43,067 nucleotides of DNA from an uncultured Eubacteriales bacterium. GTDB taxonomy: Bacteria; Bacillota_I; Bacilli_A; RFN20; CAG-288. This document shows, one piece after another, positions 1 to 43,067 of this stretch (positions are counted from its first letter, which is position 1; every line of letters starts with the position of its first letter). Made by a program: the position numbers and the translations under genes. The DNA lies in assembly GCA_900316035.1 (NCBI GenBank), contig ONBI01000008.1, positions 1 through 43,067 of the forward strand. Direction: 5' to 3'. The notes under the pieces were generated by a model. That model worked only from the letters and a program-made list of their open reading frames with translations. It did not search any database and had not been told where the DNA came from.

Positions 1-31
1 AGATTTACACTTGTAACTCCAAAGTCTGAAA

Positions 32-829
32 ATGATGTACGATTACAAGCTACACTTGGTAATCAGACCCCCACGGGCTTGCCTGTGGGAGCAGTCAGTT
101 TCCTTGGTTCTCGTGCTTCTGGGTCCGGCAAATGTGATCTTTTGTATCCTAGCGACGATCTATTCATTTACGGATACGACCGTGCTTTTCATCCCTTCCT
201 TGCTCTTCTCTTATTTTTCCCTGTCCGGATGTTTTATGACTCCTCTCGATTGTGTCTATTATGCATCGAGAAAAAAGCAGGGATTCGGAACACGCTTCTA
301 TTCGCCGACGCTTTATGAAGCGGAGCTGGATGCTTGCTCCGCCGCTCTTCTCTCCTTCCTTTATTATTGGCTGACACTCGCTTTTTCGAAGAAGGATCAG
401 GCTTTGGATCCTCTGCTCTGCGGCATTCTTCTTCTCTTCCTCGGTCTATCTCTTCTCGCACTAGGCCTTTTCGCATTGCGGAAAAAGAGTTCGGAAGAAA
501 GAATCTCTTGGAAAGAGACCTCCCTAGCTTTCTTCGACCTCCTTTTCCTCCTTGCTATCACCTGGATCTTTCCTCTTTCTCTCATCGCTCTTCTCGGCAC
601 GAAGAACCAAACGGTCTGTCTCGTATTCTTTTGCCTGTCCTCTCTCTTACTCGTGGTCTATCTCCTGCTCTTCAACCAAATCGAGAGCAAGAAGTATCTC
701 GGAAAAGAATCCCTTATGACTCTATCTACCCTCTTTTACCATCTACGCCTCTTCTCCCTCGGAATCAGCTCCCTATTTCTCGCTCTTGGCTTGGCAGTCT
801 TTCTCTCTTCCCTCTTTCTTTCACTTTGA
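32..829 (+). CDS. Unknown polytopic membrane protein
   Basis: A 265-residue protein I do not recognise. It is very rich in Leu, Phe and Ser, with about seven hydrophobic stretches (roughly residues 22-45, 50-70, 102-118, 128-148, 166-190, 195-215 and 240-262) joined by short charged loops such as RKKSSEER near 150-157, so it should be an integral membrane protein. No catalytic motif is visible. An in-frame TAA at 14-16 lies upstream, so the start is inside the window; two adjacent ATGs (32 and 35) are possible and no clear Shine-Dalgarno sequence precedes them, so the exact start is uncertain. An intrinsic terminator follows directly, so the gene is transcribed separately from eno. Confidence 0.6.
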   Translation: MMYDYKLHLVIRPPRACLWEQSVSLVLVLLGPANVIFCILATIYSFTDTTVLFIPSLLFSYFSLSGCFMTPLDCVYYASRKKQGFGTRFYSPTLYEAELDACSAALLSFLYYWLTLAFSKKDQALDPLLCGILLLFLGLSLLALGLFALRKKSSEERISWKETSLAFFDLLFLLAITWIFPLSLIALLGTKNQTVCLVFFCLSSLLLVVYLLLFNQIESKKYLGKESLMTLSTLFYHLRLFSLGISSLFLALGLAVFLSSLFLSL

Positions 830-846
830 AACGGAAAGTGCCCTGA

Positions 847-871
847 CTATGCTGCCGCATAGAGATTTTTT
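847..871 (+). terminator. Intrinsic terminator after the first membrane-protein gene
   Basis: A perfect 6-bp stem (CTATGC / GCATAG) with a TGCC loop is followed by AGA and a run of six T. It lies 17 bases after the stop codon of the upstream gene. Confidence 0.6.
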
Positions 872-1171
872 ATTAGGAATTGAAAAAGATGAGAGCAGCA
901 AAAGGGCATCTTTCCGAACGCCTCCTCCCGCCGAATAAGAAAGAGATAACGGCTCGGGCAAATCCTTTATTAAGGAAACTCCGAAAAAAGCAGCAGGAAG
1001 ATCTTGTGCCTTTTGGATTACTGTAAAGAAGAAAAATAGTAAGGGGGAAGAACACCTAGCTGAGATAGGGATCCGCTATGGTTTTCGCTGGGACAAGATA
1101 TATGGGAATACGCGTATCTTTCTTTTTCGGAATTCGGTATTCTTTTCCGATGAGAGAAGAACAAAACTCTC
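872..1171. other. Gap without a convincing gene upstream of eno
   Basis: About 300 bases between the terminator and the eno promoter. The only same-strand reading frame is a 45-codon ATG ORF at 889-1026 giving a basic peptide with no recognisable feature and a poorly placed AGGA. Minus-strand frames have no ribosome site. I see no tRNA-like fold or riboswitch core. Confidence 0.4.
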
Positions 1172-1199
1172 TTAACAAGTTTACTTTTTTTCGTATAAT
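1172..1199 (+). promoter_or_regulatory. Sigma-A type promoter of eno
   Basis: TTAACA at 1172-1177 and a perfect TATAAT at 1194-1199 are separated by 16 bases. A Shine-Dalgarno AAGGAG lies at 1216-1221, seven bases before the eno ATG. The layout predicts a short leader of about 23 bases. Confidence 0.75.
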
Positions 1200-1213
1200 A
1201 ATTCAGGTCATGA

Positions 1214-2536
<1,323 letters not shown>

Positions 2537-2572
2537 TCTCTTCGCTCTGAATTTCTAAGTCAAACCAAAATC

Positions 2573-2607
2573 GCCTCTTGCTATGGCTCCATAGCAGGAG
2601 GCTTTTT
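2573..2607 (+). terminator. Intrinsic terminator of eno
   Basis: A 14-bp stem (2573-2586 with 2589-2602, one G.T pair) is followed by five T. It begins 36 bases after the eno stop codon. Confidence 0.85.
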
Positions 2608-3175
2608 CTATTTGATAGATTCTTGGGTAACACTTTCTTCCCGTGCTGAATGGTTTTACAGCTGCTTATTCGAAAAGTATTCCCTTGGTTATTGGCTTTC
2701 TAAGCATTTGTTGATATGACTAGTGAAACATTAAGATTCTATACACGCTTTAGTTAATGAGAGTAATCAATTTATCAACATATTTGTTAATAAGCTCATA
2801 ATTACAGCACATACTTAATTTATAGTACAATTCTTTCTTCTGTCAAAGGATTGATAGTGATATTATAACTACAAAAAGGAGGGTTACAGATCATACGAAT
2901 AGCTATCCAATTTAAGCATTGCTTCTTTCTTTCCTCAAGGATAGCTGCGATAAAGATCATCACTAGCTGAATTACCCGCTATGAAACGAAGACATGCAAA
3001 CACGTTGTGTTGGCTAGTATTGCTGTTCTTCCTCAAATAAATACCATCCATTGCTTTAGAAGTATTCTTTGTCTTCCTTTTCCGAAATTAATGAATCTCC
3101 GACCAGAAGATATTCTTCTTGCAATCCTATGACGAACAGGATGTTTTGTTTAAACGAGAAGGAGGCGCATCAGTA
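2608..3175. other. AT-rich gap without an intact gene
   Basis: About 570 bases, clearly more AT-rich than the flanks. An imperfect dyad TTATCAACA/TGTTAATAA lies near 2775-2796. A strong AAAGGAGGG ribosome-site sequence at about 2875-2883 has no ATG, GTG or TTG at a usable distance, so it may mark a decayed gene start. Otherwise I see nothing but presumed promoter sequence for the next gene. Confidence 0.35.
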
Positions 3176-4044
3176 ATGCACAAACAAGTTACGGCTATGT
3201 TATGCAGTATTCTCGCGCTTTTCTTCTGCTGTGCAGGAGCTCCAGATTATGACAACACAACAGAACCAGATTATGTTCAAGATGGTTTAGAGAAATATGT
3301 CTCGGAATCCGAGATGGCAGAAGAAGTGAGTGATGTCCGTGAGCAATTAGACCCGTTTGTCACATATACCGATGGCACGCTATCCTTTCACATAGAAGAA
3401 GCACAGAACGCAACATCGTTTGCAGACGAAGTATACACAGGAGTCCGTTTCAATGTAGAATTGATGAACCAATTAGCAGATCCCGAAATGAGGGCTGCCT
3501 ATATCAGCCACAAAAAGAGCTTGTTTATCTTATTGATGATGAATATAAGGAAGAATGGCAGCACTGGAAAATCGGTGTTCATTGGTGGGGAGTCACTTAT
3601 AAGCTAGATTCCGATTTCGGAAAACTAGTCGGAATCGGCGGCATGGTCTATCGACTTGCTGCTTTCCTAAGCAACGCCTTCTCCTTTTATCAGAAAATCA
3701 TGCGTCAAACTGATAATGATACCGTTACGTCAGTTATCGCAACAGCTGTTTTCAATCTCCCTCCAAATGTTCTGAAAGATGTCGTCTCTACTTATTTGGA
3801 AAATCATATTAGTGTACTGGTTTCCGGCCTTATCACCGCTAATATTGCCTTGATGACTTTAGAGAAGTTATCCCCAGGATATGGATGGCTTGTAAAAACA
3901 TTACTGAATGCTATCCTGAATAAAATTGCCCCTACCTTAATCACTTCCTGCACTATTATCTACAATTGTTTCCGACTCGATTGCCCTGTTTTTTGTCAGA
4001 TCCGTTTTTGGGGCATTCGATGGTCGTTGACCCAGCTAGATTAG
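3176..4044 (+). pseudogene. Secreted protein with an HWWG motif, interrupted by frameshifts
   Basis: Two adjacent open frames read as one protein. The true start is the ATG at 3176, after AAGGAGG at 3159-3165, giving a signal peptide (MHKQVTAMLCSILALFF, small residues CAGA) and an acidic exported domain. At 3512-3517 (AAAAAG) a one-base slip joins frame 1 (ending AYISHKK) to the second frame (ELVYLIDDEYKEEW, then VHWWGVTYKL and a hydrophobic C-terminal half); the joined product is about 289 residues. A second shift near 3965 would replace the odd Cys-rich tail by VSDSIALFFVRSVFGAFDG ending at 4030. The layout recalls uncharacterised exported Firmicutes proteins with a W-W-G core followed by hydrophobic helices, but I assign no function. 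Two shifts favour a pseudogene; see findings for the recoding alternative. Confidence 0.6.
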
Positions 4045-4114
4045 AGAGCATCCTTTTCATCATCCTATATTCGTGCGATGCTTCCCGAAGCAATCAAAAA
4101 AGAGGTATTTCTTT

Positions 4115-5581
4115 ATGAAAAGATTAGATGACAAGTTTACCTATAAAACTCTATTGAAGTGCTCTTTCTCCTTCTGGCTTGTTACTGCTTTTCCGTTTTC
4201 CTTTTTATACATCGGCTTCATTCTTCTCTTAGACTTCACTTCCGTAAATGGCCCTTCCATACCCTGGCAGTATTATCTTCTGTACTACTTCGGATTCAAT
4301 GTCTGTACTTTCCTCTTTATTATTTGGTTTCTATGGATGGCTCTTCCGAATTTCTTCCATGTGAAGATTGAACATAATGCGTACATCGTAGGAAACCACT
4401 CGAGAATCTACGGAAGAGAATTAGAATTGGTAATCACTCCTTTTTCCACAATCCAATCCGTCAAAGTCGTTCGTTTTTTTCTTATCACCACTGTCAAAAT
4501 CCGCCTAAAAAAAGAGGAGAAGATTGCTCGTCAATATCCAACTAGAACACTCTTCTTCGAGAGAAAAGAGGATGCGATAGCAGCGGCAGAGGCATTTCAG
4601 AACTACCATCCAACCATCGATGAAAACGGAAATATTATCGACGAGCAACCTCCATATCCTGAGATGAATGAAGAACCTCCGAAATTCAAGATCACGTTTT
4701 GCACGTTTATCCCGTTGATTCTTTTGATTCTCGTCGGTAGCCTCATCGGCGTATCCGTCTACACTTCTCGGATTGAGTATCCCTGGTACTTCGATTCCTT
4801 AGGGGTGACTCATCGTCAGGAAAGTTTAGGCGATCCTGACGAAACCGTGGATGTTGCCGTACTGGATTCTGGTTTAGCTTCGTGGTCTCTTCCCTACTTT
4901 AAAAGGGAACCCACCTATTATGATGCCACGTCGGAGCAGACCGCTTCATTTACCGATGGGACCGGACATGGGACGAATGTCGCTCTTCTCATCGCTTCGG
5001 CTTCCACAAAAAAGAACTCGATCTACGGAGTAGCTCCCCTTGTTCATCTTCATATTATCCGGGTGATGAATAGTGTCGGATTGACCGATACGGAGACAAT
5101 CCATAAAGGCCTCACTTACTGCAAGAACCAGGATTACGACATCATCAATATGAGCTTCGGCAGAAAGCGTTTTGATGATACGATTGAGGAAGATCTGAAA
5201 GAACTGAAGGAGAAAGGTGTCATTCTCAACAGTTCCGTCGGAGATAACAAAGAAGAATTCACTTACCCTGCCTCTTCTTCCTATACCTATGCTGTGCAGA
5301 CACAGGATGAGAACGGAAAGCTTGACGCAAATACGAATACCTCCAGCACCAAGCAGGGAATCTTATGCCCGGGCGAAAACATCCCTCTTCTGAGGAGGAA
5401 TGCGGAAGGTGAGAAGGTTTTAGAGAAGGATACCGCTTCTTCTTATGCCTGTGCAATCTTCACTGGGTATGTCTCTCTTCTAATGGTCCGGCAGAAAGAT
5501 TTTTCTCTGACTTGGCTCGACACTCAGCTGAAGAGCGATACTCTCTACAATAAGGACTCCTTCCTGGGAATACTGAAATAG
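4115..5581 (+). CDS. Membrane-anchored subtilisin-like serine protease (S8)
   Basis: From the ATG at 4115 (AGAGG at 4101-4105; an ATG at 4073 is also in frame but lacks a site) the protein has 488 residues. Order: two helices at about 14-40 and 50-77, a beta-rich cytoplasmic segment of about 80-165 resembling a small bacterial PH-type domain, a third helix at about 193-216, then a subtilase domain. The triad is visible: Asp251 in AVLDSGLA, His285 in DGTGHGTNVA, Ser443 in ASSYACA; Asn378 in SVGDN is a likely oxyanion residue. The serine motif departs from the usual GTSxAxP (Gly, Thr and Pro replaced), so specificity or activity may be unusual. It directly follows the broken exported-protein gene, which could be a substrate or partner; this is inference only. 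Confidence 0.8.
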   Translation: MKRLDDKFTYKTLLKCSFSFWLVTAFPFSFLYIGFILLLDFTSVNGPSIPWQYYLLYYFGFNVCTFLFIIWFLWMALPNFFHVKIEHNAYIVGNHSRIYGRELELVITPFSTIQSVKVVRFFLITTVKIRLKKEEKIARQYPTRTLFFERKEDAIAAAEAFQNYHPTIDENGNIIDEQPPYPEMNEEPPKFKITFCTFIPLILLILVGSLIGVSVYTSRIEYPWYFDSLGVTHRQESLGDPDETVDVAVLDSGLASWSLPYFKREPTYYDATSEQTASFTDGTGHGTNVALLIASASTKKNSIYGVAPLVHLHIIRVMNSVGLTDTETIHKGLTYCKNQDYDIINMSFGRKRFDDTIEEDLKELKEKGVILNSSVGDNKEEFTYPASSSYTYAVQTQDENGKLDANTNTSSTKQGILCPGENIPLLRRNAEGEKVLEKDTASSYACAIFTGYVSLLMVRQKDFSLTWLDTQLKSDTLYNKDSFLGILK

Positions 5582-5597
5582 AAGGCAGAACGATAGT

Positions 5598-6056
5598 TCA
5601 GATTTCGGTTTCTTCCTCGCCTTCTTCCTCTTCTTTTTCTTGGTTTCTTCGATAAAGAGTATCTTCAATGGTAGAGACAACTTTCCCGAGGTCGTTCCGG
5701 ATTTCATGTTCCCAGAAATGGAGAACCAGATAACCCATCTCGACCAGTTCCTGATCTTCTTTTCGGTCTCTTTCCTGATTGGTGAGGATCTTCTTTTCCC
5801 AGAATTCCTTATTGGTTTTCAGTTGAGCATCGATCTTCGGAAAATCATAGCCATGGAAAAAGTCACCATCGCAGAAGATAGCGATTTTCGCTTTCTTAAA
5901 AACAATATCCGGATGGCCAGGTAAAGAAGGGTCATTGACCCGATATCGATACCCAGCTTGGGTCAGGGCATGCCGGAGGATCTTTTCAATGGAAGTGTTC
6001 TTTCCCTTGATCCTCGACATGTTATAAGAGACAAGTCTTTTATCCCTTTTAGGCAT
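5598..6056 (-). CDS. vsr: Very short patch repair (Vsr) endonuclease
   Basis: Vsr nicks next to T:G mismatches produced by deamination of 5-methylcytosine. The 152-residue product from the ATG at 6056 matches the family in order: NMSRIKGKNTSIE (about 12-24), SLPGHPDIVF with the catalytic Asp50 (Asp51 of E. coli Vsr), CDGDFFHGYDF (62-72) for the His/aromatic metal and intercalation site, FWEKKI, ERDRKEDQEL, and LHFWEHEI. A longer frame upstream to 6134 lies inside the Nudix gene and is not used. The start overlaps the Nudix stop by 8 bases, indicating coupled translation. No cytosine methyltransferase lies in this window, so the usual partner is absent here. The C-terminus is a Glu-rich tail. 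Confidence 0.85.
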   Translation of the reverse strand: MPKRDKRLVSYNMSRIKGKNTSIEKILRHALTQAGYRYRVNDPSLPGHPDIVFKKAKIAIFCDGDFFHGYDFPKIDAQLKTNKEFWEKKILTNQERDRKEDQELVEMGYLVLHFWEHEIRNDLGKVVSTIEDTLYRRNQEKEEEEGEEETEI

Positions 6057-6459
6057 GCTGCGTAAGGTACGTATCGGCGTCTTTGAGGGTTTCTTTATCG
6101 GTATCAAAGGTGAGCATCTTATAGGCTTTTTCAAAAGGAGCCCAGACTAAAGAAGAAACTTCTTCCGGCTGCGGGATAAGATCTTCACTCAAGGCTTCGG
6201 CAACGAAGAAAGTGACATCTTTCGAGACATCCGAAGAAGGAGAATAAGTGATCGTATGGGAGAAAGACATATCGACATTGACATCGAGATTGGTCTCCTC
6301 TTTGATTTCGCGTAAAGTGCACTGTAAAGGAGTCTCACCCGCCTCGATATGACCTTTTGGAAGAGAGACATGACCTAATCTCATATTCTCGATCAGATAG
6401 AGTCTTTCTTTGCCTTCGTAGCGGTAGACAACAGCGCCGTAGCTTCTCTCTTTTTTCAT
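6049..6459 (-). CDS. Nudix hydrolase
   Basis: A 136-residue Nudix protein that hydrolyses nucleoside diphosphate-linked compounds. The Nudix box is complete: GHIEAGE, then TPLQCTL, then REIKEETNL at about 36-58, with the metal-binding REXXEE. The start RSYGAVVYR and the LPKGHIE entry resemble the diadenosine tetraphosphatase/MutT-like branch, but substrate cannot be read from sequence. The start is supported by AGAGGAG just upstream. It is the first gene of a two-gene operon with vsr; a nucleotide-pool cleaner paired with a mismatch nuclease suggests a shared DNA-fidelity role (inference). Two hairpins with T-runs lie in the leader between the nearest promoter and this gene. Confidence 0.9.
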   Translation of the reverse strand: MKKERSYGAVVYRYEGKERLYLIENMRLGHVSLPKGHIEAGETPLQCTLREIKEETNLDVNVDMSFSHTITYSPSSDVSKDVTFFVAEALSEDLIPQPEEVSSLVWAPFEKAYKMLTFDTDKETLKDADTYLTQHA

Positions 6460-6484
6460 GGGTTTCTCCTCTTATTTCTTATGT

Positions 6485-6511
6485 AAAAAGACCATAGAAT
6501 CGGTCTCTTTT
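6485..6511 (-). terminator. Second hairpin with T-run in the Nudix leader
   Basis: On the minus strand AAAAGAGACC, an 8-base loop, then GGTCTTTTT forms a second terminator-like hairpin between the first terminator and the Nudix ribosome site. Two tandem hairpins in a leader would strongly limit read-through. Confidence 0.45.
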
Positions 6512-6517
6512 ATAAAC

Positions 6518-6551
6518 AAAAACTCCGCTACGCCACAAGGGCATAACGGAG
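6518..6551 (-). terminator. Intrinsic terminator of the small RNA/leader
   Basis: A 12-bp stem on the minus strand, from CTCCGTTATGCC to GGCGTAGCGGAG with two G.U pairs that exist only in the minus-strand RNA, followed by TTTTTG. The wobble pattern fixes the direction of transcription. Confidence 0.8.
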
Positions 6552-6616
6552 AGAGCAAAAGGAATTTTTGTTGGAATTGATTATCAAGTTCAAGTGCCCT
6601 GGTTCCCCAGATGCAC
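6518..6616 (-). ncRNA. Candidate small RNA or terminated leader (unknown family)
   Basis: A complete transcription unit of about 97-99 nt without a reading frame. It begins just after a consensus promoter, and starts with a stable hairpin: outer stem GTGC/GCAC, inner stem CTGG/CCAG, loop GGAA (6616-6594). An A/U-rich linker follows (6593-6552) containing two UUCC copies that could pair with the GGAA loop. It ends in an intrinsic terminator. It does not match the cores of SRP RNA, 6S, tmRNA, RNase P, T-box, or the purine, preQ1, ykkC, SAM or THF riboswitches that I know. It lies about 60 bases upstream of the Nudix gene on the same strand, so it may be an independent sRNA or a riboswitch-like attenuator for Nudix-vsr. 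Confidence 0.55.
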
Positions 6617-6620
6617 GAGT

Positions 6621-6649
6621 AATATACTCAACGCCCCTTCTTTTGTCAA
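6621..6649 (-). promoter_or_regulatory. Consensus promoter of the small RNA/leader
   Basis: A perfect TTGACA (6649-6644) and TATATT (6626-6621) with exactly 17 bases between them, reading on the minus strand. This is the best sigma-A promoter in the window, and no Shine-Dalgarno site or ORF follows before the terminator. Confidence 0.85.
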
Positions 6650-6826
6650 TAAAAAGAGCACAATAAGTTGATGATCTGACATAATCGGAATAAGCGAAAA
6701 AGGCATAATTTATGAGCGTTTTGATTATTTTTCTATCGAATTATTTGTTTTGTGAACGCTTTTACGTTTATTTTACAAGCATTAGAAAATCGTCTTTCTT
6801 TATTTTAGTAAAGTGAGAGGAAATCG

Positions 6827-8197
6827 TCATTCTTCCTTGTTCTGAGGGCGTAAGAAATAGTCTTCGTGAATCTGTAGGTCTTCCGGTCTTGAAGTCATCT
6901 CAAAACAGCATAAAGAAGTGAGGAAGAAGAGATAAATCGTGAGGTTATAGATAGTGTTATCGATGACCCCGATCACTTCCACCATCAATATGAAGAGAAG
7001 GAAGAGCCATTTCGCAGGGTTTTTCTTCTTAGCAAAATCGAGATAAAGGATGACTTCATAGAGAACATAAGCTGCTAATCCGATACTTCCTCCCATCACC
7101 ATGGTCGAAAGAACCGTATTGAAAGAGAAACGTAAGGTACCATCATTCTGAACGAAAGTAGTGATTGAGGAGCCTAAGATAGGATTGCTTAAGAAAGCAG
7201 AGATCGAATCTGAAGTGATCTGTCTTCGTAGGGTATCTCTCGTACCGAAGTAGAGAAGCGAACCGAAGGCTTCTCCGACACGGAAATTGAAATCGTGGTT
7301 GACTCCCATCAAGAGACCGAAAAGCCCCGCAAAACCGAAAAGAATGAAGAGAGTGAAGTAATTGGAGTATTTACCGTAGTTCTGTAGAGTCAGGATCGTT
7401 AAAGGAATAACAAAGAGAATGAAGGTGCTTAAGCCGGAATTGGTAGATAAAAGAAGAATGGCTGCAATCGGGAAGAGTTCCAATAGGAAGTAATACGGTT
7501 TCTTTTCATGGATCAGGATGGAATAGAAGGGTAAAGAAAGAAGAAGCAAGGTAGAGGCGGTTTCTCTGGTATAGGACCAACCGATAGAGAAAGAGGGAGT
7601 TGCCAGTCCTAAACCGGAGTTGACTAAGATTCCGATAAAAACTTCAAAGGAAATGATCAAAGAGAAGAAGACTACCCCGGTGCTGTAATAAGGAAGTGTC
7701 TCTTCGTTTCCGATAACGGAGCAGAGAAGAAGATAAATGACAAGGAAATAGATAAAAGCCAGTAAATAAAGAATAGAACGGATATCGGCATTGCCTTCGC
7801 GGAAAGCAACATAGAGGTAAGAAGAGAAGAAAACCAAGGAAAGAAGCAGTAAAGACCAGAAGATCGGGGTGAGTCGCATCACCGGTCTATGAAGAATAAG
7901 ATAGATTACTAAAGATAGAAGTAGTGCTGCTCCGACCACAATGGAAACAAAGGGTAACGAAGAGAAAGAAACTTTATCGTGTTCTAAGAACATGTTTCCT
8001 AAAAAGAGGAGCAGATAACTTCTGCCGTCTTTCCCGAAAAGCGGTAAGAAACCTAACAAGAGATAAAGGGTAGCCGGAATCCAATAAAACGGAGTCGGAA
8101 GAAGCCAAGTGAGGAAAGCTAAAATCGCTACCGTTCCAAGAAAGAGCGGCGAATTCAGGAAGCTTCTTATCTTTTCAACGAAAGTGTTGATTCTCAT
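6827..8197 (-). CDS. O-antigen ligase/polymerase-like membrane protein
   Basis: A 456-residue protein with 11-12 predicted transmembrane helices from about residue 18 to 425. It has the layout of the Wzy/WaaL (O-antigen ligase) family: hydrophobic N-terminal half, a conserved loop with GTRDTLRRQ and NPILGSS (about 317-345), then NTVLSTMVMGGSIGL (about 358-372), matching the family's loop and HNxxL...G..G pattern with Asn retained and His replaced. Such proteins polymerise or transfer lipid-linked glycans on the outer face of the membrane. GGAG lies nine bases before the ATG. It is a single gene diverging from the YfhO gene; a second protein of the same type is at 15707-17188. Confidence 0.7.
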   Translation of the reverse strand: MRINTFVEKIRSFLNSPLFLGTVAILAFLTWLLPTPFYWIPATLYLLLGFLPLFGKDGRSYLLLFLGNMFLEHDKVSFSSLPFVSIVVGAALLLSLVIYLILHRPVMRLTPIFWSLLLLSLVFFSSYLYVAFREGNADIRSILYLLAFIYFLVIYLLLCSVIGNEETLPYYSTGVVFFSLIISFEVFIGILVNSGLGLATPSFSIGWSYTRETASTLLLLSLPFYSILIHEKKPYYFLLELFPIAAILLLSTNSGLSTFILFVIPLTILTLQNYGKYSNYFTLFILFGFAGLFGLLMGVNHDFNFRVGEAFGSLLYFGTRDTLRRQITSDSISAFLSNPILGSSITTFVQNDGTLRFSFNTVLSTMVMGGSIGLAAYVLYEVILYLDFAKKKNPAKWLFLLFILMVEVIGVIDNTIYNLTIYLFFLTSLCCFEMTSRPEDLQIHEDYFLRPQNKEE

Positions 8198-8360
8198 CGA
8201 TAAATACTCCGTCTGTTATTATACCTGAGGCAATCCCCTTTCGGAGATGTCCGCTCGCGGTTATCGTTAAGGAAGAGCGAAAGCGCTTTTCTTTTTCTCT
8301 TTTCTTCTGTAAAGAAGACGTTGCTCCTTACCGTTCTTTTGTTTCTCTTCCCTAAAGCAT

Positions 8361-8394
8361 GGCTAACTTCTCTTTCTTTGAAAGAGAGGCTAGC
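8361..8394. promoter_or_regulatory. Hairpin in the divergent region before the YfhO gene
   Basis: CTCTTTC/GAAAGAG with a short loop, extended by an outer GGCTAA/GCTAGC pairing, lies between two divergent membrane-protein genes. No T-run follows on the plus strand. It could be an operator or a leader structure; no clear minus-10/minus-35 pair was found. Confidence 0.35.
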
Positions 8395-8476
8395 AGAAAA
8401 GGCTCATTTTCCGTCCACTTTTCCCTTTTGAAAAGTAATAGAAGGAAACATCGATAAGTGATTAAATATTACTATC

Positions 8477-11400
8477 GTGAATACAGAAACATTACAAATA
8501 GGATTTAACCGCTGTCTACTGGCTTTGGAAAACGGAGCAAAGAAAATCGGAAAATGGTTTTCCCGTGTTTTCCTCCATCCCGGTCAGGCGATGAAGACGT
8601 GGTATGGGATAATGGTTGTCTGCTTCTTCTGCTTCATCTTCACTTGGGTACGTTACGATGCGACCGTCCCGCTCGGCGGAGACTATTCGATGCAGAGTAT
8701 GACCTTCATTTTCGATGCTTACGATGATTGGCATACTTTCTTTAGGACCGGCAATTTCCCTCAGTGGGACAGAACCATCTTCTTAGGGGTCGATAACGTC
8801 GGTGCTAACGCCTTCTATTTCCTCTTCAATCCGTATCTTTTGATTCTGTTACCTTTCCCGAGAAGCTGGCTTTTACAGCTTCAGGGTTTAGAGTACTTCG
8901 TCAAGATGAGTGTTGCCGGTATGTTTATGTACTGGTATTTAGGAGATCTGAAGCTTTCTCCGAAATCCCGTTCTCTCGGCGCTTTGACCTATGCTTTCTG
9001 CGCCTATAGTTTCTCCTATATGTGGTTCCACTTCATCGAAAGTGTGTCTTTTTTCCCTCTCATCCTTCTCGGTGTGGAAAGAATTGTTCAGAAGAAAGAT
9101 CCCCGCATTTTCTTAGTTGCTTTCTTCTTGCAGGGATTGACGAATTACTTCTTCTTCGTCGAATTCATGATCGGTAGCTTCCTCTATGCGATGTTCCGTT
9201 TCTTCCAGACCATGAAGAGCCGTTCCTACGATAGCAACTGGGGAGTCCTAGGTATGGGTGTCCTCAGCTATGTCACGGCGATTCTTCTTGGCTGTTTAAC
9301 CTTATTACCCGGCATGAGCATGGCTCTCAATATGCCTCGTGTTTCTAATGCTTCCTATCTTCAGACGATTCTTAACGCCGAAGGACTAAAAGCCAAGATC
9401 GATGCTATCTTCACCTATAAATACGGAACCGAACAGAACCAGGTAACTCCACTTCTCAACTTCTTATTCATGTCGGACGATTGTTATTCCGCTAACCTTC
9501 TCAATGTCTATTGGTACGATAACCAGGTCGCCGGTTTATATGTGACGACTCCGATGCTTCTGATGTTCTTTGTCTCTCTCATGGATTCCTTCCATGAGAA
9601 GAGGTGGTCTTATGTGATTGCCTGCTTTGTTCTTACTTTCTTAGTCTTCACTCCGTTTGGATTCTATCTCTTCTCCGGTTTCACGGTCGCTTATGCCCGT
9701 TGGTTCATCATGCCGACGGCTTGGATGATCGTCTTCGATCTCAAAGCCATCGAGAGAAGAAGAGAGATTCCCAGAAGTTATCTTGATCTCTCCTTGGTCT
9801 TCACTTCCGTTTTGATGGCTATCTCCTGCTTCCTCATTGTATTGACCGTCAATCAGCATCCGGATTATTTCTCTTCGACCGATTGGGATGAGAAGATGCT
9901 TCTCATCGTCTTATCAATCGCTTGGCTTTTTGTCTGCTACTTCGTGATGAGACCTCTGTTCCACAAGAGGCAATTCTCGATTGCCGTTTATCTTCTTTCC
10001 GCTCTCGATATCATCGTGATGGCCAATGCCACCATCTACGGAGAAGGTACTTCCACCATCGCTTTCGATAGCGATATTCCGGAAGAGACGAAGATTGTCG
10101 AACTTCTGAAAGAAAGCGAAAATAACGAAGATTTCTACCGTATCTATAATTCCACGCAGAGCCGTAACAATCCGAACATCAACGTCAGAGAAGGATATGA
10201 AGGAACCGCGGCTTTCCACTCCGTCTATCCTTTCGTCGCTCAGAACTTCTTAGACCGTTCCCGTATTCCTTATTCGGAACGTAACTGGTCCATGGGTGTC
10301 CATAACCACAGATACAACATGGAGACCTTTATCGGTACCAAGTATTACTTAGTCGATAGAGTCGATCCTTCTTTCGTCACCTACCATAACACCTATGGAA
10401 CTCCTTATTCTTATCCAAGAGCTGCAAGAGCCGTTCCTTCCGAATACGATGTTCCGTACGGTTATGTGGATGTTTCGACTCTTACCGAAGCCGATATGGA
10501 AAAATACGGGGTTCATTATTCAAAGGAACTGATCAAGTATCTGAAGTCGAAATCCTGCTCAAAGACCCTTTATCTCAATACGGACTTCATCGATTTTGCT
10601 TTTGCCTATAACACCGTCATCAACGAGGATTGGTTAGGAACCAATCTCCGTTATAAGAGCGATAGTGCCGATGTCGAATACAACGCCTACGAAGATCTTA
10701 ACGAGTATCCTCTTCTCCGTTATGCGATTCTTCCTAACGACGACTTCGTCACTTTCTATAACAAGAGCCGTTACAATACCGGTTTCGTCAATCTCAACGA
10801 TAGAACCGTCGCTATCATCACCAATACCAACAATAAATCCATCGCATCTCAGGCCGAACGTTTCAAGGATGCTCTTACCACGGAAAGCGCCTATAAAGAA
10901 GGTGCTTCTGCTCCGATTGAAGTCTGGAACGCCAATAGCGGAACCGGTTATACCAATAACCTGAAACTGACAATCTATTCCGCCCATTGGCCGGCTACCG
11001 ATCGCTATCCTTCCGGAGAATATGCAACCTGCGATGCCTTGAATGCCTTAGATGAAAACTGCTTAGATGAGTATCGGAAGAGTCATCCGTGGGAATACTA
11101 TAACGGTATCCGTCCTGCCGATGATGCTTTCGATTTCTTCACGAAGAAGGACTCTTCGGGAAGGATGATATCCGATAAGGGTTATCGTTATACCAATAGT
11201 GTTCTCTATAATTCCAAACTCTTAATCACTCCGATCGATGAAGACGGAAATCCGACTCTCTTACTTCCGGAAGCCAATCCCGAAGATCCTACTACCGGTG
11301 GTTATATCTCGATTGAGGATACCGATAATATCGAATGGCGCTTCTTCGATAAGAACGATCATCTGATCTGTTATGCCCAGCACTCCTATTCGAACTATAA

Positions 11401-11989
11401 GAGAGCCCATGGTTACTATGTGGATCGGCCGGTTGCCAAGATCTTAGGAATCCTCAAAGAAGGAACCAAGGAGAATCCGATTACGCTCCGTGCTCCGGCT
11501 CTTTATGTCCAGCGCAATTCGGATTATCAGAAAGCAATCGATAATCTTAAGGAGAATGCGGCTACGATCGTCTCAAGAGATGACGACAACGTCCTCTTCA
11601 AAACAAGCTACACTTCTTCGAAGTTCGTGGTTCTCAATTATCCGAATAGCAACGGTTGGAAACTCTATCGTGTGACTAGTGATAGCAACACCGGAAAAGA
11701 GAAGAAGACGGAAGTGAAGACTTATACCGCCCAAGGCGGATTCATCGGTTTTGAAGGGAAAAGCGGCGATGTGACGTATTCGTTAGAGTACAATTCCCCG
11801 TTCTTAAAAGTCGGTATGATGTTTACTTCCTTAGGACTCATGGTCACCTTTGTCTGCTTAGTCGTCTTTGCCAGAAGAAACCGTCGTATCAACGGGAATA
11901 AAGATATCGAGTCTTTGAAGCCGGTGGCTGAAAAAGATGCAGAAATGAGGAAATACCGCTATGTCAACTATGAAGAGAACATCTACTAA
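8477..11989 (+). CDS. YfhO-family giant membrane protein
   Basis: A 1170-residue protein. The N-terminal half holds about 12 helices (from about 43 to 535), including the VPLGGDYSMQ loop near 66-75, FPQWDRTIFLGVDNVGANAF at about 95-114, and SLGALTYAFCAYSFSYMWF. A large extracytoplasmic domain of about 540-1110 and one last helix at about 1115-1137 follow, with a charged tail. This is the YfhO layout, a GT-C-like family linked in other Firmicutes to glycosylation of lipoteichoic acid and other surface polymers; the donor and acceptor here are unknown. The start is uncertain: an in-frame TGA at 8459 leaves GTG 8477 as the first usable codon, but the nearest ribosome site (GAAGG at 8441) is about 30 bases away. 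The 3' end overlaps the PFK gene by 29 bases. Confidence 0.85.
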   Translation: MNTETLQIGFNRCLLALENGAKKIGKWFSRVFLHPGQAMKTWYGIMVVCFFCFIFTWVRYDATVPLGGDYSMQSMTFIFDAYDDWHTFFRTGNFPQWDRTIFLGVDNVGANAFYFLFNPYLLILLPFPRSWLLQLQGLEYFVKMSVAGMFMYWYLGDLKLSPKSRSLGALTYAFCAYSFSYMWFHFIESVSFFPLILLGVERIVQKKDPRIFLVAFFLQGLTNYFFFVEFMIGSFLYAMFRFFQTMKSRSYDSNWGVLGMGVLSYVTAILLGCLTLLPGMSMALNMPRVSNASYLQTILNAEGLKAKIDAIFTYKYGTEQNQVTPLLNFLFMSDDCYSANLLNVYWYDNQVAGLYVTTPMLLMFFVSLMDSFHEKRWSYVIACFVLTFLVFTPFGFYLFSGFTVAYARWFIMPTAWMIVFDLKAIERRREIPRSYLDLSLVFTSVLMAISCFLIVLTVNQHPDYFSSTDWDEKMLLIVLSIAWLFVCYFVMRPLFHKRQFSIAVYLLSALDIIVMANATIYGEGTSTIAFDSDIPEETKIVELLKESENNEDFYRIYNSTQSRNNPNINVREGYEGTAAFHSVYPFVAQNFLDRSRIPYSERNWSMGVHNHRYNMETFIGTKYYLVDRVDPSFVTYHNTYGTPYSYPRAARAVPSEYDVPYGYVDVSTLTEADMEKYGVHYSKELIKYLKSKSCSKTLYLNTDFIDFAFAYNTVINEDWLGTNLRYKSDSADVEYNAYEDLNEYPLLRYAILPNDDFVTFYNKSRYNTGFVNLNDRTVAIITNTNNKSIASQAERFKDALTTESAYKEGASAPIEVWNANSGTGYTNNLKLTIYSAHWPATDRYPSGEYATCDALNALDENCLDEYRKSHPWEYYNGIRPADDAFDFFTKKDSSGRMISDKGYRYTNSVLYNSKLLITPIDEDGNPTLLLPEANPEDPTTGGYISIEDTDNIEWRFFDKNDHLICYAQHSYSNYKRAHGYYVDRPVAKILGILKEGTKENPITLRAPALYVQRNSDYQKAIDNLKENAATIVSRDDDNVLFKTSYTSSKFVVLNYPNSNGWKLYRVTSDSNTGKEKKTEVKTYTAQGGFIGFEGKSGDVTYSLEYNSPFLKVGMMFTSLGLMVTFVCLVVFARRNRRINGNKDIESLKPVAEKDAEMRKYRYVNYEENIY

Positions 11990-13172
11990 TCTTCTCTACC
12001 TCCAATCGGGAGGACCGACGGCTGTCATCAATTCTTCTTTTGCCGGCTTAGTGAAAGCTTTCCAGAAAGATAAGAACCACGGTCATTTCTATTATTCCCA
12101 CTATGGTGTCAAAGGTCTTTCGGAAGGGAAACTTGTCGAAGTCGATTTAGAAAAAGTCCCGATTCTTTCTTTCCGCCCGGGATCCTATACCGGATCTCTA
12201 AGGAAGAAATTACCGAGCGATAGCACAGATCCCTTTGCCGAGAAGATTCTGAAGACTCTGATCAAGTATCAGATTGATGTGGTCTTCTTCAATGGCGGGA
12301 ACGATTCGATGGATAGCGCCGCTACCTTAGCTTCCTATGTCAAAGAAAGAAACTTACCGATCAAAGTTTTCGGTATTCCGAAAACCATCGATAATGATTT
12401 GACGGGTTGTGATCATACGCCGGGGTTTGGAACGGCAGCGAAATTTGTCGCAAATAGCACCATCGCTATCGGTCTAGATGATCTTTCTTATGAAAAAGGA
12501 AGAGTGAATATCATCGAGACCATGGGTAGAGATTCCGGGTTTGTTACCGCAAGTGCCGTTCTTGCTTCTTTAAAAGGTATCAAACCGGATTATATCTATG
12601 TTCCGGAAGTTCCTTTCTCGATTCCGGATTTCTTAGCAAAATGCAAAGCGACCTATAGTAAAAAGGGTCATTGTTTAGTCGTGGTTTCCGAAGGAATCCG
12701 CGATAAAGACGGAACCTTGATTGCTACCGATTCTATAGCGAAAGACGCCTTCAACAACAGGCAGGTAGGTGGTGTCGGAAAGTATTTAGCTTCTTTAATT
12801 GCGCAAGAAGGAATCAAGACAAGAGGAATTGAACTTTCGCTTCTTAACCGTGCTTCTTCTTTCCTTCCTTCGTTAACCGATATCAAGGAAGCAGAAGGAG
12901 TCGCTAGTGAAGCCTATCGCTGCTATCAAAAAGGTCTTACCGGAGTGATGGTGACCTTAGGAAGAAAGAAAGAGGAGAAGTATGCTCCTCTTTATGGAAC
13001 CATTGCGTTAGAGAAAGCGAAGGATATCGCAAGAACCTTGCCGAAAAAATATATCAATAAGGCAGGAGATAATATCTCCGCATCTTATATTGATTACGTT
13101 CTTCCTCTGATTCAGGGAAATGCTATTCCGCTTTCTAACGACGGTTTACTCAATATCGGAGAAGAAAGATGA
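11961..13172 (+). CDS. Pyrophosphate-dependent 6-phosphofructokinase
   Basis: Catalyses reversible phosphorylation of fructose 6-phosphate in glycolysis using pyrophosphate. The 403-residue chain shows LQSGGPTAVINSS (14-26), NGGNDSMDS (111-119), PKTIDNDL (140-147) and MGRDSG (188-193). Two positions separate PPi from ATP enzymes: an Asp where ATP-PFKs have Gly104 (GGND rather than GGDG) and a Lys where they have Gly124 (PKTIDND rather than PGTIDND); both favour PPi here. GAGGAAA lies about eight bases before the ATG at 11961, inside the end of the YfhO gene, and the stop overlaps the HAD gene by ATGA, so three genes are translationally linked. Confidence 0.9.
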   Translation: MSTMKRTSTNLLYLQSGGPTAVINSSFAGLVKAFQKDKNHGHFYYSHYGVKGLSEGKLVEVDLEKVPILSFRPGSYTGSLRKKLPSDSTDPFAEKILKTLIKYQIDVVFFNGGNDSMDSAATLASYVKERNLPIKVFGIPKTIDNDLTGCDHTPGFGTAAKFVANSTIAIGLDDLSYEKGRVNIIETMGRDSGFVTASAVLASLKGIKPDYIYVPEVPFSIPDFLAKCKATYSKKGHCLVVVSEGIRDKDGTLIATDSIAKDAFNNRQVGGVGKYLASLIAQEGIKTRGIELSLLNRASSFLPSLTDIKEAEGVASEAYRCYQKGLTGVMVTLGRKKEEKYAPLYGTIALEKAKDIARTLPKKYINKAGDNISASYIDYVLPLIQGNAIPLSNDGLLNIGEER

Positions 13173-13825
13173 GTGTCAAAGCTGTTCTTTTTGATCTCGA
13201 TGGCACGGTGATGGATTCCGGTCCCGGAATCAAACACTCCGCTATCGCTACCTTAAAAGAGATGCATCTTTCTGCTCCTTCTTATGAGGATCTGAATTAT
13301 TTTATCGGGCCTCCTTTAAGAGACTGTTTCCGTCTTTCCCATGTTCCGGAAGAGAGAGTCGAAGAAGCGGTTTTGATTTACCGTAAGAACTACGAAAAGG
13401 AAAAAGGTGGATACTTGGATGCGAATCCCTATCCTGGAATGATAGAGATGCTTTCCTCTTTGAAGAAGAAAGGATATCTTTCCTTTGTCTGTACTTCAAA
13501 AGGAGAGGCTCTAGCAAAGAGAATCGTCCATGCTTTCTCTTTGGATTCTCTTTTTGCAGGTGTTTATGGTTCTACCTTAGACGGCAAAATATCGAAGAAG
13601 AAAGATATCATCTCTCTGTGTCTTTCTTCTCTGCCTAGCGGCAGTAAAGCCGTAATGATCGGAGATACGTATCTCGATATCGTTGGGGCAAACGAAAACC
13701 GTATTCCCGGTATCGGTGTTACCTGGGGTTATGGAGAAAATAACAGGATGAAGGAAGTCGGTGCTGTTGCTTTAGTCGATAACGCAGAAGAATGTGAAGA
13801 AAAGATAGAAGAAGTATTAGACTAA
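13169..13825 (+). CDS. HAD-superfamily phosphatase (phosphoglycolate phosphatase-like)
   Basis: A 218-residue HAD subfamily IA hydrolase. Motif I is FDLDGTVMDSG with nucleophile Asp8 and acid/base Asp10; motif II is the Thr/Ser of VCTSKG (about 107-112); the motif III lysine lies in GKISKKKD; motif IV is IGDTYLDIVGA (about 165-175). An all-helical cap lies between motifs I and II. The protein resembles phosphoglycolate phosphatase (Gph) and PpaX-like enzymes; the substrate is not readable. It overlaps the PPi-PFK stop by four bases (ATGA). Next to a PPi-using enzyme, a phosphate or pyrophosphate housekeeping role is possible but speculative. Confidence 0.85.
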   Translation: MSVKAVLFDLDGTVMDSGPGIKHSAIATLKEMHLSAPSYEDLNYFIGPPLRDCFRLSHVPEERVEEAVLIYRKNYEKEKGGYLDANPYPGMIEMLSSLKKKGYLSFVCTSKGEALAKRIVHAFSLDSLFAGVYGSTLDGKISKKKDIISLCLSSLPSGSKAVMIGDTYLDIVGANENRIPGIGVTWGYGENNRMKEVGAVALVDNAEECEEKIEEVLD

Positions 13826-13848
13826 GGCTAACAGGAGAAATCTTCTCG

Positions 13849-14430
13849 ATGAAAAACATAAAGGTAACACTAGATAAGAAGAGTCAGATTCTTTTGAAAA
13901 GTCTCATCGGAACCAAACTTCTTTTCCTCAAGCATCAGTCCTTATGGGCGGATTCCAAGACTTCTCCAAGAGTCGGTGTTCTCACCGATAAAGGAATCTT
14001 AGGTATCGATATCAAGGAAGGAAAAGTAGGTAGTCTCTTCGGTCCGAAGATGGAGTTTCCTCAATTGCGTTTTCTTTCTCTTCAAAGAGAAGAAGAGTTA
14101 GACGAGAACAGAGAGATTCCGGATTTCCGTCGTTTCCCTGTCAAGGAAGAGATTCAGGATATTCTCTTAGTCAATGAAACCGTCCTTACGAAAGAAGGCT
14201 TCCTTTTAGAAAGTACCGAAGGAATCGTTCTGAAGACTCCGGCTATCGAATATGCTTTCTATAAGATGAAACCGACCCAAGGAACGGATATCGAGATTCT
14301 CGCCGACTCCGATGTTCTACCTTTATTAAGACCGCTTGAAAAACGTTGGCTCGGTTTACCGAAAGAGAATTTCGCTTCTTCCAAAAGAGAGCTCTTCTCC
14401 TTAAGCACAGGAGAAGAGAAGAGCTTATAG
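13849..14430 (+). CDS. Conserved hypothetical protein, predicted cytoplasmic
   Basis: A 193-residue soluble protein that I do not recognise. It has no signal peptide or membrane helix, and the pattern of short hydrophobic strands separated by charged turns (VGVLTDKGILGIDIKEGKVG, residues 43-62) suggests a mainly beta fold. AGGAG lies 11 bases before the ATG, 23 bases after the HAD stop, so it belongs to the YfhO-PFK-HAD transcript and is its last gene before a terminator. No catalytic signature is visible. Confidence 0.7.
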   Translation: MKNIKVTLDKKSQILLKSLIGTKLLFLKHQSLWADSKTSPRVGVLTDKGILGIDIKEGKVGSLFGPKMEFPQLRFLSLQREEELDENREIPDFRRFPVKEEIQDILLVNETVLTKEGFLLESTEGIVLKTPAIEYAFYKMKPTQGTDIEILADSDVLPLLRPLEKRWLGLPKENFASSKRELFSLSTGEEKSL

Positions 14431-14447
14431 AAGTTATCGGTTGTCAG

Positions 14448-14506
14448 AAAAAAGCGCTGCATAGCCCTCAACCTACGTTAGGAGACTAGCAACGCTTTTG
14501 CTTTTG
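14448..14506. terminator. Bidirectional intrinsic terminator
   Basis: Outer stem AAAAGCG[C/T]TGC paired with GCAACGCTTTT (14449-14460 with 14489-14499), and a partial inner stem. A-runs on one side and T-runs on the other make it work for the plus-strand operon and for the convergent dut/TerB operon. Confidence 0.75.
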
Positions 14507-14548
14507 TATTAGGGGTTGCTTCTTATATCAGAAATCGTAATCTCTATA

Positions 14549-15019
14549 CTATTTCTTCCCACTGCTTCCGATACCACCGGTACGGGAAGCGGTGACTTCT
14601 TCTTCGTCTTCGAGAACATAGTAATCTTCGAAGATACCTTGGACGAAACGTTCTCCTTCGTCGATATGGGCTACTTCTTTTCCGTAGTTGACTAAGGCAA
14701 CATAGATGCACCAGACATAGTCGGAATCGATGACCCCGGTACCATTGGCAAGCATGAGGTTTCTTTTGATACCTAAGGAGGAACGGACATAGATCTTCAG
14801 GACTTTATCGTGAGGGCAGTCTAAGCATTTGACGTAGGTAGGGATAATGACTTCTTCTCCTGGTTTGATATCCACAGAGTAAGGACAAGTGAAGTCATAA
14901 CCGGCAGAATAAGCAGAGCTTCTTTTCGGAAGGACTACCTGTTTAGGGGCAGGGAAAGAGGATTTGACTTCCTCCGGAGTACAGAGGACGAATCTACCTT
15001 TGATTCTATTGTTTTCCAT
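14549..15019 (-). CDS. dut: dUTP diphosphatase (dUTPase)
   Basis: Hydrolyses dUTP to dUMP and PPi, keeping uracil out of DNA and feeding dTMP synthesis. The 156-residue trimeric-type enzyme shows its five motifs: SAGYD (38-42), VRSSLGIKRN (78-87), NGTGVIDSDY with the catalytic Asp98 (92-101), GERFVQ (122-127) and the C-terminal Gly-rich arm RTGGIGSSG (146-154). Motif V lacks the usual aromatic residue (RTGGIGSSG instead of RGxxGFGSTG), so nucleotide stacking may differ. There is no strong ribosome site; the gene starts seven bases after the TerB-like gene's stop, so coupled translation is likely. Confidence 0.9.
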   Translation of the reverse strand: MENNRIKGRFVLCTPEEVKSSFPAPKQVVLPKRSSAYSAGYDFTCPYSVDIKPGEEVIIPTYVKCLDCPHDKVLKIYVRSSLGIKRNLMLANGTGVIDSDYVWCIYVALVNYGKEVAHIDEGERFVQGIFEDYYVLEDEEEVTASRTGGIGSSGKK

Positions 15020-15026
15020 AGAGGGA

Positions 15027-15518
15027 TTAAGCCATCAGCTTCTGAATCCAGGCTTTCTCTTTCGGGGAGATCTTGCCATCGATAGAGCAGATCAGTAAAG
15101 CGACAACGATGAGATCTTCTTTCATAGCCGGAGAGAATTTACCGATGCTATCGACAAAGTCGTTCATGGCTTCTTTGGCTTCTTCCTCTTCTTTCTTTAA
15201 GGAAGAAACACGTTTCTTGCAGTCCTCATAAGAAGGAACTTCCTCTTCTCCGAAGAAGGCTCTCATAGCCGGTAACAAGGCTTCGTATTCTCCTTGGGAT
15301 AAACGGTTATCGGCAGCGATAGTGACTAAGATAAAATCACGGAAAAGTTCAACACCGGATAGACCATCATCGGCAATCTTATTTAAAGCAGGAATCAGAG
15401 TCGAGGCTTTGCTGGAAAGGATGATCCGAGTGGTCATCGGTTCGAGTTTTTCGTATTTCTTACAGAGTTCATCGAATTCTTTTTCCTGTTCGGTTTTCTT
15501 TTTGTTTTCTTCGGCCAT
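15027..15518 (-). CDS. TerB-like domain protein
   Basis: A 163-residue soluble, acidic helical protein. After a charged N-terminal segment, the C-terminal two thirds carries two EF-hand-like acidic loops typical of TerB folds: ADNRLSQGEYEALL (about 69-82) and SIDGKISPKEKAWIQ (about 146-160), separated by a Glu/Lys-rich stretch. TerB-like domains are small metal-binding modules found in tellurite-resistance and membrane-stress clusters; the role of stand-alone copies is unknown. AAGGAG lies 12 bases before the ATG. It is the first gene of an operon with dut. Confidence 0.6.
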   Translation of the reverse strand: MAEENKKKTEQEKEFDELCKKYEKLEPMTTRIILSSKASTLIPALNKIADDGLSGVELFRDFILVTIAADNRLSQGEYEALLPAMRAFFGEEEVPSYEDCKKRVSSLKKEEEEAKEAMNDFVDSIGKFSPAMKEDLIVVALLICSIDGKISPKEKAWIQKLMA

Positions 15519-15706
15519 TTTAGATACTTTCTCCTTGCAGAAACATTATAAAGAAGAAAACCGAAGAGAAAAAGAAAAAGCGAAGGTTCTCTTTAAGAAT
15601 CCAGAAGGAAAGAAGGTGGAATCTCCGTAATTTTCAACATTTCTCTTGTTTGAGTAAGGGAAACATTACCTTCCCTAGAATAGAGTAGTTTATAATAATA
15701 TAACTT

Positions 15707-17188
15707 ATGTCAACCATGACCTTGATCCCGCACGAACACCGCAAGGAAGATATCTTCGATTCTATCCTTTTAGCCTTATTAGGAGCCCTTTCGGTCCTAT
15801 TTGTTTTGCCTGGCTTTTCGATTCAGGATAAAGCGATTCAGGTTCACTATAACGAGCTTTTACCGGTACAGGTATTAGTCTCCGCCTATGTTCTATTCTT
15901 AGCTCTTACTTATTTCCTGATGACTTCCCGAAGAAAAGTGACCGGAAAAGGAATACCTCCTCTGATTCTTTTCCTCTATTTTGGATTCTTATTACTTCGT
16001 CTTATCTCTTTATTTTCTTTCCCTTATGGAAAAATTTCCTATTCGCTCTCCTTAAAGGATGTGACCGGTACTTTCACCTATGAAGGCTTCTCTCTTCCTC
16101 TCCGTTTCCTCAATTTCTTCAACGATGCCTTCTTAGGTTTCTTCTATGTTCTTTTCTTCTCTTATGTAAGAACCTTCTCCGAAGATATCGTCAAGAAAGA
16201 AACCAGAGAACTATCCTACTTCCTGATCTCGTTAGTATTAGTGATGATCACTTACTCTCTTCTCAAAGAAAAAGACATATGGAACAATAACTTCTCCGTT
16301 CTCTTCTTAGGAAAAGAAGCAAGGCTCGATTTATCTCTCCGTTCTTTCACTTCTTATCGCAACGTCTTCGGTTTCTTCCTGATGTTAAGTAATCTCCTCT
16401 CTATCGCGGAAATGTTCCGTAAACCGAATCTGTTCTTCTTCTTCAATCTTCCTCTTACGCTCTTTTCTCTTTTGATCATCTTCTCTAGAACGCCACTTCT
16501 TCTTATCACGATTTCGGATCTTGTCTTTGCTCTCTTATTTGTTATCACCATGATTCAGAAACATCGGAAAGAAGCGATAGCCGTCTTGATTGTCTCTATA
16601 GCTGCTATCCTTCTTCTCATCTTCCTTTTCCTCTTCAATCCCAGCGTAGCGAAATTCTGGAAAGAAGCGATCACAAATAACCATACCGTAGAAGCAAGAG
16701 GCGTCCATGTCAAATACACAGACGCTCTTCTTCATAGCTATCCGTATTATTTCTTCTTCGGTTATAACCTCGTCCCTTATCGAAGTGTTCTCTTAGAAGC
16801 AAAGACGTATGCTATCCCCTTTGAACAGCTTCCCTATTCCCATCTTGTCTATCTTGATATGGTCGGACAATGGGGAGTCTTTGCTCTTCTCTTAGTCATT
16901 GCTATCTACTTCTTCTTCCTCACCGGTGTCATCAGTGATTTAGTCCGTTATCAGAAAGTGACGACCTTAGGTTACTTTATCTTCTTTGTCACTTCTCTTC
17001 TCTATGGTTTCTTAGAACCGAGAGGAATCCTGATGGATGAATCCTCTTCGATCCTTTATACAATCTTCCTTCTGTATCCGCTTCTCTTTGACCTAAGAGG
17101 AAACCAAGATCACCTCGAAGAAACCATGGATGATCATCTCCATCATGTATTAGAAAAGAAACCTTTTCGGAAGAAGAAACCTTTATAG
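15707..17188 (+). CDS. Second O-antigen ligase/polymerase-like membrane protein
   Basis: A 493-residue protein with about 11 membrane helices and a basic tail (KKPFRKKKPL). Family-like features are SYRNVFGFFLML (about 216-227), FSRTPLLL (about 258-265), a long outer loop at about 320-380, and the late motif PYSHLVYLDMVGQWGVFALL (about 377-396), matching the H/SxxL...G..G pattern of Wzy/WaaL proteins. It probably polymerises or ligates surface glycan. TATAAT at 15691-15696 ends only ten bases before the ATG and there is no Shine-Dalgarno sequence, so the message may be leaderless. The sequence differs widely from the 6827-8197 protein, so a recent duplication is unlikely. Confidence 0.65.
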   Translation: MSTMTLIPHEHRKEDIFDSILLALLGALSVLFVLPGFSIQDKAIQVHYNELLPVQVLVSAYVLFLALTYFLMTSRRKVTGKGIPPLILFLYFGFLLLRLISLFSFPYGKISYSLSLKDVTGTFTYEGFSLPLRFLNFFNDAFLGFFYVLFFSYVRTFSEDIVKKETRELSYFLISLVLVMITYSLLKEKDIWNNNFSVLFLGKEARLDLSLRSFTSYRNVFGFFLMLSNLLSIAEMFRKPNLFFFFNLPLTLFSLLIIFSRTPLLLITISDLVFALLFVITMIQKHRKEAIAVLIVSIAAILLLIFLFLFNPSVAKFWKEAITNNHTVEARGVHVKYTDALLHSYPYYFFFGYNLVPYRSVLLEAKTYAIPFEQLPYSHLVYLDMVGQWGVFALLLVIAIYFFFLTGVISDLVRYQKVTTLGYFIFFVTSLLYGFLEPRGILMDESSSILYTIFLLYPLLFDLRGNQDHLEETMDDHLHHVLEKKPFRKKKPL

Positions 17189-17220
17189 ATAGATAGGAAG
17201 TTGTTTTACAACCATCCTTT

Positions 17221-17250
17221 GGTTATCCGTGTGGAACGGATAACCTTTTT
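17221..17250 (+). terminator. Intrinsic terminator after the second ligase-like gene
   Basis: A perfect 10-bp stem (GGTTATCCGT / ACGGATAACC) with a GTGGA loop is followed by five T. Confidence 0.85.
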
Positions 17251-17349
17251 CTTTCTTCCTAGCATTCAAAAAACTCAGGACAATGGTATCGGGGAGGTAA
17301 ATTCCGAACCCATGGAGCCTGAGCTATTTCAAGAAAGGAGTTTAGCGAA

Positions 17350-20235
17350 TTAGATCGTATCGTCTTTCCGTAAAAGAACTTCGGAGACAATATCAAGAGC
17401 AAGAGAAACTCCTGCTAAGCAACCGAAGGTGATCACAAGAGTGTTGAGCAGGACTTCCCACCAAGGCGTATGCGTAACCACTTGAGTATCGGAAGTGAAT
17501 CCGTTCATCGCCACCGACTTATTGACGATGGTGTAGAGGATACGATGAGCCGAGTCACGGACCTTCTCACAGAAAGCCGCGTTGTTCTTATAGTCATCTA
17601 ACGTATTCGGACTAGCCATGAAGAGGTTTGTCCCACCCATATAGGCATCGTCATAGACCATGTAGGTACCGCCGTTAGCAGCGCCCATATCGGTGATGGC
17701 ATAGCCTTTGAAACCGAACTCTTTCTGAAGGATGTTGATGGAGAGATTCTTGTCGCCTCCGGTCCATAAGCAACCGGCACGGTTGAAGGAATTCATCAAG
17801 GCACCCGTATCGCCTTCTTGGACAGCCATTTCGAAGGGAAGAAGATAGAGTTCACGGGCAGACTGTTCGTTGAGCCAGATAGAGATACCGTTACGGTTCG
17901 TCTCTTCGTTATTGAAGGCGAAGTGTTTGATATGAGCGACAACACCTTTCTTCTGCAATCCCTGAATCTCGACACTGGCGGCCTTACCGGTAAGATAAGG
18001 ATCCTCGGAGAAGTATTCGTTGCTTCTACCGCCAAATGGAGTGCGGTGGAGGTTGACACCCGGCGCATAGATACCCTGAACATCGGAGTTGACGATATCT
18101 TCGGCGAAGGCATCGCCGATCTTTTCAATCAGTTCGTTGTTGAAGGTAGATGCCCAGATTCCTTCGCTCGGGAAGGAAGAATCGGTCTTCGTAGTAGTGA
18201 CCGCGGTAGGGCCATCTTTCTCGACCGTACCAGGAAGGTTGATACTCGAAAGAGCAGCGGTAACCAATTGACCATCAGTGACTAAGCGGATCTGATCTTC
18301 TTTCGACATAGAGTCAAGAAGTTCATCCCATTTCTTATCGTCGAAGTCGAGTGTACGTAAGTCGATAAGGGACATAGATTTGCCGCTTTGATAGGTCGGC
18401 ATTTTACCATCCGTAGGAAGAGCTTCATGACTACCTAAGTCTTCTTTCATCTTATCACCGACCGTGAAAGAGGTTCTTTCTTTCGGCCAGGTGTCTTTCC
18501 ATTTGTTACGGGAGACGTAAGTGATGGAGTTAGTTCCTTTTCCTTCATACCGGTTCATATCGGCATGATTGAGCTGGTTCGTGATAGCTTCTCCGGTTGC
18601 TTCGCTCTTAGCATAGGTAGTGAAGTCATCTTCACGGACCGAGTACTGATAAGCAAGAGAAGAGTCACCTTTATTACCGACGATCTTCGAGGAGGAAGCA
18701 CCTTTCTTCTCTAAGATGTTGTTGACGGCATTATGGGCATCTTCGCCTAAGGTGATGTAATAGTCGCCTTTTTCAAGAATGTAGGTCTTCTTACCATCGG
18801 CATCATAGGTCTTAAACTGAGACTTCTTGACCGGGATCTTCACTTCTTCCTCCTGATCCGGAGCAAGGAGAGAAGTCTTGGCATAACCGGCTAATTCGAC
18901 AGAGGCTTTTTCAATGCCGTGCTGTTTATCGTAGTCGGTATAAGGTTTCTGAAGATAGATTTCCACCGCATGTTTCCCAGCTTTATTTCCGGTGTTTTTC
19001 ACCTTCACGGAAACATCGAATTCTTTTCCGTCTTTGGAAGGAGTGACACGGAAACCGGTGGTTTCAAAGGTGGTGTAGCTTAATCCGTAACCGAAAGGAT
19101 AAGCGACATCCTTACTATAGGAATAATCGTCTGCCTGCCCGTTTCCTAAGACCGCATCTTCGTATCTCGTCTCATAGTAACGGTAACCGACATAGATACC
19201 TTCTTCATAGGTCGCATAGGCACGGTTAGTAGAGTTGAGGCCAGCTGCTTTATAGTTCGAATAGGCTCTAGCAAAAGAGCTGTTCGGGTTAGACATCCAG
19301 ACACTCATCGCCGGAGAGGAAAAGTTATCTTTGACATAGGTATCGGATAATCTTCCGCTCGGGTTAATATCGCCGGATAAGACATCACAGACTGCACTTA
19401 AGCCATACGCGCCGACATTCCCAATCCAGAGGCAGGAATCGACATCGATACCTTCTTCGCTTAAGAAAGCGGTAGAGATCGGGTTAGAGGAGTTAAGAAG
19501 GACGATGATGTTCTTTAAGCTCCCGTTCTTCTTTAAGGTCGTAAGACCTTTGAGAAGATCCGTCTCTTCCTTTGAAAGAGAGAGATAAGAACCATCGACA
19601 CCATCGCTTCTTACGGTGGAAATATCTTTTCCTTCTCCGGATTCTCTGGCGAGAGTGACAATTGCCGTTTCACTGGCTTTCAGAGAAGATTTTGCGGTGT
19701 TTTCGACTAAAGAATACGGAGCTTCGTTGATGAGATAACGTCCCGAAGTGAAGGTACGGCCATAGGTCTTAAAAGCATCGGAAGCATAGAGGTTAGCGAT
19801 ATCTTCATCGATACTGAAACCTTCGTCCTTCAAAGAATCGGTTAAGGATTTATAGTTGGAAGAATCGGTCGAAGAAGAACCGGAAGTGTTGTAGTTGATA
19901 TGGTAGCTAGCCGTACCGAATAAAGCGATCTTGGTACCTTTAGCTAAAGGTAAAGAGTTGTTGTCGTTCTTGAGAAGAACAAGACCTTCGCCTTCCGCTT
20001 CCTGAGCTACGGAAGAAAAATATTTTTTGACATCGGCATCGGTGGTATAGGTGCGTTTGAAGTAGACCGCATCTTTATTGGTATTGCTTCCGGAAGTGGT
20101 GATATGGAGAGCGTCATTGACGGCACCGGAGTTAGCCATCGCGATTCCTCTTCCGGAAAGGAAGACGACGAAGGCAATAGAGAAGCCGAAGAATAACCCG
20201 TTATAGAGTTTGGGGTTAAGCCATCTTTTATTCAT
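17350..20235 (-). CDS. GH3 glycoside hydrolase, reversed domain order, helix at both ends (module A)
   Basis: A 961-residue surface enzyme. Order: membrane helix 11-31; GH3 alpha/beta sandwich starting GEGLVLLKNDNNSLPL (82-97) with likely acid/base Glu201 in ARESGEGKD; NPSGRLSDTY (291-300); GIYVGYRYYETRYED (346-360); YPFGYGLSYTTFE and an Fn3-like domain (379-500); linker; (beta/alpha)8-like barrel (about 625-910) with DGPTAV, AHIKHFAFNNEETNR (767-781) and nucleophile Asp849 in GYAITDMGA; then THTPWW (921-926) and a second helix 928-953. Canonical GH3 proteins have barrel first, so this is the reversed order known from some rumen Firmicutes beta-glucosidases. The membrane topology puts the enzyme outside, anchored twice. 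AAAGGAG precedes the ATG; the start overlaps the four-helix protein's stop by eight bases. Substrate unknown, beta-glycosides likely. Confidence 0.85.
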   Translation of the reverse strand: MNKRWLNPKLYNGLFFGFSIAFVVFLSGRGIAMANSGAVNDALHITTSGSNTNKDAVYFKRTYTTDADVKKYFSSVAQEAEGEGLVLLKNDNNSLPLAKGTKIALFGTASYHINYNTSGSSSTDSSNYKSLTDSLKDEGFSIDEDIANLYASDAFKTYGRTFTSGRYLINEAPYSLVENTAKSSLKASETAIVTLARESGEGKDISTVRSDGVDGSYLSLSKEETDLLKGLTTLKKNGSLKNIIVLLNSSNPISTAFLSEEGIDVDSCLWIGNVGAYGLSAVCDVLSGDINPSGRLSDTYVKDNFSSPAMSVWMSNPNSSFARAYSNYKAAGLNSTNRAYATYEEGIYVGYRYYETRYEDAVLGNGQADDYSYSKDVAYPFGYGLSYTTFETTGFRVTPSKDGKEFDVSVKVKNTGNKAGKHAVEIYLQKPYTDYDKQHGIEKASVELAGYAKTSLLAPDQEEEVKIPVKKSQFKTYDADGKKTYILEKGDYYITLGEDAHNAVNNILEKKGASSSKIVGNKGDSSLAYQYSVREDDFTTYAKSEATGEAITNQLNHADMNRYEGKGTNSITYVSRNKWKDTWPKERTSFTVGDKMKEDLGSHEALPTDGKMPTYQSGKSMSLIDLRTLDFDDKKWDELLDSMSKEDQIRLVTDGQLVTAALSSINLPGTVEKDGPTAVTTTKTDSSFPSEGIWASTFNNELIEKIGDAFAEDIVNSDVQGIYAPGVNLHRTPFGGRSNEYFSEDPYLTGKAASVEIQGLQKKGVVAHIKHFAFNNEETNRNGISIWLNEQSARELYLLPFEMAVQEGDTGALMNSFNRAGCLWTGGDKNLSINILQKEFGFKGYAITDMGAANGGTYMVYDDAYMGGTNLFMASPNTLDDYKNNAAFCEKVRDSAHRILYTIVNKSVAMNGFTSDTQVVTHTPWWEVLLNTLVITFGCLAGVSLALDIVSEVLLRKDDTI

Positions 20236-20686
20236 GGTCTGCTCCTTTCTTTTCGACAGGGACCTGCATCACTTTGGCTTTCTCAGCCGGTTTCCAGGAG
20301 AAGAAGACGGAGACAAGGAAGAGAACAAAAGCAACAAGAAGGAAAATAGTCGTAAGGACAAACGGAACGGAGATTGTTGTTTCATCGATGCTGACAAAGA
20401 GAGAAGCTAAGTAATTGGCTTGACTTCCGACATAGGCGATGAAAGCATAAAGAGCAAAAAGGAAAGAGAATTGACGGATAAGACGGTACTCAAAGAATAA
20501 AGAGACAAGTCCCGTAACCGCGGCAATTGCACCCGTTACAAATACAGATACAAGATAAGAAGAAGCAAACTCATTGACGCCGTGTAGTCCGTAGAGAATC
20601 AAGGAGACGACTTCTAGTAAAGCTCCCGCAAGCGAGAGATAAAAGCCAACTGTCCTTGAATGAAAGAATCTCTTCATCGAAGACAT
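20228..20686 (-). CDS. Small four-helix membrane protein, partner of GH3 (module A)
   Basis: A 152-residue protein with four hydrophobic helices (about 14-34, 45-65, 70-92, 104-127) and a charged tail. It has no known domain. It clearly resembles the 148-residue protein at 31718-32164: both begin with F-x-x-R-T-x-G-x-Y-L-S-L-x-x-A-L and end the last helix with V-x-x-F-F. Both sit directly beside a twin-helix GH3, so a structural or assembly role with the enzyme is inferred. AAGGAGG lies seven bases before the ATG. Its stop overlaps the GH3 start by eight bases and it begins 15 bases after the lipoprotein stop. Confidence 0.8.
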   Translation of the reverse strand: MSSMKRFFHSRTVGFYLSLAGALLEVVSLILYGLHGVNEFASSYLVSVFVTGAIAAVTGLVSLFFEYRLIRQFSFLFALYAFIAYVGSQANYLASLFVSIDETTISVPFVLTTIFLLVAFVLFLVSVFFSWKPAEKAKVMQVPVEKKGADHE

Positions 20687-20701
20687 AAAGAAGCCTCCTT
20701 A

Positions 20702-21907
20702 TTAGGCGATATTATCCGTATGGGCATCAAAATCGATCGTGGCGGAAGAAGAGATCGTCAGGCAATCGATCATCGGAGCTTCCGCAGCCATCGTACCGGT
20801 CGAATCATGACGGGTGGAGTTATTGGTGATCAGTTTGATGGTGTTCTTACCCTGGTTGAGATGAAGGCTGTTGGTGAGGTTATGGGTAGAGAATGGTCTC
20901 TTATTCGCCGAATCACGGCCGGAAGGAACATTGTCTAAGACGATGGTTCCATAATCGATGGAAGTTCCATTGACGGAGACAATCCAGTTATCCTTGGTGA
21001 AAGTCATATCGAAGTACTCCGCGCTTAAGGTAGCGGTAAGAGTGGCATCCGTAACTTCCTTATCCGAAGTGATATCGAACTGAATGAAAGCTTCTTTGTA
21101 GTAGAGGTCGCAGATGAAGTAACCGTTAGAAGCTTTGAGGTTTGCGTTCTCCTTGAAGATGAGACCGGTACCGGAGACATCGCTGGAGTAACCATGTCCG
21201 ATCTTCTCACCGAAGTCGTTGATGTTCGGATCCTCTTCATAGGTGAGATCCGTAAGTTTGGTATATTCGGCTTCTAAGACATCGATGTTGAACCAACGGG
21301 CATAAAGATCCGTATCCGCCGAATACTTGGTGATCTTGGAGACAGCCTTTTCATAAGTGGTCGAAGTATACCAACCTTTGAAATCATGATTCTGTCTAGC
21401 AATACCAGGAAAAGCCTTCAGACGGGAATCTTTGGCGATAGACATCTTCATATAGACATCCGAAGTAGCTCCTTCGTAGTTATTATGGAAAGTGATGGTG
21501 ATGCAGTTAGCATCCTCGGCGATCCAGATAGCATAAAGAACCGTATCGGCATCCAGAGTGTTTCCTAAATCGTAGACCTGTTTTCCTGCGGCATCTAAGG
21601 CCCAATAGGAAAAACGATAACCGGTTCTTTCTTTCATCTCCGGGAAAGGAAGATACGAACCTTTAGCCGCAACCGCATGGGTATCTTCTAATCCGTCGGC
21701 ATTCCAATGGAAGGTTAAAGAGACTTCTTCTTCCTTCGGAGTGATGACTTCACTTGAAGAAGAAGTCTTATCCTCTTTGACACTGCTTGAAATCTCCGGC
21801 TCATGACTTGAGGCAGGAGAAGCGGAGCTTGGTTCTTCCTTTGGTGAACAACCGATTAAAGAGAAGCAAGCAAGGAAAGCTAATCCGAATTTTCTGATGT
21901 TTTTCAT
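20702..21907 (-). CDS. Lipoprotein with InlB-type repeats and a CBM6/35-like module (module A)
   Basis: A 401-residue exported lipoprotein with lipobox LIGC (Cys20) and a Ser/Glu-rich spacer (21-60). Two Listeria-Bacteroides (InlB-type) repeats follow at about 62-130 and 135-205, recognisable by GYRFSYWALD and HDFKGWYTS with YAIW and YARWF ends. The C-terminal 190 residues begin VLEAEYTKL, contain GYFICDLYYKEAFIQFDIT, and end APMIDCLTI, which is the pattern of a CBM6/CBM35-type beta-sandwich. I infer a cell-surface glycan-binding protein feeding the GH3 encoded two genes later. GGAGG lies six bases before the ATG, directly behind a perfect palindrome in the leader. Confidence 0.8.
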   Translation of the reverse strand: MKNIRKFGLAFLACFSLIGCSPKEEPSSASPASSHEPEISSSVKEDKTSSSSEVITPKEEEVSLTFHWNADGLEDTHAVAAKGSYLPFPEMKERTGYRFSYWALDAAGKQVYDLGNTLDADTVLYAIWIAEDANCITITFHNNYEGATSDVYMKMSIAKDSRLKAFPGIARQNHDFKGWYTSTTYEKAVSKITKYSADTDLYARWFNIDVLEAEYTKLTDLTYEEDPNINDFGEKIGHGYSSDVSGTGLIFKENANLKASNGYFICDLYYKEAFIQFDITSDKEVTDATLTATLSAEYFDMTFTKDNWIVSVNGTSIDYGTIVLDNVPSGRDSANKRPFSTHNLTNSLHLNQGKNTIKLITNNSTRHDSTGTMAAEAPMIDCLTISSSATIDFDAHTDNIA

Positions 21908-21920
21908 AAGTTACCTCCGA

Positions 21921-21933
21921 TCGCCTCAGGCGA
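21921..21933 (-). promoter_or_regulatory. Perfect 13-base palindromic hairpin touching the ribosome site of module A
   Basis: TCGCCT-C-AGGCGA ends two bases before the GGAGG of the lipoprotein gene on the minus strand. The base TAACAAT at 21952-21946 further upstream is a possible minus-10. The position suits an mRNA-stabilising stem or a translation control site. Confidence 0.5.
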
Positions 21934-21984
21934 CTGAACTCCTTTATTGTTATTCATAAAACAAAACGACCTAAGCAGAAGAGA

Positions 21985-22018
21985 GGGGAGAGAAACCTCA
22001 TTTACCTCGTCTCTCCCC
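21985..22018. terminator. GC-rich hairpin in the leader region of module A
   Basis: A perfect 9-bp stem (GGGGAGAGA / TCTCTCCCC) with a 16-base loop. On the minus strand it is followed by a weak T-rich tract (TCTCTTCT), so it may be a second terminator for the upstream GH3 or an attenuator. Confidence 0.4.
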
Positions 22019-22029
22019 TTTCTAGGAAG

Positions 22030-22100
22030 AAAAGACCGACAACATCGAAGGAAAACTTGTTATCCATCTTGCTTGTTTTCTAAAGATGTGCCGGTCTTTT
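22030..22100 (-). terminator. Long hairpin terminator of the 1360-residue GH3 gene
   Basis: AAAAGACCGGCACATC pairs with GATGTTGTCGGTCTTTT with one or two irregularities and a long loop; on the minus strand the 3' arm ends in T4. It begins 22 bases after the stop codon. Confidence 0.65.
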
Positions 22101-22122
22101 CTATTTACTTCACTTCGCGGAT

Positions 22123-25100
22123 TTACTTATCTTCTTTTCTCTTCTTAAGAGCAAGTCCTAAGCCTAAGAGAGTCAAAGCACCAAGAGTCGAAGAGACAGC
22201 GATGATAGAGCCTCCGCATCCACCGGAGTCCTTATTGTTCTTCGCTTCTAAGGCAGCGATCTTATCTTCGATCTCCTTGATCTTCGCTTCGTTCTCTTTC
22301 TTCGCTTCGGCATCGGCACTCGTCGAAGAAGACTTCAGATCTTCTAATTCCTTCTTCAAGTCTTCAATCTGCTCTTCAACGGTCTTTCCGCTAGGAGTGA
22401 CCGGAGTAGAAGCATCGGAGACAACGAAGGTCACATCGAACTGAGCTTCCTCGTTGGTGACGGAACCCGGCATACCAGGGAACGGACCGGGAACCGTCTT
22501 ACTGGCTTTGACACCGATTGTAACCTTATAGGTTCCGGCCTTCGTCGGAGTACCTGTAACGGTACCATCTTCCGCTAAGGTAAGACCTTCCGGAAGCGAG
22601 CCGGACTTGACGGAATAAGTGACCGTATCGTACTTACCACCTTCGGTCGTGAAGACATCGGATTCATACTTGATAGTTGCTTCTTTTCCGACTTCCAGTT
22701 TCGAAGCATCATCGGAATCGGCATTAACGGTGAAGGCTGAAGTGACTTTCAGAGTGAACTGAGCGGACTTCGTGACATAGCCATCGATGGTGGCAGTAAC
22801 ATTGAAGGTGAAGGTTCCTTCCTGAGTAGGCTTACCGGAGATCTTACCGGTCGTTGCATCAAGAGTGAGACCAGCCGGAAGATCATCGGACAAATAGGTG
22901 ACTTTAGAATCCGTACCGAAGACCGTCAGATCCGAGAAAGCGACACTGTCGGAGAAGTTGGAGTAAGCCTTCGCTTCAAACGATTTACCGGTATAAGTAA
23001 GATCGGTATAGCCGTTCTGGAAGTTAGCGGAGTTCGCCGTAGCCCATAAGACCGAATGAGCGACTCTTCTGGTGTAGTAGTACTGGTTCCAGGACTCGAC
23101 GGCAGTCGCGTTCTTATCGGTTTCATCGCCGATATATTCAACATCGCCTTTGCCATCACGGAGAGACGGATTCCAAGTACCGGAGAGAAGATCATACCAA
23201 GGTTCGGTCTTATAGACGATACCGTTACCGGCACGGACCATGAGATCGACCGTCGTGCACCAACGCATTCCTAAGAAGCCATCGGTGATCATGAAGCCAT
23301 GCCATCCGCATTCGTTCTGTAAGAAGCCGGTCATGAGATACCAGTTGGACTGGTTAACGACACCGCAGATACGGCCATAAGCGGACATACCCGAGTTGGC
23401 ACCGCCTTCCTGAATCGCCATCTGGAACTCACGGAGCTCATACTGACGGATATTCTGTTCGGACTGCCAAGTGTAGAGAGATTGACCGCCACGGTTGGTT
23501 TCCTGATCGTTGAAGGCAAGATGTTTGATCATCGGGTTGCAACCGACAGAACGGGCACCACGGACAACAGCCGCCGCGATATAACCGCCCTGTAAAGCAT
23601 CCTGAGAGTAGTATTCGTTGTTACGGCCGGAGAAAGCGGAACGATGCATATCCATACCCGGACCATACCAGCCGGTTCTGCCCATCAGAGTGCAGATAGA
23701 ACCGGTGATGATACCTTCTTTATTGGCAAGTTCCTGGTTCCAAGTAGAAGCAATCGTAACTTCATCGCACCACTCATACTGGTTACCGAAATCATTCGGA
23801 CCATCTTCATCGACGGATTTCGGTTTCCCGAAGTCATCTAAGGCCGGAGTCGAAGCTCTCGATTCGGTCATCAGGGAAGTGAATTCCTCCCAGGTGAGCT
23901 GATTGAGGAAGGTATCGTACTTCGGATCGTCATAAGCAAGACCGTTAAGATCCTTGAACTTGAGGGTGATGGTACGGGAGGTCTTATCTTTCGCCTGCGT
24001 CCAAGTATCCGGAATATCACTCTTATCGATATACCAAGGCTGGGTCTCATCTTCCTGTAAAGGAGTATTTACACGGATACCATCGGTCGAAGTGTCGATA
24101 GCCTTGCTCGGATGGTAGGTGAGTCTTCCGACATCGCCAGCCTGCCAAGTGGCATAGACGTCATCGGTGAACTTAAGGCCATAGACATCACTTCCGTTGA
24201 CCTTGAAGGATTTCGGAGCCTGTGGGAAGGTACCTTCGAAGTCGGCACGGCTCATCAGGACTTCCGGATCGCCGTCTACGCCATCGGCCATCATATCGGC
24301 GGTACGGAGAGAGTTATACATGGTCACCTGCTTACCCTTCTTGGTAGTGTAGGTGCCTTTGTACTTACCATCATCGGTAGTGAAGAGGTTAGAGAGACGA
24401 TTTCCGCTGAAATCATCAAGATGCTGATGGACGTTATCATCGAGAGTGAAGTTATATTCGCTTAGCGCGTTCTCTTCACTTTCACTTTCCGATAAGTCAC
24501 GGTGAGAAGTCTCCATGACACGGATGGTGTATTGTCCCTTATCGAGTTCATAGTCGCCCTTGACTTCATCTTTGTTAGCATCCTTGTAATCCCAGGAAGC
24601 AAAGTCCTGAACATTGAAGGAAACGGTGAGAGTCTGGCTTTCCCCCGGCTCTAAGAGATCCGTCTTCGCATAGCCGACTAGATCCTCGGCTGCCTTTTCA
24701 ATACCGCCAGCGGTATAAGGAGCTTTGACATAGACCAGAACGACTTCCTTACCGGCGACAGAGCCACGGTTAGTGACTTTGACATCGACATAAAGCTTCT
24801 TCACCTGAGCTTCGGTCGTATCAGAAGAAAGTTCCGCACTGGTTAAGGCGTGATCGACCTTCTTCGACTTTGCTTCATCCTTATAGACATCGAGGATGTT
24901 CATCGAGAACTTGGTGTAAGAGAGACCATCGCCGAAACCATAGGCGACATTCTTCTCATACCAATCCTTAGCTTTAGCAGGATCCGCAGCATACATATCC
25001 TCATAACGGGTCTGATAGTAACGGTAGCCGTTATAGATATCCTCTTCGTAATCGACACCTAAGTCGGTCCAATCATCGCTGACGGCACCCTGAACAACTT

Positions 25101-26205
25101 CACCCTTGTCGTTATACTGCGGACGGTTGCACATGATGGAACCATCGGCTTTGTAATACTTGTGGGAAGAACCGGTCTGCGAGTTATCGCCGAAGTTCTG
25201 CCAAGTCGGATCGGCCGTTAAATCTCTAGGCCATTCATCGACAAGATGACCGGACGGATTGACTTCGCCGGAGAGAATACGGGCCGTACCATATAAACCA
25301 TCTTCGCCCGGACGTCCGATCCAGAGAATACCCTGAACGGAAGGATCGTCCTTGAGTTCACCGATTTCCATGACGTTGGAGGTATTGAGAAGAACAATGA
25401 CTTTCTTGAAGTTGGTCTTAGCGGTCTTGATGAGGTCTCTTTCATCCTCGGTGAGCATCAAAGCGTGTTTGCTGGTGTAGGTCTTCGGAGTCGTATCTTC
25501 ATCGGCCTGCGGAAGGGCGGCTTTCTTGGAGAACGGGAATCCGGGATTGCCACCGGTATCTCCGCCTTTCTTTTCGGTGTAGGTCGCTAACTGTTTATGG
25601 GAAGCAATATCGGCATCGGTAGCTTTTTCACCGGTAGCACGGGAGACATCACCGCCTTCCCCGGCATTGCGGCCGATAACGACGATAGCCGCATCGTCAT
25701 AGATGTTGAAGGAATTCTTGACGGAGCCAGAGAAATCGTTGTACTGATCCTTGATGGCTCCACCGGAGAAGATCGGGCCCGAGGTAGCCGAGACACCCTT
25801 GGATTCATAATGATTGACCAAGGTCGGATTGACTTTGAATCCTTCGGCTTCCATGGCTTTGGCTAAGGTAAGAGAGGTCTTGTTGAGGGATTTACTGGCG
25901 ACACCACCGCCGACCGGAGCATAGGCATTGGTACCGAAGATAGAGACATAGGAGCCGATACCAAGAGGAAGAACATTGTCTTCGTTCTTGAGTAAGACGT
26001 TACCTTCGGCAGCTAAATCCTTATCTAATTCGGCAGCAGCTTTCTTCGCTTCGTCTAAGGTAGAGTAACCGGCATAGTACTTCTGATCCTTTACTTCTTT
26101 TCCTCCCAGCGAAAGTGTGGGGGTCGAGGAGAGAGAACCACCTACCAGTAAGGCTCCTAAAGCCAGAGCACCGATAGGAATCAGCTTCTTCTGCTTAGCA
26201 TTCAT
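22123..26205 (-). CDS. Giant GH3 glycoside hydrolase with Ig-like domains and a C-terminal surface anchor
   Basis: A 1360-residue exported enzyme, reversed GH3 order. Signal/anchor helix 9-28; sandwich domain from GNVLLKNEDNVLPL (68-81) with likely acid/base Glu183 in GRNAGEGGD; NPSGHLVDEW (316-325); DIYNGYRYYQTRYED (389-403); Fn3-like domain (about 425-565); barrel (about 755-1055) with EDGPNDFG, MIKHLAFNDQETNRGG (892-907) and nucleophile Asp975 in GFMITDGF. Two putative Ig (He_PIG-type) domains follow, marked by LPAGLTLDATTGKISGKPT (1109-1127) and LPEGLTLAEDGTVTGTPT (1204-1221). Then comes a coiled coil (about 1275-1322), the motif GGCGGS (1328-1333), a helix and the basic tail KKRKEDK. It is monocistronic, with AGGAGG ten bases before the ATG and its own terminator. 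The beta-glycan substrate is not deducible. Confidence 0.88.
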   Translation of the reverse strand: MNAKQKKLIPIGALALGALLVGGSLSSTPTLSLGGKEVKDQKYYAGYSTLDEAKKAAAELDKDLAAEGNVLLKNEDNVLPLGIGSYVSIFGTNAYAPVGGGVASKSLNKTSLTLAKAMEAEGFKVNPTLVNHYESKGVSATSGPIFSGGAIKDQYNDFSGSVKNSFNIYDDAAIVVIGRNAGEGGDVSRATGEKATDADIASHKQLATYTEKKGGDTGGNPGFPFSKKAALPQADEDTTPKTYTSKHALMLTEDERDLIKTAKTNFKKVIVLLNTSNVMEIGELKDDPSVQGILWIGRPGEDGLYGTARILSGEVNPSGHLVDEWPRDLTADPTWQNFGDNSQTGSSHKYYKADGSIMCNRPQYNDKGEVVQGAVSDDWTDLGVDYEEDIYNGYRYYQTRYEDMYAADPAKAKDWYEKNVAYGFGDGLSYTKFSMNILDVYKDEAKSKKVDHALTSAELSSDTTEAQVKKLYVDVKVTNRGSVAGKEVVLVYVKAPYTAGGIEKAAEDLVGYAKTDLLEPGESQTLTVSFNVQDFASWDYKDANKDEVKGDYELDKGQYTIRVMETSHRDLSESESEENALSEYNFTLDDNVHQHLDDFSGNRLSNLFTTDDGKYKGTYTTKKGKQVTMYNSLRTADMMADGVDGDPEVLMSRADFEGTFPQAPKSFKVNGSDVYGLKFTDDVYATWQAGDVGRLTYHPSKAIDTSTDGIRVNTPLQEDETQPWYIDKSDIPDTWTQAKDKTSRTITLKFKDLNGLAYDDPKYDTFLNQLTWEEFTSLMTESRASTPALDDFGKPKSVDEDGPNDFGNQYEWCDEVTIASTWNQELANKEGIITGSICTLMGRTGWYGPGMDMHRSAFSGRNNEYYSQDALQGGYIAAAVVRGARSVGCNPMIKHLAFNDQETNRGGQSLYTWQSEQNIRQYELREFQMAIQEGGANSGMSAYGRICGVVNQSNWYLMTGFLQNECGWHGFMITDGFLGMRWCTTVDLMVRAGNGIVYKTEPWYDLLSGTWNPSLRDGKGDVEYIGDETDKNATAVESWNQYYYTRRVAHSVLWATANSANFQNGYTDLTYTGKSFEAKAYSNFSDSVAFSDLTVFGTDSKVTYLSDDLPAGLTLDATTGKISGKPTQEGTFTFNVTATIDGYVTKSAQFTLKVTSAFTVNADSDDASKLEVGKEATIKYESDVFTTEGGKYDTVTYSVKSGSLPEGLTLAEDGTVTGTPTKAGTYKVTIGVKASKTVPGPFPGMPGSVTNEEAQFDVTFVVSDASTPVTPSGKTVEEQIEDLKKELEDLKSSSTSADAEAKKENEAKIKEIEDKIAALEAKNNKDSGGCGGSIIAVSSTLGALTLLGLGLALKKRKEDK

Positions 26206-26229
26206 CTTCGTTTTACCTCCTGAAGTGAG

Positions 26230-26245
26230 GACGGTGTTACCCGTC
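26230..26245 (-). promoter_or_regulatory. Hairpin just upstream of the GH3 ribosome site
   Basis: GACGG-TGTTAC-CCGTC lies about ten bases upstream of the AGGAGG of the 22123-26205 gene, in the same position as hairpins before both module lipoproteins. Confidence 0.4.
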
Positions 26246-26319
26246 TCTTTGCTAATCGGGAGTAGTTTAGTTTGGGAATGTAAGCGTTATCCTCTTTCGG
26301 GTTCTTCTCCGTTTTTCAA

Positions 26320-26382
26320 GGGATAGAAACCACTTTCGCTGGGCTGAAACATCACTTTTCTGGGATGAACTGCTAGAAAAGG
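26320..26382. promoter_or_regulatory. Three 21-bp direct repeats, candidate LytTR binding site
   Basis: On the plus strand the units begin at 26320 (GGGATAGAAACCACTTTC), 26341 (GGGCTGAAACATCACTTTTC) and 26362 (GGGATGAAC). The first two match over most of their length and the third only at the start. The 21-base period equals that of paired LytTR half-sites (9-bp box plus 12). They lie just upstream of a weak TACATT minus-10 (26282-26277, minus strand) for the GH3 gene. Confidence 0.45.
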
Positions 26383-26518
26383 CCTTCCAAGAGTGGGACG
26401 AAGAAAAAGAAAGCGTTTTAAACGGAAGAGAAAGAAGCACATGGGAAGCAAGAAATTACGACGTTCCATTAAATCATTGCTTTATTTAACATATGATTAT
26501 TAAGATGATGTTGTATCT

Positions 26519-26573
26519 GTAAAATTTGCAGTCACACTAACTTAAAATCAGTAAGTCATACTGCAAATTTTAC
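26519..26573. repeat. Perfect 14-bp inverted repeat upstream of the first DUF4143 gene
   Basis: GTAAAATTTGCAGT (26519-26532) and its exact complement ACTGCAAATTTTAC (26560-26573) are separated by 27 bases that hold a smaller ACTTA/TAAGT pair. A TAGAAT minus-10 at 26585-26590 follows, so the right arm covers the minus-35 area of the ATPase gene: likely an operator, or the end of a mobile cassette. Confidence 0.7.
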
Positions 26574-26612
26574 GGAAAATAGGTTAGAATAATAACGAAA
26601 GAGGAAAGCCAA

Positions 26613-27848
26613 ATGATTCAAAGAACAATATTAGAGCCATTAAAAGAAACGTGCCGTCACTTTCCTATTGTGTTATTGACGGGGCCACGTCAAATCGGAA
26701 AAAGCACTTTGCTCTATCATGGTTTTAAAGACTCCTTTTCCTATGTCTCTTTAGATGATCGGTTAGAGTGTGCTTCCGCTCGGAACGACCCAAGGTCCTT
26801 CTTGGAACTCCATCCTTATCCTCTGATCATCGATGAGGTGCAGAAAGCACCGGAACTCTTTCCGGAACTAGAACGTATCGTCAACGAATCGAGACGGAAG
26901 AGAGGAAACAAAGAATCGAACGGAATGTATATTCTTTCCGGCTCTCAGAAGACAAAGTTATTGGATCAGGCAACCGAATCTCTTTCCGGAAGAGTCGCAA
27001 TTCTAGATATGGAGAATCTCTCTTATGATGAGATTCTTTCGCGGGAATGTCTTCCTTTCCATGTGGATCCGATCGTATTAGGTAAAAGAGTAAGTGGAAA
27101 ACCATCCGAGGAAGAGGAGATCTTCTCTTTGATCTATAGAGGTTTCTTCCCTGGTCTGTACGATGATCCTCAGATGGACAGCAAGCGTTTTTATTCCAGT
27201 TACATCACAACCTATTTTGAAAAGGATCTAAGAGAAGAGTTGGCTTTAGAAAAAGAAAATGAATTCCTGATGTATCTGAAGCTATTAGCTAGCAATACGG
27301 GGCAGGAATTCATCTACGATAACTATGCTAAGAAAGTCGGTGTCTCCGTCAATACCATCAAAAGCTGGACCGCAGCTTTACTACGTACTGGTATTATCTA
27401 TTTTGTAGAGCCGTATCATGAAGACTCTATCTCAAAAAGAGTCGTCAAGCGTCCGAAGATGTATTTCTTCGATACAGGACTAGCAGCTTATCTCTGCGGG
27501 ATGGAATCTCCTTCCGTATTGCAGAGAAGTGTGTTACGAGGTTCTTTCTTTGAAACTTTTGTTTTCAATGAAATCCGGAAGAGCTATCTCAGCAACGGTA
27601 TCGAGAAGAATCTTTATTATTACCGCGATAACGATCAGAACGAGGTCGACCTCGTTCTGATTGACGAGGGAAAGATGTCCTTGATCGAAATCAAAGCAGG
27701 GCAGGAATTTGATGTTTCGGATGTCAAAGCTTTCCAGAAATTAGAGAAGACAAGACTCAATAAAGGAAAGAATGCCATCGTCTGTTCCGCTCCGAAGATA
27801 TCGGTCCTAAACGATGGCACTTATCTAATTCCGGCTACGACGATTTAA
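26613..27848 (+). CDS. AAA_14/DUF4143 ATPase (first copy)
   Basis: A 411-residue protein of the bacterial AAA_14 plus DUF4143 class. Walker A is GPRQIGKST (24-32) and Walker B LIIDEVQ (71-77); a sensor-like ILSGSQ follows. The C-terminal DUF4143 half includes a short helix-turn-helix-like stretch (YAKKVGVSVNTIKSW) and ends with a PD-(D/E)XK-like core, NEVDLVLID then LIEIKAG. These ATPases are widespread accessory genes of unproven role. GAGGAAA precedes the ATG. The gene stands alone, preceded by a long inverted repeat, and ends ten bases from a convergent LytTR regulator gene. Its sequence is only distantly related to the second copy at 40415-41737. Confidence 0.85.
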   Translation: MIQRTILEPLKETCRHFPIVLLTGPRQIGKSTLLYHGFKDSFSYVSLDDRLECASARNDPRSFLELHPYPLIIDEVQKAPELFPELERIVNESRRKRGNKESNGMYILSGSQKTKLLDQATESLSGRVAILDMENLSYDEILSRECLPFHVDPIVLGKRVSGKPSEEEEIFSLIYRGFFPGLYDDPQMDSKRFYSSYITTYFEKDLREELALEKENEFLMYLKLLASNTGQEFIYDNYAKKVGVSVNTIKSWTAALLRTGIIYFVEPYHEDSISKRVVKRPKMYFFDTGLAAYLCGMESPSVLQRSVLRGSFFETFVFNEIRKSYLSNGIEKNLYYYRDNDQNEVDLVLIDEGKMSLIEIKAGQEFDVSDVKAFQKLEKTRLNKGKNAIVCSAPKISVLNDGTYLIPATTI

Positions 27849-27858
27849 CAGGAATCTA

Positions 27859-28587
27859 CTAGATCATGGTTCCTTTGGTCATCTGCATGTACTTGGTGAG
27901 AATCTCTTCCCGGTTCTGACGGGAGAGAGGAATCTTGGTTCCGTCTTTGAGAGTGACATCATTGGTGGAGAATTTATAGATATAAGCGGTGTTGACGAGG
28001 AATCCTTTATGGACTCGTAAGAATCCATAGGGGCTTAATTCCTGCTCTAGATCCGAGATCAGGGTTCTTACTTCGATGGTCTCTTTTTTATCTTTCATGT
28101 GGATCGACTGATAGTTATGGGCTCCTTCGATATACATCATATCGTCTAAGGAGAGAAGAACGGTCTCTCCATGGCTTTTGACTTGGAGAGTCCGTTTTAC
28201 ACTTTTCGAAGGAAGGATATCTTCGTAGAAGTGTTTGAGCATGCTCTGGGTATCCTGAAGGAAGTTGGTCTTGCGGATAAAACCAATCGGGTTATAAGCA
28301 AAGCAGGAAAAGACATTGGTTTCATTGGAGGAGATGAAAATAAGAGGGACATCTTTATCGATGGCACGGATTCTTTTCCCGAGTTCGATCCCATCGATCG
28401 GTTGCATGATGATATCGGAGCAGATGAGGTCATATCTCGTATCTTTCATGGTATCGAGAAAGATTTCCGGATTGCGGAAGGTTTTGATATCGGCTTCGTC
28501 ATGGACGAGATGGAAAAAGGCCTGGAAAGCGCCTTTGGCGATTTCTAAGCTGGCTTCTTCGTCATCGATCATCGCTATCTGAAGCAT
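27859..28587 (-). CDS. LytTR-family response regulator
   Basis: A 242-residue regulator: receiver domain (about 1-125) with acidic pair Asp8-Asp9, phosphoacceptor Asp58 in LICSDIIM, the Ser/Thr of ISSNE and Lys in FIRK; then a LytTR DNA-binding domain (about 135-238) with VLLSLDDMMYIEG, FLRVHKGFLVN and the closing IPLSRQNREEIL. Such regulators bind paired boxes about 21 bp apart. AAGGAG lies nine bases before the ATG, and the first 26 bases overlap the end of the kinase gene, so both proteins are made from one transcript. The nearest plausible target is the GH3 promoter with 21-bp repeats at 26320-26382. Confidence 0.92.
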   Translation of the reverse strand: MLQIAMIDDEEASLEIAKGAFQAFFHLVHDEADIKTFRNPEIFLDTMKDTRYDLICSDIIMQPIDGIELGKRIRAIDKDVPLIFISSNETNVFSCFAYNPIGFIRKTNFLQDTQSMLKHFYEDILPSKSVKRTLQVKSHGETVLLSLDDMMYIEGAHNYQSIHMKDKKETIEVRTLISDLEQELSPYGFLRVHKGFLVNTAYIYKFSTNDVTLKDGTKIPLSRQNREEILTKYMQMTKGTMI

Positions 28588-29923
28588 TCGCCTTTTCTCC
28601 TTTGCTATCCATATCCATCATGATATCCGTTTCAAACATCCCGTCTTTGATTTCCATGTTGAGAAAACCGTTGTAGTTTTCGACGATGGAACGGATGATC
28701 TTGAGTCCGTATCCGTGTCCTTGACTCTCTTTGGTGGTTTTGAGGTTGATCTCTTTCCTGTTGGTAGGATTGGTGATTGAAATTCTCAGATATCCGCCTT
28801 TGGTATAGATCTGGATATCGACGCTTCCTCCGTTCTTTTCTCTTTCGATCGCTTCTAAGGCGTTATCGATGAGGTTGGTGAGCAAGGAACAGAGATCCGT
28901 CTCTTTGAAAGGAAGTTCTTTCGGTACGGCGACAAAGTATTTCAGCTGGATTCCTTTGATACGTGCTTTCGAAAGTTCCAGATTCAAAATAGAGGAAAGG
29001 ATTCTATTCCCACAATCGATGATATGGAAGTTTCCATAGCTTTCTTCGTTGACGGTGGAAACGTATTGATATGCTTCGTCGTACTTTTTCTGTTCTAAAA
29101 GAGAAGCGATATAGGCGTAATGGTTCTTCATATCGTGTCGGGCGATAGAGGTCCGTTCAATCGATTCTTCGTTGAGTTTCAATGTTTCATAGGCGGCTTC
29201 GTTGAGTTTTGCCTGAGCCTGTAAATCTAACAACTTCTTTTGATTTTTAGAGGTTGCATAGAGTCCTAAGTAGATTCCTATCTCGGTAATCAAGAAAGAG
29301 ATCAGGACAACCAAGATAAAAGTTCGGAGATAAGCACTATCGGTTTCGATGGAACTGGAGAGGAAAGTGATGACAAAGAGAGCGAGGAAGACAGCTAGGG
29401 AAAGTATAAAGTAGGATTTTTCTTCTTCGGAATAACGGTTGATGTTGTAGTAACCTACCAAGGCTCCGGCGATAGGCATCAGTAAAGAAGGTAAGAAACG
29501 ATAGAAGGTAGCAAGAGGAGAAGGAATACTAAAGGAGAGCATATTGACCTGATGGGTGATCTCCGTAACGACGTAAGCACTAGAAACATATAAGAAGACT
29601 TTTAGTAATTTGTTCTGCCATTTGGAATGACCGGAAAGGGCAATGAAGACAACACCGGGGATGATGATAGAGAATACAACTAAGGTCGGAGTAAAAGCAA
29701 AGCTAGTGGGGTTATCAAAAGAATTGGAGAGCATACATAAAAGTAGCATAGAAGCAAAAAGAACGACGATCCAGAGAAGCTGAAAAAGGATATGTTTTTT
29801 TTGGAGATGAAGATGGCCGACAGATAAAACAGCGTCGAGCGCCGCACAGAAAAGCTGGAAGATAAAAGGAGCCGTGATGAAGATAGTGAAGAATTCTTTC
29901 AGGTGGTTAAGCCATGCTTCCAT
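28562..29923 (-). CDS. AgrC-like sensor histidine kinase (GHKL)
   Basis: A 453-residue membrane kinase. About six or seven helices (12-34, 46-66, 78-97, 108-125, 145-162, 170-190, 200-222) form the sensor; a short coiled coil leads to the phosphoacceptor motif ARHDMKNH (His263). The ATPase domain has an N-box LIDNALEAIE, and GHGYGLKII as G-box. This is the AgrC/NatK class with no large extracellular domain, which often senses peptides or membrane-embedded ligands. GGAGG lies nine bases before the ATG, and an extended minus-10 (TGCTATACT, 29969-29961 on the minus strand) precedes it. It forms an operon with the LytTR regulator. Confidence 0.9.
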   Translation of the reverse strand: MEAWLNHLKEFFTIFITAPFIFQLFCAALDAVLSVGHLHLQKKHILFQLLWIVVLFASMLLLCMLSNSFDNPTSFAFTPTLVVFSIIIPGVVFIALSGHSKWQNKLLKVFLYVSSAYVVTEITHQVNMLSFSIPSPLATFYRFLPSLLMPIAGALVGYYNINRYSEEEKSYFILSLAVFLALFVITFLSSSIETDSAYLRTFILVVLISFLITEIGIYLGLYATSKNQKKLLDLQAQAKLNEAAYETLKLNEESIERTSIARHDMKNHYAYIASLLEQKKYDEAYQYVSTVNEESYGNFHIIDCGNRILSSILNLELSKARIKGIQLKYFVAVPKELPFKETDLCSLLTNLIDNALEAIEREKNGGSVDIQIYTKGGYLRISITNPTNRKEINLKTTKESQGHGYGLKIIRSIVENYNGFLNMEIKDGMFETDIMMDMDSKGEKANASDSDDR

Positions 29924-29960
29924 AAGCCTTTTCCTCCAAAGACTCGCCTACGTGAATCTA

Positions 29961-29969
29961 AGTATAGCA
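29961..29969 (-). promoter_or_regulatory. Extended minus-10 of the kinase/regulator operon
   Basis: TG-C-TATACT on the minus strand, about 38 bases before the kinase ATG. No good minus-35 is seen, as is usual for extended minus-10 promoters. Confidence 0.5.
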
Positions 29970-30104
29970 CAGAGAAGAAAGCCCTTTATAGAAGGGATAG
30001 AGGCGGAAAGCTACGTCTTTTCTTGAAAATTTCTTTTTTCTACTCTCTCGGGTTAACTTTGAGAAAGTTATTGCCACCATAAGGATAGCTGTCAGAATAT
30101 ACGC

Positions 30105-30139
30105 TTGTTTTCTCCACGAAATGCATTATAATTGCATTT
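30105..30139 (+). promoter_or_regulatory. Promoter with overlapping operator for the AbiE pair
   Basis: TTGTTT at 30105-30110, 16 bases, then TATAAT at 30127-30132. The minus-10 lies exactly in the centre of a perfect inverted repeat, AAATGCA (30119-30125) and TGCATTT (30133-30139). A repressor bound there would cover the promoter, in line with the known autoregulation of AbiE operons by AbiEi. Confidence 0.75.
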
Positions 30140-30153
30140 AAAGGAGAAAACAG

Positions 30154-30747
30154 ATGATCCAAACGATTTCCATGCTGAAGGAAAAATACGCGGATTATGC
30201 TAACCCGTTAGCCAAGATCAAAAGAGAAACCGACTGTGGTCATCTTATCCGCCTCACCAAAGGGCTCTATGAAACTGATCCTCATACAGAGCCTTATCTT
30301 TTGGCTTCTTCTTTGCTTTCTCCCTCTTATCTGAGTTTTGATTTTGCTCTATCGTATTACGGCCTTATTCCTGAGAGGGTCTTTTCTATCACTTCGGCTT
30401 CCTTGGGTGAAAGGAAACACAAGACCTATGTGAATTCTTTTGGCCGTTTTGAATTTGAAGATATCCCCAAAAAGGCCTTTTCGGAAGGTCTGACCTACCT
30501 TCAGAGAGGGGAGATCTGGGTAAAAATAGCAACGAAGGAAAAGGCCATCTGCGATTCTTTATACCACTGGCCGGTTGTCCATTCTGTCAAAGCATTGAAG
30601 GAATTGCTTTTTGAAGACAAGAGGATAGATCCCGATGAATTCTTCTCTTCGGATAAGAAACTTCTGATCCGGTTAGCATCCCTGTACCATAAGACGAATC
30701 TGACTCTGTTCTTACGATATCTTGAAAAGGAGGATTTCCATGAATGA
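30154..30747 (+). CDS. abiEi: AbiEi-like antitoxin (type IV toxin-antitoxin)
   Basis: A 197-residue protein resembling the AbiEi antitoxin/transcriptional regulator. The N-terminus is a short winged-helix-like region (IRLTKGLYETDP), and the middle carries the typical YLSFDFALSYYGLIPERV, TSASLGERKHKTY and IATKEKAICDSLYHW segments. AbiEi neutralises the toxin without binding it and represses the operon through its N-terminal DNA-binding domain. AAGGAG lies seven bases before the ATG. The stop overlaps the toxin start by eight bases. The promoter contains a matching palindrome. Confidence 0.85.
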   Translation: MIQTISMLKEKYADYANPLAKIKRETDCGHLIRLTKGLYETDPHTEPYLLASSLLSPSYLSFDFALSYYGLIPERVFSITSASLGERKHKTYVNSFGRFEFEDIPKKAFSEGLTYLQRGEIWVKIATKEKAICDSLYHWPVVHSVKALKELLFEDKRIDPDEFFSSDKKLLIRLASLYHKTNLTLFLRYLEKEDFHE

Positions 30748-31600
30748 TCTTCTGAATACAATGCTTCAACGTTTTCATCCTAAGAATAATAAGGAACGGG
30801 AAAATGCCATCAAGGAAATCATTCAGGAAATTGCCTTATCCGGTCTATCACGGGGCGGTTTCTTTCAGGTAGCTGCCTTTTACGGAGGCTCTTGCCTCCG
30901 TCTTTTCTATGGCCTGAATCGTTTCAGCGAAGACTTGGACTTCGCATTGCTGAAGAAAGACGATTCCTTCTCCCTTCAACCGTATTTCCCGGCTTTAGAG
31001 AGAGCCTTTTCATCCTTTGGCTTATCTGTCCAAGTCGAGTCAAAGCCAGCCGATAAGGAAATCAGAACTGCTTTTATCAAAGGCAATACTCTGATGCTGA
31101 TGATGAATTTCTTTCCGGAGAGCGAAGAAGCACGGCATTTTGTTTCCAATCAAAAGATACGCGTAAAATTTGAGGTTGATACGGATAATCCCGAAGGAGG
31201 TGAAAGCGTCCTGCGTTACCGCTATCTTCCGACCCCTTATGAAGTTCGTGTTTTCGATGAACCGACGCTTTTTGCGGGTAAAATTCACGCCATTCTCTTC
31301 CGAGAATATCAGAACCGTGTCAAAGGAAGAGATTATTACGATTACTTGTTCTATATAGGAAAAGGAAGTCATCTCAATCTGAAGTATTTAGAAAACAAAT
31401 TGAAGAACTCAGGAAAAATCGATTCAGATACCACCTGCACCATCGAAATGGTGCAAGACATGCTTCAGAAAAAGTTTGTTTCAACAGATTATGAATCCGC
31501 AAAGGAAGATGTCCGCGGTTTCATCCAAGACGAAGAGGGGTTATCTCTCTGGAGTCCAGCGCTATTCTTGAGCACCTTAGATTCTCTGAAAGCTTGCTGA
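30740..31600 (+). CDS. abiEii: AbiEii-like nucleotidyltransferase toxin
   Basis: A 286-residue toxin of the AbiEii class (DNA polymerase beta-like nucleotidyltransferase), which blocks growth, in characterised members by modifying tRNA. The signature FYGGSCLRLFYGLNRFSEDL (48-67) with D65 and D67 of SEDLDFAL gives the GS...DxD catalytic core; PTLFAGKIHAIL and VKGRDYYDYLFY (about 188-200) are also typical. The true start is the ATG at 30740 after AAGGAGG (30727-30733), not the TTG at 30722. It overlaps AbiEi by eight bases. All core residues appear intact. Confidence 0.9.
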   Translation: MNDLLNTMLQRFHPKNNKERENAIKEIIQEIALSGLSRGGFFQVAAFYGGSCLRLFYGLNRFSEDLDFALLKKDDSFSLQPYFPALERAFSSFGLSVQVESKPADKEIRTAFIKGNTLMLMMNFFPESEEARHFVSNQKIRVKFEVDTDNPEGGESVLRYRYLPTPYEVRVFDEPTLFAGKIHAILFREYQNRVKGRDYYDYLFYIGKGSHLNLKYLENKLKNSGKIDSDTTCTIEMVQDMLQKKFVSTDYESAKEDVRGFIQDEEGLSLWSPALFLSTLDSLKAC

Positions 31601-31667
31601 TAAGAATCAACCTAAAAGAGGTATTTATTTTTAGCTTTGTTTCCGTTTTACCAATTTAAAAAAGCTG

Positions 31668-31698
31668 CTAAAAATTTTTTAATTCTCAGCAGCTTTTT
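31668..31698. terminator. Bidirectional terminator between AbiEii and module B
   Basis: AAAAAAGCTGCT pairs with AGCAGCTTTTT around an A/T-rich loop; runs of A and T on either side allow termination in both directions between convergent genes. Confidence 0.8.
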
Positions 31699-31717
31699 CG
31701 ATGTGGAAGAAAAGAAT

Positions 31718-32164
31718 TTACTTTTCCGACTCAGTCTGTTTAAAGAAGAGAGCGACGATAGCTGTTACAGTGCCTACGAAGATGAGAACAAAAAAGGTGA
31801 AGTAGACAGCGAAGCTTCCGCCGAACCAGTTGACGCCGGTGATTTTATCGGCGATCGGATAGGCGACCAGTTCTAACTGTCTTCCTAAAGCAACACCATA
31901 ACAGACTGCGGAAACAACTGGAAGGAAACATTCTGCTTTTTCCGACTTATAGAAGAGGGTAGAGATAGTAACTAAGGATCCGATCAGCATCATCAGGAAA
32001 GGAAGAAGAGGAGAATCGTTATTGACCTTCATGGATCCGCCTTTGACGCAAAGGTAGAGGATAGAAAGAAGAAGAAAGTAAAGAGCACATCCTAAGCTCA
32101 GATATCCCCCTAAGGTTCTTTTTCTGAAGAGAATATCGTGCAGGTAATTGTTTGTTTTTTCCAT
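31718..32164 (-). CDS. Small four-helix membrane protein, partner of GH3 (module B)
   Basis: A 148-residue membrane protein with four helices (about 17-38, 51-71, 80-100, 117-140) and the charged end KQTESEK. Its first helix, with the pattern R-T-L-G-G-Y-L-S-L, aligns with the 20228-20686 protein (R-T-V-G-F-Y-L-S-L), and the last helices also match, so the two are paralogues. AAGGAG lies eight bases before the ATG, and the gene begins 12 bases after the GH3 stop. In module A this gene precedes the GH3; here it follows it, so order changed while the partnership stayed. No catalytic motif is present. Confidence 0.78.
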   Translation of the reverse strand: MEKTNNYLHDILFRKRTLGGYLSLGCALYFLLLSILYLCVKGGSMKVNNDSPLLPFLMMLIGSLVTISTLFYKSEKAECFLPVVSAVCYGVALGRQLELVAYPIADKITGVNWFGGSFAVYFTFFVLIFVGTVTAIVALFFKQTESEK

Positions 32165-32176
32165 ACTAATATCTCC

Positions 32177-35083
32177 TTACGCTTTCTTCTTTTCCTGAAC
32201 GAGAGCGACGATCATGAAGCTAAGGAAGACAAGCGAGACCAGTCCTACCGCTCCGTCGACACAGGGGATAGCGATCTGCCACCAAGGTGTCTTGACCTTA
32301 ACTTCCTGATCCGAGCTATTTCCGGCCAAGACAAAGTTATTGGTGAGCATGTAATAGTAGTGCTTAGCGATTTCTCTGGCTCTCTTCCAGAGATAGCCAT
32401 CTTTCTCTTTAACGAGATAGTTCTTCATATCGGTCGACCCTCTCGTCTCATCGTTGTTGAACTGATCGATACCGGCAGCGATGGATTCCTTGGTGTAGAG
32501 ATAATTGCTCGAACCTTTCGAGGAATCGGTCATCGCAACACCCTTGAATCCCCATTCGTTGCGGAGAACCTGGGTCATCAGGGCTTTCGACATGCTGGCA
32601 ACGGTCATACCGACACGGGCGTTAGAGGTCATGGTACCTAACGAGCCACCTTTCGTGAAGGATCCTTCGAAGGCCTTGAGAGTGATGTTGCGGAAGGTGC
32701 TTTCGGTCATGAAGGTGGAATAGCCGTTGCGGTTAGCTTCCTGGTCGTTGGCACAGAAGTGTTTGGTATAGGTCGTAAGACCTTTATCGTTACAGGCTTT
32801 CGTCATCTCGGCTCCGGCTAAGTAAGCGAGAACCGGTTCTTCGGAATAGTATTCGAAGTTTCTTCCGCCATAGACGCTTCGGTGCATGTTGCCACCGAGT
32901 CCGTAGACACCGCTTTGCCCCGATGCCATACCGTCTTCCGCCATGAATTTGCCTCTCGATTGATAGAGTTCGACATTGTAGGTAGAGGTAGCTAAGTTCT
33001 CCGAGACATGGGAGAAACCGGCATTGGCCTGGATGCCGTCCGGGCCATCGGCAGAGCTGATAGAAGGAATGCCTAAGCTTTCGATACCGGTCATACCGAA
33101 TTTTTCACCGGCGAGAGAAGCTAATTGGCTAGGAGTAAGTTGATCGATGAATTTATCCCATTTCTCATCGTCATCATAAGAAACACCGACTAATTCGGAA
33201 AGAAGCATCGGAGTATCGTATTTCTGGGAATATTTGAAGGAGGAGATTTCCGGAGCATCGGAAGGTTTGCTGTAGCTATGTCCGTCTAAGAGAGTCAGCA
33301 TCTCTTCCGTCGGGGTGATATCGGTGATACGGTCCGGATAGGTGTTCCAATCTTCTCTGGTCAGGTAAGTGACTTTGCCAGGGAGGAAGTGATTGATATC
33401 CATCTCTTCAAACTGATTGGAGACGATTTCACCGGTAGAAGGACTCTTAGCATAGGTCGTGTTATCTAAGGTAGCAAGGTTGACGGAGACGACTTTCTTA
33501 CTGTCTCCTTTGACGCTCTTTCCTTCGGGATCGGTTAATCCAGTAGCTCCTTTATAAGCTAACGCATTATTGAGAGCATCGTGAGCATCGTCACCGACCG
33601 CAAAGAGATAATCTCCCCGATCGAAGACATAGCAACCGGTCTTAGAAGTATCGGCACCATTTGTAGCCTTATCATCGTAAGTAGCAAAGAGATAATCATC
33701 GGCTTCGATAGTGACTTTCTGAGATTCTCCTTTTTTCAGTTCTTTGGTCTTGGTGAAACCGACCAACTGAATCGCGGATTTCTCTGTCTCTCCTTTCTGG
33801 TAAGGAAGGGAGACATAGAGTTCAACGACGTCTTTGCTGGTACCGGAATAATTGACTCCGTCTCTAGCGCCTAAGTTCGTGACATTGACAATAGCTTTGA
33901 CTTTCTTGTTTTCTCTATCCCAGGTGATTTCCTGGACTTCTTCCTTGAACTGGTTATAAGAAAGGCCATAGCCGAAAGGATAAACCATTTCATCGGCATA
34001 GTTCCAAGACGTTTCTCCGGCATAAACGCCTTTATTCGAAGTAGCATTATGAAGAGAAAGAACTTGATCATGGTATCTGGTTTCGTAGTAACGATAGCCG
34101 ACATAGATACCTTCGGCATAGACAAGATAATGGGATTTCTCTTCTCCGGATACTCCATTAAAAGTGAAAGTGCCATAGTTACGGACTGCCGGAGCCGAGA
34201 GAGAAGAAGTCGCATAGGTATCGGCTAGTCTTCCGGAAGGATCTGCTTTACCGGCTAACAAAGAAGCGACACCATCAAATCCGGCATAGCCAGGATATCC
34301 AATCCAAAGACAGCTATCGACTCCTAAGGATTGAAGTTCTCCGACATCCATCGGAGCACCCGTGTTGAGAAGGACGATGATCTTCTTGAAACCTTTGTCT
34401 TTGGCAAGCTGGATGACGTCTTTTTCTTCCTGGTGAAGAGAGAGCATCGGAACTTCTTCATTATCGATCGGGTTCCCGTCGCTATCGGTGACAATCGGTT
34501 GACTGGTTTCTCCACCGGAGACATAGTCCTGCTGTTCTCCGCTATATCTTCCTAAGGTGATGATGGCAGCATCCTGATAAGAAGAGAAGGAATCGGTTAA
34601 AGTGCCGTCATAGAAGTCTTTGGTAACTTCTGCGATATTTCCTCTTCCCCTTTTTAAAGGAGAAGCTTTCAAGGCATCATAGACGGTTTCGTTGATGGAG
34701 TAACCTTGATCTTTTAAGGCATCGTGAAGGTTCCTTGCTTCGGCTTCCGTCGTAGCCGAACCTCCGGAAGCACCGCGGAAGATATTATCGGCAGAGGTTC
34801 TTCCTAAGAGGGTGACTTTGCTGGTAGTAGCTAACGGTAAAGCCCCGTGATCAAAGAGAAGGACACTTCCTTCTTCCTGGGTCTTAATTTCATTCTCTCT
34901 TTCGGCTTTCCGCATTTCTTCGACCGAAGAGTAGTCGCTATTCTTGGTGTTAGCTTCTCCGGTGATATGAAGGAAGACATTGATCTGGCCAGAGTTATCA
35001 AAAGCCAAAGAGGTAGCAAAGAGACAGAGGGAGAGAAACGTTGTAGAGATAGCAAACGCTCCTCGTGCTTTTCTGAAATTCAT
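32177..35083 (-). CDS. GH3 glycoside hydrolase, reversed domain order, helix at both ends (module B)
   Basis: A 968-residue paralogue of the 17350-20235 enzyme. Helix 8-28; short LHITGEANTK motif (38-47) shared with module A (LHITTSGSNT); sandwich domain with GSVLLFDHGALPL (72-84) and likely acid/base Glu183 in GRYSGEQQD; DPSGRLADTY (281-290); GIYVGYRYYETRYHD (325-339); YPFGYGLSYNQF; Fn3-like domain (about 380-500); barrel (about 640-915) with ADGPDGIQ, TKHFCANDQEANRNG (773-787) and nucleophile Asp853 in GVAMTDSSKG; KTPWW (931-935) and the last helix 937-961. The nucleophile region (TDSS) differs from the usual SDW, and from module A (TDMG), so specificity may differ. GGAGG precedes the ATG; it starts 14 bases after the lipoprotein stop. 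Confidence 0.85.
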   Translation of the reverse strand: MNFRKARGAFAISTTFLSLCLFATSLAFDNSGQINVFLHITGEANTKNSDYSSVEEMRKAERENEIKTQEEGSVLLFDHGALPLATTSKVTLLGRTSADNIFRGASGGSATTEAEARNLHDALKDQGYSINETVYDALKASPLKRGRGNIAEVTKDFYDGTLTDSFSSYQDAAIITLGRYSGEQQDYVSGGETSQPIVTDSDGNPIDNEEVPMLSLHQEEKDVIQLAKDKGFKKIIVLLNTGAPMDVGELQSLGVDSCLWIGYPGYAGFDGVASLLAGKADPSGRLADTYATSSLSAPAVRNYGTFTFNGVSGEEKSHYLVYAEGIYVGYRYYETRYHDQVLSLHNATSNKGVYAGETSWNYADEMVYPFGYGLSYNQFKEEVQEITWDRENKKVKAIVNVTNLGARDGVNYSGTSKDVVELYVSLPYQKGETEKSAIQLVGFTKTKELKKGESQKVTIEADDYLFATYDDKATNGADTSKTGCYVFDRGDYLFAVGDDAHDALNNALAYKGATGLTDPEGKSVKGDSKKVVSVNLATLDNTTYAKSPSTGEIVSNQFEEMDINHFLPGKVTYLTREDWNTYPDRITDITPTEEMLTLLDGHSYSKPSDAPEISSFKYSQKYDTPMLLSELVGVSYDDDEKWDKFIDQLTPSQLASLAGEKFGMTGIESLGIPSISSADGPDGIQANAGFSHVSENLATSTYNVELYQSRGKFMAEDGMASGQSGVYGLGGNMHRSVYGGRNFEYYSEEPVLAYLAGAEMTKACNDKGLTTYTKHFCANDQEANRNGYSTFMTESTFRNITLKAFEGSFTKGGSLGTMTSNARVGMTVASMSKALMTQVLRNEWGFKGVAMTDSSKGSSNYLYTKESIAAGIDQFNNDETRGSTDMKNYLVKEKDGYLWKRAREIAKHYYYMLTNNFVLAGNSSDQEVKVKTPWWQIAIPCVDGAVGLVSLVFLSFMIVALVQEKKKA

Positions 35084-35097
35084 AGACTACCTCCGGA

Positions 35098-36339
35098 TTA
35101 GAGCATGATGGCCGGCTTATCGGTGAAGTCGAAGGAGTTGGTGGTCTTATTGGCTAAGATTTCTAAGCTATCGAAACCGGTGGCGGCGATATAATCCGCA
35201 ACGGTTTCATAAGGAGTCGTACCAGTTACCTGGCCTTTGTTATCGACGGTCTTCTTTGCCGTATTGTTCTTAGCATCGTCATCCCAGACATCGCTATTGA
35301 CTGCATACTGGCAGTCGAAACCTAACCAGACAGTGCTCGGGGTTGCTAAGGTGATATCGAGAGAGTCTTCATCGAGTTCGTTTGTCTTTTCGGTATCTTT
35401 TCCCATGAACTTCTGAACGTAGTTAGTACGATCACTTCCGGTAAAGTCGTTTCCTTCTTCGGCTAAGGTAATCGCGGAGAATTCCGAGGAGAAGGTGTTG
35501 AAGGAATAGGTGCCATCGTCATAAGTAACTAACTGTTGCTGGGTGAAGAGAGTGATGTAGTAGTTATAGGAAGGTCTCATGTTCTGATAGGTGAGTTTAG
35601 CCGGGGTGAGATAGGCGCTCTTAATACCACCGGTTTCGGTTGTCGGAGTCACTTCCGGATCGCTTTCGCCGTCTTCTCTCAGAGCAAAGTAATCGAAGGA
35701 ATGGGTCTTCTGGTTGAGAAGGATGTTCTCTTTCTTGTTAAAAGCCTTGGTCTTGAGATAATCGCTAGCCGTATCGTAAGACTTCGTTACTTCCCCCGCC
35801 TGATTCTTGACGGCGGTGTTGGTCTTAGCGGCATCATCCCAACGGGCAGTATCGACAAAGTAAGTGGAATCGTAAGTCATCGTAAGACGGTTAGGAACGT
35901 TTAAAGTAAGGTCTAAGGAATCTTCATCGAGTTCGTCGGTCTTCGATTCATAGGTCCCGTAGAAAGTCTGAACGAAGTTCTCTCTTTCGTTACCGATCGC
36001 ATCGTTACCTTCTTCCGGAAGAGTCAAAGCGGAGAAGGTGCTGGAATAGTAATTGAGCTGATAGGTGTTATCGCTATAGAGTTCGATCTCCTCTCCCGCG
36101 AAAGTTGTGATGTAGTAGTTATAGGTAGGACGCATATTGCGATAAGACATCTTAGAAGGAGAAATATAAAGACCCTTCAGAGTCTTCTTCTCGGTCTCCG
36201 GTTTACTGGAAGAAGTAGTCGAATCACTGATCGGGGTAGAGGAAGAAGTAGAAGCAGAAGAGGAACTATTTCCTCCTTTGCAGCCAGATAGAATCGAAGA
36301 GACGAATAACAGCGAAACAGCAAGAATCTTCTTAGTCAT
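35098..36339 (-). CDS. Lipoprotein made of two tandem homologous domains (module B)
   Basis: A 413-residue lipoprotein with lipobox ILSGC (Cys20) and a Ser/Thr spacer (21-50). Two related domains of about 160 residues follow (about 54-215 and 238-402). Paired segments make the duplication plain: LYISPSKMSYRNMRPTYNYY and AYLTPAKLTYQNMRPSYNYY; LPEEGNDAIG and LAEEGNDFTG; TDELDEDSLDLTL and TNELDEDSLDITL; then RWDDAAKTNTA and VWDDDAKNNTA. I do not recognise the domain; position suggests a glycan-binding role like the lipoprotein of module A, but its sequence is unrelated. AAAGGAG lies nine bases before the ATG, just behind a strong hairpin. It is the first gene of the lipoprotein-GH3-membrane protein operon. 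Confidence 0.8.
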   Translation of the reverse strand: MTKKILAVSLLFVSSILSGCKGGNSSSSASTSSSTPISDSTTSSSKPETEKKTLKGLYISPSKMSYRNMRPTYNYYITTFAGEEIELYSDNTYQLNYYSSTFSALTLPEEGNDAIGNERENFVQTFYGTYESKTDELDEDSLDLTLNVPNRLTMTYDSTYFVDTARWDDAAKTNTAVKNQAGEVTKSYDTASDYLKTKAFNKKENILLNQKTHSFDYFALREDGESDPEVTPTTETGGIKSAYLTPAKLTYQNMRPSYNYYITLFTQQQLVTYDDGTYSFNTFSSEFSAITLAEEGNDFTGSDRTNYVQKFMGKDTEKTNELDEDSLDITLATPSTVWLGFDCQYAVNSDVWDDDAKNNTAKKTVDNKGQVTGTTPYETVADYIAATGFDSLEILANKTTNSFDFTDKPAIML

Positions 36340-36357
36340 TTTGCAATGCTCCTTTCC

Positions 36358-36377
36358 GCCGAGCGATACGCTTCGGC
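36358..36377 (-). promoter_or_regulatory. Hairpin abutting the ribosome site of module B
   Basis: GCCGAGCG and CGCTTCGGC (one bulged base) form a stem that ends two bases before the AAAGGAG of the lipoprotein gene, matching the arrangement in module A. Confidence 0.5.
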
Positions 36378-36402
36378 GTCTGGGATGATTTTTCCATTGT
36401 TA

Positions 36403-36439
36403 GGGGTTACAAAAACGGTTTTGGCAAAAAATGTACCCC
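36403..36439. promoter_or_regulatory. Long dyad between module B and the divergent kinase gene
   Basis: GGGGTTACA (36403-36411) and TGTACCCC (36432-36439) form a dyad with one extra base. Two TTGGC copies 20 bases apart (36421 and 36441) overlap it. A TAACAAT minus-10 for the lipoprotein operon sits at 36402-36396 on the minus strand. A regulator bound here could control module B. Confidence 0.4.
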
Positions 36440-36483
36440 ATTGGCGTTTTTCTGTCTTCCTTAAAGGAAAGTCTGTAAGCCCT

Positions 36484-36496
36484 TCGATGGTATAAT
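36484..36496 (+). promoter_or_regulatory. Extended minus-10 promoter of the second kinase gene
   Basis: TCGATGGTATAAT, containing TG-G-TATAAT. The same 13 bases occur on the minus strand at 38601-38589 before the regulator gene. A TTCCTT/AAGGAA dyad lies just upstream in the minus-35 area. Confidence 0.65.
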
Positions 36497-36517
36497 CGAA
36501 AAGAAGGAGGAAGCACT

Positions 36518-37930
36518 ATGTCTCTTCTCTACTGGCTGATAAACTACATTCCGAACTACTGGATTGTGATTTATCTTATCTCCGCAATAGAGAATCTTTT
36601 CTGCACTTTCCTCTTCACTTGGAAAGAACCGAAAAGAAAGCTCTTCTGGCTTTTCTTCGGTCTTTCGATTGTCGGCTATTTCGGGTTAGCTGCTCTCTTT
36701 GGCGTCTATAGACCGCAGGCAAATAATATTTACTATTATGTTTTTACTACTTTCTTGATGGATATTCTCCTCTATGGATGTATTCTTCTCTGTTTTGATA
36801 CCAAGCCTGTTTATCTGTTGCTGGATTGGGTCGGAGCCCTCTGTGTCCGCGGTATCACTTCCGATTTTTATACCTTCCTCTCTTTGATCAGCGGAGTAGA
36901 GAACCGCACTTCCTATTTCCTCTTCCCGAATCTGAATGTCTATCTCAACTGCTTCCTCTATGATTTCTTCCGTCTGATCGTCATTATTCCTTTGTCTCTC
37001 TATTTCCGGAGATACCGAATCTATTCCAGTGATAAAAGAATCTTACGGAATACGATTGTGCTTTCTATCATCACCGGTGTAGGTCTTAATGTCACGAAAG
37101 CCATACGCACCTGGTACAGCGGAGAATCGACGGCTTTGAACTCGTTATCTACTTTCCTTTCTTTTATGATGGCACTGGTGATTCTTCTTTTAAGAACCGA
37201 CTTCCTATTAGGAAGCGAAGCCAGAAGAGAAGCGGAGATTCTCCATCAGGCCTTAGAATCCGAACAGAAAGAATACGAATCCACCAAAGAATCGATCCAT
37301 GTCATCAATGCCAAAGTCCACGATATCAAACATATCTTGGAGCGATATAGCGATAAGATGGCCTTAGAAGATCTCGATCATCTCCGTTCTTCTATATTGG
37401 TCTATGACCATATGTTCCACACCGGAAATGAAGTCTTAGATACAATCCTCTATTCGAAGTATCTAATCTGTCAGCAGAGAGGAATCCGCTTCAGCGCCTA
37501 TGCGGATGGAAAAGCCATCTCCTTCTTAGATGTCTCGGTCTGTTATTATCTTTTTGTCAATATTCTCGATAATGCGATCGAAGCGGTATCGAAAGTGAAG
37601 AACCCGGAAGAGAAAGTCATCTCTTTGACCGTGAAACAGGAAAAAGAGAACGTCTTGATTGAATGCAGCAACTACTTCGAAGGAAATCTTCAGTTTGCCG
37701 AAGACGGAAGTCTAAAAACCAGCAAAACCCAAAAAGAAGGACACGGGTTAGGACTCAAGTCCATCCGGATCCTTCTAGAACAGTACGGTGGAAAAGAACA
37801 GGTAGAAACCTATCAAGGTATCTTCTATCTGACTTTGAAGATCCCTACCCCGAAAGAGGCTAAGAAAGCTCTTGGGAACGTGTCTTCTGAAAAGCCTCAA
37901 GGGTCTTACGATACCTCGGCCGGGAGATAG
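36518..37930 (+). CDS. AgrC-like sensor histidine kinase, second copy
   Basis: A 470-residue GHKL kinase. Six or so helices (16-34, 42-63, 72-93, 100-122, 140-163, 178-195, 210-229) form the membrane sensor; a coiled coil (about 235-262) leads to KVHDIKH (phosphoacceptor His268); the ATPase domain has NILDNAIEAV and GHGLGLKSI. AAGGAGG precedes the ATG. The gene diverges from module B and converges on the LytTR gene at 37860-38579, overlapping it tail to tail by 71 bases. The last 20 or so residues, after the normal GHKL end, are encoded by the overlap and look non-conserved. Probably pairs with that regulator. Confidence 0.9.
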   Translation: MSLLYWLINYIPNYWIVIYLISAIENLFCTFLFTWKEPKRKLFWLFFGLSIVGYFGLAALFGVYRPQANNIYYYVFTTFLMDILLYGCILLCFDTKPVYLLLDWVGALCVRGITSDFYTFLSLISGVENRTSYFLFPNLNVYLNCFLYDFFRLIVIIPLSLYFRRYRIYSSDKRILRNTIVLSIITGVGLNVTKAIRTWYSGESTALNSLSTFLSFMMALVILLLRTDFLLGSEARREAEILHQALESEQKEYESTKESIHVINAKVHDIKHILERYSDKMALEDLDHLRSSILVYDHMFHTGNEVLDTILYSKYLICQQRGIRFSAYADGKAISFLDVSVCYYLFVNILDNAIEAVSKVKNPEEKVISLTVKQEKENVLIECSNYFEGNLQFAEDGSLKTSKTQKEGHGLGLKSIRILLEQYGGKEQVETYQGIFYLTLKIPTPKEAKKALGNVSSEKPQGSYDTSAGR

Positions 37931-38579
37931 AAAGCCTCGTTCCGTCTTTCAGAACCGCTTCTTTCTGATCGATCGAAGCGACATAAGAAAGTCGGACAAG
38001 ATAGCAGGAGTTGATACGGAAGAAACCTTTCTTTTCGAGAGCTTCTTCAGCCTCTTTCATGGTTTCTCTTTTCGGGTATTCTCCTTCTTTGGTGTGATAG
38101 ATCACCATATGGCCGGAGGTTTCACAGTAGAGGATATCCGCTAGATTGACTTTATAGGATCCGGATTTATTGAGGATCAATAAAGTATCTCTTTCTAGAT
38201 TAGGAAGAGAGAGGATGACTTTCATCACCTTCATCTTGAACTCCGGATAGGAGAGAGGTTTTAAGATGTAATTGGAAGCTCCGACATCGTAGCTTTCTAC
38301 AGCATACTGCGCTAAGGAAGTAACGAAGATCAGAGCAGTTTTGGTATCCGTCTTCCTCAGTTCATGAGCTAATTGCATGCCAGTCATCTCCGGCATCGCA
38401 ATATCGAAGAAAAGAAGTTGATATTGAGGTTTATAGGTTTCGATGAATTCGATCGAAGAAGAAAAAGCAGCGACTTTAAAAAGAAGGTCTTCTTCCTCTC
38501 CGAGTTTCTTTAAGAAGGAAAGAAGTTTTTCCCTTGCTTCTTTTTCGTCTTCGACAATCGCTATAGAAATTTCTTTCAT
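37860..38579 (-). CDS. LytTR-family response regulator, second copy
   Basis: A 239-residue regulator. Receiver domain: acidic residues Glu10-Asp11, phosphoacceptor Asp59 in LLFFDIAMPEMTG, Thr/Ser of FVTSLA and Lys in YILKPL. The LytTR domain (about 130-236) has VNLADILYCETS, FFRINSCYLVRL and LSISRPRYRKTL. TATAAT on the minus strand (38594-38589) ends nine bases before the ATG and there is no useful Shine-Dalgarno site, so translation may start leaderless. The gene faces the kinase gene instead of following it; shared promoter sequence suggests both are still expressed together. Module B next door is the likeliest target. Confidence 0.9.
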   Translation of the reverse strand: MKEISIAIVEDEKEAREKLLSFLKKLGEEEDLLFKVAAFSSSIEFIETYKPQYQLLFFDIAMPEMTGMQLAHELRKTDTKTALIFVTSLAQYAVESYDVGASNYILKPLSYPEFKMKVMKVILSLPNLERDTLLILNKSGSYKVNLADILYCETSGHMVIYHTKEGEYPKRETMKEAEEALEKKGFFRINSCYLVRLSYVASIDQKEAVLKDGTRLSISRPRYRKTLEAFQKTRSQELS

Positions 38580-38588
38580 CCTGTCTTC

Positions 38589-38601
38589 ATTATACCATCG
38601 A
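38589..38601 (-). promoter_or_regulatory. Extended minus-10 promoter of the second LytTR gene
   Basis: TCGATGGTATAAT on the minus strand, identical over 13 bases to the kinase promoter at 36484-36496. The predicted transcript start falls within about three bases of the ATG. Confidence 0.65.
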
Positions 38602-38609
38602 TGTTTTTG

Positions 38610-39509
38610 TTAAATCCTTTCTAATCTCTCCTTGATCAACTCTAAGAACTTTGCTTTCAACTCTTCGCTGAGAAGAGAAGTTTCAATGAGTTCGTAAGTC
38701 TTCGGTATATAGGTTTTCAATCTCGTTACCAGGTTGTTATAGACTTTCTCGGAAATATGGTATTTCTCCGCTAAGAAGAGAAAGTCTTTCTTATGTAGAT
38801 TCTTCTTTTTCCCGTGGATAGTTAAAGCCATCTCTTCAGAATCTTTAGAGTTAATCAGTTGCACACTGAGGAAATCATAAGCAGGGGAAAGATGATACTC
38901 TCCTTGGTCTTCTATCAAAGAGAAATTCTTAAGATGCATATCGTTATTCCCGATGGCAAAGGAGAATAGCAGACGATAGAAAACTTCGCTTTTATCGACA
39001 ATCGGTTTCGAAGAATACTTCTCTAAGAGATCGTTGAAGGATTCATAGGGACCTTTGTATTTGTCTTCGGTAAGTCTCATAGATAACTGACAGAAATCTT
39101 CCATCGGAATCCTTCTTCCTTTTTCGCGGTCCATTCTCTTGGTGAGGTAGTAGTACCGGTTATCTTTTCCTTTTACAAGAGTATGGAGTGCTGTAGGAAT
39201 ATGGCATACTTCTCCCATATTCATACAGAGGTTTTCCATTTCACAGATATAGGGATATTCTTCCGAAGGGAATTTGATGATGATTTCTTCTTCTCTCAGG
39301 GTTTTCTTTCTTTTGCCACTGAGAAAAGAAGCCGAGATCTTTTTCTGTACTCCCGGTACGGTTTCTCTTTTTTCAAGCTGAGAATCGATGAGATCTTCAA
39401 AACCAAGATTCCCTTCTAAGACAGCCGCAAATTTCTTTCTGCAGGAATCGTGGTAATCTTTTTTTCCTTCTTTTAAAGGCTTTCCACAGCATAAACAATA
39501 TTCACTCAT
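38610..39509 (-). CDS. hipT: HipT-like Ser/Thr kinase toxin (HipA C-terminal domain)
   Basis: A 299-residue HipA-type kinase without the N-terminal subdomain of classical HipA, hence HipT-like; relatives phosphorylate aminoacyl-tRNA synthetases and stop growth. It starts at the ATG at 39509 (GAGGAG just upstream; a GTG at 39539 would include that site). A small Cys motif CLCCGK...YHDSC (5-23) may bind zinc. VPGVQKKISAS (51-61) matches the Gly/Ser loop with possible autophosphorylation serines. The catalytic loop is GNNDMHLKNFS with Asp190, and the metal-binding Asp212 lies in SPAYDFLS. All kinase residues look intact. The start overlaps the original hipS stop by eight bases. It is third in the order hipB, hipS, hipT. 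Confidence 0.88.
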   Translation of the reverse strand: MSEYCLCCGKPLKEGKKDYHDSCRKKFAAVLEGNLGFEDLIDSQLEKRETVPGVQKKISASFLSGKRKKTLREEEIIIKFPSEEYPYICEMENLCMNMGEVCHIPTALHTLVKGKDNRYYYLTKRMDREKGRRIPMEDFCQLSMRLTEDKYKGPYESFNDLLEKYSSKPIVDKSEVFYRLLFSFAIGNNDMHLKNFSLIEDQGEYHLSPAYDFLSVQLINSKDSEEMALTIHGKKKNLHKKDFLFLAEKYHISEKVYNNLVTRLKTYIPKTYELIETSLLSEELKAKFLELIKERLERI

Positions 39510-39828
39510 CTTCTCTGCTCTCCTCAATAGATACGGCACCGATCGTATCTTTTCCGCTTTTCAGCAATAATCCGAATCGATCATGATAAGGAATATTCCA
39601 TTTATCCATTACTCTCTATAATAGATAACCTTCCGGAATAAGACCATCGAAGAAAGGAAAGAAAGTAGTGGATTCATAAACCTGTTTCTCTTTTGGCATC
39701 GTCAAAGAGATCGGAGGAAGAGAAGGATCCTTGAACCAGGCAGAAGTATAAGAAAAGCGATATCCGTCATCACTCTCTTCTAAAATGCCGCAGAGTTTCT
39801 GATCATAATAGACGTTTGCTTTTCTCAT
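39502..39828 (-). pseudogene. hipS: HipS (HipA N-terminal subdomain), interrupted by an in-frame TAG
   Basis: The open part (39616-39828) encodes 70 residues that match the start of HipA: VYYDQKLCGILEES, PPISLTMP, FFPFFDGLIPEGYLL. A TAG at 39618-39616 stops the frame, but the same frame goes on with homologous sequence, RVMDKWNIPYHDRFGLLL then GKDTIGAVSIEE, ending at a TGA at 39504-39502. The repaired product would have 108 residues, the usual size of HipS, and its stop overlaps hipT by ATGAGTGA. In the E. coli O127 HipBST system HipS is the antitoxin. An internal ATG (39609-39607) could restart a 35-residue C-terminal piece. Either a nonsense mutation, a sequence error, a split protein or suppression. 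Confidence 0.82.
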
Positions 39829-39829
39829 A

Positions 39830-40033
39830 CTACTTCCTCTCTTTTACTACCAGTTCCGCATTGAAGAAGTTCAGTAGTTCATTGACTTTATCTAACTGCA
39901 AAGATTCCTTTCCCTGTTCTAGATTCTGAATGAAATGAAGACTCAGACCGCTGAAATCCGCTAAGTCCTTCTGGGTCATCTTCCTTTTCTTCCGGGTAGT
40001 CCTTACATAGTTAGCAATAGGGTTATCTCTCAT
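39830..40033 (-). CDS. hipB: HipB-like Xre-type repressor
   Basis: A 67-residue helix-turn-helix protein starting at the ATG at 40033 (AAAGGA site about ten bases upstream; a codon at 40054 lies inside an operator and is less likely). The HTH covers MTQKDLADFSGLSLHFIQNL, followed by EQGKESLQLDKVNELLNFF, typical of HipB/Cro-CI proteins, with a short beta end (AELVVKE) suited to dimer formation. It should repress its own operon through the three TCACG-N2-CGTGA sites just upstream. Its TAG stop is one base from the hipS ATG. Confidence 0.88.
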   Translation of the reverse strand: MRDNPIANYVRTTRKKRKMTQKDLADFSGLSLHFIQNLEQGKESLQLDKVNELLNFFNAELVVKERK

Positions 40034-40050
40034 AAACAAGTTTCCTTTCA

Positions 40051-40145
40051 TCACGAGCGTGAGTAAAACTTAATATGTTATCTATATATTAATCACGAAC
40101 GTGAGTAGAATCAATAAAATAGAATGATTTTAATCACGAGCGTGA
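40051..40145 (-). promoter_or_regulatory. Three HipB-type operators with promoter
   Basis: Palindromes TCACG-N2-CGTGA occur at 40051-40062, 40093-40104 and 40134-40145. Centres are 42 and 41 bases apart, four helical turns each, so all lie on one face of the DNA. On the minus strand TTGATT and TAATAT with 17 bases between them form a promoter, and the middle operator lies between these two boxes. Confidence 0.8.
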
Positions 40146-40149
40146 GTAA

Positions 40150-40300
40150 CATAAGTGAGAAACCAAGACCCAAAAAGGAAGAAACGCGTCCAAATAGTGC
40201 TTGTCGGTCCCGAGAGCAATCTTGAAATAGCGCTGCACCAGATCCGTGAAATTGTTGATCCGGTTGAGAATCTTCGCTTCAGGAGAAGTCTGTAATAGTT
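40150..40300 (-). pseudogene. Remnant of a coding sequence
   Basis: A minus-strand frame without an upstream start reads EAKILNRINNFTDLVQRYF then GTDKHYLDAFLPFW. It looks like real protein sequence but is cut on both sides by stops and non-matching DNA. Base composition is higher in GC than the flanks. I cannot name the family; a fragment of an imported gene or transposon is the likeliest explanation. Confidence 0.35.
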
Positions 40301-40314
40301 AGGCAAGCAACGGG

Positions 40315-40356
40315 CTAATCGAAGATCATCAAAGTACTTAGAAAATCTTCGATTAG
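40315..40356. repeat. Palindromic repeat 1, upstream of the second DUF4143 gene
   Basis: Perfect 12-bp arms CTAATCGAAGAT (40315-40326) and ATCTTCGATTAG (40345-40356) around a core that contains AAGTACTT. Confidence 0.8.
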
Positions 40357-40375
40357 AAGATTGAATGAGATATAA

Positions 40376-40416
40376 TAATCGAAGAAATCTAAAGTACTTA
40401 GGAGATCTTTGATTAT
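40376..40416. repeat. Palindromic repeat 2, covering the ribosome site and start of the second DUF4143 gene
   Basis: An imperfect copy, TAATCGAAGA...AAGTACTTAG...GATCTTTGATTA, includes the GGAG ribosome site (40401-40404) and runs into the ATG at 40415. Folding of the mRNA would hide the start. Confidence 0.75.
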
Positions 40417-41737
40417 GGATGAAATCTATCCGAGAACCAAGGAAGTCAACCGATTATGGGAAAGCCGTAATAACGGAAAGATCAAGATTATCGTTGGAAT
40501 CCGCCGTTGTGGAAAATCCTATCTTCTGAATACTCTTTTCCGGAACCGATTGGTTCAGGAAGGATTTCCGGAAGATCACATTTTCTCTTTTGCTTTTGAT
40601 TCCATTTCCGATGTGGAATTGCTCCGTCCTTTTGAGCCTTCAAGGGAACTGTTCCTCTCTGCGAAGGGAATGGAACTGGTGGACGATTTCAAGTTTTATG
40701 CCTATTTGAAAAGCAAACTCCGCACGGGAGAAAAGTATGTTCTCTTATTGGATGAAATCCAATTGCTGAACCGTTTCTCGATGACATTGAATGCCCTCCT
40801 ACGGAATCCGGGCCTTGATATTTATGTGACCGGATCGAATTCTTTTCTGTTATCGAAGGATGTGGCTACCACTTTTGCCGGCCGTGGAGAAACTCTTCCT
40901 TTACGTCCTCTTTCTTTCGGAGAGATTCTGACGGTAGAAAAGGATCCGTATCAAGCCTATTCTTCTTTCCTGCGTTTCGGTTCTCTTCCTCTGGTGTGGA
41001 AAGCAGAGAATGAGGAAGCCAAAACACAGGAACTGATTTCCAATTGGGAAGAGATTTATCTCAAAGATATCCGGGAACGTCATTCGATCCGAACGGAAGG
41101 AAAACTGAAAGAAACTCTTTCTCTTCTTGCTATGCAGGTAGGATCGCCGGTGTCGGCTCAGAAGATTGAAGCTACTTTCGATAGCCTCCAAAGAGGAGCG
41201 AAAAAGAAACGCATCACCGATGACACGGTCAATGCTTATATCTCCTATGCGGAAGATAGTTTCCTAGTAGAGAAAGTAGGCCGTTATCAGATTCAAGGTC
41301 GGAAGGAACTCATGAGTCCTTTCAAAGTCTATTTTACGGATATCGGTTTGCTTCAGGCAGCGATCTCTTTCCGCAGTATAGGAAGAGGACATATCCTAGA
41401 AAATATCGTTTATAACCATCTCCGTTATCTCGGTTACCGCGTGTTTGTAGGAGTGGTTGCTCTTTACCAGAAAGAAATGGATCAGAATGCGACGTACCGC
41501 AATGCCGAAATTGATTTTGTCGCCGTCAAAGGAGAAGAGACGATCTATGTCCAAGTAGCTTCTGCCTTAGACGAAGAAAACGAAGAGAGGGAACTGCGGT
41601 CTTTGCGTGCTATCCGTTCATCCAACCGCAAATTCCTCATCACCGGAGACTATTACCGCAAAGAGAAGACGGAAGATGGCATCAATATTGCCGGTATCTT
41701 TGATTTCCTGTTGGAGGAAGATTGTCTGAAGAGATGA
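40415..41737 (+). CDS. AAA_14/DUF4143 ATPase (second copy)
   Basis: A 440-residue ATPase starting at the ATG at 40415 (GGAG ten bases upstream; a TTG at 40409 is less likely). Walker A is GIRRCGKSYL (28-37), Walker B YVLLLDEIQLL (108-118), followed by YVTGSNSFLL (sensor-like), an arginine-rich AGRGETLPLRPLSFGEIL motif typical of AAA_14, and a DUF4143 domain. The PD-(D/E)XK-like end reads NAEIDFVAVKG then TIYVQVA, in which the usual lysine of the EIK/QVA motif is absent. Sequence identity with the copy at 26613 is low. The gene lies between three copies of one palindromic element, two before and one right behind it, as though the unit moved or is controlled as a cassette. Confidence 0.87.
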   Translation: MDEIYPRTKEVNRLWESRNNGKIKIIVGIRRCGKSYLLNTLFRNRLVQEGFPEDHIFSFAFDSISDVELLRPFEPSRELFLSAKGMELVDDFKFYAYLKSKLRTGEKYVLLLDEIQLLNRFSMTLNALLRNPGLDIYVTGSNSFLLSKDVATTFAGRGETLPLRPLSFGEILTVEKDPYQAYSSFLRFGSLPLVWKAENEEAKTQELISNWEEIYLKDIRERHSIRTEGKLKETLSLLAMQVGSPVSAQKIEATFDSLQRGAKKKRITDDTVNAYISYAEDSFLVEKVGRYQIQGRKELMSPFKVYFTDIGLLQAAISFRSIGRGHILENIVYNHLRYLGYRVFVGVVALYQKEMDQNATYRNAEIDFVAVKGEETIYVQVASALDEENEERELRSLRAIRSSNRKFLITGDYYRKEKTEDGINIAGIFDFLLEEDCLKR

Positions 41738-41778
41738 TAATCGAAGATTATCGAAGTGCTTAAGGAATCTTCGATTAG
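41738..41778. repeat. Palindromic repeat 3, directly after the second DUF4143 gene
   Basis: Perfect 12-bp arms TAATCGAAGATT (41738-41749) and AATCTTCGATTA (41766-41777) with core AAGTGCTT. It begins at the base after the stop codon. No T-run follows, so it is not an ordinary terminator. Confidence 0.8.
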
Positions 41779-41964
41779 CGTAAAGTTGCCCTAATTTCCC
41801 TTCAAGGACTGCCTTATGCAAATTCGGTTTGCCTTTATGTTCCAACTTCTTAAAGGAAATTCATAATGCTTTATGTTATGTCAATCAGTATTTCTATTAA
41901 GAAACTGCAAAAACAGTAATGATGATTAAAATGCTTTCAGATAATCTTACTAGGGTTCTATATC

Positions 41965-41990
41965 AAGAATCCAGATTTGCACGTTAGGCC
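41965..41990 (+). repeat. Left terminal inverted repeat of the IS
   Basis: AAGAATCCAGATTTGCACGT then TAGGCC; pairs with 42825-42850 with three mismatches. Confidence 0.7.
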
Positions 41991-42079
41991 TGATTGACCC
42001 GTCCTGAGGCACAATATTGCTACCATCCTAACACAGCTGGCTCCCCCTGGGAGTCGTCGGTGGATGGACGAAGCCCAGG

Positions 42080-42815
42080 ACTTGGCGGTTTTCTTCGTTC
42101 ACTAACCGATGATAGAACCGCCACAAGGAACAAAAAGCGCACCAGCAAGGGCCTGACCAGCCCCAAGACTTTGAGGTCATACTTTTCCAATCTGAAGGAC
42201 AGGTACGATCCGATGAGCCAGTTGATATACGGCACGACAGACCGCTCTGGTACGATGCCAAGCATCCCCTCCATGACATCGAGGAGACCTATCTTCCTTT
42301 CATGTCCGCGGACATCGTCTACAAGAACGGAAGATAGCTTCCCGGCCTATCGAGAAACGTGCACTGCATCTTCACGGCAACGGATGGGAAGAGCACCGCT
42401 CTCATAGTGAACGGATTCGGAAAGCCATCCTTCGCCAAGGTCAGGGACGCCCTGATGCCGCACGTGACGAAGGGAAGCACGATGATCGACGACGGCGAAA
42501 GGAGCCATTCGCTGCTTGTCAAGGAGCTCGGGGTGAACCGCATCGTCCACCCGAGGAAGGAGAAGAAAGGCCTAGAGGACAGCAGGAACACGATGAATCC
42601 GATAAACACCGTCCACAGGATGTTCAAGCGGTTCATGAAGAACCACGGAGGCTTCAAGAGAACACACATCCAGGACTAGTGCAACCTGTTCGCCTTCCTC
42701 TGGAACCATAAGGGAAACCTGCCCGAAACGGTGGAAGATATCCTAAACATACTCGTGGATACCCACGATGTGATGAGATATCGTCAGGTTATGAAGAAAA
42801 ATACGGGGAAAATGT
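42080..42815 (+). pseudogene. Broken IS1595-family transposase
   Basis: Three pieces in two frames. Frame A (up to about 42245): TSKGLTSPKTLRSYFSNLKD. Frame B: LWYDAKHPLHDIEETYLPFM, a TAG at 42335-42337, then CIFTATDGKSTALIV, the acidic STMIDDGERSHSLLVKELG, NPINTVHRMFKRFMKNHGG (N-x2-VH-x2-FKRF, as in DDN-K IS1595 members), another TAG at 42677-42679, then CNLFAFLWNHKGNLPETVED. With at least one frameshift and two stops, and an N-terminal part too short for the zinc-ribbon domain, it is not functional. Confidence 0.65.
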
Positions 42816-42824
42816 TAACGGAGA

Positions 42825-42850
42825 GGCCCAACGTGCAAATCCGTATTCTT
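42825..42850 (-). repeat. Right terminal inverted repeat of the IS
   Basis: Read on the minus strand: AAGAATACGGATTTGCACGT then TGGGCC; matches the left end at 23 of 26 positions. Confidence 0.7.
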
Positions 42851-43001
42851 GGCCCAAAGGGAACGGAACTAAGAATTTTTCGTTTCTTTTCTCTTAAGAT
42901 ATTCCTTCAATTGGAAATTGCAGAAATAAGGGAAAGTATAGCATGACGAATCAATGAATTAGGTACATAAATCGGATTCCGAGGTAAGAAATGACCTTGC
43001 A

Positions 43002-43022
43002 GGGGCTGAAAAGTCCCTTTTT
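43002..43022 (+). terminator. Intrinsic terminator near the window end
   Basis: GGGGCT, GNRA-type loop GAAA, then AGTCCC (one G.U pair) followed by five T. No intact gene lies upstream, so it may end a small RNA or a lost gene. A TATAAT near 43055-43060 probably belongs to a gene beyond the window. Confidence 0.55.
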
Positions 43023-43067
43023 CTTTAGTTTCCGCTTCCGTTCCGCGACGATTCCTGATATAATTGT

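Follow-up and report, generated by a model that had tools for sequence, protein, structure and literature searches.

We describe a small non-coding RNA gene in a window of 43,067 nucleotides (contig ONBI01000008.1) from an uncultured bacterium; with its relatives it forms a new sRNA family whose proposed mode of action is already known from other Gram-positive bacteria. Judged from its sequence conservation, the unit is a genuine RNA gene common to gut bacteria of one uncultured genus. The RNA, of ~100 nt, is probably a stand-alone, Hfq-independent blocker of translation initiation that acts in trans, and its family is confined to the genus and a single genome of a sister genus. It is a well-supported and previously unlisted small RNA of uncultured gut Bacilli, for which we know of no RNA biology, and a literature search on sRNAs of the lineage yielded nothing useful.

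Organization of the RNA gene

A preliminary description, made from the letters of the window, had noted a consensus promoter, a 5′ hairpin with a GGAA loop, and a terminator with G.U pairs that fix the strand, all without an open reading frame, and each of these is present (Table 1). The −35 and −10 hexamers match the consensus at 11 of 12 positions, a fit that none of 200 shuffled versions of the upstream sequence equals, and 10 of the 15 family members have a promoter at shuffle p ≤0.02. Motifs resembling cre sites for CcpA lie upstream of the promoter (6753–6768 and ~6716) and also occur in L004; these are look-alikes only and do not rise above shuffles.

The predicted RNA extends from ~6616 to 6518 (~99 nt) and folds with −30.8 kcal/mol (z −3.0), the 5′ hairpin taken by itself with −13.1 kcal/mol (z −3.2); hairpin and terminator are joined by an A/U-rich linker. 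A 5′ hairpin is predicted in most members, its shape being kept while its sequence varies (mean z −1.6, 15 members). ORFs reaching 80 aa are absent from the unit, as are tRNA and tmRNA genes as judged by ARAGORN, and the linkers vary among members by indels of 1–2 bases, which speaks against a conserved peptide. A second terminator-like stem, also part of the preliminary description, is present in the window, but relatives, some of which leave as little as ~25 nt before the Nudix gene, do not show one.

The unit had been said to match no known RNA family, and a search of the window with Rfam 15 indeed gave no match at the gathering threshold. In a permissive scan the sole match near the unit with E<10 is an AU-rich stretch elsewhere (6697–6781, plus strand). 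Searches of 14 related loci returned nothing except a tRNA and a purine riboswitch, both elsewhere in L011; the riboswitch aptamer (RF00167, 50.9 bits; positions 750–851, minus strand) lies near the Nudix/RNA locus of genome G005.

Table 1. Coordinates of the small RNA gene and adjoining features in the window.
Feature	Position	Strand	Comment
sRNA unit	6649–6518	−	promoter at high end, terminator at low end
−35 element TTGACA	6644..6649	−	17-nt spacer to −10
−10 element TATATT	6621..6626	−	17-nt spacer
5′ hairpin, GUGCAUCUGGGGAACCAGGGCAC	6594..6616	−	GUGC AUCUGG GGAA CCAG GGCAC; 23 nt
Conserved unpaired core, AAUUCCAACAAAAAUUCCUUUUGCUCUCUCC	6548..6578	−	antisense to Shine-Dalgarno/start-codon region
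Intrinsic terminator stem-loop	6523..6551	−	12 pairs including 2 G.U; overlaps CUCC end of core
U tract (U5)	6518..6522	−	RNA 3′ end
Second terminator-like stem	6489..6506		ahead of Nudix gene
NUDIX hydrolase gene	6049..6459	−	downstream neighbor, outside RNA unit; PF00293, 61.9 bits

Conservation and distribution of the family

BLAST searches with the unit find matches across the genus in 12 of 15 genomes, with E values down to 6e-20. The matched part is the linker and terminator, not the 5′ hairpin, and consists of AAUAAAUUCCAACAUAAAAAUUCCUUUUGCUCUCUCC and then a stem whose closing pairs are CUCC/GGAG. This core, 31–37 nt in length, recurs in 12 of the 15 genus genomes and in degenerate form in one sister genus. 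With the core as anchor, identity across 13 loci is 92–100% at positions −3 to +16 and 30–60% in the flanks; the neighboring Nudix proteins are 50–70% identical, as compared with the near-invariant core. The core is near-identical despite a G+C content of 26.4–53.2% among the sampled genome parts, a twofold span. Such a spread, 26–53% in sampled stretches of members that include G004 and G010, is unusually wide within one genus.

A covariance model trained on 13 sequences matches the window at 6518–6591 with 82.5 bits and finds the family in 12 of the 15 genus genomes and in the sister-genus genome G018 (53.5 bits). Among the other genomes of the order (279 in all) its only match is borderline (G105, E = 0.006), lacks the core, and is read as chance. 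No copy was found in the incomplete assemblies of genus genomes G006, G011, and G014; core look-alikes in the latter two lie in coding or unstructured DNA and were rejected. Among ~85,000 named species genomes, a scan recovered, apart from a few chance matches, this genus and the member of the sister genus, the matching genomes being MAGs of uncultured Bacilli, Firmicutes, or Erysipelotrichaceae, several of them from ruminants. Exact-pattern matches also occur in a Treponemataceae MAG (L072) and on a viral contig (L088); they have no terminator and are interpreted as chance, as is assumed for a match in Nostoc (L073).

One genome, G002, holds three full copies of the RNA with differing flanks and stems. 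The window's own genome also has a 27-nt stretch that repeats the core in the same sense, AAAAATTCTTTTTGCTCTCTCCGTTAT (L002:999–1025, contig C82; 96%, E 6e-6), located between trigger-factor-like and glycogen-phosphorylase-like genes; it has no clear terminator and is possibly a decayed or longer paralog.

The check proposed in the preliminary description, conservation with covariation among relatives, bears out an RNA gene. In the terminator, 9 of the 12 pairs are changed on both sides and pairing holds in 97% of cells. With 0.68, the covariation score lies above the 0.20 of shuffles, none of 500 of which reaches it, and above the at most 0.15 obtained on sliding. A MAFFT alignment, which is not fitted to the model, gives the same picture with a score of 0.61. 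The RNA is assigned to the minus strand because the terminators carry G.U pairs (19 of 175), which on the opposite strand are A.C mismatches, and 13 of the 15 terminator stems fold better as minus-strand RNA.

A core antisense to translation initiation signals

Reversed, the core reads GGAGAGAGCAAAAGGAAUUUUUAUGUUGGAAUU, with a Shine-Dalgarno (SD) sequence, spacing, and a start codon. Its motifs are two copies of AUUCC, CUCUCC, and CAU, the last of which (anti-AUG) is found in the linker of 14 of the 15 members, the window copy having lost its AU. The linker is unpaired in most predicted folds. It had been suggested that two UUCC copies in the linker can pair with the GGAA loop of the 5′ hairpin, but this pairing is not conserved, as only 3 of 15 members have an unpaired GGAA in the 5′ part, and the UUCC copies are conserved for some other reason.

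We infer a trans-acting, Hfq-independent blocker because of this anti-SD and anti-AUG core, a layout like that of the csRNAs and LhrC, and the failure to find Hfq: a search for PF17209 was negative in all 15 genus genomes, although the assemblies are incomplete and controls were positive in 5 of 14. The core would pair, without Hfq, with the translation initiation regions of several mRNAs and so would block ribosome entry, and the two hairpins would protect the RNA ends and keep the core single-stranded.

The mode proposed for the csRNAs of Streptococcus involves two stem-loops and an unpaired linker with anti-SD and CAU sequences, and csRNAs are defined by a CiaR repeat, NTTAAG-N5-TTTAAG, in the promoter and a nonamer, [A/C]UCCUAAA[A/C], after the first stem-loop (PMC3091779). 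The RNA described here is likewise ~100 nt long, with a 5′ stem-loop, a terminator stem-loop, and an unpaired linker antisense to SD and start codon; it too can occur in multiple copies, and streptococcal genomes lack hfq, which was not found in this genus either. In contrast to the csRNAs, the CiaR box is absent upstream of all 15 members, where there is an ordinary −35/−10 promoter, the [A/C]UCCUAAA nonamer is missing from all 15, and the linker is near-invariant over a genus of a separate uncultured Bacilli lineage, whereas the anti-initiation regions of csRNAs are variable.

LhrC of Listeria monocytogenes is a multicopy RNA with repeated CU-rich, SD-blocking motifs that does not need Hfq (PMC4132741). 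The new RNA shares with it the multiple copies, the repeated CU-rich motifs, and the succession of 5′ stem-loop, single-stranded stretch, and terminator, but the three CUCCC/UCCC sites of LhrC are distributed over loop A, the linker, and the terminator loop, whereas AUUCC, AUUCC, and CUCUCC are here in the linker only; no UCCC is common to the terminator loops, which vary freely, the 5′ loops vary too, and there is no Rfam match. RsaE/RoxS and FsrA of low-GC Gram-positive bacteria also have C-rich unpaired motifs aimed at SD sequences, a feature in common with this RNA, but the motifs differ and these families too give no match at the Rfam gathering threshold. By the sequence hallmarks compared, the RNA is thus not a csRNA, not LhrC, and not in Rfam. 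This suggests that sRNAs of the csRNA/LhrC layout directed against ribosome sites extend beyond streptococci and Listeria, into a lineage in which Hfq was not detected, and the invariance of the core at 26–53% G+C offers a handle on target choice and on any protein that replaces Hfq.

Genome-wide target prediction covered ~876 kb in G004 and 1.2 Mb in G013. The best duplex energies fall within the range of shuffled cores, and stretches of unbroken complementarity in initiation regions are at an ordinary level in G004 and no more than borderline in G013. No near-perfect trans target site was found in the genus. Predicted targets therefore do not clearly exceed shuffled controls; candidate initiation regions include those of atpE and of genes starting with AUGUUGGAA.

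The main rival to the antisense interpretation is that the RNA binds a protein, as a sponge or scaffold, and that the core is a site for an RNA-binding protein instead of an antisense seed. Near-perfect identity over the whole 31–37 nt exceeds what a short seed needs, and target predictions that do not surpass the control point the same way. However, the core is the exact antisense of SD and AUG, a known functional pattern, and no repeated motif is displayed in hairpins, and we regard a protein-binding role as unlikely.

Relationship to the Nudix gene and its neighborhood

The preliminary description had offered two readings, a stand-alone sRNA and a ligand-sensing attenuator acting on the Nudix gene; the first is retained and the second set aside, as the RNA and Nudix occur apart. 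The Nudix gene does lie directly downstream on the same strand in 9 of the 15 loci, with only ~25–30 nt between terminator and start codon in L010, L012, and L013 and hence little space for a separate promoter, as in a 5′ leader in which a ligand or protein bound to the core tunes terminator read-through and thereby sets Nudix expression. But a cis-acting leader is always directly upstream of the gene it regulates, and this RNA is not always so placed. In G003 it is downstream of FeoB without an adjacent Nudix gene, which is on another contig without the RNA, and in G011 Nudix is present and the RNA absent. The two extra G002 copies adjoin unrelated genes and no Nudix, and in G008 and G018 (L004 and L018) a gene on the opposite strand separates the RNA from Nudix. 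Below CUCC/GGAG the terminator stem also varies freely, and there is no conserved alternative antiterminator pairing. On this comparison of loci a Nudix leader is strongly disfavored, and we consider it quite improbable; in the few species with gaps of 25–30 nt, either read-through or a promoter that overlaps the terminator probably serves the Nudix gene, as a side effect.

The stand-alone RNA could be cast more ambitiously as a genus-wide, Hfq-free master regulator, an idealized mimic of anti-SD plus anti-AUG that tunes the translation of many mRNAs together, with Nudix perhaps processing the 5′ end of the RNA or of its targets. The neighboring Nudix hydrolase is possibly an RNA 5′-end pyrophosphohydrolase, and we consider the full proposal quite improbable. 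We find it very hard to credit that the RNA acts in cis, as a type I antitoxin antisense to a small plus-strand ORF whose AUG is complementary to CAU (MLEFI...). In most members the opposite strand does read AAAAGGAAUUUUUAUGUUGGAAUUUAUU, a plausible small-ORF start, but after about five codons the frame diverges or stops, the window copy is without the AUG, the G.U pairs and promoters are on the minus strand only, and conservation continues across variable ORFs and over the upstream region.

The order FeoB–RNA–Nudix recurs in several loci, and synteny is partly conserved. In L005 and L012, where profile matches (TIGR00437) confirm it, the gene for FeoB, a ferrous iron transporter, ends on the same strand 120–180 nt ahead of the core; the partly shown upstream proteins of L009, L010, L013, and L014 look alike, going by only the beginning of their translations. 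From this arrangement a link between the RNA and iron is conceivable. In the window, a gene for a Vsr-type mismatch endonuclease (5598–6134, minus strand; PF03852) overlaps the Nudix gene, and a similar Vsr–Nudix pairing is found in L007, L008, and L014.
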